A DNA stretch of 64,000 nucleotides from Falsarthrobacter nasiphocae (GTDB lineage Bacteria; Actinomycetota; Actinomycetes; Actinomycetales; Micrococcaceae): contig NZ_JAVDUI010000001.1 in the NCBI RefSeq assembly GCF_031456275.1, forward strand, positions 2,066,965-2,130,964, in the 5' to 3' direction. A program made the translations under genes and the position numbers. The notes under the pieces are model-generated. The model was not told the DNA's origin. It ran no database searches and saw nothing but the letters and a program-made list of their open reading frames with translations. Below, piece after piece: positions 1 through 64,000 of this stretch; the first letter of the stretch is position 1; each line of letters opens with the position of its first letter.

Positions 1-73
1 TATCGGACACCTCACCATGTGGCAGGACGCCGAGGGGCGCCACCACGTCAAGCTCAACGCCGGGCCGAGGTAA
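1..73 (+). CDS. C-terminal end of an unidentified protein
   Basis: An open frame enters from the left edge and stops at TAA (71-73). Its last 23 residues end in ...KLNAGPR. No start is visible and the fragment is too short to assign. A well-formed tRNA gene follows about 90 bases downstream on the same strand. Coding status is inferred only from the uninterrupted frame and its reasonable composition. Confidence 0.5.
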   Translation, partial: IGHLTMWQDAEGRHHVKLNAGPR

Positions 74-162
74 GGGCGAGCGGCGCACAAACCCAGATAG
101 ACTGGACCCATCCGCTCGGCTCAGCGGCCTTCGGCATCGCCGCCGCACGCGCTGAGCCGTAT

Positions 163-235
163 GCCTCAGTAGCTCAGGGGATAGAGCAGGAGCCTTCTAA
201 TCTCTTGGTCGGGGGTTCGAATCCCTCCTGGGGCA
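163..235 (+). tRNA. tRNA-Arg (anticodon UCU)
   Basis: The cloverleaf can be drawn by eye. The acceptor stem GCCTCAG pairs with CTGGGGC, the D stem is GCTC/GAGC, the anticodon loop is CTTCTAA giving anticodon TCT, and the T arm is GGGGG-TTCGAAT-CCCTC with discriminator A. CCA is not encoded in full. One anticodon-stem pair (C31-U39) is mismatched. It reads AGA codons, which are rare in this GC-rich genome. A possible -10 (TAGACT, 98-103) lies upstream. Confidence 0.95.
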
Positions 236-240
236 CGCTA

Positions 241-273
241 GGCCCCGGAATCACGCCGATTCCGGGGCCTTTG
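241..273 (+). terminator. Rho-independent terminator of tRNA-Arg
   Basis: A perfect 11-bp stem (241-251 with 259-269) encloses a 7-base loop and is followed by TTT. It lies six bases past the tRNA. Confidence 0.85.
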
Positions 274-585
274 TCGTGCCCGGGGCGCGGGCAAGTCTCC
301 CGAGAGCCTCCCATTACTCGGGCGCCTCGCCGCTGTGACCCAATCCCACTCACTGTCGGCGGTGCGCCTGTGCGCTGAGACGTGGGCCGGCACGGCGGCG
401 GGGTCACGGATGCCGCAGCCGCGTTCCAACGCGTCGGAACACACAGAGGGCCGACCTCGTCGCGTCAACTCCCGGGAACAATCCAAGGTGTTGGTACGCG
501 GCCGAAGTCGGCCCTCCGTGCGTGGGTGCGCGGCGCTGCCGTGTCTATGGGCGGCAGCCGAGCACGCGAGTCACATCAGCGTGGG
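274..585. other. Non-coding stretch with inverted repeats, 3' side of the minus-strand Tat gene
   Basis: No convincing gene. The stretch holds a 10-bp inverted repeat (446-455 with 507-516), a smaller hairpin around 423-440 (GTTCC/GGAAC), and another around 536-558 (GCTGCC/GGCAGC). The last lies just past the stop of the minus-strand gene at 586 and could end its transcript. No T-run supports a strong terminator call. Confidence 0.4.
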
Positions 586-1098
586 TCAGATGCCGCGGCC
601 GAAGTTGTCGTAGCGGTCCTGCGGAGCCTCGTTGGCAAGGAAGACCGTGGGGGACCAGACCTGCTGAACGAGGACGGCGTTGCGCTTGCCGATGTTGAAC
701 CAGGCGTTGCTCCACGTCAGATCGCGGCGGGCGCCCGGCGCCAAGTCCTTGCGCGTGGAGATGCGGAAGGTGCTCGGGGAGTTCTTCGAGACGAGGATCC
801 ACAGCGGGTTGTCAGCCGTCAGGGTGGCGTTGAAGCCCGTGTTGGTCTGACCGGTGAAGGCATCGACAAACGTGACGTCGATCCAGGCGCCGGCCGGAAT
901 CGTCTCACCCGTGTTGTTGCGGATGGAGATCTTGCCAGCGGTGAACGCGCCGGGGACCGGGGCGTTGCTGAACACGTTGACCGTCAGCGGGCTGTAGGTC
1001 CGAACGGGCTCAGCCTTGGCGGCGACCGCTCCGGTCAGGGCGACGGCCGGGGCGGCGAGGGCCGCAGTGCCGAGGATCTGGCGACGGGACAGAGTCAT
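586..1098 (-). CDS. Tat-exported small secreted protein, unknown function
   Basis: The 170-residue protein begins with a twin-arginine signal (SRRQILG, then an Ala-rich hydrophobic stretch ending in A-x-A near residue 29), so export in folded form by the Tat system is predicted. The mature part, about 140 residues, is rich in Thr, Asn and small residues and looks like a beta-sandwich domain. No catalytic motif, cysteine, membrane anchor or sorting signal is visible, so it is probably released or held non-covalently. It lies downstream of a second Tat protein with a very similar signal peptide. A large hairpin separates the two, so they may be a partly attenuated operon. I do not recognise the family. 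Confidence 0.8.
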   Translation of the reverse strand: MTLSRRQILGTAALAAPAVALTGAVAAKAEPVRTYSPLTVNVFSNAPVPGAFTAGKISIRNNTGETIPAGAWIDVTFVDAFTGQTNTGFNATLTADNPLWILVSKNSPSTFRISTRKDLAPGARRDLTWSNAWFNIGKRNAVLVQQVWSPTVFLANEAPQDRYDNFGRGI

Positions 1099-1143
1099 GA
1101 TTCTGCTCGATTCTTTACTTGTCTCTGGGGATATGGGTTAGAC

Positions 1144-1183
1144 GACGGGCGCGGAGGTGGCCAAGCCACCGACCGCGCCCGTC
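1144..1183 (-). terminator. Large hairpin between the two Tat-protein genes
   Basis: A nested inverted repeat: an outer 11-bp stem (1144-1154 with 1173-1183) and an inner GGTGGC/GCCACC stem with a 3-base loop. No U-run follows on the minus strand, so it could be a terminator, a partial terminator or an RNA-stabilising element that sets different amounts of the two proteins. Confidence 0.6.
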
Positions 1184-1223
1184 GCCGGGTGTTCGTTGAA
1201 GAACAACGAAGAGGAGTCAGGCC

Positions 1224-1796
1224 TTAGAAGACCTGATCGCCCTGGTTCTCGAACGTCTGGGTGACGCCGTTGAGCTGAAGGAGGTTCGTGATGCGGCCAT
1301 CGGTCACGCCGCCGTCGCCTGCGGACATCGTGGTGTAGAAGCGGTGCTGGCCGTTGAGGTTGTAGACGTCCAGGGGATTGAAGGTGATCGTCCACTGGTA
1401 GTCGAGGCTGCCGACCGGGTGCGTCGAGGTCTGGGCGACGTCGTGGGTCTTGATGTCGGTCGTCACACGGTCAGCCTGGGTGAGGGTGACCGGACGGAAA
1501 CGGTTGATGCCGCCGGCGTTGCGGAGGACGTTGACCGTGATGGTCTCAGTCGTGACGGCTTCCGGGGCCTTGCAGCCATTGGCCGGCTTGACGCCGGGCG
1601 TGACGACAGTCCAGAACGACACGGTGCCGAGCGCGCCATCTGCGCCGACGTACTGAACGTGCTCGAAGTGGTAGTCCCAGTTGTTCCACGGCGTGCAGGA
1701 TGCTGCCTGCGCAGGGGCTGCCGAGGCGAGCGCGACGGCCGGAGCCGCCCAGGCAGCGCCCTTGGCCACGTTTCGACGAGAAATTGAGTTAGACAC
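1224..1796 (-). CDS. Tat-exported secreted protein, unknown function
   Basis: 190 residues. The start is GTG, placed by a GGAGAC ribosome site five bases upstream and by the signal peptide it gives: SRRNVAKG followed by an Ala-rich hydrophobic core and a predicted cleavage after A-Q-A near residue 31. The mature domain has two cysteines (near residues 34 and 75) that could form a disulfide outside the cell, and is otherwise rich in Thr, Val, Asn and aromatic residues as in beta-sandwich surface proteins. Its signal region closely resembles that of the next gene, which suggests paralogues or shared export. It is read divergently from the SSB/surface-protein genes. Function unknown. Confidence 0.8.
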   Translation of the reverse strand: MSNSISRRNVAKGAAWAAPAVALASAAPAQAASCTPWNNWDYHFEHVQYVGADGALGTVSFWTVVTPGVKPANGCKAPEAVTTETITVNVLRNAGGINRFRPVTLTQADRVTTDIKTHDVAQTSTHPVGSLDYQWTITFNPLDVYNLNGQHRFYTTMSAGDGGVTDGRITNLLQLNGVTQTFENQGDQVF

Positions 1797-2233
1797 GATG
1801 GGTCTCCGTTGGATAGGGGTTTAGGTCTGCGCCAAGATTATTCGTAACCCTATCTAACAATCTCCCCCTCTGCAAAGTGATGGCGATCTTCGAGATAAAC
1901 CGTACATTAAATATGTAAACGAGTGGAATAAAAGCACTTCTGAAAGTGCGAACGTGCTGGAAATGCTGGTCTCACGGCTACGCCGATCCGGCGCGCCTGC
2001 GCTCGTCGGCGGGCACCGGGTGTTCGGAGAAGCCGTGCTTCCCCGCGCCTGCCGTGGCTGGGACCTGCTCGGCACACCATCCGATTCGCTTCCCCCTCCA
2101 CAGCCGCAGCCGATGCACCCGGACCGGGAAAGTTATCCACGTTTCGCGCCTCCGCGGTGCCCGGCGGGTTGGTCCTTGCCACAGTCGTTGTCAACGCCGA
2201 AGCCATCGGCGTCACGGCAACGAAAGGAAGACC
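1797..2233. promoter_or_regulatory. Divergent, locally AT-rich intergenic region
   Basis: 437 bases without a gene, between a minus-strand Tat-protein gene and the plus-strand SSB gene. About 1835-1945 is strikingly AT-rich for this genome and should carry the promoters. A small perfect hairpin (GCACTT, 1934-1939, with AAGTGC, 1944-1949) sits in it. I cannot fix exact -35/-10 boxes. The SSB gene has a clear GAAAGGAAG ribosome site at 2222-2230. Confidence 0.55.
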
Positions 2234-2833
2234 ATGTCTCACGTGGTTCTACACGGGGTGATCGGGACGGACTTGAGCGCGGGCTCCACGGCCCTCGGCA
2301 CCCCCACGGCCCGGTTTCGTCTGGCAACTCAACACCGCTTCTACCGTCCACGGGAGCAGGACTGGATGTCGGGGCCCACGAGCTGGGTCACCGTCCAGGC
2401 CTACCGCCGCCTGGCCCAGAACGCCATTTCGAGCCTGTCCAAAGGGGACCGGGTGGTGGTGACGGGGCGCCTGACGGTCCGCGACTGGGCGGCTGAGGAT
2501 GGACGGCGCGGCCGAGCCGTCGAGATCATCGCGGAGAGCATCGGGCCAGATCTCCGCTTCACAACATGCGCTGTCCACCATCCCTCGGGCCCCAGGAACG
2601 GGGGAGCCGGCGGCGGGGCGAGCGAGTTCGAGACCGCAGACGAGTCGCTCGAGCCGGACGTCCTCGAGGACGAGGTTGACCGCGAGACGGGCGAGATCTA
2701 CGACCCTGCAGCTTCCTCGTCCGCCCCGGGCGAGGACCAGGACTTCGGCGAGGGACCGCTTGATCGCCCCGAAATCTCCAGCGCGTCCGCGAGCCCCGTT
2801 CCAGCAGCTGCCTCTGCAGGCACCCCCTTCTGA
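2234..2833 (+). CDS. ssb: Single-stranded DNA-binding protein paralogue
   Basis: 199 residues. Start chosen at ATG 2234, four bases after a purine-rich ribosome site, which places the usual SSB N-terminus at residue 1. The first 110 or so residues follow the bacterial SSB OB-fold (ARFRLATQHRF, SWVTVQAYRRLAQN, KGDRVVVTGRL). A disordered acidic tail follows and ends in ...AGTPF. Classic SSBs end in DDDIPF, the peptide that recruits partner proteins; only the final Pro-Phe survives. Actinobacteria often carry a second SSB besides the rpsF-linked one, and this one is not beside ribosomal genes. The next gene, 60 bases on, encodes a surface protein, an unexpected neighbour. Confidence 0.85.
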   Translation: MSHVVLHGVIGTDLSAGSTALGTPTARFRLATQHRFYRPREQDWMSGPTSWVTVQAYRRLAQNAISSLSKGDRVVVTGRLTVRDWAAEDGRRGRAVEIIAESIGPDLRFTTCAVHHPSGPRNGGAGGGASEFETADESLEPDVLEDEVDRETGEIYDPAASSSAPGEDQDFGEGPLDRPEISSASASPVPAAASAGTPF

Positions 2834-2893
2834 CCCCAGGCCCCGGGCCACCTCAACCTCGACGCACCATTCCCACAGACAGGAGTCACTGTG

Positions 2894-5800
2894 ATGCGTT
2901 CTCGCCTCACGAATTCATGCCGAACAATCACCGCCACATCACTCGTTGCGGGGGCTCTCGTTCTCCCGGACCTTGCCTACGCTATTCCGCAGGTGAGCAT
3001 GTCGCCGGGTCCCGGAGCCGAGTCGGCTCACCGCGCGCCAGCCCCGTCGTCGTCGCAATCTGCGCCTGGAACCCAGGCTGAAGGGGAGAAGGGCGACGAC
3101 GCAGCCGCTCGCCTCTCAGGACCGAACGTCACGCACGGCCGCACCAAAGACGGGCACCTTCAGGAGGCCAGCGCTGAATGGCTCGGAATCAAGCCCGGCG
3201 CCACAGTCAAGAACAATCAGCTGGTCCAGATCAACCTGAAGATCAACGCGAACAACGCGGACGGCTCCGCCACCGCGCGGCCGACCCGGATGTCGGTTCA
3301 GCTCAAGAACGGGCGGTTCCCGGATGACGTGAAGCAAATTTCGGGCGTCACCGTCTCCGCCGATGGCCGCGAGGCCACCGTTGACTTTGGGCAGGTCGCG
3401 GGCGGCACAACCAAGCAGCTCGCACTCGATGTGCAGCCCAACGGGGAGAACGGCACGATGCTCACCGCCAAGGTGACGCCGAACGTCGCGTCCAAGATTG
3501 AGCTTCCGGGCCTGCGGGTCTCGGCCACGCACGATGTCCAGGTGTCCACGGAACCCCACGAGTCCCTCCACGCGATGGCGGACAGCACACCAAAGCACAA
3601 GATGTGGTTTCCGTTCATGATGACCGTGCCAGTGGACGGGGTGCCGCTTGGAGACAAGGCGGAGTTTGATCTGGTCGTCCGCAGCGACGAGGCGGACTTC
3701 TTTGAGAATCTCTCTGTGACGCGATGGGACGCCAACGGAGTTCCGCTCCCGGGCGTGACGGTGACTAAGAACGCCGCCACGAAGTCCTTCCACGTCGTCC
3801 TGACCGGTCTGAAGCCGCCCAAGCCTCCCGCGCTTCGGCTCGGACCCAATGGCGAAAAGGTGACACCGGACCGGCTCCCTGTCGTCAAGATGGTTTTCTA
3901 CCCGGAGCTCAACAACGGGGCCCGCGGAGCCCAGCGCAACAAGCCGTACAAGTACACGATGACCATCGAGAACCTCGACGTGAGAACGTCCGCGAACACG
4001 GCGATCACCACCGACTCGCCCGGGGACAACGTCCGGACCTTCCACGGGCGTCACTCCCGAGGGACAGTGCAGACCGACATCCTTCGCTGGACAGTGCCGG
4101 AGCTGCTCTCGGAGGAGGAGAACGCGGGCATGCGCAATCGGGCCGGGCATGGGCCCTTCCTCCACGCGCAGCCGGGCGACAAGTTCCTTGTCCAGACGAC
4201 CTCCTTCATCAACCACCCGCTCACGCCGAAGAACCAGAGCGCGTTCCTCCAGACCACGCACTTCCTCACCGTGGACCCGGGGTTCACACGGTTCGCCGGA
4301 AACAAGGTCGGGGTGCGCACGCTGGGAGGAGACACACGGTTCTACGACAGGAACAACCTGCCCTCGTTCATCCGCTGGTCCACGGACCCCCTGCCGCCCC
4401 ACGACGGCGACCTGAGGACGCTGAACTACACCCGCGGCGGGTCCATGCCGGAGAACGCGACCGTCATCGCGTGGGACAACAGCCGCGAGCAGTACGCCTC
4501 TGCCACCAACGTTCCGGACGACCCCCGGGGGCGCAGTGACCAGTTCTTCGTTCCCATCGAGGTCCTGCCGGACAACATCACCGCGGACTTCGACGGAAAC
4601 GTCTTCCAATTCTCCGCATTCTCCGTAGGGGACAACAGCTACCACCCGATCTCCGCGGGCGGGGATCCGCGGGCCTACCTGCCTGTGCCGTCCAAGCGGT
4701 ACCCAAACGTGACCCGGCGGAACACCCGCGTGGACGCGATCTCGGCGGCACCCTTCTCAACGGAGTCGGCCACCTCCGTCGATGCCAAGCGGCTCGCCAC
4801 GGGGGAGAGCGCAACTCTCGTGCTCACGGATGCGTCCACTTCCCGGCACCCCAACCTCGCTCCCTACCGGAACCAGCCCCACACTCTGGAGTCCACGGTC
4901 ACCCTGCCCGCAACCCTGCGCCTTGAGCGCGAGGGATTGCCAGCGGACGCCAAAGTCACCCAGAACGAGGACGGCACGACGACCTTGGTCTACCGTCGCT
5001 CCACGCAGACCAACGAACGGGCCGAGACCAGGGTCAAAGTGACCGCTCTCGCCAACGGCAGCGTCGCCCGGATCCGGCACGAGACACGGGACGTTTCAGA
5101 GTTCGTGAAACGCTCATTCGACTGGGCCTATGCGGAGTCCGTCTATGGCCTCGCGCTCGCGGCCTCAAATGAGACCCTGCTCTCGAAGACGGCGGTGGCG
5201 CCCGAGATGAGCTTCAACGGCTCCAATGCCTGGATCATCGAGGAAGAGAACAAGACGTCCACACAGGCTGGGCGCGTCGCTGTCGTGGACATCCTGCCCT
5301 ATGCGGGGGATGGCAACGGCACCCGGTATCGGGGACGCGTCCACTACACGGAGCCTGTTGCCGCAAGCCCGGGCGTCAAGGTCTACTATTCGCGCCAGAA
5401 GCCCGAGACGATCTCAAAGGACCCTGCGGACCCGAAGAACCTGGGGCCCAACCTCGACACCCCGGGCGAGGGCTGGGTCACGGACAAGCCAGACGGCGGA
5501 TACACCGCCGTCATGCTCGTCAGCGAAGGGCAGGCGCCGGGCGCACGCCTCACTGCCCGCATCCCCTTCAGCACGGAGGGGAACCTGCCGGAAGACAGGT
5601 ACGCGAACGCGGCGTGGTCGCGCTCCGGGGTTGGAGGAGAAAACACGGACCTTCGCATGATTCGTTCGGCAACCGCTATTTCCCCCAAGGAGGCCGCGAA
5701 GCTCCAGGTGCACAAGAAACTCGTTGAGGGACAACAGCTGCGGGCCGGTGCCACAGTGCGGTACGCCATCGACGTGCACAATGCAGGGTCCACACCCGCC

Positions 5801-6745
5801 GAGGACGTCCTCGTCCGGGACCCAGGCGGAAATGGTGTTGAGCCCGGCAGCGTGCGCTTCCTCGAGCCGCCCAAGGGCACGCACATCGCCGGCGACGAAT
5901 GGCGTGTCGGTGTGCTGGGCGCCGGCGAGACCAAGCGAATCCTCGTCGAAGTGCGCATCAGCGACACGGCGGCCGGCGGACGAGTCGGGAACGTCGTGAC
6001 CATCGAGAACCCGCGCCATCCACGCCCTGAAGGGCCCGAGACGTGCGTGCCCAATGTTGACGTTCTCTCTGACACGGACGGGTGCCATGTGACGGATGAC
6101 GAAGTCCCGGAGCCAGCACTCCTGCGCATTGACAAAGAGTCCGCAGGGCAGCCAGGCGAAGACGGCCTCGTTCCCTTCCGCCTCACTGTGAAGAATGCGA
6201 GCAGCCGGGAGGCGACCAACGTCGTCATCAAGGACTACGGAGGCGAGGGACTCGACGCCTCGTCCCTCGTCTTCGAATCCGTGCCCGATGGCACCCGCAC
6301 CGAGGGACCCCACTGGCTCATCCCGAGCCTCCGCTCCGGGGAGACCCGAAGCGTCACCGTCAAGCTGCGGCGCGCGGCCGATCAAGGGGAGAAGACCTCC
6401 ACCGTCCGCAACACGGCCACAGCGTGGGAGAAGGACCCCTCAACACCTGATCTGAGGGACCCGAACGAGGCCAAGGCCAAGGACCCGACACGCCTGTGCC
6501 AAGTCAACAATGGGATCGATGCAGACACGGACTCCTGCGACACGTTCGCCGTCGACCTCACCCCACCCAACGGACCGGACGAGAAGCCAGCGGGCGTCCT
6601 CCCGCGACTCTTCGGCACAGGCCACGCGGGCCAGGGTAGGCCGGAACCGTCTCTCCTCCCGCTGGCCGGGCTCGCAGCGGCCGTCGGGGCCGTCGGGGCG
6701 CTCGCGGGCTGGACGCAACGGAAGCGCCGGAACGCATCTCGCTGA
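2894..6745 (+). CDS. Giant cell-surface protein with DUF11-like repeats and C-terminal anchor
   Basis: 1,283 residues from ATG 2894, eight bases after AGGAG; an in-frame GTG at 2891 is the alternative. The N-terminus has a Sec-type signal (hydrophobic core near 15-25, cleavage after A-Y-A). A Pro/Ser/Ala-rich linker, a long adhesin-like middle region, and two DUF11-like beta domains (about 938-1060 and 1075-1190, each opening with an L-x-V/I-x-K motif and containing NxG/NxS-rich strands) follow. The tail has a Pro-rich linker, LPRLFGTG near 1236, a hydrophobic segment and QRKRR, the layout of a sortase sorting signal without a canonical LPXTG. A sortase gene follows directly, so I infer that it is the substrate. 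Confidence 0.85.
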   Translation: MRSRLTNSCRTITATSLVAGALVLPDLAYAIPQVSMSPGPGAESAHRAPAPSSSQSAPGTQAEGEKGDDAAARLSGPNVTHGRTKDGHLQEASAEWLGIKPGATVKNNQLVQINLKINANNADGSATARPTRMSVQLKNGRFPDDVKQISGVTVSADGREATVDFGQVAGGTTKQLALDVQPNGENGTMLTAKVTPNVASKIELPGLRVSATHDVQVSTEPHESLHAMADSTPKHKMWFPFMMTVPVDGVPLGDKAEFDLVVRSDEADFFENLSVTRWDANGVPLPGVTVTKNAATKSFHVVLTGLKPPKPPALRLGPNGEKVTPDRLPVVKMVFYPELNNGARGAQRNKPYKYTMTIENLDVRTSANTAITTDSPGDNVRTFHGRHSRGTVQTDILRWTVPELLSEEENAGMRNRAGHGPFLHAQPGDKFLVQTTSFINHPLTPKNQSAFLQTTHFLTVDPGFTRFAGNKVGVRTLGGDTRFYDRNNLPSFIRWSTDPLPPHDGDLRTLNYTRGGSMPENATVIAWDNSREQYASATNVPDDPRGRSDQFFVPIEVLPDNITADFDGNVFQFSAFSVGDNSYHPISAGGDPRAYLPVPSKRYPNVTRRNTRVDAISAAPFSTESATSVDAKRLATGESATLVLTDASTSRHPNLAPYRNQPHTLESTVTLPATLRLEREGLPADAKVTQNEDGTTTLVYRRSTQTNERAETRVKVTALANGSVARIRHETRDVSEFVKRSFDWAYAESVYGLALAASNETLLSKTAVAPEMSFNGSNAWIIEEENKTSTQAGRVAVVDILPYAGDGNGTRYRGRVHYTEPVAASPGVKVYYSRQKPETISKDPADPKNLGPNLDTPGEGWVTDKPDGGYTAVMLVSEGQAPGARLTARIPFSTEGNLPEDRYANAAWSRSGVGGENTDLRMIRSATAISPKEAAKLQVHKKLVEGQQLRAGATVRYAIDVHNAGSTPAEDVLVRDPGGNGVEPGSVRFLEPPKGTHIAGDEWRVGVLGAGETKRILVEVRISDTAAGGRVGNVVTIENPRHPRPEGPETCVPNVDVLSDTDGCHVTDDEVPEPALLRIDKESAGQPGEDGLVPFRLTVKNASSREATNVVIKDYGGEGLDASSLVFESVPDGTRTEGPHWLIPSLRSGETRSVTVKLRRAADQGEKTSTVRNTATAWEKDPSTPDLRDPNEAKAKDPTRLCQVNNGIDADTDSCDTFAVDLTPPNGPDEKPAGVLPRLFGTGHAGQGRPEPSLLPLAGLAAAVGAVGALAGWTQRKRRNASR

Positions 6746-6866
6746 CGCCGTCACAGGGCGGATGCCGGGCCCAGGGCGGGCCGGGGTGGCTGACAGCCCG
6801 ACCGGGAACGGTCACCATCGCGAGGAGGCGGGCGCAGGACAGCGTCCCGCGCCCGCCTCCAGTCGC

Positions 6867-6902
6867 CTCACTTCGCTGACATCGCTGACGTCGCTCACGT
6901 CG
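6867..6902. repeat. Four 9-bp imperfect tandem repeats before the sortase gene
   Basis: CTCACTTCG, CTGACATCG, CTGACGTCG and CTCACGTCG follow each other without spacers in the 188-base gap between the surface protein and the sortase. A GGGCCCC/GGGGCC inverted repeat follows and then the sortase ribosome site. They may be a regulator-binding array or slippage. Confidence 0.7.
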
Positions 6903-6933
6903 GGCCCCTCGGGGCCGGGGAAAGGAAACTCAG

Positions 6934-7650
6934 ATGGCCAGACAATCGCGCGTGCGCGGATGGATTGGGCTCGGCCTGTTGCTGGGCCTTGTCACGGGCG
7001 CGGCTTTCGCCGCGTGGCTGTTCCTGAGAGGGCCTATGGTCGCCTCGCAGCCGAAGTCACCGGGGGACCTCCTCGCTGTGGACGAGGATGGGCTTCGTGT
7101 GGCGCCGAACCCAGCCCGGCAGTTCCGAGCAGCCCAGTGCGACCGCCAACCGCAGGCGGAAATCACTGTGGAACCGATGAGCTGGAGCGTGCCGAGCCTC
7201 GGTGTGGGCGCGCAAGTGGTGTGGTCCGGTCAGAGGCGAGTCGCGGTCTACTTGCCGGACCCGCCTCAGGGCGTGCTCCTCTCCGACGGCCCTGGCGTCT
7301 ACAGCGCTGCGGGGGCAGCCGTCATGGCCGGTCACGTGGACGATGCCCAGGGGCGACTGACGCCATGGGGTGCGCTCCACCGCCTTGAGCCGTGCAACCG
7401 CATCTATGCGAGGGACTCGCACGGGGGAACGAGAGAGTTCGTGGTGACGGACCTGTACACCGTCGGACAGAGAGACATTCTCAAGGAGGACATCTACCGG
7501 ATCTTGGGTCCGAAGGAGCTCGTGCTCGTGACCTGCTCAGGGCCCACGGTGGGAGAGGCAGGCTCGCCGTTCGCGTTTCGGTACGAGCACAACCTCATCG
7601 TGCGCGCGGCCCCCGTGGACGAGAGGCCTCGGACGGTGGCGCGCGAATAG
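6934..7650 (+). CDS. Sortase, class E/F-like
   Basis: 238 residues with an N-terminal membrane segment (about 8-28), so it sits in the membrane with the catalytic domain outside. The sortase triad is visible: His134 in MAGHVDD, Cys201 in LVTCSG, and Arg216 in FRYEHN. The short single-domain form with a plain N-terminal anchor fits actinobacterial class E/F enzymes more than class A or pilin-polymerising class C. AAAGGAAA lies 5 bases before the ATG. It would cleave the sorting signal of a surface protein and join it to peptidoglycan, and the preceding 1,283-residue protein is the obvious candidate. Confidence 0.85.
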   Translation: MARQSRVRGWIGLGLLLGLVTGAAFAAWLFLRGPMVASQPKSPGDLLAVDEDGLRVAPNPARQFRAAQCDRQPQAEITVEPMSWSVPSLGVGAQVVWSGQRRVAVYLPDPPQGVLLSDGPGVYSAAGAAVMAGHVDDAQGRLTPWGALHRLEPCNRIYARDSHGGTREFVVTDLYTVGQRDILKEDIYRILGPKELVLVTCSGPTVGEAGSPFAFRYEHNLIVRAAPVDERPRTVARE

Positions 7651-7684
7651 CCGCGCCCGGTGTGAGAGGACTAGTGTGGTTCCC

Positions 7685-9367
7685 ATGGCCGAGTTCATTT
7701 ACACCATGACCCATGCCCGAAAAGCCGTCGGGGACAAAGTCATCCTCGACGACGTGAGCATGTCGTTCTTCCCTGGCGCAAAGATCGGCGTCGTCGGTCC
7801 CAACGGCGCGGGAAAGTCGACGATCCTCAAGATTATGGCAGGGCTTGACACGCCCTCCAACGGCGAGGCTCGACTGAGCCCCGGATACAGCGTCGGCATC
7901 CTCCTTCAGGAGCCGCCGCTCAACGAAGACAAGACCGTGCTCGGCAACGTCCAAGAGGGCGTCGGTGAGATCTACGGCAAGATCCAGCGCTACAACGAGA
8001 TCTCCGAAGAGATGGCCAACCCGGACGCCGACTTCGACTCCCTCATGGAGGAGATGGGCAAGCTCCAGGAAGCCATCGACGCGGCTGACGCGTGGGACAT
8101 CGACAACCAGCTTGAGCAGGCCATGGACGCGCTGCGCTGCCCTCCGGGGGACGCCGACGTCTCGGTTCTCTCCGGTGGTGAACGCCGTCGCGTGGCCCTC
8201 TGCAAGCTCCTCCTCCAGAAGCCGGATCTGCTGCTTCTTGACGAGCCGACCAACCACCTCGACGCCGAGTCCGTCCTGTGGCTTGAGCAGCACCTCGCCA
8301 GCTACCCGGGTGCAGTCCTCGCCGTGACACACGATCGCTACTTCCTCGACCACGTCGCGGAGTGGATCTGTGAAGTGGACCGGGGACGTCTCTACCCGTA
8401 CGAGGGCAACTACTCGACCTACCTCGAGAAGAAGCGGGCCCGCATGGAGGTCCAGGGAAAGAAGGACGCCAAGCTCGCCAAGCGCCTCGCTGAGGAGCTC
8501 GACTGGGTCCGGTCCAACGCCAAGGGGCGCCAGACCAAGTCCAAGGCCCGCCTCGCCCGCTACGAGGAAATGGCCGCGGAGGCCGAGCGCACCCGCAAGC
8601 TGGACTTCGAGGAGATCCAGATCCCGCCGGGTCCGCGCCTTGGATCGCAGGTCATCGAGGCCACGAACCTCAAGAAGGGCTTCGGGGACCGCATCCTCAT
8701 CGACGGCCTCTCCTTCTCGCTGCCCCGCAACGGCATTGTCGGCGTGATCGGCCCCAACGGCGTCGGCAAGTCCACGCTCTTCAAGACCATTGTCGGGCTT
8801 GAGGAACTGGACGGTGGCGAGCTGAAGATCGGCGATTCCGTCAAGATCTCCTACGTTGACCAGAGCCGCGGTGGCATCGACCCTGAGAAGTCCCTCTGGG
8901 AGGTTGTCTCGGACGGGCTGGACTACATCCAGGTCGGCAACGTCGAGATGCCGTCACGCGCCTACGTCTCCGCCTTCGGGTTCAAGGGTCCAGACCAGCA
9001 GAAGAAGGCCGGCGTCCTCTCCGGTGGTGAGCGCAACCGCCTCAACCTGGCGCTGACCCTGAAGCAGGGTGGCAACCTCCTGCTTCTCGATGAGCCCACG
9101 AACGACCTCGACGTGGAGACGCTGAGCTCGCTGGAGAACGCGCTCCTCGACTTCCCCGGCTGCGCCGTCGTCGTCTCTCACGACCGCTGGTTCCTCGACC
9201 GAGTCTCCACGCACATCCTCGCCTACGAGGGCACCGAGGAGGACCCGGCCAAGTGGTACTGGTTCGAGGGCAACTTCGAGGCCTATGAGGAGAACAAGAT
9301 CGAGCGCCTCGGCCCGGATGCGGCCAAGCCGCACCGTGTCACGCACCGCCGCCTGACGCGCGACTAG
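7685..9367 (+). CDS. ettA: Energy-dependent translational throttle EttA (ABC-F ATPase)
   Basis: 560 residues with two soluble ABC domains and no membrane segments, as in ABC-F proteins. Domain 1 has Walker A GPNGAGKST, signature LSGGERRR and Walker B LLLLDEPTNHLD. Domain 2 repeats these as GPNGVGKST, LSGGERNR and LLLLDEPTNDLD. The charged arm and linker between them are the P-site tRNA-interaction region. EttA binds the ribosomal E site and gates the first peptide bond according to ATP level. The start MAEFIYTM is the family consensus; an in-frame GTG at 7676 has better spacing from AGAGGA and would add three residues. Confidence 0.95.
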   Translation: MAEFIYTMTHARKAVGDKVILDDVSMSFFPGAKIGVVGPNGAGKSTILKIMAGLDTPSNGEARLSPGYSVGILLQEPPLNEDKTVLGNVQEGVGEIYGKIQRYNEISEEMANPDADFDSLMEEMGKLQEAIDAADAWDIDNQLEQAMDALRCPPGDADVSVLSGGERRRVALCKLLLQKPDLLLLDEPTNHLDAESVLWLEQHLASYPGAVLAVTHDRYFLDHVAEWICEVDRGRLYPYEGNYSTYLEKKRARMEVQGKKDAKLAKRLAEELDWVRSNAKGRQTKSKARLARYEEMAAEAERTRKLDFEEIQIPPGPRLGSQVIEATNLKKGFGDRILIDGLSFSLPRNGIVGVIGPNGVGKSTLFKTIVGLEELDGGELKIGDSVKISYVDQSRGGIDPEKSLWEVVSDGLDYIQVGNVEMPSRAYVSAFGFKGPDQQKKAGVLSGGERNRLNLALTLKQGGNLLLLDEPTNDLDVETLSSLENALLDFPGCAVVVSHDRWFLDRVSTHILAYEGTEEDPAKWYWFEGNFEAYEENKIERLGPDAAKPHRVTHRRLTRD

Positions 9368-9390
9368 CCCTCCTCCTCACTCGCACAGAC

Positions 9391-9424
9391 AAGGCCGCGG
9401 CCCCGTTTCGGGAGCCGCGGCCTT
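9391..9424. terminator. Hairpin terminator between ettA and tesB
   Basis: A 10-bp perfect stem (9391-9400 with 9415-9424) just past the ettA stop. The arms begin with AA and end with TT, so it could serve both converging genes. Confidence 0.65.
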
Positions 9425-9440
9425 GGTGCATGTGAGCCGA

Positions 9441-9585
9441 GATCGGCGGGCACGGGACGGAGGTCCGGAGATCGGCGGGCACGGGACGGAAGTCCGGAGA
9501 TCGGCGGGCACGGGACGGAGGTCCGGAGATCGGCGGGCGCGGGACGGAGGTCCGGAGATCGGCGGGCACGGGACGGAGGTCCGGA
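9441..9585. repeat. Five tandem copies of a 29-bp repeat
   Basis: Five head-to-tail units (9441, 9470, 9499, 9528, 9557) of exactly 29 bp, each beginning GATCGGCGGGC and ending GGTCCGGA, with single-base changes only in unit 2 (A for G) and unit 4 (G for A). There are no spacers. The period is not a multiple of three, so a reading frame across it would change frame with each unit. It lies in the convergent gap between ettA and tesB. Confidence 0.95.
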
Positions 9586-9645
9586 GACGTCCCGCACTCG
9601 TCGGCGGTGGCTGACAGGTTACGCCGCCACAGTGGTGGGCGATTG

Positions 9646-10572
9646 CTACCGTGCGCCCTCCATGACGTCCTGAGGCACCCGGACCATGCCCTCCTGGCTG
9701 GCCGTTGCCACGAGCTGGCCGGCCCGGTTGTAGATCCGCCCGATCCCAAGCCCCCTGGCACCGGATGCGGAGGGGGAGTGCTGCACGTAGAGAAGCCACT
9801 CGTCCGCGCGGACGGGGCGGTGGAACCACATGGCGTGGTCAAGGCTTGCGATGCTCATGCCCTCGTTGGCCCACGTGAGCCCGTGCCGCCGGAGGATCGG
9901 CTCAAGGAGCGTGAAGTCGCTCGCGTAAGCGAGGGCGGCCCGCTGGAGGGGCTCGTCGCCCTCGAAGCTTGTGAAGGTTTTCATCCACACGGCGTTGTCG
10001 GCTGTGGCTGGGGAGGGTGCGCCCGGCAGGTAGAGGGGGGCCTCAACGTGGCGGATGTCGAAGGGCCGCAATTCGGCGATGTACCGCGCCGCAGGGTGGT
10101 CGATCCCCGTGAGCAGTTGCGCGGCCGTCGGCAGCGACTCGGGGTCGGGAATGCCGGAGGGCATGGGGTCTGCGTGGTCCAGGCCCTCATCCCAGTCTTG
10201 GAAGGACGTCATCATGGAGAGGATGGTCCGCCCGTGCTGGTAGGCGTGGACGCGGCGCGCCGAGAACGATCGCCCGTCTCGCAGCTTCTCGACGCCGAAC
10301 TCGATGGGCTCGTGAGCGTCCCCGCCCCGCAGGAAGTATGCGTGGAGCGAGTGGACGAACCGGCCGTTGGGGACCGTCTGGTTGGCGGCGACGAGAGCCT
10401 GCCCCAGGACCTGTCCGCCGAAGACGCGCTTGCCGGCGTTGGGGACCACGGGGCCCAGGAACATCTCCTCGTCGTGCCGCGTCTCGTTAAGGGAGCTGAC
10501 CTCCATGAGCTGCCGGAGAATCTCCGTGGGGTCCTGGGCGGTGGGCTGGGCGGCGTCTGGGCTGTGATTCAC
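9646..10572 (-). CDS. tesB: Acyl-CoA thioesterase II
   Basis: 308 residues, the usual TesB length, built of two hotdog domains. N-terminal landmarks are RVFGGQVLGQALVAA and HSLHAYFLRGG. C-terminal landmarks are SIASLDHAMWFHRP and GRIYNRAGQLVATASQEG, which contain the expected catalytic Asp and Gln. It hydrolyses medium- and long-chain acyl-CoA to free acid and CoA in the cytoplasm. The start is GTG. It is read divergently from a second thioesterase, with 61 bases between the two starts, so the pair probably shares control. Confidence 0.93.
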   Translation of the reverse strand: MNHSPDAAQPTAQDPTEILRQLMEVSSLNETRHDEEMFLGPVVPNAGKRVFGGQVLGQALVAANQTVPNGRFVHSLHAYFLRGGDAHEPIEFGVEKLRDGRSFSARRVHAYQHGRTILSMMTSFQDWDEGLDHADPMPSGIPDPESLPTAAQLLTGIDHPAARYIAELRPFDIRHVEAPLYLPGAPSPATADNAVWMKTFTSFEGDEPLQRAALAYASDFTLLEPILRRHGLTWANEGMSIASLDHAMWFHRPVRADEWLLYVQHSPSASGARGLGIGRIYNRAGQLVATASQEGMVRVPQDVMEGAR

Positions 10573-10633
10573 CCGCCTAGTCTATCGAGCACGGCTGGGG
10601 CTGGAGGTTCTGCGCGGCGCTAGGCTGGGAGGC

Positions 10634-11104
10634 ATGCACACGGTGAGCCTGCAGATGCGGTGGGGCGACCTCGACCAGTATCGTCACGTCAACAATGTCC
10701 GCTACGTCCAGTACCTGGAAGATGCGCGCGTGCGCCTCATGCACCAGCCGATCTCCGATTTTGCCCCGGATCACCCGCGCGGCGGGGACACTCTGTGGGA
10801 TCTGATCGGCCCGGGCAAGCTCGCGTTCATCGCGCGCCAGGAGATCGAGTACCGCGAGGCGACGGGCTACTCGACCGAACCCCTCGAGGTCAGGATCGGC
10901 GTCAGCTCCCTCGGCGCCTCGAGCTTCGACTACGCGTGCGAGATCCTCTCCGAAGGGCGCCTGAAGGTCGTGGCGGAGGTGAGCGTCGTCCTCGTCGATG
11001 AGGGGACGGGCCGCCCCGTGCGCCTGCCGGAGGCCCTCCGCGACGCGCTCGCCGCCCTCTCCTGCCCGCCGGTGTCCTTGCGCCGTCGGCGCGGCGCTTC
11101 GTGA
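10634..11104 (+). CDS. 4-hydroxybenzoyl-CoA-type (hotdog) acyl-CoA thioesterase
   Basis: 156 residues, single hotdog fold. The N-terminal MRWGDLDQYRHVNNVRYVQYLED is the YbgC/FadM-type signature, with the catalytic Asp in GDLD and the HVNN turn (motif described in pieces: MRWGDLDQYR, HVNNVRY, VQYLED). The body ends in a basic C-terminal tail. It probably cleaves acyl-CoA; the substrate cannot be told from sequence. A possible -10 (TAGGCT) lies 7 bases before the ATG, overlapping a GGGAGG ribosome-site-like stretch. The last four bases overlap the next gene (GTGA). Confidence 0.9.
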   Translation: MHTVSLQMRWGDLDQYRHVNNVRYVQYLEDARVRLMHQPISDFAPDHPRGGDTLWDLIGPGKLAFIARQEIEYREATGYSTEPLEVRIGVSSLGASSFDYACEILSEGRLKVVAEVSVVLVDEGTGRPVRLPEALRDALAALSCPPVSLRRRRGAS

Positions 11105-11889
11105 GCGCGGCTCCTCGCATCCACTTGGGGGATGCGCAGACGGCCTCGGATGTCGCCACCTTCGTGCGTCGTGCGCGTGCGGTGGACGACGACGGTGCCC
11201 GCTTGACGGTGACTCCGCTGGCCGGGGACGCCGGGGCGCGTCTGGATGTGACCGTCCCGGTCTTGACTCGAGCGGGGCTCCTGGACACGGGGCCCGAGGT
11301 GTTCGGAGTGCGTTCGTGGTCAATCCGCTCTGCGGATCCCGTGGACGCTGTCTACGACCATGCCGCTCTCCTGGACCGCCTGGAACGCGGGGATGGGACT
11401 GAGTGGCCGGTGCCGCCGAGCGAAGTCCACAAGGCGTGGGCTGGGCAGAGCATTCCCCGCTCGGGCTGGGCGGAGGCGGGTGTCCTTGACGGGTCTGCAC
11501 TCCGCGAGGGTGAGCGCGCGGGTAGCCAGGAGATCGCTGATGCGCTCCCTTCAGACCCGGGCCAGGCCATGCTGCGGCAGGCCCGGCGCGCCGTGTGGGG
11601 CCGGCCCGAGTCGTCGTTGGGCGGGCTGCCGCTGGGCGTGGGGTTCGCAGCTGTCCGCTTGGGATTCGTGGGGCGCGGACCGGAAGGCCTTGAGCCCCGC
11701 GAGGGGGTCCGGCCTGGCCTGGGCGCCCAGCCCGGCGGTGCCGCGGGGGCGGATGGCCCGCAGCATGGTCAGGCGGCTGCTGCTGCCTCACTGGACCGGG
11801 TCCGGGTGTTTCAGCAGGGCGGGCTCGTGTTGGTGGCGATGCGTTTCGGCGTGGTCGTCGTCAGGCTCGCAGGCGCCGAGGCCTCCTGA
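11101..11889 (+). CDS. Conserved-looking hypothetical protein coupled to a thioesterase
   Basis: 262 residues from a GTG overlapping the thioesterase stop, which implies translational coupling. There is no signal peptide or clear membrane segment. The first 100 residues look structured, with alternating hydrophobics. The middle (about 115-230) is Ala/Gly/Arg-rich low complexity, and a short hydrophobic strand (RVFQQGGLVLVAMRFGVVVV in part) closes the protein. I do not recognise a family. Its 3' end overlaps the convergent tenA gene by 29 bases, which is real crowding or a sign that the C-terminus is not under strong selection. Confidence 0.7.
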   Translation: MSAAPRIHLGDAQTASDVATFVRRARAVDDDGARLTVTPLAGDAGARLDVTVPVLTRAGLLDTGPEVFGVRSWSIRSADPVDAVYDHAALLDRLERGDGTEWPVPPSEVHKAWAGQSIPRSGWAEAGVLDGSALREGERAGSQEIADALPSDPGQAMLRQARRAVWGRPESSLGGLPLGVGFAAVRLGFVGRGPEGLEPREGVRPGLGAQPGGAAGADGPQHGQAAAAASLDRVRVFQQGGLVLVAMRFGVVVVRLAGAEAS

Positions 11890-12589
11890 CGGTCCCGGAC
11901 GGCTCGGGACCCGAGGCCGCCCGCCGGGCCGCGGTGAGCGGGTGTGCGTAGGCGTCGTCGAAGAAGTCCCGTTCCAGGGCGATGGCGCGCCCGAAGAAGT
12001 CCGCAGCGACGGACTCCTCGCCGGGGCCCACGCGGTCCAGCTCTGCCCGGAGGAACGCGACGCGCTCCCGGAATTCAGGCCCGTCGTGGAGGTCAACCCA
12101 TTCGGCGTGGACGAAGTCCTGGGGGAGTGTGGCCGGCGCAGTGCGGGCCCAGGAGAGGTAGGACCATTCCGCGACAACGAGCACAGCAAGGATCGCGGCG
12201 TAGTTCTGGCTGGCCACGGCCTCCCGCATGAGCGCCAGGAAGCCGGCCGTCGCGGGGCTGTCCGGGGTCTCGGCCCGGAGCGGCTCGTCGGCCCCGAGGG
12301 CCTCGAAGCAGCGCAGGAAGTACGTGTTCTCGTCCCCGGCCACCTCGCCGGCCACGCGGGCGAGCGTGATGCGCGCGTCTGTCGAGTCCGCTGCGCAGAT
12401 CGCGGCACCGAGCAGGCGGATGAAGTCGTCGAAGAACCGGTAGTCCTGGACGAGGTACCCCGCCATGACAGTGTCCGGCACGGAGCCGGCGAAGAGCTCC
12501 CGGACAAAGCGATGCCGTACGACCGCGTCCCAGGTCTCCGCGTGCGCGTGGCGCAGGGCGTCGGTGAAGCGCGGTTGCGTGTCAGTCAC
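11861..12589 (-). CDS. tenA: TenA-family (thiaminase II-like) protein, Cys-less type
   Basis: 242 residues. TenA landmarks are YLVQDYRFFDDF (the Asp of QDY binds the pyrimidine in the family) and the all-helical body. The nucleophilic cysteine of classic TenA is absent: the corresponding segment reads LVVAEWSYLSWA, with Glu141, so this belongs to the TenA_E branch that salvages pyrimidine breakdown products of thiamine. The GTG start overlaps the stop of the globin gene by four bases. An Arg-rich tail of about 20 residues is probably disordered. It is the last gene of a four-gene minus-strand operon. Confidence 0.88.
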   Translation of the reverse strand: MTDTQPRFTDALRHAHAETWDAVVRHRFVRELFAGSVPDTVMAGYLVQDYRFFDDFIRLLGAAICAADSTDARITLARVAGEVAGDENTYFLRCFEALGADEPLRAETPDSPATAGFLALMREAVASQNYAAILAVLVVAEWSYLSWARTAPATLPQDFVHAEWVDLHDGPEFRERVAFLRAELDRVGPGEESVAADFFGRAIALERDFFDDAYAHPLTAARRAASGPEPSGTVRRPRRLRA

Positions 12590-13065
12590 CGCCGGTCACC
12601 TCCGGGCGCGTTGAGGAGTGAGTGGGCGGCGCGGTCCATGTAGTCCCAGAGGGTGGCTTCGTGGAGGGGGGAGAGGCTGAGGGAGTCCACGGCGGCCCGC
12701 ATGTACTTCAGCCAGGTGTCGCGGGCCCATTCGTCGATGACGAAGGGCGCGTGTCGCATGCGCAGGCGGGGGTGTCCGCGCTCCTCGGAGTAGGTTGTGG
12801 GGCCGCCCCAGTACTGCTCGAGGAACATGAGGAGTCGGCGCTTGGCGGGGGCCAGGTCCTCCTCGGGGTAGAGGGCGCGGAAGTCGGGGTCCTCCTCCAC
12901 ATGCCCGTAGAAGACGTCGACAAGCTTGACGAAGGTCTCGTGCCCGCCGACCTGTTCGTAGAAGGTCGTCTCGGCGGGGCCTCGCCGGACGGGCTTGGCG
13001 GTGGTCAGGCTGAGCCCCTGGTGGCCTGAGGGCGGCGGCGGGCCGATGGGCGCATCGGTGGTCAT
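12586..13065 (-). CDS. glbO: Group II truncated haemoglobin (HbO-like)
   Basis: 159 residues. A Pro-rich 30-residue extension precedes the 2-on-2 globin domain. Landmarks are FYEQVGG at the A/B helices, QYWGGP, and MRHAPF, whose His is the proximal (F8) haem ligand; a Trp in DTWLKYM fits WG8 of group II. Actinobacterial HbO proteins bind O2, handle NO or peroxide and interact with the membrane respiratory chain. It starts at ATG after GGAG and overlaps the MscS stop by four bases (ATGA), so it is translationally coupled. Confidence 0.93.
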   Translation of the reverse strand: MTTDAPIGPPPPSGHQGLSLTTAKPVRRGPAETTFYEQVGGHETFVKLVDVFYGHVEEDPDFRALYPEEDLAPAKRRLLMFLEQYWGGPTTYSEERGHPRLRMRHAPFVIDEWARDTWLKYMRAAVDSLSLSPLHEATLWDYMDRAAHSLLNAPGGDRR

Positions 13066-13910
13066 TCTGTCTCCTTCTGTGCAGGGGCCTGGTGGCGGGT
13101 CTTCGCGTCGGCGGAGGGGCCGACGGCGGCTTGCGCGTCGCTCGCCGCCGCCGTTGGGCGAGGCGCCGGGTTGTGGTCAGGGTCCCCGACGCGCGTGATG
13201 CGGGTCGTGGCGGCGGTCGGGGCGTCAGAGGCTGGCGTCGCGGGCGCAGAGGCCTCCGCGTGGGACCCCGTGCGCGCCTCCTGGAGGGGCAGGGAGGTCG
13301 TCGTGACGCCTTGAGAGTGGTTGGCGACGCGCAGGATCTCTCCGTTGCGCAGGTACCAGACGGCGCCGTCCTCGGACTCCACGGTGGTGATGCGCAGCGA
13401 CATGGCGCGCACCCGTCCCTTGACCTCGCTCGTCTCGATGAGGTCCCCGATGCCGAACTGGTCCTCCACGGTGATGAAGATGCCGGCGAGGTAGTCCCGG
13501 AAGACCTGCTGGAAGCCGAACGCCACGGCGATGCCGACGATGCCGACGCTCGTCAGGAGCGGACCGGCCGGGAAGCCCCACACGTCGAGGAGCATGAGCA
13601 CGGCCACGACGCTGACGACAATGGTCAGCGCGTTGTTGAGCAGGGACGCCACCGTGTCGGTGCGGCGCTCTCGGCGCACGGCGGAGCGCGACGGCACGGT
13701 GCCCGCCCGTCCCTTCGAGCCGACCAGCCGAACCAGCCCCGGGGCCTCAGCCACCATGGACAGCATCCGCCGAATGAGGACCCGCCCGGCCAGGAGGACG
13801 GCGAGCGAGCCCAGGATGATCAGCGCGGACTTCCACAGCCCTCCGGCGACGGTGTGGGCGGGTGCGGCCACCGCGACGGCGGCGAGCTCGGTGAGGGCAA
13901 CGGGGTTCAT
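13062..13910 (-). CDS. mscS: Small-conductance mechanosensitive channel (MscS family)
   Basis: 282 residues from ATG 13910, which follows AGGAGG and overlaps the OsmC stop (TGATG). Membrane segments lie near 25-48 and 90-112, and the pore-lining TM3 follows (SVGIVGIAVAFGFQ, then Q-x-F-RDYLAGI). The beta domain (VEDQFGIGDLIE, VKGRV, LRITTVESEDG, WYLRNGEILRV) is complete. The C-terminal 70 residues are Ala/Pro/Thr-rich and disordered. It releases solutes on hypo-osmotic shock. The upstream neighbour is an OsmC-type gene, so this looks like an osmotic/redox stress operon. Confidence 0.92.
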   Translation of the reverse strand: MNPVALTELAAVAVAAPAHTVAGGLWKSALIILGSLAVLLAGRVLIRRMLSMVAEAPGLVRLVGSKGRAGTVPSRSAVRRERRTDTVASLLNNALTIVVSVVAVLMLLDVWGFPAGPLLTSVGIVGIAVAFGFQQVFRDYLAGIFITVEDQFGIGDLIETSEVKGRVRAMSLRITTVESEDGAVWYLRNGEILRVANHSQGVTTTSLPLQEARTGSHAEASAPATPASDAPTAATTRITRVGDPDHNPAPRPTAAASDAQAAVGPSADAKTRHQAPAQKETE

Positions 13911-14374
13911 CAAGCCTCCTGGGAGATGTCAGTGGTGACCGGGAAGTTCACGCTCCGCGCGATGAAGCAAGCAGCGTGCGCCCGCTCGTGCAGCGCCTGG
14001 AGGGTCTCCGCGCGGACCGGCTCGGCGGTCGTCACCCGGGGCCTCAGGGTGGCGCTCTCGAACTGCCCGGAGTGGTCGGGGTTGAGCCGCAGGATGCCCT
14101 CGGCCGTGTCCTCGTAGGCCGTGACGGTGACCCCCTCCTTCACTGCCTCGTGCAGGAACGCGAGCATGTGGCACGAGGAGAGCGCGGAGAGGAGCATGAG
14201 CTCCGGATTCCAGCGGTCCGCACTGCCGCGGAACGGGGTGTCCGCGGAGACGGCGAGCGCCCCCGGCCCCTCAGCAGACGCGACATGATCCCGGCTGTAG
14301 GCACGGTATCCGGACGTCCCGGCCTCAGAGGACCATTCGGTGCGGACGCGGTAGGAATGCGCGGTCAAGTCCAT
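13910..14374 (-). CDS. OsmC-family peroxiredoxin
   Basis: 154 residues with the OsmC/Ohr fold. Two redox cysteines sit in the expected places: SSCHMLAFLHEA in the central helix and AACFIARSV near the C-terminus. Arg residues for peroxide binding are present. The product reduces organic hydroperoxides with thiol partners. It is the first gene of the minus-strand operon OsmC-MscS-globin-TenA, all joined by 1-4 base overlaps. A -10-like TACAAT ends six bases before the ATG, so the mRNA is probably leaderless. Confidence 0.9.
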   Translation of the reverse strand: MDLTAHSYRVRTEWSSEAGTSGYRAYSRDHVASAEGPGALAVSADTPFRGSADRWNPELMLLSALSSCHMLAFLHEAVKEGVTVTAYEDTAEGILRLNPDHSGQFESATLRPRVTTAEPVRAETLQALHERAHAACFIARSVNFPVTTDISQEA

Positions 14375-14380
14375 GTCGCC

Positions 14381-14386
14381 ATTGTA
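14381..14386 (-). promoter_or_regulatory. -10 box giving a probable leaderless OsmC operon transcript
   Basis: On the minus strand TACAAT is separated by six bases from the ATG of the OsmC gene, so transcription would begin at or next to the A of ATG. No good -35 is visible 17 bases upstream. Leaderless mRNAs are common in actinobacteria. Confidence 0.5.
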
Positions 14387-14490
14387 TTTGGGTCAGCTCT
14401 GGGATCCCTGGGCACCGAACTCGCCTCGGAACGCCCCCGCCTCACCATGACGACGACGCCTGCCGCCGGCCTCAGCCCCCGCGGGCACGG

Positions 14491-14526
14491 GACAGGCCCC
14501 GTGGCCGAGCGCCGCCGGGGCCTGTC
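14491..14526 (-). terminator. Hairpin downstream of pepN
   Basis: A perfect 10-bp stem (14491-14500 with 14517-14526) around a 16-base loop, about 90 bases past the pepN stop. No T-run. The 239-base gap 14375-14613 shows nothing else beyond the OsmC promoter. Confidence 0.55.
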
Positions 14527-14613
14527 GCTGTTCGGGTCCGCGTCCGCCGTCGTCCGCCCACCCCCGATGAACGAAGGGGTGAGGCGAGAGGATCAGCCGC
14601 CGGGCCGCGAGGG

Positions 14614-17163
14614 TCACCCGTTCGGGAACGCCTCCTGCACGCGCAGGGCGCGGGCGAGCCCGTCGTGGGACTCGACGACCATGCGCTTGATGGCCGCGTC
14701 CTCCTCTCCGAGGCTCGCGATGAACGCCGCCGACGCGTCGAGCGCCGTGCGGCTCACCACGCGGGACGGGTAGAGGCCGCGCACCAGGGTCTGCGTGACC
14801 TCGTGGGACAGCTTCCCCTTGATCTCCCGAGCGCGCGAGAAGAACTCGTCGACGAGCTCCCTGTGCGCCTGCGTGTCGAGGCCGCTCTGGAAGCCCATCG
14901 CCGCCATGCGCAGGGTCAGGTTCGGAATGGACCGGTCCGTGAAGAGAAGGTCCATCGTCGCCTTCTTCGCCTCGGAGCCGGGGACGGCCGCACGCGCCTG
15001 GGCCGCTGCAAGGGCGCCGTTCGCCGTGTTGTCGGACTCGAGCATCGAGGCGATCTCCGCCTCCCCGGCCGCGCCCGACGCCACGAGGGCCTGCAGAAGC
15101 GTCCACTTGAGGTCGCTGTCGAGCTCGAGCCCCTCCAGTGTGCGCTCACCGTCCAGGACCGCCTTGACGATGGACGCGTGCTTCGCGTCAGCCGCCGTGA
15201 CCGCGAAGAACTGCATGAGCTGCAGCTGCATGTCGGATCCCGGCTCCGCCGCCTCCAGCGCCTCGAGAACGCGGGCCGCGAGGGACTCCGCCACCTCCGC
15301 GCGCCGGGACTCCACCACGTAGTTCTGGAGCACCACGCGCGCCTGCCGCAGGATCATGGACACCACGGTCGACGTCGTCTCGCGCGGGATGTTCGCCGCC
15401 ACGAGATCCAGGAACTCCGTCGGGGCGATCTCCGCGTCCCGCACGCCCTCAACGGCCGCGCCCCAGAGAAGCACTCGCGTCAGGGAGTCCTCGACATCGG
15501 CGAGCCGGGCCTTGGCCACTGCGAAGGACGCGTCGTCGAGACGAATGTTGCCGTACGCCAGATCGCCGTCGTTGACGACAAGGAGGTCCCCGGCCGCGAC
15601 GCCGTCGAGCTCGGGCACGGACGTGCGGGCGCCGTCGACATCAATCTCAACCCGATGCGTGCGCACCAGGCGGCCGTCCTGATCCGCATACACGCCGATC
15701 CCAAGACGGTGCGGAGGCAGAACCTTGTCCGCGTCCGGTGACGACTGAACCACGGCGACGTTGCGGTACGTGCCGTCCTCCACCTCGAACTCCGCGGCGA
15801 GCGTCGTCACGCCGGACGTCTGGAGCCAAGCCTTGCCCCACGCGGACAGGTCACGGCCCGAGGACGCCTCCAGCTCAGAGAGCAGGTCCGGCAGCTCCGT
15901 GTTGCCCCACGCATGCTTGGCGAAGTACGCGCGCACGCCCTCCATGAAGCGCTCCTGGCCCACCCACGCCACGAGCTGACGCAGCACCGAGGCACCCTTC
16001 GCGTACGTGATGCCGTCGAAGTTGACCTGCACATCGTCGAGGTCGCGGATCTCCGCCACAATCGGGTGCGTCGTCGGCAGCTGATCCTGCGAGTACGCCC
16101 ACCACTTGTCCGCAGCCGCGAACGACGTCCACGCATCCGTGAACTCCGTGGCCTCCGCCGCCGAGAGGTGGCACATGAACTCCGCGAACGACTCGTTCAG
16201 CCAGAGGTCGTTCCACCACTTCATCGTCACCAGGTCGCCGAACCACATGTGGGCCAGCTCGTGGAGGATCGTGATCGCGCGGCGCTCGCGGACGGCCTCG
16301 GTGACCTTGCCGCGGAACACATAGGACTCGAGGTAGGTGACGGCGCCCGCGTTCTCCATCGCGCCCGCGTTGAAGTCGGGGACGAAGAGCTGGTCGTACT
16401 TCGTGAACGGGTACGGGGTGCCGAACTGCTCCTCGTAGAAGGCGAAGCCCTGGCGGGTCAGCTCGAAGACGTTGTCGGCGTCCATGTACTCGGCCATGGA
16501 GGCGCGCGTGTAGACGCCGAGCTCGATCTCACGGCCCGAGGAGCTCGTGAGGGAGCTGAAGACGCCCTTGTACGGGCCGGCGATGAGCGCCGTGATGTAG
16601 GAGGACATCCGCGGCGTGGGCGGGAACTCCCACGTCTTGGCGCCCTCGTGGGCCGGGACGGGCTCGGGCGTGGGCTCGTTGGAGACGACGCTCCAGTGCT
16701 CCGGAGCCGTGACGACGAACGTGAACTCGCTCTTGAGGTCAGGCTGCTCGAAGACCGCGAACATGCGGCGGGAGTCCGGGACCTCGAACTGGGTGTACAG
16801 GTACACCTCGCCGTCGACCGGGTCCACGAACCGGTGCAGGCCCTCGCCCGTGTTCATGTAGAGGGCGTCCGCGTCGACGACGAGCTCGTTCTCCGCCTCG
16901 AGGTCGGGGAGCGCGATCCGCACGCCGTCGGCCACCCCGGCCGGGTCCAGCGCCTTGCCGTTGAGGGTGACGGAGCGGACGCTGTCCGTGACCGCATCGA
17001 TGAACGTGTCTGCCCCGGGCTCGGCGCTGAAGCGGACGGTGGTCTTGGACCCGAAGACGCGCTCGCCGCGCGTCAGGTCGAGCTCGACACGGTAGGACTG
17101 GACGTCCTTGACGATGGAGGCTCGCTCGATCGCCTCGGTTCGGGTGAGGTTCATTCCGGGCAT
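14614..17163 (-). CDS. pepN: Aminopeptidase N (M1 family zinc metallopeptidase)
   Basis: 849 residues, full length for actinobacterial PepN. The substrate-anchoring motif GAMEN (in FNAGAMENAG) precedes the zinc site H301-E302-x-x-H305 with the third ligand E324 in LNESFAEF. The rest is the ERAP1-like helical C-terminal domain. It is a cytoplasmic exopeptidase that trims N-terminal residues from peptides, a natural follow-on to the ClpXP protease encoded nearby. ATG 17163 (MPGMNLTRTEA) is placed by AAAGG six bases upstream; the family start is often the second Met. It is read divergently from rpiB. Confidence 0.96.
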   Translation of the reverse strand: MPGMNLTRTEAIERASIVKDVQSYRVELDLTRGERVFGSKTTVRFSAEPGADTFIDAVTDSVRSVTLNGKALDPAGVADGVRIALPDLEAENELVVDADALYMNTGEGLHRFVDPVDGEVYLYTQFEVPDSRRMFAVFEQPDLKSEFTFVVTAPEHWSVVSNEPTPEPVPAHEGAKTWEFPPTPRMSSYITALIAGPYKGVFSSLTSSSGREIELGVYTRASMAEYMDADNVFELTRQGFAFYEEQFGTPYPFTKYDQLFVPDFNAGAMENAGAVTYLESYVFRGKVTEAVRERRAITILHELAHMWFGDLVTMKWWNDLWLNESFAEFMCHLSAAEATEFTDAWTSFAAADKWWAYSQDQLPTTHPIVAEIRDLDDVQVNFDGITYAKGASVLRQLVAWVGQERFMEGVRAYFAKHAWGNTELPDLLSELEASSGRDLSAWGKAWLQTSGVTTLAAEFEVEDGTYRNVAVVQSSPDADKVLPPHRLGIGVYADQDGRLVRTHRVEIDVDGARTSVPELDGVAAGDLLVVNDGDLAYGNIRLDDASFAVAKARLADVEDSLTRVLLWGAAVEGVRDAEIAPTEFLDLVAANIPRETTSTVVSMILRQARVVLQNYVVESRRAEVAESLAARVLEALEAAEPGSDMQLQLMQFFAVTAADAKHASIVKAVLDGERTLEGLELDSDLKWTLLQALVASGAAGEAEIASMLESDNTANGALAAAQARAAVPGSEAKKATMDLLFTDRSIPNLTLRMAAMGFQSGLDTQAHRELVDEFFSRAREIKGKLSHEVTQTLVRGLYPSRVVSRTALDASAAFIASLGEEDAAIKRMVVESHDGLARALRVQEAFPNG

Positions 17164-17220
17164 GAGGTCCCTTTCGGCGCATGGATCGCGGGTGGATCGA
17201 CCGGGCCAATGCGGTGCCGG

Positions 17221-17234
17221 TCACATATATGTGA
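17221..17234. promoter_or_regulatory. Perfect 14-bp palindrome in the pepN/rpiB divergent region
   Basis: TCACATATATGTGA is fully self-complementary. Its right half pairs again with a further TCACA at 17246-17250. It lies in a short AT-rich patch 58 bases upstream of the pepN start inside a very GC-rich region, so it is a good candidate for an operator or for the promoter itself. No regulator is identified. Confidence 0.6.
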
Positions 17235-17397
17235 GCATATCCGTTTCACATTTCCGGCCGGCGGCGCGGCACGGTGACGAGGGGAGAGGGGCACCCTGCC
17301 CGCCCCGGTAACCTGGTGGAAGGGCCGCGGCGCGTCCGCGCAGACAGCCGGTTCGCGCCCATGAACACGTGCCATCGAGGCACCGCGAAGGGGAGAC

Positions 17398-17862
17398 ATG
17401 CGGGTACACATCGCCACAGACCACGCCGGACTCGAGCTGAGCCACGCGCTCATCGAGCACCTCACGGGCCAGGGCCATGAGGTCATCGACCACGGCCCCA
17501 CCAGCTATGACCCGCTCGACGACTACCCCCGCTTCTGCATCGCCGCAGCCACCGCCGTCGTCGCCGACCGTGCCGCCGGCATCGAGGCCCTCGGGATCGT
17601 CCTGGGCGGCAGCGGCAACGGCGAGCAGATCGCGGCCAACAAGGTGGTCGGCGTCCGTGCGGCTCTCGCGTGGAATGAGGCGACGGCGAAGCTGGCGCGC
17701 GAGCACAACGACGCCAACGTGGTCGCCGTCGGCGGCCGGCAGCACTCGCTCGAGGAGGCCATTCGCATCGTGGAGTGGTTCCTCGCGGAGCCGTTCAGCG
17801 GGGACGAGCGGCACGTTCGCCGCATCGGCCAGATTGCCGAGTACGAGGCGCAGCGTGGCTGA
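17398..17862 (+). CDS. rpiB: Ribose-5-phosphate isomerase B
   Basis: 154 residues of the RpiB/LacAB family: N-terminal ATDHAG (catalytic-site Asp and His), a central LGGSGNGEQIAANK phosphate-binding loop, and VRAALAWNEATAKLAREHNDAN in the core (given in parts: RAALAWNE, LAREHND). The Gly-Ser-Gly loop where E. coli RpiB has its active Cys matches the mycobacterial type, which uses a Glu. It interconverts ribose-5-P and ribulose-5-P in the pentose phosphate pathway. GGGGAG lies just before the ATG. Downstream is a tRNA-Gly with its own promoter. Confidence 0.95.
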   Translation: MRVHIATDHAGLELSHALIEHLTGQGHEVIDHGPTSYDPLDDYPRFCIAAATAVVADRAAGIEALGIVLGGSGNGEQIAANKVVGVRAALAWNEATAKLAREHNDANVVAVGGRQHSLEEAIRIVEWFLAEPFSGDERHVRRIGQIAEYEAQRG

Positions 17863-17884
17863 GGGCCGAACAGGTCGCTGAGCT

Positions 17885-17913
17885 TTGAGTCGTTCGCGGT
17901 GCTCTGCTATAGT
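17885..17913 (+). promoter_or_regulatory. Sigma-70-type promoter of tRNA-Gly
   Basis: TTGAGT (17885-17890), a 17-base spacer and TATAGT (17908-17913) lie 26 bases before the tRNA. This is the best -35/-10 pair in the window. Confidence 0.8.
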
Positions 17914-17939
17914 CGGTAGAGCACCGCTTCGGCGAATGC

Positions 17940-18013
17940 GGGGATGTAGCTTAATGGTAAAGCCTTAGTCTTCCAAACTAATGACGCGGGTTCGATTCCC
18001 GTCATCCCCTCCA
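17940..18013 (+). tRNA. tRNA-Gly (anticodon UCC)
   Basis: Acceptor GGGGATG pairs with CATCCCC, discriminator T, and CCA is encoded. The anticodon arm TTAGT-CTTCCAA-ACTAA gives anticodon TCC. The T arm is GCGGG-TTCGATT-CCCGT. It reads GGA (and GGG by wobble). Confidence 0.96.
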
Positions 18014-18020
18014 GAGCAAG

Positions 18021-18050
18021 GCCCCCGCTGAACACCAGTTCGGCGGGGGC
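18021..18050 (+). terminator. Terminator of tRNA-Gly
   Basis: A 13-bp stem with one G-U pair (18021-18033 with 18038-18050) and a 4-base loop, seven bases past the tRNA. CTTCG follows rather than a T-run. Confidence 0.75.
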
Positions 18051-18135
18051 CTTCGCGTTGCCCGCGGCGCCTCCCCGGGGGGAGATTCGGCAATCGTTCT
18101 GGCCAGGCGGTAGAGTCGTGGGTTGAATGACTCAA

Positions 18136-18213
18136 CGGGGTGTAGCTCAGCTTGGCTAGAGCGCGCGCTTTGGGAGCGTGAGGCCGCAGGTTCAAATCCT
18201 GTCACCCCGACCA
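18136..18213 (+). tRNA. tRNA-Pro (anticodon UGG)
   Basis: Acceptor CGGGGTG pairs with CACCCCG, discriminator A, and CCA is encoded. The anticodon arm CGCGC-TTTGGGA-GCGTG gives anticodon TGG. The T arm contains GGTTCAAATCC. A -10-like TAGAGT lies at 18111-18116. It is followed 86 bases on by tig. Confidence 0.96.
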
Positions 18214-18299
18214 CACGCCCAGGGGCCTTGCAGGATGGAGGCCGTTGGGCGCATGCCGTATCAAGACCACATCAACCACACATTCAGGAGTTCATCGCC

Positions 18300-19646
18300 G
18301 TGAAGAGCGCTGTCGAGACCCTCACCCCGACTCGGGTCAAGCTGACCGTCGAGGTTCCCTTCGACGAGGTCAAGCCGTCCATCGAGAAGGCGTACAAGCA
18401 GGTCGCCGAGCAGGTCAGCATCCCGGGCTTCCGCAAGGGCAAGATCCCTGCGTCGGTTGTGGACCAGCGCGTTGGCCGCGGCTACGTGTACGAGCAGGCC
18501 ATCAACGAGGGCCTCAACGGATGGTTCCAGGCTGCCCTCGAGGAGCAGAACATCACGCCGCTTTCGCGCCCCGAGGTCGACATCACCTCCGCACCGGACC
18601 CCGAGACGAAGTCCGGTGACCTCGTCTTCGAGCTTGAGCTCGACGTCAAGCCGAGCATCGAGCTTCCCGACCTCGCGGGCCTCGAGCTCGTCGTCGAGCC
18701 CGTTGCCGTTGAGGACGCCGACGTCGACACCGCCATCGATGAGCTCCGCGGGCGCTTCGGCACCCTCAAGGCTGCGGACAAGCCCGCCGCCAAGGACGAC
18801 TTCCTGACGATGGACCTCACCGCCAAGGTTGACGGCGAAGAGGTCGACTCCGCCGCAGACCTGTCCTACCAGGTCGGCTCGGGCACGATGCTCGAGGGCC
18901 TCGACGAGGCCGTCGAGGGCCTCTCCGCTGGCGAGGACGCCATCTTCACTACGAAGCTCGCCGGCGGCGAGCACGCTGGCGAGGACGCCGAGGTCAAGGT
19001 CGTCGTCAAGGCCGTCAAGACCCGCGAGCTCCCCGAGGCCGACGACGAGTTCGCTCAGCTCGCCTCCGAGTTCGACACGATCGCCGAGCTCCGCGAGTCC
19101 ACGAAGACGCAGGTCGAGCAGCAGAAGCGCTTCGCCCAGGCCGGCGAGGCCCGGGACAAGGCCATCGACGCCCTCCTTGAGAAGGTCGAGGTGCCGGTTC
19201 CGGACTCCTACATCGACGACCAGGTCGACCAGCACTTCACGCAGGACTCCTCCGAGGGCCACGACTCCGACGACCACCGCGCCGAGGTCCGCCAGAACAC
19301 GGTTGACGCCTTCAAGCGCGAGGTCGTCCTCGACGCCGTCCTCGAGCAGCACGAGGTCGAGGTCGATCAGCAGGAGCTCATCGACTACATCTTCCAGACG
19401 TCGCAGCAGTACGGCATGGACCCGCAGCAGTTCGCCCAGATCATCGATCAGGCCGGGCAGCTTCCCATGGTCATCGCCGACGTCCGCCGCAACAAGGCCC
19501 TGAGCAAGGTCGTTGAGCTGGCAAGCGTCAAGGACACGGACGGCAACGCCGTCGACCTCTCCTCCATCCTGGGGACCGCAGGGGACGACGACGAGGCCGC
19601 CGAGGAGACCGCCGCCGACGAGGACGCGACGTCCGAGTCGAAGTAG
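18300..19646 (+). CDS. tig: Trigger factor (ribosome-associated chaperone, PPIase)
   Basis: 448 residues from GTG 18300, nine bases after AGGAG. The N-terminal ribosome-binding domain carries the signature VSIPGFRKGKIPASVV. The FKBP-like prolyl isomerase domain (about 150-240) and the helical substrate-cradling C-terminal domain follow. The tail is very acidic (DDDEAAEETAADEDATSES in part). It binds near L23 at the exit tunnel and shelters nascent chains. It is followed by clpP1-clpP2-clpX, the standard chaperone/protease gene order. Confidence 0.96.
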   Translation: MKSAVETLTPTRVKLTVEVPFDEVKPSIEKAYKQVAEQVSIPGFRKGKIPASVVDQRVGRGYVYEQAINEGLNGWFQAALEEQNITPLSRPEVDITSAPDPETKSGDLVFELELDVKPSIELPDLAGLELVVEPVAVEDADVDTAIDELRGRFGTLKAADKPAAKDDFLTMDLTAKVDGEEVDSAADLSYQVGSGTMLEGLDEAVEGLSAGEDAIFTTKLAGGEHAGEDAEVKVVVKAVKTRELPEADDEFAQLASEFDTIAELRESTKTQVEQQKRFAQAGEARDKAIDALLEKVEVPVPDSYIDDQVDQHFTQDSSEGHDSDDHRAEVRQNTVDAFKREVVLDAVLEQHEVEVDQQELIDYIFQTSQQYGMDPQQFAQIIDQAGQLPMVIADVRRNKALSKVVELASVKDTDGNAVDLSSILGTAGDDDEAAEETAADEDATSESK

Positions 19647-19842
19647 TTCTCCCGCCGGCTCGTCCGGCGAGATGAGGGCGGGGCCGGGCAACCGGTCCCG
19701 CCCTTCTCCATACCCCCGGCGCCCATGCGCCAACAGCGAAACGGGGCCCGCCACCCGGGATCCCGGCGCCCGGGACGGCTAGTGTCCTAGACAAGGACCG
19801 AGCCCGGCCACGGGTGAAGACAGCACTTTCGAGGAGATGACG

Positions 19843-20469
19843 ATGACCCAGACCTCACAGGCGCCTCAGGCGGCCTCGGACGTCCGAGCCACGCGCGACG
19901 ACTACATCTACAACCGCCTGCTCAAGGAGCGCATCATCTGGCTCGGCTCGGATGTGCGGGACGACAACGCGAACGTCATCTGCTCGCAGCTCCTCATGCT
20001 GTCCGCCGAGGACCCGGAGGCGGACATCTACCTCTACATCAACTCGCCCGGCGGCTCGATCACCGCGGGCATGGCCATCTACGACACGATGCAGTTCATC
20101 CCGAACGACGTCGTCACGGTGGCCACAGGCCTCGCGGCCTCCATGGGCCAGTTCCTCCTGTCCTCGGGCACGAAGGGCAAGCGCTACGCGACCCCGCACA
20201 CGCGCATCCTCATGCACCAGCCTCTCGGCGGCGTGCAGGGAACGGCCACGGACGTCCGCATCCAGGCGGAGCTCATCATGGACATGAAGCGCGTCATGGC
20301 CGAGCTGACGGCGGAGCAGACCGGTCAGTCCCTCGAGAAGATCCTCGAGGACAACGACCGCGACAACTGGTTCACCGCGGAGCAGGCCCTGGCCTACGGC
20401 TTCTTCGACAAGATCGCCGACAAGGCCTCCAGCGTGTCCGGCGGCGGCGGCACGGACGAGAACGCCTAA
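19843..20469 (+). CDS. clpP1: ATP-dependent Clp protease proteolytic subunit, first copy
   Basis: 208 residues from ATG 19843, six bases after GAGGAG; an in-frame ATG at 19837 touches that site and is unlikely. The serine-protease triad is present: Ser in [11 protein letters not shown], His in [10 protein letters not shown], Asp in DNDRDNWF. The family motif [19 protein letters not shown] is clear. Actinobacteria make a mixed ClpP1P2 barrel, and the partner gene is 44 bases downstream. Confidence 0.96.
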
Positions 20470-20513
20470 GAATCCGGCCCGCAGCCCGCACACACAGACT
20501 TCCAGGAGACACC

Positions 20514-21173
20514 ATGAACCCCACGTCAGGGATCACCCACCCCATGCCGTCCAGCCGCTACGTCCTGCCGCAGTTCGAGGAGCGGACGCCGTACGGCTTC
20601 AAGCGCCAGGACCCGTACACCAAGCTCTTCGAGGACCGCATCGTGTTCCTCGGCGTGCAGGTGGATGACGCGAGCGCGGACGACGTCATGGCCCAGCTCC
20701 TCGTCCTCGAGGCGCAGGACCCGGACCGCGACATCACGCTGTACATCAACTCGCCGGGCGGCTCGTTCACGGCCATGACGGCCCTGTACGACACGATGCA
20801 GTACATCCGCCCCGAGATCATGACGGTCTGCCTCGGCCAGGCGGCCTCCGCGGCGTCGGTCCTTCTCGCGGCCGGCACGCCGGGCAAGCGACTCGCCCTG
20901 CCGAACGCCCGTGTCCTCATCCACCAGCCGGCCGTCGGCGGCGGGCAGGGCCAGGCTTCGGACCTCGAGATTCAGGCGCAGGAGATGATGCGCATGCGCG
21001 AGTGGCTCGAGGAGACCATGTCTCTTCACACGGGCAAGGACGTCGCGCAGATCAACCGCGATATCGAGCGCGACAAGATCCTCACGGCCAAGGGCGCCCT
21101 GGAGTACGGAATCATCGACCAGGTGCTGGAGTCCCGCAAGGTCCGCAAGCCGCGGATCAACACGCCGGAGTAG
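20514..21173 (+). CDS. clpP2: ATP-dependent Clp protease proteolytic subunit, second copy
   Basis: 219 residues. The catalytic Ser lies in [14 protein letters not shown], His in [11 protein letters not shown] and Asp in NRDIERDK. It has a longer N-terminus than ClpP1 ([16 protein letters not shown]), typical of the ClpP2 partner that docks the ATPase. It is preceded by CAGGAGA. Together with ClpP1 and the ClpX gene 135 bases on it forms the regulated protease of the cytoplasm. Confidence 0.96.
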
Positions 21174-21307
21174 GCCCTCGGCGGCGGGTCGGCCCCTCGG
21201 TTCCGTCTTCGGGCGTGCCGGGGGGCCGCTGCCTTCTGGCATAGGGTGGACTACGGCGGACGCGAGCGGTTGGCTCGCCTCATGCTTCAGGTGTAAGGGA
21301 GAAGAAC

Positions 21308-22582
<1,275 letters not shown>

Positions 22583-22675
22583 AGCTTCACCGCTGGGCCG
22601 TGCCTTGCGGGGCGCGCCCGGCATCAGGACTTGGAGGCGTCAATCGGCCGCCCCCACCCCACAAAGGAGGACAGC

Positions 22676-23269
22676 ATGTCCGAGCGCGTTGACTTCTGGT
22701 TCGATCCCCTCTGCCCCTTCGCCTGGGCCACGTCGCGGTGGATCAAGGAAGTGGAGCAAGTCCGTGACATCGAGGTCGAGTGGCACATCATGTCGCTCGG
22801 GATCCTCAACGAGAACAACCCGGACAACCACCACCACGGGGATCCGACGTCCATGTGGATGGTGCGCGTGGTCCAGGCGGCCGCCGAGCTGGACCCCGCC
22901 AACATCGACACGCTCTACACCGCGCTCGGCGAGGTCCTCCACAACGAGGGGGTCGAGGACAGGACCGAGGTGATCAGGCAGGCGCTGGATCGCGCGGGCC
23001 TGCCCGCCGAGCTGGCTGAGGCCGCCGAGGACGAGTCTCGGGACGGCGCCATCCGCGCGTCCCACGAGGAGGCACTCAAGCGCGTCGGGGACGAGGTGGG
23101 CACGCCCGTCGTCGCCATCGCGGACACCGCGTTCTTCGGACCCGTCATCACCCGGGTCCCACGCGGGGAGGACGCTGGGCGCATGTTCGACGCGGCCCGC
23201 ACCCTCGCGGGCTTCCCGCACTTCTTCGAGCTGAAGCGCTCCCGCACGGAGGATCCGAAGGTCGACTGA
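22676..23269 (+). CDS. DsbA-family thioredoxin-fold oxidoreductase
   Basis: 197 residues from ATG 22676 after a strong AAAGGAGG. The active-site motif after strand 1 is DPLCPFAW: one Cys followed by Pro-Phe-Ala, so the second Cys of a CXXC pair is missing. The DsbA helical insertion and the cis-Pro loop (GTPVVAI) are present. There is no signal peptide, so it is cytoplasmic. It resembles actinobacterial proteins related to the mycobacterial thiol-linked nitroreductase Rv2466c, usually found near clpX/valS. A single-Cys site suggests mixed-disulfide chemistry with mycothiol (inference). Confidence 0.85.
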   Translation: MSERVDFWFDPLCPFAWATSRWIKEVEQVRDIEVEWHIMSLGILNENNPDNHHHGDPTSMWMVRVVQAAAELDPANIDTLYTALGEVLHNEGVEDRTEVIRQALDRAGLPAELAEAAEDESRDGAIRASHEEALKRVGDEVGTPVVAIADTAFFGPVITRVPRGEDAGRMFDAARTLAGFPHFFELKRSRTEDPKVD

Positions 23270-23337
23270 CGTCGAGGCGGCGGCTGAGGCTGACCCGGAG
23301 ACGGGCGAGCGGCGGCGCGGCGGCCGCAGGGCCGCAC

Positions 23338-23369
23338 GGGGCGGGCTCCTTGAAGGGGCCCGTCCCTTT
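23338..23369 (+). terminator. Terminator of the DsbA-like gene
   Basis: A 12-bp stem with two G-U pairs (23338-23349 with 23355-23366), loop TTGAA, followed by TTTCTCGTCT. Confidence 0.75.
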
Positions 23370-23470
23370 CTCGTCTCAGGTCACAGGCCCATCCGCATCG
23401 GGCCACAGCGGCCGCACAAGGCCAGTGCGGAGAGTGGAGGAAGCCCATTCCCCACACCGAGGAGGCCAGC

Positions 23471-24496
23471 ATGGCTGCCAACGAATTCACCAACCGCCCC
23501 ACGGCTCCCGCCGACCCCGCCGCGCCCGGAAGCGGCAGCCGGCGCGCGAGCGACAGCATCGGCAGCGCCGGCCTGGCTGCGTCCATCGCGGCCACCCCTG
23601 CCGCGTCCGCTGCGTCCACCCCTGCCAGGTCTGCCACAGACGGCCGCAGCACGCCCGCGCGGGACGAGCCCGTGACCGTGGCCAACGGCGCCGCCCGCCG
23701 CCTGCGCGGGGAGCACGAGACGCTCGCGAGCGTGGCCGCCGCCCGTCCCGGCGAGGCCATCCGCTGGGGCCAGGCGGAGCGCGGCTGGTCCGGCCGCAAG
23801 ACCTTCATCGCGGCGGGCGTGACGCTCTCACTCGCCATGTCCGGCGGCGTCGCGGCCATCGCGGCGTCCACGCACAGCTCCACCGCCAGCCAGCAGCAGC
23901 AGGGCATGGTGCCCGGCGTCATGGGCGGGGGAGCGTCGGCCACCGGCGCGTCCGCCGTCCACAGCGAGGCGGTCGTCAAGGAGGGTTCCTCGTGGGTCAC
24001 GCGCGCCACGCAGACGGGCACCGTCACGGCGGTGTCCTCCACGTCCATCACGGTCAAGAGCGCGGATGGCTTCACCAAGACGTACGCGGTGACTTCCTCC
24101 ACGTCCGTGACCACAACGACGACGGCGGCTGGCGCCAGCGGAACCGCCGCACGGGGCGCCGGCACTCAGGGTTCCACCCCGCAGGGCTCAGGCACGCAGG
24201 GCTCCACCACCCAGGGGACGGCAGCTCAGGGCGCGCCGCCCGCGGCCCCAAGCGGGGCCCAGGGCGGGGCCCCCGTGGGTGCGGCCGCCTCGGGGGCGAA
24301 CGGCACCGCCGCCCCCGGCACCGCAGGCGGTTCCCAGTCGGGGGCCGCCCAGGGTACGGCTACCACGATCGGGTCCGTCAAGGTGGGGGACACCGTGACG
24401 ATCGGCGCCACCAGGGTGGGGTCCACGTACACGGCGTCGAGCATCGCGCTGGACGGCACCGCCGCGGCATCGAAGGACACGAGCGCGTCGGAGTGA
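23471..24496 (+). CDS. Low-complexity membrane protein with an extracytoplasmic beta domain
   Basis: 341 residues. A disordered Ala/Ser/Arg-rich cytoplasmic part (1-115) precedes one membrane segment (about 118-138, KTFIAAGVTLSLAMSGGVAAI). Outside, a short strand-rich module (TGTVTAVSSTSITVKSADGF) resembles the DUF5666-type domain. A Gly/Thr/Gln/Ala-rich run with TQGST-like repeats follows, then a second copy-like module (IGSVKVGDTVTIGATRVGSTYTA in part). No enzyme motif. Preceded by AGGAGGCCAGC. Function unknown; a wall-exposed protein is likely. Confidence 0.75.
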   Translation: MAANEFTNRPTAPADPAAPGSGSRRASDSIGSAGLAASIAATPAASAASTPARSATDGRSTPARDEPVTVANGAARRLRGEHETLASVAAARPGEAIRWGQAERGWSGRKTFIAAGVTLSLAMSGGVAAIAASTHSSTASQQQQGMVPGVMGGGASATGASAVHSEAVVKEGSSWVTRATQTGTVTAVSSTSITVKSADGFTKTYAVTSSTSVTTTTTAAGASGTAARGAGTQGSTPQGSGTQGSTTQGTAAQGAPPAAPSGAQGGAPVGAAASGANGTAAPGTAGGSQSGAAQGTATTIGSVKVGDTVTIGATRVGSTYTASSIALDGTAAASKDTSASE

Positions 24497-24566
24497 CCCG
24501 CAAGGACCGTCGTCGTCATCTCCTGAGGTGACCGCGCGCAGGCACCCGAGACCGCCGCACGCAAAG

Positions 24567-24597
24567 AAAGGCCCCGCTCCGGAAGAGCGGGGCCTTT
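24567..24597. terminator. Bidirectional terminator
   Basis: A perfect 13-bp stem (24567-24579 with 24585-24597), loop CGGAA. The arms start with AAA and end with TTT, so it works for both converging genes. Confidence 0.9.
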
Positions 24598-24606
24598 GCG
24601 TGTGTG

Positions 24607-25074
24607 TCAGGACGTCCAGACGGCCATGCCGCCGGAGTGGCCTGCGAGGAGGACCCAGATCGTGGCCGCAACGCAGAGGGCCGCGGTGAGGATGCCCGTG
24701 ATCAGCTCCAGGGCGGGCACGCGCTCCCCGATGCGCCGGAAGGTCTCGGGCGCGCGGTCCGAGTAGAGGAGCCAGCGGGCCACGACGAAGGCCGCGACGA
24801 GGCCTGCCAGGTTGCGCGCCATCTCGCCGAGCTCGGCGTGACGGGCGATGGCCTCCTCACCGACCGTGGCGTCAGCGAGCTGCTCGCCGGTGACCGTGGC
24901 GCCCCAGGCGGTGGCAGCGGCCAGAACGGCGATGACGACGCTCGCGTGCGCGCCCCACGCGAACCAGCGACGCGAGAACAGCCCTGGCACCACGAGGATG
25001 AGAGTCAGCGGGATGAGGACAATGGGGGCGTGCACGAAGATCGGGTGCAGAGGCAGGGCAGCGTCAATGGGCAT
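24607..25074 (-). CDS. DUF2231-type small integral membrane protein
   Basis: 155 residues with four hydrophobic segments (about 10-32, 42-60, 85-102, 123-145). The opening LPLHPIFVHAPIVLIPLTL, with His before and inside the first helix (LHPIFVHAP), is characteristic of DUF2231 proteins, whose conserved histidines suggest haem or metal binding. The molecular role is unknown. It is the last gene on the minus strand before the bidirectional terminator and is separated by 124 bases from the glycosyltransferase gene. Confidence 0.8.
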   Translation of the reverse strand: MPIDAALPLHPIFVHAPIVLIPLTLILVVPGLFSRRWFAWGAHASVVIAVLAAATAWGATVTGEQLADATVGEEAIARHAELGEMARNLAGLVAAFVVARWLLYSDRAPETFRRIGERVPALELITGILTAALCVAATIWVLLAGHSGGMAVWTS

Positions 25075-25198
25075 TCATCCAGTATGCCCAGTCTGTGTCG
25101 CGCGAACGGCCCAAGACTGCTCTGAGGGACCTGTGCAGCTCCTGTGACAAGCGCGGGCGCCCTCCCCGGGGTGGGGAGGGCGCCTGCGGGCGTACCGG

Positions 25199-27400
25199 TC
25201 AGGTCAGCTTGTAGACGGTCTGCCCGCCCACGGTGGTCGCCGTGTAGTTGGCCGTCACCCAGGCGGTGATCGCGGAGGACGACGACGCCTGACCCGTGCC
25301 GTCGTTGCCGCCGCCGGGTCCGCCCGCGCCTCCGCCCTGGCCGACGATGAAGTACGTGATGTCGCCGTTCTTCACCATGGCCTGGAACTGGGCGAGGGTG
25401 GGGTAGGGGTCGGACCCCATCCAACCGCCGATGTCGAGGACCTCGGTGTCGGAGCCGATCATGAGGTCAGACGCCGTGGTCGCCCCGACCGTGGCGGCGG
25501 AGTACTTCGTGTGCGTGGCCGCGAGGGCCTGGTGGAGGGCGCTCGAGGAGGTCGAGCCCGCGCCCGACGTAGCCGTCCCCGTGGAGCCCTGGGGCCCCGT
25601 GGTGGCTCCGCCCTGCGTCGGGGCCGCTGCCCCGGTTCCGGCGGAACCCTGCGCCCCGGCGCCAGCCGCGCCGGCGGTGCTCTGGCCACCGCCAGGTCCG
25701 GCGTCGGACGCTGAAGCTGAGGGGCCGGAGGTGGGGATGGAGCCGTGGTGACCCACGGTGGCCGTCACCGCAGAGTAGGCGGCCGTGCCCCCGAAGAGGC
25801 CGATCAGGCCCGTGACGAGGAGGAGCGCGGCCATCCCGCGGCGCACCGTCCCCTCAGCCTGGGGGCGGTCCAGGCCGAGCGCCAGTCCGGCCGCGGAGAC
25901 CATGCCCGCCGCGAGGACGAGCCACTTGAGCCACGGCAGCCAGGACGCGTCCTGATGTAGCAGGACAAAGGACCAGGTGGACGTGACGAGGACGAAGAGC
26001 GCGAGGGCCCAGCGGGCCAGGAAGGCGTCCCGCCCCCGGTAGAGCTCCCACGCGCCGATGCCGACGATGGCCGCGATGGCCGGGGCGAGCGCCACCGCGT
26101 AGTACGGGTGGATCGTGCCCTCCATGAAGCTGAAGACGAGCGCCGTGACCACGAGCCAGCCGCCCCAGATGACGAGCGCGCTGCGCGTGGAGTCCGTGCG
26201 GGGCTGGCGGCGCGTGAACCACAGGCCGGCCACGAGGAGCAGCAGGGCGCCGGGGAGGAGCCAGGAGATCTCCGTGCCGAAGGCCGCGTTGAACATGCGG
26301 CCGAGGCCCGTGGAGCCGCCGAAGCCCGTGTTGGCGCCCATGGCGCCTCCGCCGCCGCCACCGCCTCCGTTGCCTCCTCCGTTGCCGGAGCCGCCGAAGA
26401 TGCGGCCCAGCCCGTTGTAGCCGAGCGTCAGCTCCCAGAACGAGTTGTTCTCGCTGCCCGCCATGTACGGGCGGACGGAGGTGGGGGTGAGCTGGAAGAT
26501 CGTCAGGTAGACGGCCGGGGCGGTGATGAGTCCGACGACGGCGGCCCAGAGGTCGGTCACCCGTCGGCGCAGGGAGACCGGCGCGGCCCAGAGGTAGCCG
26601 AGGGCGAGGGGCGGGATCGTCAGGAAGCCCTGGAGCATCTTCGTGAGGAATGCGAAGCCGAGGACGAGGCCCGCCACGTACAGCCAGCGGCGGCTCGCGG
26701 TGCTCGTGGCGCGGATGACCGCGTAGGCGGCGGCCGTGAGCAGGAGCGTCAGGAGGGCGTCCGGGTTGTTGAAGCGGAACATCATCGTCGCCACGGGCGT
26801 CGCTGCCAGGGCGGCGCCGGCGAGGATGCCCGCCACGGGGCCGTTGGTCCGCCTGACGGCCCGGGAGAGGATCCAGACCGCCGCGACGCCCATGGCGGCC
26901 TGCGGTGCGAGGACCGTCCAGGAGGAGAAGCCGAAGACCTGGCCGAGGAGGGACGGGATCCAGAGCGAGGCCGGGGGCTTGTCCACGGTGATGCCATTGT
27001 TGGCGTCAAGGGACCCGAACAAGAGCGAGACCCAGTTCTCGGAGCCCGCCCGGACGGCGGCGGCGTAGAACGTGTTGCCGTAGCCGGAGTTGGTCAGGTT
27101 CCAGAAGTACAGGAGGGCGGTGACGGCGAGGAGCGCGGCCTCGGCGAGCTTGGCGCGGCGGCTCACGGGGGCCAGGGCTGGCGCGGCAGTCGGGGCGATG
27201 CGGGCAGCTCGGGAGCGGCCAGTGGGGCCTCGGGTGCCCTCTGTGGGGGCCGTGGCTCGGCTGCTTCCTAAGGCCGCGCGGCGCGAGGCCCGGCGGGCAC
27301 CGGACTCGCTGCGGGGTGTGTCGAGGATGGTGGTGGGTGGGTCGGGCTGAGTGGGGCGGTCGAGGACTGCCGTCTGGGATGAGCGGTTCATGCCTTCCAC
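25199..27400 (-). CDS. GT39/ArnT-like membrane glycosyltransferase
   Basis: 733 residues from GTG 27400 (ATG 27391 is possible but sits against its ribosome site). About 80 disordered residues precede a dozen membrane helices. The first loop carries NGITVDKPPASLW, the conserved acidic/Lys-Pro site of GT39 (ArnT/PMT-like) enzymes that use lipid-linked sugars. Odd points: a poly-Gly stretch (NGGGGGGGGAMG) in an outside loop near residue 350, and a Gly/Ala/Ser/Thr-rich region (about 550-640) before a C-terminal domain with SDLMIGSDTEVLDIGGWMG (in part) seen in actinobacterial homologues. It presumably glycosylates wall or secreted material. Confidence 0.85.
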   Translation of the reverse strand: MEGMNRSSQTAVLDRPTQPDPPTTILDTPRSESGARRASRRAALGSSRATAPTEGTRGPTGRSRAARIAPTAAPALAPVSRRAKLAEAALLAVTALLYFWNLTNSGYGNTFYAAAVRAGSENWVSLLFGSLDANNGITVDKPPASLWIPSLLGQVFGFSSWTVLAPQAAMGVAAVWILSRAVRRTNGPVAGILAGAALAATPVATMMFRFNNPDALLTLLLTAAAYAVIRATSTASRRWLYVAGLVLGFAFLTKMLQGFLTIPPLALGYLWAAPVSLRRRVTDLWAAVVGLITAPAVYLTIFQLTPTSVRPYMAGSENNSFWELTLGYNGLGRIFGGSGNGGGNGGGGGGGGAMGANTGFGGSTGLGRMFNAAFGTEISWLLPGALLLLVAGLWFTRRQPRTDSTRSALVIWGGWLVVTALVFSFMEGTIHPYYAVALAPAIAAIVGIGAWELYRGRDAFLARWALALFVLVTSTWSFVLLHQDASWLPWLKWLVLAAGMVSAAGLALGLDRPQAEGTVRRGMAALLLVTGLIGLFGGTAAYSAVTATVGHHGSIPTSGPSASASDAGPGGGQSTAGAAGAGAQGSAGTGAAAPTQGGATTGPQGSTGTATSGAGSTSSSALHQALAATHTKYSAATVGATTASDLMIGSDTEVLDIGGWMGSDPYPTLAQFQAMVKNGDITYFIVGQGGGAGGPGGGNDGTGQASSSSAITAWVTANYTATTVGGQTVYKLT

Positions 27401-27649
27401 TCTGGGCGGGCCCCTTGTGCGGGGGTCACGGCTGGCCTGTGGCGCCTCTGTGAGGGCAGCAAAGGAAGATTCCCTGTCCGTTGAGGAGCAGGGGAATGCG
27501 GGATCTGGGCCGTCGTGCCGTCACTGCTGAAGTTCAGCCGAACAGGAGCAGCCGCCGCATATGCTGGGGGTCAGAACCGTTCTTGGCGATGGGGCCTTGG
27601 CACTCCGCGCCGCGAACTGACCCGTTGCCACCCAAGCATTGGACCCCGC
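27401..27649. other. Intergenic region between glycosyltransferase and restriction-modification gene
   Basis: Divergent 249-base gap. An interrupted inverted repeat (ATTCCCTG/CAGGGGAAT, around 27467-27496) and a -10-like TATGCT near 27559 are visible. The following ATG has no good ribosome site. No gene is supported. Confidence 0.4.
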
Positions 27650-30415
27650 ATGAGCAAAACCCTCTCGCTGAACGAGATCCGTTCCCGCGCCGTCGCCTTC
27701 CATCACGAGTGGAAGGGCGAGCCCGGAGAGGAAAGACAGCAGGCTCAGAGCTTCGTCCGGGACCTCCTGCATGTCTTCGGGGTGACAGGCACGAAGGCCG
27801 CCCTCTACGAGAAGCGGGCCCGCCGTTCGTCCACTGGTTCAGGCGGCTATATTGACGCGCTCGTGCCTGGCCTTTGTCTCATCGAGATGAAGAGTGCAGG
27901 GAAGGACCTGGCCGCTGCGGAGAGACAGGCTCTCGACTACATCGACGATCTCAGCGACGCGGAAGCCCCCCGATGGGTCATTACGTGCGACTTCCACACC
28001 TTCCGCATCCTGGATCTTCATGCGGAAGACGACGCCGATACGGTCGTCTTCACGCTCGAACAACTGCCCGCGCGGGTGGAGGACCTGGCATTCCTTGCGG
28101 GGTACCAGGCACGTTCCTTTGGCAGCCGCGAGCAGGAGGCGGCGTCCATTAAGGCAGCGAAGATCATGGCCGGGCTCTACGAGGCTCTGGAGGGCTCGGG
28201 ATACGACGACCATGAGGCCAGCGTGTTCCTCGTCCGCACACTCTTCGCCCTCTACGCCGACGATTCCGGTGTGTGGGAGCGAGACATGTTCTTCGAGTTC
28301 ATCGAGACCCGAACGAGCGAAGACGGGTCTGACCTCGGCTCGCAGCTGACCAAGCTCTACCAGGAGCTCAATCGCCTGCCCGAGAAGCGCCAGAAGAACC
28401 TGGACGAGCTCATTGCCCGTTTCCCCTACGTCAACGGCGGCATCTTCGCCGAGCCGCTGAGCATCCCCTCCTTTGACCGGGCGATGCGCGCCCAGCTCCT
28501 CGAGGCGTGCGCCTTTAACTGGTCCGCCATCAGCCCTGCCATCTTCGGCTCTCTCTTCCAGGCCGTCAAGGACAAGAAAGCCCGGCGCGAGCTCGGCGAG
28601 CACTACACAACCGAGACGAACATCCTCAAGACCATCCGGCCTCTGTTCCTGGACGACTTTGAGGCTGAATTCGCCAAGCAGCATCACCACAAGGCCGGCC
28701 TCAAGAAACTGCGTGCTCGCATGGGAGAGGCCGTTTTTGTGGACCCTGCCGCTGGATGCGGCAACTTCTTGGTCATCGGATACCGAGAGATGCGAGCCCT
28801 GGATCTGCGAATCCTCGAACGGCTCCAGGAGCTCGGGGACTCAAGCCAGATTCCCACGATGTTCTTCACCAAGGCCGACCTGCCCGTCAAGATGGAGAGC
28901 TTCATCGGGTTGGAGCTCGAAGAATGGCCCGCGCGAATCGCGGCCACGGCCCTCCACCTCGTGGACCATCAGGCGAACCAGGCGATGGAGCTTGCGCTCG
29001 GAAAGGCCCCAGAGCCCCTCCCGCTCGAGACCATCACGACTGTCCATGTGGTCAACTCCTTAAAGGTGCGGTGGCAGGATTACATCCCGCCCACTCAGCA
29101 CCTATTCATCATGTCCAATCCTCCGTTCCTCGGGGACAATACCCGGACCAAGGAGCAGAAGAAGGAGCTTCAGGACGCGTGGGGTGACGCCTCGGTCCTG
29201 TCCCGTCTGGATTACGTGACCGGATGGCACGCCAAGGCCCTCGAACTTTTCAAGAACCGTGAGTATGGAGGGGAGTGGGCGTTTGTAACGACCAACTCGA
29301 TTACCCAGGGGGACCAGCCGCCACGCCTGTTCGGGCCGATCTTCGCCCAGGGGTGGAAGATTAAGTTTGCCCATCAGACCTTCGCATGGACCAGCGAGGC
29401 GTCGGATGCTGCCGCGGTGCACTGCGTCATCGTCGGCTTCACGAAGGATAAGGCGGCGCCTCGCCGCCTGTTCACCTACCCGAGTCCCAAGGCGGAGCCG
29501 CTGGAACAGGATGCGGCGCAGATCAATGGCTACCTTCTTGATGCAGAAAACGTCCTCGTCGAGAAGCGATCCTCGATGCTAAGTCCTTGCCTAACGAAGA
29601 CCCTACGGGGGTCTATGCCATCTGACGGTGGAAATCTCATCGTCGAGCCCGAGGACTATGCAGAGTTCGCGGCCGATCCGATCGCCTCCACGTACTTGCA
29701 TCGATACATCGGGGCAAAGGAGCTCCTCCACGGAACAGACCGGTGGTGTCTCTGGCTCGACGGATGGGATAGTCGTGATCTGAACAAATCCGCCCTGTTG
29801 AGGATGCGCGTCGAGGCAGTGAAAGACTTCCGTGCGGCTTCGACGGCCGCGACAACACGTGACTATCCGTACCACCACCTTTTCCGTCAGTTGGCGAAGC
29901 AGGATACCTCCTATGTGTGCGTGCCTCGTCATGTCTCTGAGACGCGCGAATTCTTTACAGTGCAGCATTTTGACGCGGACGTCATTGCCGGAGACGCAAA
30001 TTTCACGATTCAGGACCCTGACGGCCTTCAGTTTGCCGTAATGTCGTCCTCGGCATTCATCACGTGGCAGAAGGCCATCGGTGGGCGCTTGGAGTCACGT
30101 CTGCGGTTTGCGTCGACTCTGACCTGGTACACGTTCCCTGTGCCGGAAATCTCGGAAAAGGATCGTGCGGCGATCATCGCCGGTGGTCGGGCGGTGCTCG
30201 ACGCCCGAGCCCTCCACCCCGAGAAGTCCCTGGCAGAGCACTATCAGCCACTCGGGATGGACCCGGCGCTGGTGAAAGCCCACAAACAGCTCGACAAGGC
30301 CGTTGACAAGGTCTTTGGTTTGCGGGACACGACGGGCAAGAGGGTCTCGAACGAGGATCGTCTCAAGGCCTTGTTCGCGTCCTACGCTGCGATGACCGGC
30401 GACAGCCAGTCGTGA
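27650..30415 (+). CDS. MmeI-like type IIL restriction-modification enzyme (nuclease and adenine methylase in one chain)
   Basis: 921 residues from ATG 27650. An N-terminal PD-(D/E)XK-type site is visible as D69-x9-E79-M-K81 (GYIDALVPG, LIEMKSAG). A helical connector follows, then the gamma-class N6-adenine methylase: motif I FVDPAAGCGNF (Asp365) and motif IV SNPPF (Asn490). The target-recognition and C-terminal parts (about 620-900) end it. This order and length fit MmeI-family single-chain enzymes, which methylate one strand for protection and cut nearby. Base composition is less GC-rich than its neighbours, which suggests transfer. No separate REase, BREX or DISARM genes are adjacent. Its stop overlaps the next gene. 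Confidence 0.85.
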   Translation: MSKTLSLNEIRSRAVAFHHEWKGEPGEERQQAQSFVRDLLHVFGVTGTKAALYEKRARRSSTGSGGYIDALVPGLCLIEMKSAGKDLAAAERQALDYIDDLSDAEAPRWVITCDFHTFRILDLHAEDDADTVVFTLEQLPARVEDLAFLAGYQARSFGSREQEAASIKAAKIMAGLYEALEGSGYDDHEASVFLVRTLFALYADDSGVWERDMFFEFIETRTSEDGSDLGSQLTKLYQELNRLPEKRQKNLDELIARFPYVNGGIFAEPLSIPSFDRAMRAQLLEACAFNWSAISPAIFGSLFQAVKDKKARRELGEHYTTETNILKTIRPLFLDDFEAEFAKQHHHKAGLKKLRARMGEAVFVDPAAGCGNFLVIGYREMRALDLRILERLQELGDSSQIPTMFFTKADLPVKMESFIGLELEEWPARIAATALHLVDHQANQAMELALGKAPEPLPLETITTVHVVNSLKVRWQDYIPPTQHLFIMSNPPFLGDNTRTKEQKKELQDAWGDASVLSRLDYVTGWHAKALELFKNREYGGEWAFVTTNSITQGDQPPRLFGPIFAQGWKIKFAHQTFAWTSEASDAAAVHCVIVGFTKDKAAPRRLFTYPSPKAEPLEQDAAQINGYLLDAENVLVEKRSSMLSPCLTKTLRGSMPSDGGNLIVEPEDYAEFAADPIASTYLHRYIGAKELLHGTDRWCLWLDGWDSRDLNKSALLRMRVEAVKDFRAASTAATTRDYPYHHLFRQLAKQDTSYVCVPRHVSETREFFTVQHFDADVIAGDANFTIQDPDGLQFAVMSSSAFITWQKAIGGRLESRLRFASTLTWYTFPVPEISEKDRAAIIAGGRAVLDARALHPEKSLAEHYQPLGMDPALVKAHKQLDKAVDKVFGLRDTTGKRVSNEDRLKALFASYAAMTGDSQS

Positions 30416-31032
30416 CTCTGCGGGCATACCACGCAACCCGGCTTCTGCCTCACGAGGTGGAAACGATCAGGACACATGGACTCCAACCTCTGACGCTCGG
30501 ACTTCTCGAGCGAAAAATCCGCGATGCATGCACGTACGGCTTCATTACGGAGGAACTGGCTTCATGGCTGAACGAGCGGCATTTCTTCAAAACCACCAGG
30601 ACGGAACGGCGTGAGGGCATGATTCACATGTTCACCGCACGCGAGCACCTAGGGGAGGAAGACGGGATGTTTGGTGTCCTTGGCTGCTGGGGCGGCGAGG
30701 CGATGCACTGCCATAACAGGTATATCCAAGATCTGCTGTCAAGGATTGGCACCCCTCACATCGTCCTCCTTGACCTGGATCTGAATCTGCCAGGAATTAC
30801 TACCTGTGGCGTTCCGCTGGGATCTGTAGGCGTCATGCTGCAGGGAGAAGAGGACGATCCTGCCATGTGGGCTGAGCGAGCCATAGCCCCATCAGAAATC
30901 GCGGAGGTCATCAGTGTTGACGATGCCTTGACGAGTGGTCGGTTCCCTGAACTCGCTTGGACTCGATCCAGCCCCCAACTGAACCGCGGGACTGGCGGCG
31001 TAGTGGGGCCGCCAGGCACGTCGTCGTCATGA
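30412..31032 (+). CDS. Unrecognised 206-residue protein translationally coupled to the restriction-modification gene
   Basis: The GTG start overlaps the upstream stop by four bases, so the two genes are one unit. The N-terminus TLRAYHATRLLPHEVETIR, then HGLQPL, resembles the opening of ADP-ribosyltransferase-like folds (Y-H-x-T, then a GL after a helix), but the match is short. The middle has FKTTRTERREGMIHMF and a Gly/Cys/His-containing GVLGCWGGEAMHCHNRY. No signal peptide or membrane segment. The C-terminal 20 residues are Gly/Pro/Ser-rich. An accessory or defence role is inferred from context only. Confidence 0.75.
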   Translation: MTLRAYHATRLLPHEVETIRTHGLQPLTLGLLERKIRDACTYGFITEELASWLNERHFFKTTRTERREGMIHMFTAREHLGEEDGMFGVLGCWGGEAMHCHNRYIQDLLSRIGTPHIVLLDLDLNLPGITTCGVPLGSVGVMLQGEEDDPAMWAERAIAPSEIAEVISVDDALTSGRFPELAWTRSSPQLNRGTGGVVGPPGTSSS

Positions 31033-31054
31033 TCCGCGCTTGAGGGCATGCAAA

Positions 31055-31105
31055 GGCCGCGCGGGCCGCCCCGCCCCGGAAGGGGGAGAGACGGCCCGCG
31101 CGGCC
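31055..31105. terminator. Hairpin between converging genes, 3' of valS
   Basis: A perfect 13-bp stem (31055-31067 with 31093-31105) around a 25-base loop lies between the 206-residue gene and the valS stop. AAA precedes it on the plus strand, which reads as a T-run for valS. Confidence 0.7.
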
Positions 31106-31126
31106 TCTGGCGTTTGCGGAGTTCCG

Positions 31127-33739
31127 CTATGGGGTGGGCTCGGCCTGCTCCAGCTCAACGTCGCTGACCACGAGCTCGCCCTCGCCGTCGTTGACGATGA
31201 TCTCCTGCGCGTTCGCCGCGGCCCGGAGGTCGGCGAGGCCGGCACGGACCTTCGCGGCCTCGGCGGGGGACGCGGTGATGACGGCGCGGGTCACGGCGGT
31301 GCGCTGCTTGACCTTGGCCTCGGACTTCGCCTTGCGGAGGCCCGCGAGGGCGGTGCCCACGGCCGGGAGGACGCTCGCGTCCCCAGCCTCGAAGGCGGAG
31401 AAATCGGCGGCCTCGGGCCACGAGGCGCGGTGCACGGAGCCCTGGCGCCACCACGAGTAGACCTCGTCCGTGGCGAACGGCAGGAACGGCGCGAAGAGGC
31501 GCAGGAGCGCGTCCAGCGTCGTCGCGAGCGCGGCCCGCACCGAGTCGCTGCCGGCCTCGCCGGACGTGCCGTAGGCGCGGTCCTTGACGAGCTCGACGTA
31601 GTCGTCCGTGAAGGACCAGAAGAAGGACTCGGTGATGGCGAGCGCGCGGGCGTAGTCGTACTGCTCGAACGCCCGTCCCGCCTGCTCCACAACCGCCGCG
31701 AGCTGCGCCAGGAGGGCCTGGTCCAGCGGCTCGGTGACGCGGGAAGCGTCCCCGCGGAGCACGTCCGCCTCGGTGGCACCGAGGTTGAGGACGAACTTCG
31801 AGGCATTGAGCAGCTTGATGGCCAGGCGGCGGCCGATCTTCATCTGCGCGACCTCGTACGCCGTGTCCGCGCCGAGCTTCGCCGAGGCGGCCCAGTAGCG
31901 CACCGCGTCCGCGCCGTACTCGTTGAGGACGTCGGTGGGGACGACGACGTTGCCCTTGGACTTGGACATCTTCTTGCGGTCCGGATCGAGGATCCAGCCG
32001 GAGATGCCCGCGTGCTTCCACGGCGCGGCGTCCTGGAGGGCGTCCGCCCGGACCACGGAGCTGAAGAGCCACGTGCGGATGATGTCGTGGCCCTGCGGGC
32101 GCAGGTCGAACGGGAAGACCGTCGTGAAGAGGTCCTCGTCGTGTCCCCAGCCGCCCACGATCTGCGGGGAGAGGGAGCTCGTGGCCCACGTGTCGAGCAC
32201 GTCCGCATCGCCGACGAAGCCGCCGGCCACGCCGCGCTGGCCCTCGCTGAAGCCCGGGGCGGGCTCGGCGGCGGGGTCCACGGGGAGCATGTCGAGGCTC
32301 GGGAGGATCGGGTTCTCGTAGTCCGGCTGCTCGTCGGCGTCCAGCGGGTACCAGACGGGGATCGGCACGCCGAAGAAGCGCTGGCGGCTCACGAGCCAGT
32401 CGCCGTTGAGGCCCTTGATCCAGTCCTCGTAGCGGGCGCGCATGAAGGACGGGTGGAAGTCGATCTCGCGCCCACGGGAGATGAGGGCGGCGCGGCGGTC
32501 CTCGTCCCGTCCGCCGTTGCGGATGTACCACTGGCGGCTTGCGACAATCTCGAGGGGCTTGTCGCCCTTCTCGAAGAAGTTCACGGGGTGCGTGATCTTG
32601 CGCGGCTCGCCGTCCAGGAGGCCGTTCTCAGTCAGCATCTCGACGACGGCCTCCTTCGCGGAGAACACCGTCTTCCCGGAGACCTGCTCGTAGTTCGCGC
32701 GGCCCTCCGTCGTCGTGATCCATTCCGGAGTCTCGGAGCGGAAGCGGCCGTCACGGCCGATGAGCGCGCGGGTGGGGAGGCCGAGCTCGCGCCACCAGGT
32801 GATGTCGTTCGCGTCGCCGAAGGTGCAGATCATGGCGATGCCCGAGCCCTTGTCCGGCTTGGCCAGCGCGTGCGCCTTGACCTCGACCTCGACGCCGAAG
32901 AGCGGCGACGTCACGGTCTTGCCGAAGAGGTGCTGGTAGCGCTCGTCCTCCGGGTTGGCCACGAGGGCCACGCACGCGGGAAGCAGCTCGGGGCGGGTCG
33001 TCTCGATGAAGACCTGCTCGCCGTCTGCGGCCGTGAACGCGAAGCGGTGGTAGGCGCCCGGCATCTCGCGGTCCTCGAGCTCAGCCTGGGCCACGGCGGT
33101 CCGGAAGGTCACGTCCCACATCGTGGGGGCCTCGGACATGTAGGCGTCCCCGGCCTGGACGTTCTCGATGAACGCGCGCTGGGACACGGCGCGGGAGTGG
33201 TCGTCGATGGTCCGGTAGGTCATGGACCAGTCCACGGACAGGCCGAGCGTCGTGAAGAGGTGCTCGAAGACCTTCTCGTCCTCCACGGCGAGCCGCTCGC
33301 ACAGCTCGATGAAGTTGCGGCGAGAGACGACGTCCCAGTCCCGCTGGTTCTTCGCGGGCTTCTCCGGCGGCTCGTAGGAGGGGTCGTAGGCGTACGTCGG
33401 GTCGCAGCGCACGCCGTAGTAGTTCTGGACGCGGCGCTCGGTGGGCAGGCCGTTGTCGTCCCAGCCCATCGGGTAGAACACGTTCTTGCCCTTCATGCGC
33501 TGGTAGCGCGCGAGGACGTCCGTCTGCGTGTAGGAGAACATGTGTCCAACGTGGAGGGAGCCCGAGGCGGTGGGCGGGGGCGTGTCGATGGAGTAGACCT
33601 GCTCGCGCGTGGTCTCGCGCTCAAACGCGTAGGTCTTCTCCGAGGCCCAGCGAGCGCTGAGCTTCTCCTCGAGGCCCTCAAGGGCCGGCTTGTCCGGGAC
33701 GGAAACGGGCGTGTCTGTGCCCTGGGGGTTCGCAGTCAT
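31127..33739 (-). CDS. valS: Valyl-tRNA synthetase
   Basis: 870 residues, class I synthetase. HIGH-type motif PPTASGSLHVGHMFSY near residue 50, and KKMSKSKGNVV near residue 590. Between them lies the CP1 editing domain that removes misacylated Thr. The anticodon-binding helical domain and a short C-terminal coiled coil (ALAGLRKAKSEAKVKQRTAV in part) complete it. Charges tRNA-Val with Val using ATP. The closing ELVVSDVELEQAEPTP is acidic. Read divergently from the HhH-protein gene; no T-box is seen upstream. Confidence 0.97.
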   Translation of the reverse strand: MTANPQGTDTPVSVPDKPALEGLEEKLSARWASEKTYAFERETTREQVYSIDTPPPTASGSLHVGHMFSYTQTDVLARYQRMKGKNVFYPMGWDDNGLPTERRVQNYYGVRCDPTYAYDPSYEPPEKPAKNQRDWDVVSRRNFIELCERLAVEDEKVFEHLFTTLGLSVDWSMTYRTIDDHSRAVSQRAFIENVQAGDAYMSEAPTMWDVTFRTAVAQAELEDREMPGAYHRFAFTAADGEQVFIETTRPELLPACVALVANPEDERYQHLFGKTVTSPLFGVEVEVKAHALAKPDKGSGIAMICTFGDANDITWWRELGLPTRALIGRDGRFRSETPEWITTTEGRANYEQVSGKTVFSAKEAVVEMLTENGLLDGEPRKITHPVNFFEKGDKPLEIVASRQWYIRNGGRDEDRRAALISRGREIDFHPSFMRARYEDWIKGLNGDWLVSRQRFFGVPIPVWYPLDADEQPDYENPILPSLDMLPVDPAAEPAPGFSEGQRGVAGGFVGDADVLDTWATSSLSPQIVGGWGHDEDLFTTVFPFDLRPQGHDIIRTWLFSSVVRADALQDAAPWKHAGISGWILDPDRKKMSKSKGNVVVPTDVLNEYGADAVRYWAASAKLGADTAYEVAQMKIGRRLAIKLLNASKFVLNLGATEADVLRGDASRVTEPLDQALLAQLAAVVEQAGRAFEQYDYARALAITESFFWSFTDDYVELVKDRAYGTSGEAGSDSVRAALATTLDALLRLFAPFLPFATDEVYSWWRQGSVHRASWPEAADFSAFEAGDASVLPAVGTALAGLRKAKSEAKVKQRTAVTRAVITASPAEAAKVRAGLADLRAAANAQEIIVNDGEGELVVSDVELEQAEPTP

Positions 33740-33842
33740 TTCTCCATTGTCCCATGAGCGGACGCGCTAGGTCGTGTGCCCGGGGACGCCGTATTCTCGG
33801 AGTGCTCCGCTGGAACACGTCCACGGGCGGAAGGGACGCGCG

Positions 33843-34526
33843 GTGACGGAGAACGGACGCACGCCAGAGGGCCCCGCGGGCACGGACCTTGACGCCACGG
33901 TGGCCCGCCTCCTCGACCGCCACGGCGTCACTTTCGCAGAGCAGGCCGGCCTCGACCTCGCCGCAGACGGACCCGAGCCCCTGTTCGGCCTCCTCACCTT
34001 GTGCCTCCTTCAGGCCAAGCCCATCGGGGCGTCCGTGGCGGTCGCTGCGGCCAAGGACCTCATCGCCCACGGCTGGACTTCGCCCGAGCGCATGCTCGCC
34101 GCCGGCCGCCCCGCCCGCATCCGCTCCTTCGCGCGCACCGGGTACCGGCGCTACGACGAAAGCACCGTCCGGCGCCTCGACGAGGTCTCCCGCCTGCTTC
34201 TGGCAGAGTTCGGCGGGGACGTGCGGACCCTGCGGCCTTCTCATGACGACGACGCGGCTGGCGCCACCTCAGAGCTGTCCGCCCGCCTCCAGCGCTTTCC
34301 GGGTGTGGGGCCCGCCTGCGCCGCGATGTTCATCCGTGAAGTGCAGGCCGTGTGGCCCGAGCTGCGCCCGTTCCTCGACCCCAAGGCCCTCCAAGGCGCC
34401 GTCAAGCTCGGCCTGCCTGGGGACGCCGAGCGCCTGGCGGCCCTGGCACCCGCGGGGGAGGAGGCCCGGTTTGCGGCGGCCCTCGTCCGCGTGGCCCTGA
34501 GCCGCGCCGCGGACCCCCTCGCCTGA
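33843..34526 (+). CDS. Helix-hairpin-helix DNA-glycosylase-like protein
   Basis: 227 residues from GTG 33843, after GGAAGGGA. The C-terminal half holds an HhH motif (LQRFPGVGPACAAMFIREVQ) followed by an Asp (RPFLDPKAL) at the place of the catalytic Asp of endonuclease III/HhH-GPD enzymes. The N-terminal helical half (LLTLCLLQAKPIGASVA) also fits that superfamily. There is no C-terminal iron-sulfur Cys cluster. Probably a base-excision-repair-like or DNA-binding protein; the substrate is unknown. An exact 18-base motif shared with folC and rsfS lies at 34248-34265. Confidence 0.75.
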   Translation: MTENGRTPEGPAGTDLDATVARLLDRHGVTFAEQAGLDLAADGPEPLFGLLTLCLLQAKPIGASVAVAAAKDLIAHGWTSPERMLAAGRPARIRSFARTGYRRYDESTVRRLDEVSRLLLAEFGGDVRTLRPSHDDDAAGATSELSARLQRFPGVGPACAAMFIREVQAVWPELRPFLDPKALQGAVKLGLPGDAERLAALAPAGEEARFAAALVRVALSRAADPLA

Positions 34527-34580
34527 GCCCCGCCCCCGCCCGTTCGCCCCGCGTTCTGGCGCTCGCCACCGACATTGCAG

Positions 34581-34643
34581 GGGGCAAACGCCATTCCAGG
34601 GGGCAAACGGCAAAGAGGGGCAAACGCGAAAGAGGGGGCCAAC
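34581..34643 (+). repeat. Three to four spaced copies of GGGGCAAACG upstream of the SDR gene
   Basis: Exact copies at 34581-34590, 34600-34609 and 34617-34626, and a degenerate GGGGCCAAC at 34635-34643. Start-to-start spacing is 19, 17 and 18 bases, so they are not on one helical face. They fill most of the 153-base gap before the SDR gene, ending 37 bases from its ATG. Likely regulator-binding sites. Confidence 0.7.
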
Positions 34644-34679
34644 ACCGCGGACACGCGCCGTCGTCGTAATCTGAAGCAC

Positions 34680-35429
34680 ATGAGCACCCGCACAGCAGTA
34701 GTCACAGGAGCAAGCACCGGCATTGGGCGCGCGACAGCGCTGGTCCTCGCAGAGGCAGGGTTCACCGTGTACGCGGTGGCGCGCCGTGAGGACCGCCTGG
34801 CCGCCCTCGCTGAGGAGAACGCGGCGATCCGGCCCAAGGCCCTCGACATCACAGACGAGCAGGCCGTCGCGGCCCTCGCCGCCGAGGTCGCCGAGGCGGG
34901 CGGTGCCGAGTGCCTCGTCAACATCTCCGGTGGCGCCCGGGGCACCGAGAGGGTCGCTGAGGCCGTCACCGAGGACTGGGACTGGATGCTCCGCGTCAAC
35001 GTCCTCGGCACCATGACGATGACCCGCGCGTTCCTGCCGCAGCTGCGCCAGGGCCGGGGGACCGTGCTCAACCTCACGTCCACGGCGGCCATCGTGGGGT
35101 ACGAGGGCGGCGCCGGGTACAACGCCGCGAAGTTCGCCGAGCGCGGCTTCACTCGCGCCCTCCGACTCGAGGAGGCGGAGCACGACGTCCGCGTCATCGA
35201 GCTGCTGCCCGGCATGGTCCGAACGGAGGAGTTCTCGCTCATGCGCATGCACGGGGACCAGGCGGCCGCCGACAAGGTCTACGAGGGCGTCGCCGAGCCC
35301 CTCACGGCGGAGGATGTGGCGGATGTCATCCGCTATGCGGTGACGGTCCCGCACCACGTGAGCTTGGATGAAATCGTCCTTCGCCCGGTGGCGCAGGCCG
35401 CCCAGCACAAGGTCATTCGGCGCCTCTGA
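34680..35429 (+). CDS. Short-chain dehydrogenase/reductase
   Basis: 249 residues, classical SDR. Cofactor motif TGASTGIG near residue 10, VNISGG in place of NNAG, catalytic Ser in NLTSTAA and Y-x-x-x-K in YNAAK. The Arg-Arg after strand 2 (VARREDR) suggests NADPH. Substrate unknown; the nearest well-known relatives are the YdfG/serine-3-dehydrogenase type. No convincing ribosome site; repeats upstream suggest regulated expression. The T-box of ileS begins about 45 bases past the stop. Confidence 0.9.
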   Translation: MSTRTAVVTGASTGIGRATALVLAEAGFTVYAVARREDRLAALAEENAAIRPKALDITDEQAVAALAAEVAEAGGAECLVNISGGARGTERVAEAVTEDWDWMLRVNVLGTMTMTRAFLPQLRQGRGTVLNLTSTAAIVGYEGGAGYNAAKFAERGFTRALRLEEAEHDVRVIELLPGMVRTEEFSLMRMHGDQAAADKVYEGVAEPLTAEDVADVIRYAVTVPHHVSLDEIVLRPVAQAAQHKVIRRL

Positions 35430-35474
35430 GCCGCCCCTTTGCCCCCGGGCCTCACAGACCCTACGATGGGGATT

Positions 35475-35935
35475 ATCTGCAATGACCCGGCCATCACCGG
35501 CGAGCATTCGGAAGAACGGATGTATGGCTCCAGGCCAGCGTGACCGAACCCCGCTCGGGGCGGCGCGGCGGCCATCTCTGGAAGCCCATGGCACCGCAGC
35601 CAGGCGGCAACGCCCGGCCTGCACGCCAGCGTCCCAGTAGACCCGGACGGGTGTGCCCGTGACAGCACTGAATTGAGCGGCACGCGCCGTTCGGTTCCGG
35701 CACGAACGTGACCTCGGACCGCGAGGGCTGGCCCATGACGGGCCGCCCGCGGCCCGCGGTTGCCCAGGCCGGTGCCGGAGGGTGTGTGCAAGCGAGGTGG
35801 TACCGCGAGCGGTGCCGTGCACAGCTTCGGCCGGTGGGGAAGACCGTCGCCGAAGCCTGTGTGCGGCTGCTGATCGTCCTCGCAGCCTGTCGTGGCGTTT
35901 CCCGCGCCCCGTCCGTCTGCCCCGAAGGAATCGCG
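35475..35935 (+). promoter_or_regulatory. T-box riboswitch (isoleucine), translational type, ileS leader
   Basis: A short actinobacterial Stem I begins near 35480 (AATGACCCGG-CCATC-ACCGG, then GAGCATTCGGAAGAACGG). The specifier codon ATC (35493-35495) matches Ile. The T-box core GAGGTGGTACCGCG is at 35794-35807, and its TGGT (35798-35801) would pair with the ACCA end of uncharged tRNA-Ile. No terminator with a U-run lies between the T-box and ileS, so control should be by exposing the GAAGGAA ribosome site (35924-35930) rather than by antitermination. Two GC-rich hairpin regions lie between the two elements. Confidence 0.92.
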
Positions 35936-38900
35936 ATGAGCACCTATCCCAAGGCCTCCGCCACAGGCTTCTCCAGCACGCCGGCCTCGCCGACGTTCCC
36001 GAGCATCGAAGAAGGCGTCCTGCGCTATTGGAGCGAGGACGGAACGTTCCAGGCCTCGATTGACGCGCGCCCGGCCGGCGAGCGCGGCGAGAACGAGTTC
36101 GTGTTCTACGATGGCCCGCCCTTCGCCAACGGCCTGCCCCACTACGGCCACCTTCTGACCGGCTACGTCAAGGACCTCGTGGCCCGCTACCAGACGCAGC
36201 GCGGCCACCGCGTCGAGCGCCGCTTCGGCTGGGACACCCACGGCCTGCCCGCGGAGCTCGAGGCGATGAAGCAGCTCGGCATGACGGACAAGAAGCAGAT
36301 CGAGGAGATGGGCATCGATCAGTTCAACGATGCCTGCCGCAGCTCCGTCCTCGCCTACACGAAGGAGTGGGAGGAGTACGTCAACCGCCAGGCCCGCTGG
36401 GTGGACTTCGAGAATGACTACAAGACGCTCAACGTCGAGTACATGGAGTCCGTGATCTGGGCGTACAAGCAGCTCCACGAGAAGGGGCTCACGTACCAGG
36501 GCTTCCGCGTCCTGCCGTACTGCTGGAATGACGAGACGCCGCTGTCCAACCACGAGCTGCGCATGGACGAGGACGTCTACCAGATGCGTCAGGACCCCAC
36601 CGTGACGGTGGCGTTCGCCCTCCGCGGCGAGAAGGCCGAGTCCCTCGGACTTGCGGGCACGCACGCCCTCGCCTGGACCACGACGCCCTGGACGCTCCCC
36701 ACGAACCAGGCGCTCGCCGTCGGTCCGGACGTCGAGTACGTCGTCGTCCCCACGGGCCCGGGCTCTGCGGGCGTCGGCGCGGACTTCGCGCCTCGCTCTG
36801 TGCTCCTCGCGCGGGACCTCCTGGGTGCCCACGCCAAGGATCTGGGGTACGACGACGCCGAGGCCGCACTCGCCGCAGTGTCGCGATCGTTCACCGGCCG
36901 CGAGCTGGAGGACATCTCCTACGAGCCGCTGTTCGACTACTTCACGGACGCCGAGCAGTACGGCACGGGCGCCGCGTGGCGCATCCTCGTGGCGGACTAT
37001 GTCACGACCACCGACGGCACCGGCGTCGTCCACCAGGCGCCCGCCTACGGTGAGGAGGACCAGGCGGTCTGCGAGGCCGCGGGCATCCCCGTGGTCCTGT
37101 CCGTGGACGAGGGCGCCAGGTTCCTGCCCGTCTTCGGCCGCCCGAGCCCGTCAGGCTCGGAGGAGCTCAAGGAGATCGCGGGCGTCCAGGTCTTCGACGC
37201 GAACAAGACGATCATCCGCGTCCTCAAGGACAAGGGTGTCCTCGTCCGCCAGGCGACCTACGAGCACAGCTACCCGCACTGCTGGCGCTGCCGCAAGCCG
37301 CTCATCTACCGCGCCATCACGTCCTTCTACGTCGCGGTGACGAAGTTCAAGGACCGCATGGTCGAGCTGAACCAGGACATCAACTGGATCCCTGGCAACG
37401 TCAAGGACGGACAGTTCGGCAAGTGGCTGGAGAACGCCCGTGACTGGTCCATCTCCCGCAACCGCTACTGGGGCTCGCCCATCCCGGTGTGGGTCTCGGA
37501 TGACCCGGACTACCCGCGCACGGACGTCTACGGCTCGCTCGCGGAGCTCGAGGCTGACTTCGGCCGCCTGCCGCTCAACCACGAGGGCAAGCCGGACCTG
37601 CACCGCCCGTTCATCGACGAGCTGACGCGCCCCAACCCGGACGATCCCACGGGCAAGTCCACGATGCGCCGCGTCTCGGACGTGTTCGACGTCTGGTTCG
37701 ACTCGGGCTCGATGCCGTACGCCCAGAATCACTACCCGTTCGAGGCGGAGGAGTGGTTCGACACGCACAACCCCGCCGACTTCATCGTCGAGTACATCGG
37801 CCAGACGCGCGGCTGGTTCTACACGCTCCACGTCCTGTCCACGGCCCTCTTCGACCGCCCGGCGTTCCGCAACGTCATCAGCCACGGAATCGTCCTCGGC
37901 TCGGACGGCAACAAGATGTCCAAGTCCCTGCGGAACTACCCGGACGTGTCCGAGGTCCTGGACCGCGACGGCTCGGACGCCATGCGCTGGTTCCTCATGT
38001 CCTCTCCGATCCTCCGCGGCGGCAACCTCATCGTCACTGAGGAGGGCATCCGTGAGGGCGTCCGTCAGGTCCTCCTTCCGCTGTGGAACGTCTGGTACTT
38101 CTTCAGCCTGTACGCCAACGCTGCGAACGACGGCGGGGGCCACGAGGCGTCGGAGCGGTACGAGTCCGATGACCCGCTTGACGCGTACGTCCTCGCGGCC
38201 ACGGGGCGACTCATCGACAGCGTCCGCGACAGCCTAGACGCCTACGAGGTCTCGGACGCGTGCGAGGCGCTGCGCTCCTACACGGACACGCTGACCAACT
38301 GGTACGTGCGCCGCTCCCGCGAGCGGTTCTTCGAGGAGGACCCCCGCGCGTTCGACGTGCTCTACACGTGCCTCAAGGCGGTGTGCGAGGTCGCCGCGCC
38401 CCTGCTGCCGCTCGCCGCCGAGGAGATCTGGCGCGGGCTCACGGGCGGCCGCTCCGTGCACCTGACGGACTACCCGGACTCGTCCCGCTTCCCGCAGGAT
38501 CCGGCAGGCCTTGAGGCGATGAACCTCGTGCGCCAGGTGGCCTCGACGGGCTCGGCCCTCCGCAAGGCGGCGAAGCTGCGCGTGCGGCTCCCGCTGGCAG
38601 GGGCCACCGTCGTCGTCCCCAATCCCGAGCGGATCACGGCGGACCACGCCGCAATCCTCAGGGACGAGCTCAACCTGAAGTCGGTTGAGGTGCTCGACGC
38701 GGACGAGGTCGCGGCGGAGGAGTTCGGCATCAGCCGCAAGCTCGTCGTCAACGCGCGCGCCGCCGGCCCGCGCCTCGGCAAGAGCGTCCAGCAGGCCATC
38801 AAGGGCTCCAAGAGCGGGGACTGGTCCGTGGCCGAGGACGGCACGGTGACGGCCGGCGGGCTTGCCCTGGAGGAGGGGGAGTACTCCCTCGAGACGGTTG

Positions 38901-39304
38901 TTGATCCGGAGCACGCGGGCGCCTCTGCAGCGGCCGTGCTGCCGGGCGGCGGGTTCGTCGTCCTCGACACGGCGCTCACCCCGGAGCTCGAGGCGGAGGG
39001 CCTGGCCCGCGACGTCATCCGAGCGATTCAATCTGCTCGCAAGCAGGACGGGCTCGAAGTGTCGGCAAGAATTGACCTAACGCTCCGGGGGGCAGCCGAT
39101 GTGGTAGATGCGTTTAAGTCCTACGAGAGTCTGATCAAGGCTGCGGTCCTTGCCGATGCGGTGGTTTTTGAGGTCGACGCTGATGCCCGGTACGACAATG
39201 CCCTCGGCAGCATGGAGGCGGCGTCAGGTGACGGAACTGGCAACCACAAGGTTCACCTCTCGTCGGGCCATGCGGTGAAGTTGCAGATTGGGGCAGCGGC
39301 ATGA
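35936..39304 (+). CDS. ileS: Isoleucyl-tRNA synthetase, long (IleS2-like) type
   Basis: 1,122 residues from ATG 35936, five bases after GAAGGAA. Class I motifs: [15 protein letters not shown] (HIGH, as HYGH) and [13 protein letters not shown] (KMSKS). The length and HYGH variant fit the eukaryote-like IleS2 branch rather than E. coli IleS. The CP1 editing domain and anticodon-binding domain are complete. From about 39010 to the end the codons become much less G/C-ending than in the rest of the gene. The stop overlaps the folC start by four bases (ATGA). Controlled by the T-box leader. Confidence 0.96.
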
Positions 39305-40671
39305 CGGACCAGACCGACGTCCTCAGCGTCTACGCCGAGCTGCTCGCCCGCGCGCCCGAGAACAAGATGGAGCCGCGCATGGAGCCCATGTGGCGGGCCA
39401 TGGAGCTGCTCGGCGACCCTCAGAACGCGTACCCGAGCATCCACATCACCGGCACCAACGGCAAGACGTCCACGGCCCGGATCATCGAGGCGGGCCTGCG
39501 GGCGCACAACCTGCGCACGGGCCGCTACACGAGCCCGCACCTGACGAGCGTCACGGAGCGGATCAGCGTGGACGGGGAGCCTGTCTCGGACGAGGACTTC
39601 GTTCGCGTCTGGGACGAGATCCGGCCGTTCGTCGCCATGGTGGACGAGGAGCTCACCGCACGCGGCGAGCCGCGCCTCACCTATTTCGAGGCCCTGACGG
39701 TCCTGGCTTTCGCGGTCTTCGCGGACCAGCCCGTGGACGTGGCCGTCGTCGAGGTGGGCCTCGGCGGCATCACGGACGCCACGAACGTCGTCTCGGGGGC
39801 GGTGAGCGTCGTGACGCCCATCGGCCTCGACCACACGGACCTGCTCGGCGACACCGTCCGAGACATCGCCCTGGAGAAGTCCGGCATCCTCAAGCCGGGA
39901 GGCTTCCTCGTCTCCGCCGCCCAGGAGAAGGAGGCCGCGGACGTGCTGCTGGAGCGCGCCCGCGAGCTCGGCATTCCGTTCCGCTTTGAGGGCGTCGAGT
40001 TCGGGGTGGAGAGCCGCGAGCTCGCGGTCGGCGGCCAGGTCCTCACCATCCAGGGCCTCGCGGGCCGGTACCCCGACCTTCACCTGCCTTTGCACGGCGA
40101 GCACCAGGCGGAGAACGCGGCCGTGGCCGTGGCTGCCCTTGAGGCGTTCCTCGGCGGGGGAGAGAGGGAGCTCGGGCGCGAGGCCCTCGAACAGGCCTTC
40201 GAGGCCGTCACGTCGCCGGGTCGGCTCGACGTCGTCCGCACCGATCCCACCGTCATCCTCGATGCGGCCCACAACCCGGACGGCATCCGCACCACGACGC
40301 GTGCCCTCAAGGAGGCGTTCTCGTTCTCGCGGCTCGTCCCCGTCGTCGGAATCCTCGCGGAGAAGGATGCGGCGGAGTTCCTGTCCGTCTTCCGCAGGGA
40401 GCTCGACGACGCGGCTGGCGCCCTCGTGCTCACCGCCTCGACCTCGCCCCGCGCAATCCCCGCGGCGGAGCTCGAGGAGCTGGCCCTCGCGGCTGGCTGG
40501 AGCGAGGAGGACATTCACGTCACCGAGGGCCTCGTCGAGGCTCTGCGGGTGGCCGGCGCGCTGGCTGAGGAACCGGGAGACTCGGCTGGGGGCATCCTCG
40601 TGACGGGCTCCATCACTCTCGTGGGCGAAGCCCAGACCCTACTGGCCAAGGAGGACAGCCATGGCGCGTGA
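39301..40671 (+). CDS. folC: Folylpolyglutamate synthase/dihydrofolate synthase
   Basis: 456 residues, Mur-ligase fold. P-loop [13 protein letters not shown] near residue 50, the second motif in the central domain ([10 protein letters not shown], then VEVGLGG), and [11 protein letters not shown] in the C-terminal domain. Adds glutamate to (dihydro)pteroate and folates using ATP. Translationally coupled to ileS upstream and overlapping the DUF4233 gene by 11 bases, the usual actinobacterial arrangement. Confidence 0.95.
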
Positions 40672-41116
40672 GTCCGTGAGGGCCCGCCTCGAACGGGAGC
40701 GGGCCGAGTGGCGCCCGGGCATGCCCAAGCCGCGCCGGAGCGTGCGCATGCTCTTCGCCTCGACGGTTCTGACCCTTCAGGGCCTGGCCGTGGCGTTCGC
40801 CACACTGACGTTCATCGGCCTGTACCGCGGGCATGAGGGTCTGCCGTGGATGATCGCGTTCGGCGTGGCCGTTGCGCTCGGCTGTATCGCCACGTGCGCG
40901 GTGCTCTCCAAGCCCTGGGGGCTGCGGCTTGGGTGGGTCATGCAGGTGCTGACCTTCGCCGTGGCCGTGTTCGTGCCGATCATGCTCGTCGTGGCGGCCG
41001 GCTTCACGGGCTGCTGGATCTACGCGCTCGTCAAGGGCCGGCAGATCGACGAGGAGAACGCCCGCCGGGACGAGGCCGAGCGCCAGCTCGCGGCCGGCGG
41101 CGGCGAGCCGCGATAG
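40661..41116 (+). CDS. DUF4233 membrane protein
   Basis: 151 residues. A basic N-terminus (ARLERERAEWRPGMPKPRRS in part) precedes four hydrophobic segments (about 30-50, 60-80, 83-102, 103-125), and a charged C-terminal helix ends it. Matches the DUF4233 family, nearly always placed between folC and ndk in actinobacteria; its role is unknown. It starts inside the end of folC, after AAGGAGG. Confidence 0.88.
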   Translation: MARESVRARLERERAEWRPGMPKPRRSVRMLFASTVLTLQGLAVAFATLTFIGLYRGHEGLPWMIAFGVAVALGCIATCAVLSKPWGLRLGWVMQVLTFAVAVFVPIMLVVAAGFTGCWIYALVKGRQIDEENARRDEAERQLAAGGGEPR

Positions 41117-41182
41117 CCTGGAATCAACGGACTGCGGCGCGTTGACGCCGCGGCCACACCCCATCTTCTGAAGGAGACTGTC

Positions 41183-41599
41183 ATGACCACGGAGCGCACT
41201 CTCGTCCTCGTCAAGCCGGACGGCGTCGAGCGCAACCTCACCGGGGCCATCCTGGCTCGCATCGAAGCGAAGGGCTACCGGATCGCCGAGCTCAAGCTCG
41301 TGACGCCGGAGCGCTCGGTGCTTGAGCAGCACTACGCCGAGCACGAGGGCAAGCCGTTCTACGAGCCGCTCCTGGCGTTCATGTCCTCGGGCCCGGTCGT
41401 CGCCGTGGTCGTCGAGGGCGATCGGGTCATCGAAGGCTTCCGCTCCCTCGCCGGGACCACGGACCCCACGACGGCCGCGCCGGGCACCATCCGTGGCGAC
41501 TTCGGCCGCGACTGGGGCGAGAAGGTTCAGAAGAACCTCGTCCACGGCTCGGACTCCGTCGAGTCCGCTGAGCGCGAGATCGGCATCTGGTTCGCCTGA
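41183..41599 (+). CDS. ndk: Nucleoside diphosphate kinase
   Basis: 138 residues, full length. N-terminal RTLVLVKPDGVERN, the catalytic His in NLVHGSDSVESAEREI, and the Kpn loop are all present. Transfers the gamma-phosphate of ATP to NDPs through phospho-His. GAAGGAGAC lies before the ATG. Downstream, after 63 bases, begins the left copy of the duplicated hairpin block that bounds the ATP-grasp island. Confidence 0.97.
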   Translation: MTTERTLVLVKPDGVERNLTGAILARIEAKGYRIAELKLVTPERSVLEQHYAEHEGKPFYEPLLAFMSSGPVVAVVVEGDRVIEGFRSLAGTTDPTTAAPGTIRGDFGRDWGEKVQKNLVHGSDSVESAEREIGIWFA

Positions 41600-41662
41600 G
41601 CGTGACGGCGTGAGCCCGGCGGGCGCGCCTCCCCGGCGGCTGGGGTTCTCCACCCCGGCGGC

Positions 41663-41751
41663 CGTGCGCGCGTCCTGCCTCTGATGTGAACGACGACGAG
41701 GGCGCCGCGGGATTGACTCCCGCGGCGCCCTCGTCGTCGTTCTCTCCGGGC
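41663..41751 (+). repeat. Left copy of the island-flanking block: gene-tail remnant plus 25-bp-stem hairpin
   Basis: A perfect 25-bp stem (41688-41712 with 41718-41742), loop TTGAC, preceded by GATGTGAA and followed by TCTCCGGGC, all shared with the right copy. The similarity continues upstream through 41663: in the frame ending ATG-TGA the last codons read RARVLPLM, against RARVVSPM at the end of the exporter gene. So this copy appears to keep the tail of an exporter-like gene. It probably also terminates ndk. Confidence 0.85.
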
Positions 41752-41843
41752 ATACGAGTGAGCCACTTCTGGGCCGCAGCCCTGTGGGCCGCTACAGGTC
41801 TCCGTGCCTCCACGTGCCAGCTCGCGGCGATGGCGACAACCTG

Positions 41844-41894
41844 GCACGAGATAGCACGAGAGACATGACGATCGGTCGTGTTATGATGCATGTC
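41844..41894 (+). promoter_or_regulatory. Candidate promoter/operator of the ATP-grasp island
   Basis: Two direct GCACGAGA repeats 10 bases apart (41844, 41854) are followed by nested inverted repeats: GACATG/CATGTC (41862-41867, 41889-41894) enclosing ACGA-TCGG-TCGT (41868-41879). A -10-like TATGAT (41882-41887) lies inside the outer repeat. No good -35 is seen 17 bases upstream, which fits an activated promoter. The 288 bases between the left hairpin and the methyltransferase remnant hold no other feature. Confidence 0.55.
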
Positions 41895-42039
41895 ATAGTC
41901 TTGTGGTCGTGGCCCCTAGGTGCGCGGATCATGGCTTATGACGCACCATACGCCGGAGCGCACGGGTCCAGGTGGCCGATTGCCTGCATCGATGTTCGCG
42001 GTCCTTGTCGTCAATATCATGGATTCAGAGGGGCTTGTC

Positions 42040-42421
42040 ATGGAAACGGGAATTGATGCCGTGGTTCCCGGTCAGCGGTGGGAATTTGACCGTGAGGTGA
42101 CGGAAGTGTTCGACAACATGCTCGAACGCAGTATCCCAAATTATGCTGTCATGCGACAGCTCGTCACGGACCTCAGTCGCGATTTCTTGGATGATGGAGG
42201 GGTGCTTGTTGATCTCGGTGCCTCGCGGGGAAACGCGGTCGCACCTTTGCTTGAGGGGGTCTCTCAGGCAGATCGCGCTGTCTGTGTCGAAGTCTCTCCG
42301 CCGATGATCGAGGTGCTGGAGCAGAGGTTCGCTGACGAAATCTCGGCGGGTCGGCCCTGTGGATAGCTTCTGGCGGTGGATGAATTTCGCTGGATACATT
42401 GCAGTGAAGGCCGCAGCATGA
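42040..42421 (+). pseudogene. Internally deleted SAM-dependent methyltransferase (CmoA-like)
   Basis: The intact part from ATG 42040 covers 108 codons: WEFDREVTEVFDNMLERSIP, then SAM motif I VLVDLGASRGNAVAPL, and stops at TAG (42364-42366) soon after the second strand. The typical C-terminal end of this family (FWRWMNFAGYIAVK) follows at once in another frame and runs to TGA 42419-42421, overlapping the next ATG. So about half of the domain is lost by an internal out-of-frame deletion, and the gene was once coupled to the ATP-grasp gene. An upstream in-frame ATG at 42019 is possible. Confidence 0.75.
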
Positions 42422-43677
42422 AATCCAGGCCGCTCCTCATTGGGCTGGACCGCCACCTCCTGGCTGCTTGTGCTCGTCGTGGCTTGGAGCCTGTCGTCAT
42501 GTGCACCCACGGAACGCGCGACTTCGGATTCCCTGAGGCGCCGACAGACACCTACCTTGTTGACTCGCCGATCAAGCTAGAGCAGGCGCTTGGCGCCGTC
42601 GAGCAGATCTGCGCCAGCGGGGTCAGGATCAGCGCGGTCCTCACGACATCCGAGGACGCCGTCGTTACGGCGGCCACCTTGAATTTACTTCTAGGGCTCA
42701 ATGGCCCGAACCCATCTGACGTCGCGAAGTTTCGGGACAAGCTCGTTCAAAAACACCTCGTCAGAGGGGTTGGAGTGCCTGCGGCCGACATTGCGGCCAT
42801 TCATGACGTAAGAGACGGACTCCCTGATCTCCAGATGCCTGTGGTGGTCAAGCCGCGTTTCGGAGCTGGTACGAGTTTGACAGCGCTAGTGACGAGTATC
42901 GATGACTTCGAGCAGTTTAAGGCCGCTCTGCCTGGCAATGCTCCGCGCTCCTTCGTCGCCGAGAGTGTGGCTGTGGGAGACGAGTACATCCTCGACGGGG
43001 TGATTCACCAGGGCAGGATCGTCTTTGCCTCAGTCGCGCGATACGTTTCAGCACCCCTGGATGTCGTCACGACCGGGAACCCATGCTGCATCGTCAGCGC
43101 GGAGGAGCACACTGCGGTCGCGCAGCGGATTCGAGCTCTCGGTGAGGTCGCCATCGCCGCGCTTGGCGCTCCAGATGGCGTGTTCCATCTCGAAGCGTTC
43201 GACGACGGCAAGCGCGCACAGTTCAGTGAATGCGCCCTTCGCAGGGGAGGCGGGATGCAACAAGAACTTGTCTTGGCAAAGCATGGCGTCGATCTGGCAG
43301 ACGCAGCTCTCGCGATTGCCCTGGGCGAGCCTTTGGATATTGTGCCGAGGCCGTCTGGCGACGTCATCGCGTCCATCGCTATCCCGAAGGCGGACGGAAC
43401 CATTCTCGCGTTGCCGGATGCTGAGGACATCATGCGGCAGACCGGTGTTATTGACGCCGTCGTTGAACTTCCGGTAGGCACACAGATGCGTGCCCGTCAG
43501 GCTTCGACAGTCGAGCGGCTGGGACAAATTCTCGCACAGGGAGACACAGAGGAACAGGCTCTCTCGCGGGTTCGAGAGGCACAGAGATTTGCGTCGGATC
43601 AGGTTGTGGCGGTTCCGGCGGGGCCGCTGCGGGTGCTGCGGCGCCGGGGTCCGGACGGAGTGAGACGTGCCGACTGA
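42418..43677 (+). CDS. ATP-grasp ligase, first of two in the island
   Basis: 419 residues from ATG 42418 (GAAGG seven bases before); a GTG at 42376 is less likely. The fold is pre-ATP-grasp domain (LLIGLDRHLLAACARRGLEP region), then the ATP-grasp domain with Lys145 in VVVKPRFGAGTS, a Gly-rich loop, FHLEAF and ECALRRGGGMQQ as the Mg/ATP carboxylate-Asn-like segment. It resembles amino-acid ligases and carbamoyl-phosphate/PurT-like enzymes that couple a carboxylate to an amine through an acyl phosphate. It has no carrier domain. Substrates unknown. The C-terminal 20 residues are Arg-rich and overlap the next gene by 11 bases. Confidence 0.85.
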   Translation: MKSRPLLIGLDRHLLAACARRGLEPVVMCTHGTRDFGFPEAPTDTYLVDSPIKLEQALGAVEQICASGVRISAVLTTSEDAVVTAATLNLLLGLNGPNPSDVAKFRDKLVQKHLVRGVGVPAADIAAIHDVRDGLPDLQMPVVVKPRFGAGTSLTALVTSIDDFEQFKAALPGNAPRSFVAESVAVGDEYILDGVIHQGRIVFASVARYVSAPLDVVTTGNPCCIVSAEEHTAVAQRIRALGEVAIAALGAPDGVFHLEAFDDGKRAQFSECALRRGGGMQQELVLAKHGVDLADAALAIALGEPLDIVPRPSGDVIASIAIPKADGTILALPDAEDIMRQTGVIDAVVELPVGTQMRARQASTVERLGQILAQGDTEEQALSRVREAQRFASDQVVAVPAGPLRVLRRRGPDGVRRAD

Positions 43678-44866
43678 CGTTGCGGGGAAGACGTTGACCG
43701 TCGTTGGCGTGGCGGCTCATCGTGAGGCGGCATTTCACAGATGGGCGGAGATGGGCCTTAGCGTTCATGCTGTGGTCTCGCCCGAGACTCGCACCGAGTC
43801 GTGGCAACACTTGGCAGCGGGCGTCACTCGACTGAACGCGCTAGACACGCGCGGCCTCATGGAGGCTATCCCTGTCTCTGACGGAGTCGTCACCCTGTCG
43901 GAGTTTTCAGTGCAGGCGGTGGCCACCCTGGCAGAGTTGTTGTCGTTGCCAGGGGTGACGACGAGCGCGGCCAACGTGGCCCGAAATAAGGCTCATCTGC
44001 GCCGCGTGCTCCGTGCATCAGGACTGGACGGTGATCTTGCATCCGCGGAGATCCGGTCGGAGCGAGATCTTGAGGCCTTCTTCGCCATTCACGGAGAGGA
44101 GTCTTACGTCCTCAAGCCGGCAGACAGCTCGGGAAGCGCTGGCGTCGTTCGGGTGACATCATTCGCAGAGGCTGCACAGCGGTTTAAAGCAGTGCGTCGA
44201 TGGAGCTTCGGTGGGGATGTGGTGATCGAGGAGTATGTCGCCGGACCGGAGTACAGCTACGAAGGGTGGGTTCAAGGTTCCGAGGCTGTTCTTGCTGCGG
44301 TCGTCCGGAAGAGGACGACGGCTGACTTCGTGGAAATAGGGCACACAGCGACCCACGCGCCGAACGCGGGGGCGTGGGCCCTGATCCGGTCTGCGTTGCG
44401 TCTGCTCGGTGTCGCAGACGGCGTGTTTCACGCGGAGGTGAAATTGTCGCCTGACGGGCCACGAATCATTGAAATTGCGCTGCGGCCCGCCGGCGGCCTG
44501 ATCCCGACCTTGGTGAGTCTCACGACGAACGTCGACCTCTACGAAGCCCAGGCGCGGATCGCCGTGGGGGCCCACGTATTCGAGCCCGTCCCGAATGGAA
44601 CCAGCGCAGCGATCGCCCACGTCGTAGGACAGCCGATGAGCCATGCTTCGCCAGAGACGCTCCGCGCCATATCTCGCTTGCCGAATGTCCCCGAGGTATA
44701 TCAGGCACCCCGACTTGACGGGGACTTGGCACCGCTGAGCGGCAATGACGCTCGAGCGGGGTACGCGCTCGCTCACGGGGTCGGCCCCACGGTGGAGTCG
44801 GACGCCCGGCGTGCAGCGCGGATGCTGGCCGACGCTCTGTGCATTGACATGACTCCCGTGACATGA
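43667..44866 (+). CDS. ATP-grasp ligase, second of two in the island
   Basis: 399 residues from GTG 43667, three bases after GGAG. Lys150 in YVLKPADSSGSAG, VIEEYVAGPEYSYEG (ATP-grasp clamp), FHAEVKLSPDGPRIIEIALRP (metal-binding acidic strand), and AGGLIPTLVSLTTNVDLYE. These are landmarks of L-amino-acid ligases of the BacD/carnosine-synthase type, which form a dipeptide with ATP to ADP. It is clearly diverged from the first enzyme in the island, so the two probably catalyse successive or different bond formations. Stop and next start overlap (ATGA). Confidence 0.87.
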   Translation: MPTDVAGKTLTVVGVAAHREAAFHRWAEMGLSVHAVVSPETRTESWQHLAAGVTRLNALDTRGLMEAIPVSDGVVTLSEFSVQAVATLAELLSLPGVTTSAANVARNKAHLRRVLRASGLDGDLASAEIRSERDLEAFFAIHGEESYVLKPADSSGSAGVVRVTSFAEAAQRFKAVRRWSFGGDVVIEEYVAGPEYSYEGWVQGSEAVLAAVVRKRTTADFVEIGHTATHAPNAGAWALIRSALRLLGVADGVFHAEVKLSPDGPRIIEIALRPAGGLIPTLVSLTTNVDLYEAQARIAVGAHVFEPVPNGTSAAIAHVVGQPMSHASPETLRAISRLPNVPEVYQAPRLDGDLAPLSGNDARAGYALAHGVGPTVESDARRAARMLADALCIDMTPVT

Positions 44867-46089
44867 GCGCCGTCTCGAATCGGCGTCTCGGATGGCTCAT
44901 CGAGCGCTTCACCGTTGGGACGCTCGTCGGCGGGCTCGGGGCAGGGATGTTCATTCCCTTCTCCCTGCTCTATTTCACTCAGGCTCGGTCAATCCCCTTG
45001 CCGGTTGTCAGCGTGGGGCTTGCTGTGGGGGCCGGAGTCACGCTCGCGTGTGCCTATCCGCTCGGGGTGGCCGTAGATCGGTTAGGGGCCAAGCGGGTTT
45101 TGGTCCTCGCGAATATGGGACGGGCGGTCATCTTCGGGCTCTTCGCCTTCGTCCCGCACGCTCCGACGATCCTTGTTCTACTCATCCTGAATTGTCTTCT
45201 GGAGAGGGGCAGCTGGGTCGCCCTCTACACGGTCATCGGCCGCTCGCCGAGTCTCTTTGGCGCGAGCGGCGCACTGCGCTTCGCCCGTCTCTCCTGGCTC
45301 CGGAACGTCGGCCTGGGCGTGGGAGCGCTCGTGGCGGCGGTTCTTGCCTCGGATCTTTCCCTCATGGTCGTGGCCGTGTGGGCCAACGCGGTGAGCTACA
45401 TCATCGCAGGGCTGTGCTTTATGGCTAGTGGAGCCGGGGCGGGCGCCCAGACGTCCTCGGAGTCGCGGAAACCCGGCGAGGCGGCTCCCGTGCGTCTCGC
45501 GTTCGGCCGCGTCTTTTGGCTCGTTGTGGTCGTGAAACTCTTCCTCGTGATCATCGCTGGCGTGTTTGGCTCGTTCTTGCCCGTGGTCGCCGACACCTAT
45601 TTTTCCGCCGCGTGGCTTGCGGGCATAGGATTCAGCGTCAATACGTGGATGATCATCTTCCTGCAGCCGTGGATCATCAAGAGAGCGCAGAAATTCAGTC
45701 CCGCTGGGTGCCTGATTCTGGGCGCATCGATATACGTTGCTTCGGGTGCCGTGTTTGTTGGGGCGGCGGTGCTCCCGGACGTGGCACGCCCGTGGATGTT
45801 CTTGGCCGGCGTCGTGGTTTTTACGATTGGTGAGATCCTCGTCGCGCCATCGTCGGACCAGCTGGCAGATTCGGCTCTTCCATCTGAGGTCAAGGGACGC
45901 GGCCAATCGATCTACCAGTCGGCATGGGGTGTGGGCGGTGTCTTCGCGCCGGTCCTCGGCGGCTTTGTCGTCATCGCGAGCAGCGTCGGTTTCGGCGCCC
46001 TCCTCCTCTTCTTGGCTTTGCTCGGGCTCGGGTGCGGATTGATTGTGGTCAGGGCACTGCGCCGGGCGCGTGTCGTGTCTCCGATGTGA
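44863..46089 (+). CDS. MFS-family efflux transporter
   Basis: 408 residues with about twelve membrane helices. Motif A between TM2 and TM3 reads GVAVDRLGAKRVL. A charged loop after TM6 (SESRKPGEAAP) is the usual central break. Overlaps the second ATP-grasp gene by four bases. With ligases upstream and no uptake genes, export or self-resistance for the product is the natural role (inference), as with exporter genes next to bacilysin-type ligases. Its final two codons (ATG TGA) fall inside the right repeat copy. Confidence 0.88.
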   Translation: MSAVSNRRLGWLIERFTVGTLVGGLGAGMFIPFSLLYFTQARSIPLPVVSVGLAVGAGVTLACAYPLGVAVDRLGAKRVLVLANMGRAVIFGLFAFVPHAPTILVLLILNCLLERGSWVALYTVIGRSPSLFGASGALRFARLSWLRNVGLGVGALVAAVLASDLSLMVVAVWANAVSYIIAGLCFMASGAGAGAQTSSESRKPGEAAPVRLAFGRVFWLVVVVKLFLVIIAGVFGSFLPVVADTYFSAAWLAGIGFSVNTWMIIFLQPWIIKRAQKFSPAGCLILGASIYVASGAVFVGAAVLPDVARPWMFLAGVVVFTIGEILVAPSSDQLADSALPSEVKGRGQSIYQSAWGVGGVFAPVLGGFVVIASSVGFGALLLFLALLGLGCGLIVVRALRRARVVSPM

Positions 46090-46151
46090 ACGACGACGGG
46101 GGCGCCGCGGGAGACAATCCCGCGGCGCCCCCGTCGTCGTTCTCTCCGGGC
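46063..46151 (+). repeat. Right copy of the island-flanking block with 25-bp-stem hairpin
   Basis: Perfect 25-bp stem (46088-46112 with 46118-46142), loop GACAA. Compared with the left copy, one stem base and its partner both differ (A-T there, G-C here), so pairing is preserved. The loop is near-identical to the left one only when one copy is reverse-complemented (ATTGTCT against ATTGACT). Serves as the transporter terminator. Confidence 0.88.
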
Positions 46152-46203
46152 GTTGTCACCCAAGCCGGACCACGTCATGTTTCCCCGAACCCCGCCACCC
46201 TCG

Positions 46204-46231
46204 GGGCCGTGACCCTGCGAGATCACGGCCC
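46204..46231 (-). terminator. Hairpin 3' of glgC
   Basis: GGGCCGTGA (46204-46212) pairs with TCACGGCCC (46223-46231). CAAA follows on the plus strand. It is about 50 bases past the glgC stop, in the convergent gap 46152-46279, which has nothing else. Confidence 0.55.
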
Positions 46232-46279
46232 AAAGGTGTCGTCGTTGAGTCGTTCATGCCGTGGACCGGCCGCGCCCCC

Positions 46280-47509
46280 TCAGACGCCCGTCGTCTCGTC
46301 GGACGACTCCGCGGGCCCGCGCCGGGCTGGCACAAGCACCGTGATGTTTCCGGGGCCCGGCTTGGACTCACCCACGGCCGAGGCCGGGATGTCCGCGCCC
46401 AGGTCCGCGACCACCGCGTCGAGCGAGGCCCCCGTCGGCACCACGGCGTCCCCGAGCAGCACGGACCGGCGCACGCGAGCGCCGCGCTCAACGGTGACCC
46501 CCGGGCCGATGACCGAGTCCTCCACCTCACCCTCGACCCGCGCGCCGGGGGAGACCAGGCTCCGCCGGACACTCGCCGAGGGGCCGATCCACGCGGGCGC
46601 CGTCTCCCGCGGGTTCGTCAGGAGAGGCCAGGCGTGCCGATCCAGTTCGAGGCCCTTGCCCTCAACGAGGTCCATGTGGGCCTGGAAGTACGCGTCAATC
46701 GTGCCGATGTCCCGCCAGTAGCCGTCGAGCCGGTACTCGTGCGCGCGTCCCCGCTCCACGAGCGCCGGGATGATGGACTCGCCGTAGTCGCCGAGCGAGT
46801 CTCCGTCGATCTCCGGGTCGTGGTCCGCCTCGCCCGCGGCCTCGGACGCCTTCTCCTCGGCCACGAGGGCTCGGGTCACCTCGGCGAGCGCCTCGACGCT
46901 GTACACGAACACCTCCGTGGCCACGAGCTGCCCCTCGGGCTGTTCCGGCTTGTAGTCGTACCGGGTCACGGCCCCGTCGTCGTCCACCTGCACCACGCCG
47001 TAGCGGGAGGGGTCCCCGGGCACCTCGGTGGTCACGACGGTCAGCTCGGACCCGCGCTCGGCGTGCTGTTCGAGGACCGGCCGGAGGTCCAGGTGGTACA
47101 GGTGATCGGCGGAGAGGACGACGACGGTGCTGGCGCCAAAGGACTCCAGGAGTGGCACCTGCTGGTGCAGCGCGTGGCCGTTGCCTGCGGCGAAGCCCTC
47201 TTCGCTGCGCCCTTCGGCGGGCGGGAGGATCTGGAGGCCGTGCCGCGTCGAGTCGAGGTCCCACGGCCGACCGCCCGCGAGGTGCCGGTTCAGGGTGAAG
47301 GGCCGGTACTGCTCGACAATCCACACGTTCTCCAGCCCCGAGTGCGCGATGTTCGAGAGCACAACGTCGATCATCCGGAACGAGCCGGCGAAGGGAACGG
47401 CGGGCTTGGCCCGAGCGTCCGTCAGGGGAGACAGGCGGGACCCGCGTCCGCCTGCAAGGACGAGCGCGACGACAGGCGGTTCGGGGTGGGCGGGGAACGG
47501 GCGGGCCAT
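46280..47509 (-). CDS. glgC: Glucose-1-phosphate adenylyltransferase-like nucleotidyltransferase
   Basis: 409 residues. LAGGRGSRLSPLTDARAKPAVPF nucleotide-binding start (read as LAGGRGSRL then RAKPAVPF), RMIDVVLSN, HLYHLD metal site, KPEQPEG and YWRDIGTIDAYFQA sugar-binding segment, then left-handed beta-helix repeats. Makes ADP-glucose from glucose-1-P and ATP for glycogen and glycan synthesis. Not placed beside other glycogen genes. Convergent with the island. Confidence 0.9.
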   Translation of the reverse strand: MARPFPAHPEPPVVALVLAGGRGSRLSPLTDARAKPAVPFAGSFRMIDVVLSNIAHSGLENVWIVEQYRPFTLNRHLAGGRPWDLDSTRHGLQILPPAEGRSEEGFAAGNGHALHQQVPLLESFGASTVVVLSADHLYHLDLRPVLEQHAERGSELTVVTTEVPGDPSRYGVVQVDDDGAVTRYDYKPEQPEGQLVATEVFVYSVEALAEVTRALVAEEKASEAAGEADHDPEIDGDSLGDYGESIIPALVERGRAHEYRLDGYWRDIGTIDAYFQAHMDLVEGKGLELDRHAWPLLTNPRETAPAWIGPSASVRRSLVSPGARVEGEVEDSVIGPGVTVERGARVRRSVLLGDAVVPTGASLDAVVADLGADIPASAVGESKPGPGNITVLVPARRGPAESSDETTGV

Positions 47510-47631
47510 CGTGGCTCCTTAGGGCGGCGGCTGGGGATGTGCCCATGCTATGCGCCGGGGCTGGGGCGTGTCCGCTCCCGAGAGGCACCGGTGCGGGCAG
47601 CGTGTCGCGGCCCGGGCACAGCGCCGGCCGG

Positions 47632-48315
47632 CTAGCCGAGGAACGCGTCGTAGAACTGGATGAACACGCCGCCGAAGACGAGCACCTCGGCCACGGCCAC
47701 GATGACGAACGTCCAGTGATCGAAGAAGCGGACGACGCCGGCTGGCGCGGGGATGGTCCCGGTCACAAGGTTTCGCTTGAGCGTGGCGAAGAACATCGGC
47801 AGGGCGAAGAACCACACGATCATGCAGTAGATGCACAGCGCGCCGATGACGAAGACCGCCGAGTAGTAGAGGAAGCCGAGGAACGCGAGGGCCAGGAAGA
47901 GGCCGATCTGCAAGCACACCCAGAACCACCGGCGGAACCGGGCCCCGGCGAGCATCGACATGGCGATGGTGACGACGATGGCGAAGCCGACGATGCCTAT
48001 GAGCGGGTTCGGGAACCCGAAGAGGGCCGCCTGCCACGACTTCATGACGGTGCCGCACGAGAGCCACGGGTTGATGTCGCAGCTCGTGACGTAGCCGGGG
48101 TCCTTGTAGAGGTGCAGCCGCTCCGCGACGAGGATGGCGGAGGCGATCCACGCGCCGACCGAGGTGACGAGGAGGGTCCACGCGAAGGCGCGGTCCACGG
48201 GCGGCAGAGCCGGCGGCTCGTTGAGCGCGCTGCGCGAGCCCTCCTCATGCCGCGTCCTGGCCCCGTCAGGGGCGGTCTCATGGTCCAGGGCGGTGCTGCC
48301 TTCTCCTGCGTTCAT
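47632..48315 (-). CDS. Vitamin K epoxide reductase (VKOR) family protein
   Basis: 227 residues from ATG 48315; longer frames upstream lack support. Five hydrophobic helices. Shuttle cysteines in CDINPWLSCGTVM and the active CXXC in CIYCMIVW are present, so it should reoxidise disulfide-forming partners using quinone. The first 45 residues are charged and disordered. A -10-like box (TATCCT) ends seven bases before the ATG, so the transcript is probably leaderless. Confidence 0.92.
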   Translation of the reverse strand: MNAGEGSTALDHETAPDGARTRHEEGSRSALNEPPALPPVDRAFAWTLLVTSVGAWIASAILVAERLHLYKDPGYVTSCDINPWLSCGTVMKSWQAALFGFPNPLIGIVGFAIVVTIAMSMLAGARFRRWFWVCLQIGLFLALAFLGFLYYSAVFVIGALCIYCMIVWFFALPMFFATLKRNLVTGTIPAPAGVVRFFDHWTFVIVAVAEVLVFGGVFIQFYDAFLG

Positions 48316-48322
48316 AGGACTC

Positions 48323-48328
48323 AGGATA
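48323..48328 (-). promoter_or_regulatory. -10 box for a leaderless VKOR transcript
   Basis: On the minus strand TATCCT is seven bases before the ATG. No ribosome site exists in between, which supports initiation at the first base of the coding sequence. Confidence 0.45.
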
Positions 48329-48714
48329 TCCCTGGCTCCCGCGCCACGGTCCGCGCACGCGTGCCGGCACTCGGAGTTTCCGGCGCCTCCGTGAGAGCAT
48401 GGTAGGCAGGTCCAGTGGCACTCGCCGCACCGAGCGCCCTGGCCCCGTCGGAAGTGCCGCAGGAGAGCGCACGCGCCGGACGGCCTGGAGCCCGCGCAAG
48501 ACACGCGGGCCGGCCGCAGGGCAAAGGAAAGCCCCGGGCGCGTCTTCACAGAGCACGAGTGGCACAGGCCCGACGCCCCGCGGAGTGTCGCGGGGAGAGA
48601 CGAAGGATGTGCGGCTGGACGCAGGGCACGCCCCACGCGGACCGGCCGAGGTCAGAATCCGGCGGACCCCCGAGTGCGAGCGGTGAGGACTGCCCACGAG
48701 AATCGAGTTGACTC
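48329..48714 (+). other. Long rne upstream region without a gene
   Basis: About 390 bases between VKOR and rne hold GC-rich short inverted repeats but no frame with convincing start, composition or homology. RNase E mRNAs in other bacteria have long 5' UTRs used for autoregulation. That this region plays such a part is only a possibility. Confidence 0.4.
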
Positions 48715-51700
48715 ATGTCAGACACAGACGCAACACGTCACGGCGCCCCTGAGGCGGACGCCCCGGCCACCGAGGCGCCGAGCGCCGACGCGCAGACCAC
48801 CGCCGAGAACGCCCCGGTCTCCGAGTCGGGCGCGCAGGCCCAGGAGACGCCCGGCACCGGGCAGGAGACGACGACGACGGCTGCCGCCCAGCCTGAGGCC
48901 GCCGAGGATGAGACTGCGGAGGACGAGACGCCGGAGGACGGCAAGCCGGTCATCAGCATCGACCCGTTCGACCCGTTCCACATCCCGTCCGAGGTCGAGT
49001 CCCTCATCGTCGAGACGATCGAGGCCGAGGTCAAGGAGCGCCCGTCGCGCAAGCGCCGCGGGGACGCGGAGGACTCCGCCGAGGAGGGCTCGTCCCGCCG
49101 CCGCCGTCGCCGCCGCCGGGGGGACGAGGACATCGAGCTTGAGGGCGGCGAGGACGAGGATCCGCCCAACACGATCACCCGCGTTCGCGCGCCCCGCGCC
49201 GCCGCTGCCGAGGGCACGGGCCCGGAGAACGTGACCGCGCTCAAGGGCTCGACGCGCCTCGAGGCCAAGCGCCAGCGCCGCCGCGACTCCCGGGACGGCG
49301 GACGCCGCCGCGGTGTCATCACCGAGGCCGAGTTCCTCGCGCGTCGCGAGAGCGTCGAGCGCACGATGATCGTCCGCGAGAAGGACGAGCGCATCCAGAT
49401 CGGCGTCCTTGAGGACGGCGTCTTGGCTGAGCACTTCGTCTCCAACACGACCCAGGACTCGCTCATCGGCAACGTCTACCTGGGCCGCGTCCAGAACGTG
49501 CTCCCGTCCATGGAGGCCGCGTTCATCGACATCGGCCGGGGCCGCAACGCGGTCCTCTACGCGGGCGAGGTCAACTGGGACGCCGTCAAGCTCGAGGGCA
49601 AGCCGCGCCGCATTGAGAACGCCCTCAAGGGTGGCGACACGGTCCTCGTTCAGGTCTCGAAGGACCCCGTGGGCCACAAGGGCGCTCGCCTGACGAGCCA
49701 GATCTCCCTGCCCGGCCGCTACCTCGTCTACGTCCCGGACGGCTCGATGACGGGCATCTCCCGCAAGCTGCCCGACGTCGAGCGCGCGCGCCTGAAGAAG
49801 ATCCTCAAGGATCACCTGCCGGCTGACGCGGGCGTCATCGTGCGCACGGCCGCCGAGGGCGCGTCCGAGGAAGAGCTGACGAACGACATCAACCGCCTGC
49901 GCGTCCAGTGGGAGGGCATCCAGAAGGCTGCCCAGAGCCGCAAGACGGCGGCGCCCGAGCTCCTCTACGCGGAGCCGGACCTCACGATCAAGGTCGTCCG
50001 TGACGTCTTCAACGAGGACTTCACGAAGCTCATCGTCTCCGGCGAGAACACGTGGGACCAGATCGAGGCGTACGTGACGTACGTGGCCCCGGACCTCGTG
50101 GAGCGCCTGGAGCAGTGGGCGGGGGAGGACGACGTCTTCGCCCACCACCGCATCGACGAGCAGATCAACAAGGCCCTGGACCGCAAGGTGTACCTGCCGT
50201 CCGGCGGCTCGCTCGTCATCGACCGCACCGAGGCCATGACCGTGGTCGACGTCAACACGGGCAAGTTCGTCGGCTCGGGCGGCAACCTCGAGGAGACGGT
50301 GACGAAGAACAACCTGGAGGCGGCCGAGGAGGTCGTGCGCCAGCTTCGCCTGCGGGACATCGGCGGCATCATCGTCATCGACTTCATCGACATGGTCCTC
50401 GAATCCAACCGCGACCTCGTCCTGCGCCGCCTCGTCGAGTGCCTCGGGCGGGACCGCACGAAGCACCAGGTCGCCGAGGTCACGAGCCTCGGCCTCGTCC
50501 AGATGACGCGCAAGCGCATGGGAACGGGCCTGCTTGAGGTCTTCGGCGAGCAGTGCCCCGAGTGCGCTGGCCGCGGCATGATCACGCACGAGGAACCCAT
50601 CCTCCACCGCCGCCCCATTGCCCCGAGCGCCCCTGCTCGCGGCGAGGGCCCGGGTCGGTCGGGCCGAGCCGAGCGCCGTCGCGGCCGCAAGCGCGGCGGC
50701 GAGCAGGAGGGCTCGCAGGAGACCTCGCAGGAGAGCGTCTCCTCGCAGGCGCCTGAGGGTGCCTCGCAGGCCCCTGAGGCGCACGACGACGCGCCTGCGG
50801 CCACGGCTCCCCGCCCGAGCGGCCAGGCGCGCGACGGTGTCACGCCTCTGCCCGTCGAGGCGGCCGAGCCGAGCGAGACCGCACGCGCCGAGGGACACGA
50901 GGACGAGCGGGGCCAGTCGCGCTCCGAGGACTCTGCGGGGGAGCGGCCCCAGCGCGGTCGGCAGCAGCGCGAGCGGGGCGGCCGTTCCAACGGCTCGCGC
51001 CGTGGGCAGTCGCAGGACGCGGCGTCCGAGCCCGCAGAGGCCGCTGCGGAGCCGTCTCGCGAGACCGAGTCCAAGGGCGGCAGCGGCCGCCAGGGGGACC
51101 GACGCCGCAACGAGCAGCGCTCGTCTTCGAACGGCCAGCAGGATCGGGGGCGTGGCCGCGGCCGTGGCGGACGTCCGAACGATCTCGACGCCATCGGGAC
51201 GGGGACCCGGCTCGCTCCGGGCTCGCTCGCTTCCGGCTCGGTCCCGTCGCGTGCGTCGGACTCTGACGACGAGACCGCCGAGCAGACCGGCCGAGGTCGC
51301 AATGACCGCCGCAAGGCCGAGCCGGGCCAGAGCCTGGCAGGGAACCGCTCCGAGGGCAGGGGCCAGTCTGGCCGCTCACGCTCGGGCCGCGCGTCTGCGT
51401 CTGCAGAGACGATCGAGGTCGGCGGCGAGCGCGTGAACCTGCCGCAGGGCGGCGAGGGCGGCTCAAGCCAGGCCGATCATGTGACGTTGGACAAGCTGGA
51501 CGACGTCTTCTCCGGCAAGGGCGGCCGCGGCGAGTCTGCGTCCGAGGAGGGCCGGGGAACGTCCCGTCGCCGCCCCTCGCGGCGCGCGTCCGCCGAGGCC
51601 ACGCAGGCGGGAAGCCACTCGATTGAGCCCCCGGCGGCCTCTGCTGAGCCCAAGCAGGCTGAGAAGCCGGCGGCCAAGGCCCCCGCGGCCCCGTCGTCGT

Positions 51701-51927
51701 CCGAGAAGCCGGCAGCGGCAGCGCGCCCCAAGCGCGTGCGCCGTGTGGCTGTGAGCGCCCAGGGCGCGAGCGAGGTGGCTGTCCGCGAGCCCGTGGCGCA
51801 GTCAGCCGCGACTCGCGTGGTGGCGTCCGCAGCGAGCCGCCCCGCCGAGCAGAAGAGCGCCGCAGCGGCGCCCGTCATGCTCGGGGTCGGCGTGCCCGCC
51901 TCGGAGATCGCCCGGCCCAAGAAGTAG
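48715..51927 (+). CDS. rne: Ribonuclease E/G
   Basis: 1,070 residues. A disordered acidic/Arg-rich N-terminal region (1-220), the S1 domain (GNVYLGRVQNVLPSMEAAF near 251), the catalytic DNase-I-like domain with Asp in VVDVNTGKF (about 505) and IVIDFIDM (about 555), and Zn-link CPECAGRG (about 614). The last 440 residues are Arg/Gly/Ser-rich low complexity, the degradosome scaffold region. Cuts AU-rich single-stranded RNA and matures rRNA. Upstream of rplU-rpmA as usual in actinobacteria. Confidence 0.95.
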   Translation: MSDTDATRHGAPEADAPATEAPSADAQTTAENAPVSESGAQAQETPGTGQETTTTAAAQPEAAEDETAEDETPEDGKPVISIDPFDPFHIPSEVESLIVETIEAEVKERPSRKRRGDAEDSAEEGSSRRRRRRRRGDEDIELEGGEDEDPPNTITRVRAPRAAAAEGTGPENVTALKGSTRLEAKRQRRRDSRDGGRRRGVITEAEFLARRESVERTMIVREKDERIQIGVLEDGVLAEHFVSNTTQDSLIGNVYLGRVQNVLPSMEAAFIDIGRGRNAVLYAGEVNWDAVKLEGKPRRIENALKGGDTVLVQVSKDPVGHKGARLTSQISLPGRYLVYVPDGSMTGISRKLPDVERARLKKILKDHLPADAGVIVRTAAEGASEEELTNDINRLRVQWEGIQKAAQSRKTAAPELLYAEPDLTIKVVRDVFNEDFTKLIVSGENTWDQIEAYVTYVAPDLVERLEQWAGEDDVFAHHRIDEQINKALDRKVYLPSGGSLVIDRTEAMTVVDVNTGKFVGSGGNLEETVTKNNLEAAEEVVRQLRLRDIGGIIVIDFIDMVLESNRDLVLRRLVECLGRDRTKHQVAEVTSLGLVQMTRKRMGTGLLEVFGEQCPECAGRGMITHEEPILHRRPIAPSAPARGEGPGRSGRAERRRGRKRGGEQEGSQETSQESVSSQAPEGASQAPEAHDDAPAATAPRPSGQARDGVTPLPVEAAEPSETARAEGHEDERGQSRSEDSAGERPQRGRQQRERGGRSNGSRRGQSQDAASEPAEAAAEPSRETESKGGSGRQGDRRRNEQRSSSNGQQDRGRGRGRGGRPNDLDAIGTGTRLAPGSLASGSVPSRASDSDDETAEQTGRGRNDRRKAEPGQSLAGNRSEGRGQSGRSRSGRASASAETIEVGGERVNLPQGGEGGSSQADHVTLDKLDDVFSGKGGRGESASEEGRGTSRRRPSRRASAEATQAGSHSIEPPAASAEPKQAEKPAAKAPAAPSSSEKPAAAARPKRVRRVAVSAQGASEVAVREPVAQSAATRVVASAASRPAEQKSAAAAPVMLGVGVPASEIARPKK

Positions 51928-51977
51928 GTGGCGACGCGCCGAAGGTCCAGGCGTTATGTGCTCCGCGCCTAGTGGAG

Positions 51978-52208
51978 TAGAATGGATCTTCGGTGCTTTA
52001 GCCTCCAACTGACGTTGGCCTTTGAACCGTCCGGGTCCGCCCGGGCTGCCTTCCGGGCCAAGGGGTTGTCGGTGTGGCTACAAGCCATGCCGTGAGGCAT
52101 CTCTTTCACCCCCGGTGAACAGGGCCCGCGCAGTTTGCCTGCGTGAGGCGGCCGGGCGCGGGGGAAGAGCAGTCAGAAGTAGTAAACGTCTAGAGAAGTG
52201 AGAACCAA
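51978..52208 (+). promoter_or_regulatory. rplU promoter and structured leader
   Basis: A -10 box TAGAAT (51978-51983) begins a leader of about 220 bases. It contains GGGTCCGCCCGGG-type and ATGCCGTGAGGCAT hairpins and a CCCCCGGTGAACAGGGCCCGCG stretch (in part), then a purine-rich area before the GTG. Ribosomal-protein leaders often bind their own product; I cannot assign a known class. Confidence 0.55.
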
Positions 52209-52517
52209 GTGGTGTACGCGATTGTCCGTGCCGGCGGCCGGCAGGAAAAGGTGTCCGTTGGAGACCTCGTGACCCTTGACCGCGTTGCCTCGCAGCCCGG
52301 CGGCACCATCGAGCTGCCCGCTCTGCTCCTGGTGGACGGGGACAAGATCACGTCGTCGGCAGATGAGCTGGCGAAGGTCACGGTCACGGCTGAGGTTGTT
52401 GAGAACCTCCGTGGTCCGAAGATCGTCATCCAGAAGTACAAGAACAAGACCGGCTACAAGAAGCGCCAGGGCTTCCGTGCCGCGCTGACCAAGGTGAAGG
52501 TCACGTCGATCGCCTAA
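52209..52517 (+). CDS. rplU: 50S ribosomal protein L21 (bL21)
   Basis: 102 residues, full length: [46 protein letters not shown] in the RNA-binding tail (read as [13 protein letters not shown] then KKRQGFR). GTG start. Binds 23S rRNA. Co-transcribed with rpmA 48 bases downstream. Confidence 0.97.
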
Positions 52518-52565
52518 CGGCGCTTCGACCTCCCCATCCATCGTTTCCAAAGGTAGGACAGACAC

Positions 52566-52826
52566 ATGGCACACAAGAAGGGTGCGAGTTCCACTCGCAA
52601 CGGTCGGGATTCCAACCCGCAGTTCCTCGGCGTGAAGCGCTTCGGCGGTCAGGTCGTTTCCGCAGGCGAGATCATCGTTCGCCAGCGCGGAACGCACTTC
52701 CACCCGGGCGCCGGCGTGGGCCGCGGCAAGGATGACACGCTCTTCGCCCTCGAGGCTGGAGCCGTCGAGTTCGGCACGCGTCGCGGACGTCGAGTCGTCA
52801 ACATCGTCGCATCGGCAGCCGAATAG
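52566..52826 (+). CDS. rpmA: 50S ribosomal protein L27 (bL27)
   Basis: 86 residues, beginning [17 protein letters not shown] as the mature family does, so no N-terminal extension needs cleavage. Contains [20 protein letters not shown] (in part) and a C-terminal VNIVAS. Its N-terminus reaches the peptidyl-transferase centre. AAAGGTAGGACAGAC precedes it, and a strong terminator follows. Confidence 0.97.
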
Positions 52827-52839
52827 GCTTCCCGCTCTA

Positions 52840-54505
<1,666 letters not shown>

Positions 54506-54517
54506 GGGGAAAGCGGG

Positions 54518-55663
54518 ATGACCGTGGAGCCCTCGTCACCGGCGTCGGCGGGCCCGCTGACCGGCCCCCTGGCCGCCGCCAGGCGCGTCGTCGTCAAGGT
54601 CGGCTCGTCCTCTCTCACGAGTGAGCAGGGCGGGATCAGCGAGCGGGCCCTCGGCGACATCGTCGACGCCCTCGCAGCCTTGCGCCTCCGCGGGGCCGAG
54701 GTCGTCTTCGTCTCCTCGGGCGCCATCGCCGCGGGCCTCGCCCCGCTGGGCTTTGCCCGTCGCCCCTCCGATCTCGCGAGCCAGCAGGCCGCGGCGACCG
54801 TGGGCCAGGGCCTGCTCATGCACCGGTACGCGGAGCGGTTCGCGCGCCACGGCCTCGTCGTCGGCCAGGTGCTGCTCACGAGTGAGGACCTCGTGCGCCG
54901 CTCGCACCACATCAACGCCTCGCGGGCCCTGGAGCGTCTCCTGGGCCTCGGGGCGGTGCCTGTCATCAACGAGAACGACGCGGTGGCCACCCAGGAGATC
55001 CGGGTCGGGGACAACGATCGCCTCGCCGCGCTGGTGGCTCACCTCGTCAAGGCGGACGCGCTCCTCCTCCTCTCGGACGTGGACGCGGTCTTGACGCGCC
55101 ATCCCGACGACGGCGGCGTGCGCATCCCGGTCGTGGCCCGCGAGTCGGACCTGGACGCGGTGGAGGCCTCTCGGCCGGGCACGGGGATCGGCACGGGCGG
55201 CATGGCCACGAAGATCCGGGCCGCGAGCCTCGCCGCGGACTCGGGCATTACGGCCCTCGTGACCAGCGCTCGGCGCCTCAGCGATGTCGTGCGCGGCGAG
55301 GATGTCGGCACGCTCTTCCCTGCCCGTGGCCCGCGTCAGCCGGCCCGGCGTCTCTGGCTCGCGCACCTCGCGGACGCGCGCGGGAGCATGAGGGTGGACG
55401 ACGGCGCGGCTCGCGCCCTGCGGACCCGCCGCGGCTCGCTCCTCGCCGCCGGGATCATCAGCGTCGAGGGGGACTTCACCGCCGGGGACGCCGTCGAGAT
55501 CCTGGACCGGGAGGGTGCGCTCGTTGCGAGGGGGATGTCCGCGTACGACGCGGCGGACGTGCCTCGCATGATGGGACGGAGCACCGCGGACATGGCGGCC
55601 GAACTCGGCGAGGGGTACGATCGCCCTGTCGTGCACGCGGACGCTATGGCCGTCGTGGCCTAG
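54518..55663 (+). CDS. proB: Glutamate 5-kinase with PUA domain
   Basis: 381 residues. Amino-acid-kinase fold (VVVKVGSSSLT, SSGAIAAG, PVINENDAV, GTGIGTGGMATKI) followed by a C-terminal PUA domain (about 285-375). Phosphorylates glutamate as the first step of proline synthesis. A 90-base gap follows and then proA. The Ala/Pro-rich first 18 residues are an extension beyond the E. coli form. Confidence 0.95.
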   Translation: MTVEPSSPASAGPLTGPLAAARRVVVKVGSSSLTSEQGGISERALGDIVDALAALRLRGAEVVFVSSGAIAAGLAPLGFARRPSDLASQQAAATVGQGLLMHRYAERFARHGLVVGQVLLTSEDLVRRSHHINASRALERLLGLGAVPVINENDAVATQEIRVGDNDRLAALVAHLVKADALLLLSDVDAVLTRHPDDGGVRIPVVARESDLDAVEASRPGTGIGTGGMATKIRAASLAADSGITALVTSARRLSDVVRGEDVGTLFPARGPRQPARRLWLAHLADARGSMRVDDGAARALRTRRGSLLAAGIISVEGDFTAGDAVEILDREGALVARGMSAYDAADVPRMMGRSTADMAAELGEGYDRPVVHADAMAVVA

Positions 55664-55752
55664 GCTGCGGCTCCCGTCCGGCTCGGTCCGAGCAGGCCCC
55701 GCCCCCGCGTCGCGACGCACCAGCGAGACACGACTGCGACCGAGGAGCCCCC

Positions 55753-57030
55753 ATGCTGGCACAGCCCACCACGCCCGTCGAGACCGAGCTCTTCGCGCGG
55801 TGCGAGCGAGCGCGCGGCGCCGCGGACCGTCTTGCCGAGACCACCCGCGAGACCCGGGACGCGGCCCTTCAGGCCATGGGCGAGGCCCTCATCGCGAAGG
55901 CCGCGGTCATTCTCGAGGCCAACGCCCTCGACGTCGAGCGGGAGACCGCTGCGGGCATGTCGGCGCCGCTCGTTGACCGCCTCCGCCTCACCGAGGAGCG
56001 AATCCGGGCCCTCGTCGACTCCCTGGAGGTCGTCCGCGCTCTCGAGGACCCTGTGGGGCGCGTGCGGCGGGGGAGCACCCTGCCGAACGGCCTGCGGCTG
56101 CGGCAGGTCACGGTGCCGCTCGGCGTCATCGCCTGCGTGTACGAGGCGCGCCCCAACGTCACGGTCGACATCGTCGCGCTGGCGCTCAAGTCCGGGAACG
56201 CGGTGCTGCTCCGCGGCGGATCGGCCGCGCGCGAGACCAACACCGTCCTCATCGAGGTTCTCCGGCAGGCTGTGGCCGAGTCGGGCGTGGACGCGGACGC
56301 CGTCGTCGGGTTGGATGACCTGGGGCGCGACGGCGTCCAGGCGCTCTTCGGGGCGCGCGGCCACGTGGACCTGCTCATTCCTCGGGGCGGGCGCGAGCTC
56401 ATCCGCCGCGTGACCGAGGAGGCGCGTGTGCCGGTCATCGCGACGGGCGAGGGCAACGTCCACATCGTCCTGGACCGCGGCGCGGACGAGGCGCAGGCCG
56501 TCGAGATCCTGCTCAACGCCAAGACGCAGCGCACGGGCGTGTGCAACGCCGCGGAGACCCTGCTCGTTCTCGACGGGGCCGAGGCGGCGCCCGCCGCCCT
56601 GCGGGCGCTCGTCGACGCCGGCGTGACGCTCCACGCGGACGAGCGGGCGCGGGAGCTCGTGGCCGCGAGCGAGCGCGTGGTCCCGGCCACGGAGGAGGAC
56701 TGGGAGACCGAGTACCTCAACATGGACCTGGCAGTGCGGACCGTGGACTCTCTCGAGGAGGCCATCGCGCACATCCGCCGCTACTCGACCGGACACACGG
56801 AGGCCATCCTCACTGACTCGACGCGCAACGCCGAGCTGTTCCAGCGGCGCGTGGACTCGGCGGCCGTCGTCGTCAACGCCTCAACGCGCTTCACTGACGG
56901 CGGGCAGTTCGGGCTCGGCGCGGAGGTGGGGATCTCCACAGACCGCCTCCATGCGCGCGGTCCCATGGGTGTTGATGAGCTGACGACGACGAAGTGGCTC
57001 GTCACGGGCGACGGGCACGTTCGACCCTGA
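55753..57030 (+). CDS. proA: Gamma-glutamyl phosphate reductase
   Basis: 425 residues, aldehyde-dehydrogenase fold. Catalytic Cys264 in QRTGVCNAAE. NADPH-site LGVIACVYEARPNVT and LRGGSAARETN, and FGLGAEVGISTDRLHARGPMG (in part) at the C-terminus. Reduces glutamyl-5-phosphate to the semialdehyde. It completes the proBA pair and is preceded by GAGGAGC. Confidence 0.96.
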   Translation: MLAQPTTPVETELFARCERARGAADRLAETTRETRDAALQAMGEALIAKAAVILEANALDVERETAAGMSAPLVDRLRLTEERIRALVDSLEVVRALEDPVGRVRRGSTLPNGLRLRQVTVPLGVIACVYEARPNVTVDIVALALKSGNAVLLRGGSAARETNTVLIEVLRQAVAESGVDADAVVGLDDLGRDGVQALFGARGHVDLLIPRGGRELIRRVTEEARVPVIATGEGNVHIVLDRGADEAQAVEILLNAKTQRTGVCNAAETLLVLDGAEAAPAALRALVDAGVTLHADERARELVAASERVVPATEEDWETEYLNMDLAVRTVDSLEEAIAHIRRYSTGHTEAILTDSTRNAELFQRRVDSAAVVVNASTRFTDGGQFGLGAEVGISTDRLHARGPMGVDELTTTKWLVTGDGHVRP

Positions 57031-57142
57031 CGGGCAATCTGAGGCGGAATTCCGCCGCGCCGAGCCCGGCGGTCGTCCCGCTTCGGCCCGTGGACAGTAG
57101 AATGGCAGTGAACACGTTTGAGCCAACCTCTAGGAGAAGTCA

Positions 57143-57361
57143 GTGCAGTCGGTTCTCAACTCCCTGGTCCTCGCGTCCGCTGAGTCCGGAGAGAATGCCT
57201 CCCACGCGGGAGCGATCCTCATCGGCGCCCTGATCTTCGGGGTCCTCATGCTCCTCATGGTCGTCACGATGGCCTTCAGCAACGCCGCGCACCGCCACCC
57301 GCAGACGCCTGCGCGGATTGACCCGCACCGCTCCGTCCACAGCCGGGATTCCCACCACTGA
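57143..57361 (+). CDS. Small single-helix membrane protein
   Basis: 72 residues from GTG 57143, about 8 bases after AGGAGAA. One membrane segment (about 22-44, [20 protein letters not shown]). A His-rich polar tail ([16 protein letters not shown], then DSHH) could bind metal. A -10-like TAGAAT lies at 57098-57103. It ends two bases before nadD, so it is in that operon. No known function. Confidence 0.7.
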
Positions 57362-57363
57362 CG

Positions 57364-58044
57364 GTGGACCTGGGCGGAAACTTGACTTCTACGCGCACTC
57401 AGCCGCGCCGGCTGGGCATCATGGGCGGCACGTTTGACCCCATCCACCACGGCCACCTGGTCGCGGCGAGTGAGGTCGCGGCCAGGTACGACCTGGACGA
57501 GGTGATCTTCGTGCCCACGGGCCGCCCGTGGCAGAAGGCGGACCAGCTTGTGACGCCGGCGGAGCACCGGTACCTCATGACGGTGGTGGCCACGGCCTCC
57601 AACCCGAGGTTCACCGTCTCCCGCGTGGACATCGATCGTGCCGGGCCCACCTACACCGTGGACACCCTCCGGGACCTCAAGCGGCAGTATGCGGAGAGCG
57701 AGCTGTTCTTCATCACGGGCGCAGACGCCCTGGCGAAGATCATGTCCTGGAAGGACGTCGACGAGATGTGGGATCTCGCGACGTTCGTCGGCGTGACTCG
57801 TCCCGGCCATGTGCTCTCGAACCAGGGCCTTGAGGGCGTCGAGCTGCTGGAGATCCCCGCCATGGCCATCAGCTCAACGGACTGCCGGGAGCGTGTGCGC
57901 GAGGGACTGCCGGTCTGGTACCTCGTGCCGGACGGCGTGGTCCAGCACATCGCTAAGCATCACTTGTATTCATCGGAGATGCCTGAGACGGAAGATCCCC
58001 TGGTCTCCGCTGAGGGCCACAAGGCAGAGGATCAGCACTCATGA
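57364..58044 (+). CDS. nadD: Nicotinate-nucleotide adenylyltransferase
   Basis: 226 residues, GTG start. [15 protein letters not shown] (HxGH nucleotidyl-transfer motif) and [13 protein letters not shown] (ISST x R). Makes deamido-NAD from nicotinate mononucleotide and ATP. The last 25 residues are acidic and extra. It overlaps the next gene by four bases (ATGA). Confidence 0.95.
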
Positions 58045-59897
58045 CCGCCAACGAAGACTCCACCGTCAAGGGGCCGCGCCGCGGCCGTCGGGCCGCCGGA
58101 CCGGTCACGCCCGCGCAGGCGCCTTCGGCGACCCCGCTTGGCGCGCCGTCGGCGGATGACCGCAGCGCCCAGCCGGGACCCACTCAGGCCCCCGCGCCCG
58201 TCAAGGGCGGGGCGGAGCCGACGACGACGGGAACCCGCCGCGCTCGACGCCGAGCTGCGGAGCCGGTCCCCACTGAGGTGAAGGCTGCGCCGGCCAACGC
58301 CCCGAAGTCCTCGGAGCGTCAGGCGAAGCCGGCCGCCGGCCTCGGTGCGCCGGGCTCGACGTCTGCCCCGGCCAAGGTCTCCGCGCCCGAGGCGCCTGCG
58401 CCCACGTCCGGCGCGCCCAAGCGCACTGCGGCCAAGGGCGCTGACGCCCGCGAGACCTCGCCCAAACCCACTGCGGCCAAGGGCCCTGACGCGCGCGAGA
58501 CCGCGTCCAAGCCCACTGCGCCCAAGGGCGCCGAGGCCCGCGAGACCGCGTCCCAGCCGGCGGCCAAGCCTGGCCCCGCTGCGGCGGACGCGCCCTCGGA
58601 CACCAAGACCACTCGCCCAAAGCCCGCGACCCCGGGCGCTGGCGGGGTTCCGGAGCCGATGTTCAAGGCCTCCAAGTGTCGCCGTCTGGAGGAGGAGCGT
58701 CAGCGCGCTGCGGCCAAGACGGGCGCGGAGGCCGCCGAGACCGAGTCCGAGGCCGCCGAGTCGACGATGTCCTCGGCCAAGTCGGCAGGCTCCGGCCGCG
58801 CGGCAGATCAAGGACCGCGCGGGTTCCTCTCCCGCTTGCGCCGCGGGTCCGTGGCCCCTCGCCCCGCCGTGACGGCGCCGAGCCCGGCGGCGGCGCCGTC
58901 GTCGACCGTTGAGCCCACTGCGCCCGAGGCCCGCAGCGAGGCGCCCGAGGCACCCCAGTCCAAGGCTGTTCCCGCGCGTGGGTCGGCCGGGGCCGCTCGG
59001 ACGACGCCCGCGGAGGAGGCGAAGACGAGCGCCGCCGCCCCGGTCGCGAGCACGGAGAAGGCCGCCGAGGCCGAGGCGCTGTCCGCCGAGCCCAAGACGA
59101 CCGCCCTGGCGAAGACGCCCGCCCCGAAGCCCGGCGAGAAGAATGCCGCTCCGAAGGACGAGGCCAAGCCGAAGGGCCGCGCCGCCCTGGACGCCGCGTG
59201 GGAGGACCCGGCGCCGCAGACGAGCAAGATCGGCAAGCTCACCGCGCCGGCCGTCGAGGAGCGGAAGAGGGAGCAGGAGCGGGCGTCCAAGGACGTCGTG
59301 GACCCGGGCAGCGCCACCGCCGTCCTGTCCGCGGGTGCCGTCGCAGGCGGAGCCCAGGCTCCCGCCGGTGCAGGCGCCGCGAAGGACGCCGCTGAGAAGG
59401 GCGCAGCCGTTGACGGCGCCGAGTCGGCACCGAAGGACGCGAAGGCCGCCGCAGGTGCCGAGGAGTCCGAGACCCAGGGAGCAGCCGCCGAGGGCACCGC
59501 CGCGCCACGCGGGAGCGAGACCGACGAGACACCTGCCGGCACCGGCAACCTCGGCATGGTGACACCCGTGGACTTCGAGAAGACCGCGGACGGCCAGCGG
59601 GGCGCCATGAAGGCGCCGCCCACGGCCAGCGTGTCCATCGTGACGCCCGCCGACCGCGCGGCCGCCTCGGAGCCCTCCGCCCCGACGGACGCGACGACAG
59701 CCCAGGACGCGGACGAGACCGAGGACGTCAAGCCGCCGCGCGGCCCCGTCCCCGCCTCGAACTCCAGCGGACTCGATTCACTTCACCCCAACGACGCTGC
59801 CGGCAGCCGCCGGAAGCGCATCATGACCGAAGGCGCCCTGCTGGCGGGAGGCGTGGCCGCATTGGCCGCGGCGATCGTCATGTGGATCAACCGCTGA
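58041..59897 (+). CDS. Tail-anchored low-complexity Ala/Pro/Lys/Glu-rich protein
   Basis: 618 residues, almost wholly disordered, with basic (KGPRRGRRA) then Ala/Pro/Glu/Lys/Ser/Thr stretches, three 15-residue repeats near 131-175, and one C-terminal membrane helix ([17 protein letters not shown]). So a long cytoplasmic flexible chain anchored by its tail. Overlapping nadD and preceding rsfS in one operon. A structural, secretion or nucleoid-linked role cannot be told from sequence; no enzymatic motif. Confidence 0.7.
58431..58565 (+). repeat. Three 45-bp in-frame tandem repeats
   Basis: Units at 58431, 58476 and 58521 encode [30 protein letters not shown] and [15 protein letters not shown]. 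The period is a multiple of three, so the frame is kept. Recent internal duplication inside the disordered protein. Confidence 0.9.
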
Positions 59898-59919
59898 CCG
59901 GTCCCTGAAAAGGAGCACT

Positions 59920-60429
59920 GTGGGACTTCCCGCCAACACGATGGACATCCTCAAGGCGGCCGCCAAGGCCGCAGGGGACAAGCTCGCCACCGACATCCGG
60001 GCCTACGACGTCCACGAGACCGTGGGCCTGGCCGACGCCTACTTCGTCGCCACCGGCGAGACCGAGCGTCAGGTCAACGCCATCGTGGAAGCGGTGGAGG
60101 ACGAGCTGCGCGAGCAGTTCGAGCTCAAGCCCGTTCGCCGCGAGGGCCGCGCCCAGGGCCGCTGGGTTCTCGTGGACTTCGGCGATGTCGTGGTCAACGT
60201 CCAGCACGGAGAGGACAGGGCGTTTTACGCGCTCGATCGCCTCTGGTCTGACTCGCCTCAGGTTGACCTCGGCCTGCCGGATGAGGACTCCGCCCCGGCG
60301 CACCCTGGCACGCACGCGGCCGGTGCCGCGGCTGGGTTCTTTGAGGATTCTGAGGGCGACGACGCGGCTGGCGCCGAGGACACCACCGCGGGCTCTTCCG
60401 CGGACGCTGACGCCGCCCGTCAGGCCTAG
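59920..60429 (+). CDS. rsfS: Ribosome silencing factor (DUF143 family)
   Basis: 169 residues, GTG start after AAGGAGCACT. The RsfS core (ADAYFVATGETERQV, GRAQGRWVLVDFGDVVVNVQH, YALDRLW, given in parts) covers residues 1-110, and the last 50 residues are an acidic disordered tail. Binds L14 on the 50S subunit and blocks 30S joining in stationary phase. Contains a third copy of the 18-base shared motif (60358-60375). Confidence 0.93.
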   Translation: MGLPANTMDILKAAAKAAGDKLATDIRAYDVHETVGLADAYFVATGETERQVNAIVEAVEDELREQFELKPVRREGRAQGRWVLVDFGDVVVNVQHGEDRAFYALDRLWSDSPQVDLGLPDEDSAPAHPGTHAAGAAAGFFEDSEGDDAAGAEDTTAGSSADADAARQA

Positions 60430-60434
60430 CCCAG

Positions 60435-61166
60435 ATGCCGCACCCCAAGCCCCGCACGCTCGTGGTCATGCGCCACGGGCAGACCGAGTGGAACGCCGAA
60501 CGGCGCTTCCAGGGCCGCACGGACATCCCGCTCAACGAGACGGGCGAGTCCCAGGCGGCCCAGGCTGCGCCCATCGTGGCGCAGTGGGCTCCGAGCCGCA
60601 TTGTCGCCTCGCCGCTCTCACGGGCGCTCGTCACAGCGCAGGCCGTGGGCCGCGAACTCGGTCTGGACGTCTCGACGCACGAGGGCCTCATGGAGACCTT
60701 CCTCGGTGGCTGGGAGGGCCGCGAGGCGGACGAGATCGCCGCGGCCGAGCCCGAGCTGCTGTCCCAGTGGCGGTCCGGGGACATGCACGTCGCCGCTGGC
60801 GGCACGGGGGAGACCCGGGTGGATGTCGCGCGTCGCGCCACGGCCGCCGTGGACGGGATCCTCGCCGACGCCGAGCCCGGGTCGACGACGCTCGTGGTCA
60901 TGCACGGCGGGGCGGCCGCGGCGCTCATCCACGCGCTGCTGCGCCTGCCAGAAGAGGCCTTTGTCACATTCGAGGGTCTCGGCAACTGCTCGTGGTCCGT
61001 GCTGCGCGAGGACTTCGCGGGCGTGGACCGGGGGGAGGTCCAGCGGGAAGGCGCCGTGGGTGCCGGAGACCCGGCTGAGTCCGGAGAATCCGCGGAATCT
61101 GGGGCCGCCAGCGCCAACGCGTGGCGCCTCCGGCAGCACAACGTGTGGACGCCGGGCCTCGTCTGA
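60435..61166 (+). CDS. Histidine phosphatase / phosphoglycerate mutase-like protein
   Basis: 243 residues. RHG motif VMRHGQTEWNAERRFQGR with the phospho-His, SPLSRALVTAQA, and the second His in VMHGGAA. The glpm-type core occupies about 200 residues, and the last 45 are Glu/Ser/Ala-rich. Substrate unknown (sugar phosphate or other phosphoester). Five bases after rsfS, so it is in the nadD-rsfS operon. Confidence 0.9.
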   Translation: MPHPKPRTLVVMRHGQTEWNAERRFQGRTDIPLNETGESQAAQAAPIVAQWAPSRIVASPLSRALVTAQAVGRELGLDVSTHEGLMETFLGGWEGREADEIAAAEPELLSQWRSGDMHVAAGGTGETRVDVARRATAAVDGILADAEPGSTTLVVMHGGAAAALIHALLRLPEEAFVTFEGLGNCSWSVLREDFAGVDRGEVQREGAVGAGDPAESGESAESGAASANAWRLRQHNVWTPGLV

Positions 61167-61220
61167 GACGGTCTGTCTGTGGTGCAGATCGGCGGTCTCG
61201 ACACGACGAGGCCGCCGATT

Positions 61221-61249
61221 TTGCATTCCCGCTGAGGCCGTAGTACGAT
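61221..61249 (+). promoter_or_regulatory. Promoter of tRNA-Ala
   Basis: TTGCAT (61221-61226), 17 bases, TACGAT (61244-61249), about 49 bases before the tRNA. Confidence 0.6.
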
Positions 61250-61297
61250 GGATGAGTTGCCACGGGGTGAAGCCCGGAGGGAATGAAAACAAAATAT

Positions 61298-61370
61298 GGG
61301 GGTATGGCGCAGTTGGTAGCGCGTCTGCATGGCATGCAGAAGGTCAGGGGTTCGAATCCCCTTACCTCCA
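61298..61370 (+). tRNA. tRNA-Ala (anticodon GGC)
   Basis: Acceptor GGGGGTA/TACCTCC with the G3-U70 pair that marks alanine tRNAs, anticodon arm TCTGC-ATGGCAT-GCAGA giving GGC, T arm with GGTTCGAATCC, discriminator A. CCA is not encoded. Confidence 0.97.
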
Positions 61371-61380
61371 CAAAGACAAA

Positions 61381-61415
61381 GAAACCCTGTCCCGCTTGAT
61401 GCGGGGCAGGGTTTC
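61381..61415 (+). terminator. Terminator of tRNA-Ala
   Basis: GAAACCCTG-TCCCGC-TTGAT-GCGGGG-CAGGGTTTC forms a stem of 14-15 bp, beginning 10 bases past the tRNA. The 200 bases that follow before thrS show only a possible -10 box (TAGACT, 61535-61540). Confidence 0.85.
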
Positions 61416-61615
61416 TTGCTGTTCGACGTGGGGCTGGTCGCGGTGAGGCCGCTAGTCCACACGGAGGTTGTGGGCCACGAGGCGGCCCGCCCAGTCGCAC
61501 ACGCAGGAGATCCCCGCGTGGTGCAGGGTCTGGATAGACTGGTTCTCGAGCCGGCCGGGACCCCAGTCTGTCCTGCGCTGATGAAGGCTCACCATCGACA
61601 AGCAAGGAGCGCACC

Positions 61616-63640
61616 ATGGCACCAGAACTGATCCAAGCCAATATTGACGGGCAGGACACGACGGTGACCACGGGCCAGACGGCGGCGGACGTGTTCGCGG
61701 ACCGCAAGGACGTCGTCGTTGCGCGCATCAACGGTGACCTCAAGGACCTCTCGACGGTCCTCGCGGAGGGCGACGACGTCCAGGCCGTCACGATCGACTC
61801 CCCGGAGGGCCTCGACGTCCTCCGCCACTCCGCCGCGCACGTCATGGCGCAGGCCGTTCAGCAGCTGCGCCCGGACGCGAAGCTCGGGATCGGCCCGTAC
61901 ATCAAGGACGGCTTCTACTTCGACTTCGACGTGGAGGAGCCCTTCACGCCCGAGGACCTCAAGGCCCTCGAGAAGATGATGCTCAAGATCGTCAACCAGA
62001 ACCAGCGCTTCGAGCGCCAGGTCGTCACGCCGGACGAGGCGCGGGAGGCCATGGCAGACGAGCCGTACAAGCTCGAGCTGATCGAGCTTGCCGGCGGCCC
62101 GGGTTCGGGCGCCGACGCCGCCGATGGCGCGTCCGTTGAGGTGGGCGCGGGCGAGATGACGCTCTACAACAACGTGGATCGCAAGAGCGGGGACGTCGTC
62201 TGGCGGGACCTCTGCCGCGGCCCCCACGTGCCGGCCACGAAGCTCATCTCCAACGCGTTCGCCCTGACGCGCTCGGCCGCGGCCTACTGGCGCGGCAACG
62301 AGAACAACAAGCAGCTGCAGCGCATCTACGGCACGGCGTGGCCCACGAAGGAGGCCCTCAAGGCCTACCAGGAGCGCCTCGCCGAGGCCGAGCGGCGCGA
62401 CCACCGCAAGCTCGGCGTCGAGCTCGACCTCTTCTCCTTCCCGGACGAGCTGGGCTCCGGCCTGCCCGTCTTCCACCCGAAGGGCGGCGTCATCAAGCGG
62501 GAGATGGAGGACTACGTCCGCCGCCGCCACATCGAGGAGGGCTTCGAGTACGTCGGCACGCCGCACATCTCGAAGGACGGCCTCTTCCACACGTCGGGCC
62601 ACCTCCCGTACTACGCGGACACGATGTTCCCGGCCCTGAAGGTCGATGAGGAGTACGACGACGAGGGCAACGTCACCAAGCCGGGCCAGGAGTACCGGCT
62701 CAAGGCGATGAACTGCCCCATGCACAACCTCATCTTCCGCTCCCGCGGGCGCTCGTACCGCGAGCTGCCGCTGCGCCTCTTCGAGTTCGGTCACGTCTAC
62801 CGGTACGAGAAGTCGGGCGTGGTCCACGGCCTGACGCGCGTGCGCGGGTTCGCCCAGGATGACTCGCACTCCTACGTGACGAAGGAGCAGGCGCCGGCGG
62901 AGGTCAAGCACCTGCTGAACTTCGTCCTCAGCCTGCTGCGGGACTTCGGCCTGGACGACTTCTACCTGGAGCTGTCCACGCGGGACCCCGAGTCGGACAA
63001 GTTCATCGGCTCGGACGAGCAGTGGGAAGAGGCCACGGCCGTCCTCGAGAACGTGGCGCGCGAGTCCGGTCTTGAGCTCGTCCCGGATCCGGGCGGTGCC
63101 GCGTACTACGGCCCGAAGATGTCGGTCCAGGCTCGCGACGCGATCGGCCGCACGTGGCAGATGTCCACGATCCAGTACGACTTCAACCAGCCCGCCCGCT
63201 TCGGCCTCGAGTACCAGGCCGCTGACGGAACGCGGCAGGAGCCGGTGATGATCCACTCGGCGAAGTTCGGCTCGATCGAGCGCTTCCTCGGTGTCCTCAC
63301 GGAGCACTACGCCGGCGCGTTCCCCGCGTGGCTCGCCCCGGAGCAGGTCCGGCTCGTCCCCGTGGCGGAGGCGTTCAACGACTACGTGTGGGACGTCGCG
63401 GGCAAGCTCAAGGCCCGCGGCGTGCGCGTCGTCGTCGACGACTCGTCTGACCGGTTCCCGAAGAAGATCCGCAACGCCAGCAAGGACAAGGTTCCCTTCA
63501 CGCTCATCGCGGGCGGCGAGGACGCCGAGGCCGGCGCTGTCTCCTTCCGGTTCCGCGACGGAAGCACGGACAACGGAATCGCCGTGGACGAGGCCGTTGA
63601 TCGGATCGTCGGCGTGATCGAGCGCCGCGAGAACGTCTAG
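61616..63640 (+). CDS. thrS: Threonyl-tRNA synthetase
   Basis: 674 residues, class II. TGS domain (about 1-70), editing domain with the [11 protein letters not shown] and CRGPHVP zinc-type histidine motifs, catalytic core (KAMNCPMHN with the Zn Cys, [21 protein letters not shown]) and anticodon-binding domain ([11 protein letters not shown] onwards). CAAGGAGC precedes the ATG. Unlike ileS there is no T-box. Followed by a hairpin and a HIT-family gene. Confidence 0.97.
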
Positions 63641-63647
63641 AGCGCCA

Positions 63648-63686
63648 GGCCCGGGCCCCGCTTCCGAGAGGGACGGGGCCCGGGCC
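63648..63686 (+). terminator. Hairpin terminator of thrS
   Basis: A perfect 13-bp GC-only stem (63648-63660 with 63674-63686), loop of 13 bases, no T-run; the usual GC-rich actinobacterial form. Confidence 0.75.
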
Positions 63687-63746
63687 GCACCCGGCCGCGC
63701 GAAGGTCGCGGCACCGCATACTTTCTGACACACACGGGGGAGCCGC

Positions 63747-64000
63747 ATGGACCACGAGAACGCCCAGGACACCGCACAGGTGACGGACGACTTCGAGCTG
63801 CCGGGCGTCCCCGACGCCTTCCAGCGCCTCTGGACCCCGCACCGCATGGCCTACGTCAAGGGCGGGCAGAAGGATCACAAGGAGGACGAGTGCCCGTTCT
63901 GCGCGGCGCCGCCCCGGTCGGACGAGGAGAGCCTCATTGTGGCGCGCGGGGAGCACTGCTACGTCCTCCTCAACCTCTTCCCGTACAACCCGGGGCACCT
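63747..64000 (+). CDS. HIT-family hydrolase/phosphorylase, N-terminal part
   Basis: The frame from ATG 63747 (after GGGGGAG) runs open to the window edge: at least 84 residues, with ECPFCAAP (zinc-type Cys pair), RGEHCYVLLNLFPYNPGHL leading into the HIT core. Actinobacterial thrS is often followed by a HIT-domain protein related to Ap4A phosphorylase. The His triad itself lies beyond the window. Confidence 0.88.
   Translation, partial: MDHENAQDTAQVTDDFELPGVPDAFQRLWTPHRMAYVKGGQKDHKEDECPFCAAPPRSDEESLIVARGEHCYVLLNLFPYNPGH

Follow-up and report, generated by a model that had tools for sequence, protein, structure and literature searches.

What does the compact block of three genes between ndk and glgC in Falsarthrobacter nasiphocae encode, and how did it come to lie there? 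In the window (the whole stretch of 64,000 nucleotides analysed here), both flanking genes stand outside the block, or cassette: ndk at 41183..41599 on the plus strand (NDK profile, 2.7e-52), and glgC at 46280..47509 on the minus strand, assigned from the open reading frame (ORF) list and from plasmid DNA matches (H45 and H48) annotated as sugar phosphate nucleotidyltransferase and glgC.

Layout, composition and flanks of the cassette

All three cassette genes are on the plus strand. AG1 (ATG 42418..43677, stop included; 419 aa) and AG2 (GTG 43667..44866; 399 aa) encode ATP-grasp proteins resembling L-amino acid ligases, and the third gene (ATG 44863..46089; 408 aa) encodes an MFS transporter. 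In the ORF list AG1 and AG2 overlap by 11 bases, and AG2 and the MFS gene by 4 bases; these overlaps suggest that the three genes are translationally coupled, and at about 4.4 kb the cassette is compact enough for expression of the whole block. An earlier note on this DNA had described this gene order at this site and a lower GC content, and both descriptions hold: GC is 0.62, 0.64 and 0.64 for AG1, AG2 and MFS, whereas ndk has 0.69 and the window as a whole 0.684. GC at third codon positions (GC3) is 0.67, 0.71 and 0.77, respectively; among the 30 other ORFs of 200 or more codons in the window that satisfy GC3 > GC1 > GC2, 25 lie at 0.87-0.96 and five at 0.76-0.82. The block looks foreign.

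The distribution of the genes among relatives is sparse. The cassette genes are absent from the ndk-glgC site in both congeners examined (less certainly in one, G043, which is 82% complete and has a run of N in the ndk-glgC gap), and AG1 was absent from 394 of 394 other family genomes at an E limit of 1e-30. Limits of 1e-30, 1e-20 or 1e-8 were used depending on the search, and the first two scored four candidates per genome among the matches listed, so that distant relatives are undercounted; the draws of family, order, class and phylum genomes overlap. A scan of genome contigs for exact peptides (38 stretches), which detects close relatives only, gave one distant relative (L031). Conservation at this site in all relatives, which the earlier note had named as evidence for housekeeping genes, is thus seen neither in the two congeners nor in the sampled family genomes.

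Bracketing the cassette are two direct repeats of 91 nt, 88% identical, found by repeat search and folding. The left copy (41661-41751, plus strand) contains a 25-bp hairpin at 41688-41742 (-58.9 kcal/mol, z -8.0), and the right copy (46061-46151, plus strand) consists of the last MFS codons and a 25-bp hairpin at 46088-46142 (-62.0 kcal/mol, z -8.7). When the window was shuffled 100 times, no shuffle contained a pair like the 30-base repeat core with three or fewer mismatches. Both hairpins lack a T run and are absent from the output of a consensus terminator scan; we infer that they serve as terminators. Another hairpin, starting AACGACGACG, was seen by eye elsewhere (L061). That the repeats merely reflect the terminator style of the genome is disfavoured, since the 91-nt match reaches upstream of the hairpin into the final MFS codons, which makes a common origin of the two copies likelier. 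An integron-like cassette was also considered and rejected, the hairpins being perfect long stems with no attC-like core by eye. The earlier note had missed both these repeats and the broken gene described below.

Two ligase-like proteins and a probable exporter

The two ATP-grasp proteins are unlike each other in their profile matches. AG1 passes the LAL_C2 profile (PF18603; 32.5 bits, cut-off 29.4) and stays under the cut-off of 27 for ATP-grasp_4 (21.9 bits), while AG2 passes ATP-grasp_4 (45.3 bits) and fails LAL_C2 at 18.8 bits, and is therefore labelled LAL-like rather than filed as a LAL member. No NCBIfam cut-off is reached by any cassette protein. By sequence, the nearest solved structures are RizA (4wd3, 6.2e-20) and 30vh (6e-10) for AG1, and BL00235 (3vot, 5e-14) for AG2. 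Structure models of the two proteins are weak (pLDDT 60.5 and 55.9, built on five-row alignments); they were ranked by Foldseek, and for AG1 by VIA as well. In Foldseek the first four places for AG1 and the first six for AG2 all go to L-amino acid ligases, in alignments of 16-24% identity. VIA places five ligase entries first for AG1 (Z 25.9-23.6, rmsd 3.4-4.8, 299-330 residues aligned), a narrow lead over the next entry, 4dim (Z 22.6; rmsd 5.2, 290 aligned). Four residues of each protein are invariant, K145, E259, E271 and R275 of AG1 in a 13-row alignment (A1) and K150, E257, E269 and R273 of AG2 in a 9-row alignment (A2), and we take these to be the ATP- and metal-binding residues and a substrate arginine.

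By sequence and by these low-confidence models, then, AG1 and AG2 appear closest to L-amino acid ligases, as the earlier note had supposed, and nearer to them than to the purine, biotin or carbamoyl enzymes that it had named as the contrary case. It is accordingly very improbable that they are housekeeping or purine/carboxylase-type ATP-grasps placed by chance next to an unrelated drug pump. AG2 does just pass ATPgrasp_Ter and GARS_A (the latter with 27.0 bits, at the cut-off), has a purD match far under cut-off, and matches GAR synthetase structures at lower rank; but ligase structures rank at the top for both proteins, AG1 is missing from the sampled relatives, the genes overlap, and their composition deviates. 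A phage origin of the ligases was likewise rejected: viral contigs held no confirmed relative (0 of 2 pattern matches for AG2, 0 of 11 for AG1), and neither protein matched a PHROG family at E 0.001.

The third protein passes MFS_1 (81.7 bits, cut-off 33.4), and its sole NCBIfam match is a weak one to YdeE (29.6 bits, where the cut-off is 582). YdeE is described as a dipeptide exporter, and has also been linked with export of arabinose and drugs. A tblastn search of the plasmid collection with the MFS protein gave no match. The protein is a probable exporter. As the earlier note had observed, genes for a carrier protein, a nonribosomal peptide synthetase (NRPS) or a ribosomal peptide are absent nearby (ORF list by eye, with profiles for two left neighbours), and none of the cassette genes was recognised as one for making an unusual amino acid.

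Ligase-like ATP-grasps with retained core residues, in a block that looks foreign, make a two-ligase route to a di- or tripeptide, with export, likely. We therefore favour, with moderate confidence, the reading that the cassette arrived by horizontal transfer as an operon for assembling a small peptide independently of NRPS, which two ligases build and the MFS protein exports, and that its first gene is now broken. One ligase would use ATP to activate an amino acid at its carboxylate, as an acyl phosphate, and couple this amino acid to another; its partner would extend or cap the dipeptide with a further unit; and the MFS protein would export the product. The substrates, the sequence in which the ligases act, export, activity at present and origin are all matters that we infer.

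A broken CmoA-like gene ahead of AG1

The stretch upstream of AG1 had been described as a promoter-like region belonging to the cassette. It does hold a plus-strand consensus match (GAGACA, 16 nt, TATGAT; 41860-41887), one of three promoter-like sites when both strands are counted, against a shuffle mean of 0.5; it also contains a broken gene related to cmoA, of the carboxy-SAM synthase type. Its N-terminal piece (42040..42366, plus strand) matches TIGR00740 (8.7e-15), phrog_4752 (1.1e-23) and, by tblastn, three full-length homologs; similarity ends at about 42336-42342, and an in-frame stop lies at 42364-42366. A C-terminal tail follows in a different frame (42359..42421, plus strand), matched by the same three homologs at E 7e-7, 1e-5 and 2e-6 in a search of 451 bases, and its stop codon (TGA, 42419-42421) shares bases with the ATG of AG1. 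Residues 97-215 of the homolog from Scytonema find no match, such that about 119 residues are missing in addition to the change of frame, and with this internal loss and frame change the gene has no full-length CmoA ORF. The fragment scores 55 bits against the TIGR00740 equivalog cut-off of 193.3, under which its full-length relatives also fall (176.7, 130.5 and 164.1 bits).

The ancestral operon probably ran in the order CmoA-like, ligase, ligase, MFS, and would have opened with the gene now broken. An intact copy of this four-gene operon was not found in the genomes and loci searched; a CmoA-like gene was found in 0 of 393 other genomes of the class at the threshold used, none adjoins an ATP-grasp gene in a blastp search of 31 retrieved loci, and no carboxymethyltransferase was recognised beside the broken one.

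With its first gene broken, the pathway may be dead, and it is possible that the cassette is partly decayed. A stronger version holds that a four-gene pathway arrived and lost its first gene, and that the other three ORFs are intact only through the recency of that loss. We regard this as unlikely, though worth keeping in view. In its favour, the CmoA-like gene lacks some 119 residues and has changed frame, the genome has no second CmoA-like homolog at E 0.001, neither a look through the ORF list nor profiles of two left neighbours brought up precursor genes nearby, and the cassette is missing at the ndk-glgC site in two congeners. Against it, the three ORFs, each about 400 codons long and overlapping the next, run without a stop, and core residues are retained. 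On the favoured reading of a peptide operon, loss of the CmoA-type gene would mean that the strain makes a form lacking that contribution, or possibly nothing.

A carboxy-SAM synthase-like gene is an unusual partner for ATP-grasp ligases. Carboxy-SAM is itself an alpha-amino acid, and a doubtful but more specific proposal is that the CmoA-type enzyme of the ancestral cassette made carboxy-SAM, and that this molecule, or just its carboxymethyl group, was the unusual block that the two ligases joined to amino acids ahead of export, in what would be a new kind of peptide pathway. If true, it would parallel the carboxymethyl handle on phage DNA that is amidated with glycine, but in a small molecule; and an intact relative, should one exist, would tie carboxy-SAM chemistry to ATP-grasp peptide ligation.

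Related loci and known systems

The trio of ligase, ligase and MFS genes, whose neighbourhood the earlier note had proposed to check, recurs in the same order and on one strand in an actinobacterial locus (L042, genome G986), but the genes there are only distantly related to those of the cassette. With predicted starts, its ligases overlap by 20 nt and its MFS gene lies 49 nt downstream. The first ligase shares 35% identity with AG1 across 275 aa, the second scores 47.7 bits with AG1 and 23.3 with AG2, the MFS protein does not match that of the cassette, and neither ligase meets any Pfam cut-off; judged by sequence similarity, the two loci are not a homologous unit. Neighbouring ORFs in this locus are of the PEP_mutase family, of the aconitase family, or with a methyltransferase domain. 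The Pfam PEP_mutase model concerned also matches the ICL-like gene of the F. nasiphocae genome.

Of 23 comparator loci, 8 have a ligase-like ORF directly next to an MFS or multi-TM ORF on the same strand, a count that is not from a random sample, since loci were picked by AG1 similarity; several loci are near duplicates or come from one genome. The count excludes L043, L048 and L053, where stop-to-stop ORFs overlap ambiguously, as well as a second ligase match in L044 (30.9 bits, overlapping another frame); a short MFS-like match in L044 and the L052 pair, 1.6 kb apart, were scored as non-adjacent. On plasmids, a Priestia locus that contains H29, a relative of AG2, combines two ATP-grasps with an MFS gene and a gene whose annotation is isocitrate lyase/PEP mutase family.

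Two other plasmid relatives of AG2, H22 and H28, sit in polysaccharide loci (Parabacteroides, Enterococcus), and H22 has the lowest E-value among the matches listed, which favours ligases that amidate a target other than a free amino acid, such as a sugar, a polysaccharide unit or some other metabolite, with the MFS protein moving the product. This is improbable: the cassette has no recognised glycosyltransferase or sugar gene, the AG1 relatives examined adjoin NRPS, radical SAM, PEP_mutase-family or further ligase genes, and the nearest solved structures are dipeptide ligases.

Among described systems, RizA, BL00235 and BacD share the ATP-grasp core with AG1 and AG2 and include their best solved-structure matches; unlike them, the cassette pairs two unlike ligases, overlapping in one operon. 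For the broken gene, the closest parallel is phage DNA modification by CmoA, CmoX and CmoY. The N-terminal part is 45-46% identical to homologs of phage PaBG and a Scytonema plasmid, both of which adjoin a DNA cytosine methylase gene, an arrangement also described for CmoA and CmoX (PMC12783734). The cassette copy differs in being broken, in lying upstream of two ATP-grasp ligases, and in having no recognised carboxymethyltransferase; the phage ligase CmoY is an asparagine synthetase homolog, whereas the cassette ligases are ATP-grasps. Other CmoA homologs, TglE and MccS, are described as working in natural-product (peptide) pathways (PMC10491745, in part). Carboxy-SAM, CmoA and an ATP-grasp were not found combined in any of the open-licence papers searched.

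By description, the cystargolide and belactosin pathways offer a likeness in that a SAM-dependent methyltransferase (CysG) and an ATP-grasp ligase (CysD) serve one small-peptide pathway; CysG, however, forms a methyl ester, and each of these pathways is described with one ATP-grasp together with acyl-activating enzymes (PMC11427300, in part). Argolaphos is no closer, since one ATP-grasp ligase, AlpC, is named in the portion available (PMC8976061).

By description, a close likeness is to the phosphonoalamides, for which the accessible text reports two distinct ATP-grasp ligases, PnaC and PnaB, biochemically shown to make first a dipeptide and then a tripeptide, and the transporters orf5 and PnaT (PMC11867202). 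With this two-ligase tripeptide logic already described, and with the ligase-ligase-MFS order in L042, the earlier note's view of the cassette as an undescribed kind of system is not supported. Phosphonate as the present chemistry was rejected: the best PEP mutase match in the F. nasiphocae genome reaches 135.2 bits against the TIGR02320 cut-off of 319.55, and also passes the Pfam ICL cut-off. The phosphonoalamide cluster, in the same partial account, makes its own unusual amino acid, phosphonoalanine (pepM and a transaminase; PMC11867202), genes of a kind not recognised in the cassette, which is pared to two ligases, an exporter and the remains of a CmoA-like gene.

Cassette layout, flanking repeats and the ndk-glgC site

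Between ndk and glgC, the genes for two L-amino acid ligase-like ATP-grasps, AG1 (42418-43677) and AG2 (43667-44866), and for a transporter, MFS (44863-46089), overlap by 11 and 4 bases on the plus strand, as the earlier note had described; its statement that the trio is less GC-rich than the flanking ndk also holds (0.62-0.64 versus 0.69, with 0.684 for the whole window). The cassette has a 91-nt direct repeat at either end (41661-41751 and 46061-46151). The two copies are 88% identical, start 4400 bases apart, and each carry a 25-bp hairpin whose fold is far more stable than that of shuffled sequences (z -8.0 left, -8.7 right). Because a consensus terminator scan did not return these hairpins, we infer rather than observe a terminator role for them. 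The right repeat takes in the final MFS codons, and the left repeat gives the impression that the cassette end formerly stood there in a second copy. By eye, a stretch like the last nine MFS codons lies 5' of the left hairpin. Another hairpin of the same genome (locus L061, ~1509-1564) starts AACGACGACG and apparently lies 3' of a gene end, judged by eye; the stem may therefore be a common style in this genome.

Searches at E 1e-30 recovered AG1 from its own genome only, among 395 family genomes and among 396 order genomes, and AG2 from its own genome only, among 396 phylum genomes (the family, order, phylum and class draws overlap). In the class, a search at E 1e-20 finds relatives of AG1 in 18 other genomes among 394 (best 34% identity), and 53 plasmid records match AG1 (best 36% identity); its own genome holds no third AG1 relative at E 0.001. 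The neighboring ndk is found in all three genus genomes. One congener, G013, has an ndk-glgC gap of 1.76 kb enclosing a toxin-antitoxin-like HTH-HipA pair, and this gap may therefore be an insertion hotspot that takes different inserts (three genomes); in the other, G043, it spans ~0.33 kb, a run of N included. The trio is not conserved at this site in these two congeners, less certainly so in G043, whose gap contains the run of N; the earlier note had raised conservation as housekeeping genes in all relatives as a possibility. The G013 pair (L035:4990-6287) comprises an HTH_3 gene (52.6 bits) and one of the HipA family (HipA_C, 80.1 bits).

The ligases and the transporter

The earlier note had proposed profile searches and structure prediction for both ligases, and ligase structures lead in each case, on low-confidence models (AG1: pLDDT 60.5, pTM 0.61; AG2: pLDDT 55.9, pTM 0.60). 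AG1 passes LAL_C2 (PF18603; 32.5 bits, cut-off 29.4) and misses ATP-grasp_4 (21.9, cut-off 27); AG2 passes ATP-grasp_4 (45.3 bits), marginally passes ATPgrasp_Ter (29.4, cut-off 29.1) and GARS_A (27, cut-off 27), and stays below the LAL_C2 cut-off at 18.8 bits. Neither reaches any NCBIfam cut-off. Ligases head the sequence matches of both to solved structures, and Foldseek, run on the low-confidence models, places entries for the L-amino acid ligases RizA, BL00235 and BacD at ranks 1-4 (AG1) and 1-6 (AG2). With VIA, five ligase entries lead on the AG1 model (Z 25.9-23.6, rmsd 3.4-4.8, 299-330 aligned), narrowly ahead of 4dim (Z 22.6, rmsd 5.2, 290 aligned). Core residues are invariant in alignments of 13 and 9 rows, and their roles we take to be those of BacD-type enzymes.

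The MFS protein scores 81.7 bits on MFS_1, and its sole NCBIfam match, YdeE (29.6 bits, cut-off 582), is too weak for a substrate to be assigned from sequence. Excerpts of PMC9600279 and PMC3429515 describe YdeE as exporting dipeptides; they also link it to arabinose export and name it as an assumed drug transporter. A tblastn search of the plasmid collection with the MFS protein (E 1e-5) gave no match; it matches three of five MFS proteins of comparator loci, best the one from L052, where an LAL_C2 ligase is also encoded, 1.6 kb from the MFS gene.

A broken CmoA-like gene before AG1

The promoter-like region that the earlier note had seen contains, 5' of AG1, a broken CmoA-like (carboxy-SAM synthase-type) gene that the note lacked. 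Its N-terminal part matches the CmoA profile TIGR00740 (E 8.7e-15, 55 bits, cut-off 193.3) and phrog_4752 (E 1.1e-23), and 55 phage records match the fragment (E 1e-5); at E 1e-8 it occurs only in its own genome among 394 class genomes, and this genome has no further homolog at E 0.001. Three full-length homologs, encoded on plasmids of Scytonema and Phocaeicola and in phage PaBG, were compared by tblastn with 451 window bases; each of them places the N-terminal part and a C-terminal tail in different frames (E for the tail: 7e-7, 1e-5 and 2e-6). The tail scores 31.2 bits with the Scytonema protein, whose residues 97-215 lack a counterpart in the window; the best of 500 tail-region shuffles, against the three proteins, reached 21.6 bits. 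Because the TGA of the tail overlaps the AG1 ATG, the sequence suggests that the CmoA-like gene was formerly the first gene of the operon.

The full-length homologs themselves stay below the TIGR00740 cut-off, at 176.7, 130.5 and 164.1 bits, and the Scytonema protein aligns with CmoA 4gek over residues 11-232 (E 4.4e-37). Next to the PaBG and the Scytonema gene lies one for a DNA cytosine methylase; the available text of PMC12783734 reports this pairing for phage CmoA and CmoX. The Phocaeicola massiliensis gene (L065:7992-8783; 164.1 bits) is unannotated; its plasmid record has a single annotated feature.

Recurrence of the design and a possible route

Among 23 comparator loci picked by AG1 similarity, 12 have at least two ligase-like ORFs, and in eight, three ambiguous loci excluded, such an ORF abuts a same-strand multi-TM or MFS ORF. 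The actinobacterial locus L042 has the identical gene order, with a first ligase that is clearly an AG1 relative, but its second ligase is nearer AG1 than AG2 and its MFS protein does not match that of the cassette. On a Streptomyces plasmid, three ATP-grasp genes in a row precede an MFS gene; a locus of a Priestia plasmid combines two ATP-grasps and an MFS gene with a member of the PEP mutase/isocitrate lyase family. Since these loci show like sets, the ligase/MFS design recurs; the order of the trio was found in L042, and the exact gene set was not found outside this genome. On the plasmid of Streptomyces sp. NBC_00158 (L005:8983-18370), an AG1-like gene also overlaps an MFS gene; the three consecutive ATP-grasp genes and another MFS gene lie nearby, with SDR and aldo/keto reductase genes adjoining.

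The cassette is real, probably foreign, and partly decayed. The operon would most likely provide a non-NRPS route to a small peptide, with one ligase and then the other acting before export of the product; substrates, order, transport direction and present activity are all proposed here. Because the CmoA-like gene is broken, any present product probably differs from the ancestral one. The boldest reading, that the ancestral product included carboxy-SAM, seems to us unlikely; the CmoA homologs TglE and MccS do function in other pathways, according to excerpts of PMC10491745, but no carboxymethyltransferase was recognized at the cassette.

The earlier note's view of the trio as an undescribed system gives way to the recurrence of the design and to the two-ligase tripeptide synthesis that the available text of PMC11867202 gives as established for PnaC and PnaB, the ATP-grasp ligases of the phosphonoalamide pathway: the cassette joins a known design to an unusual lost partner, the CmoA-like gene.
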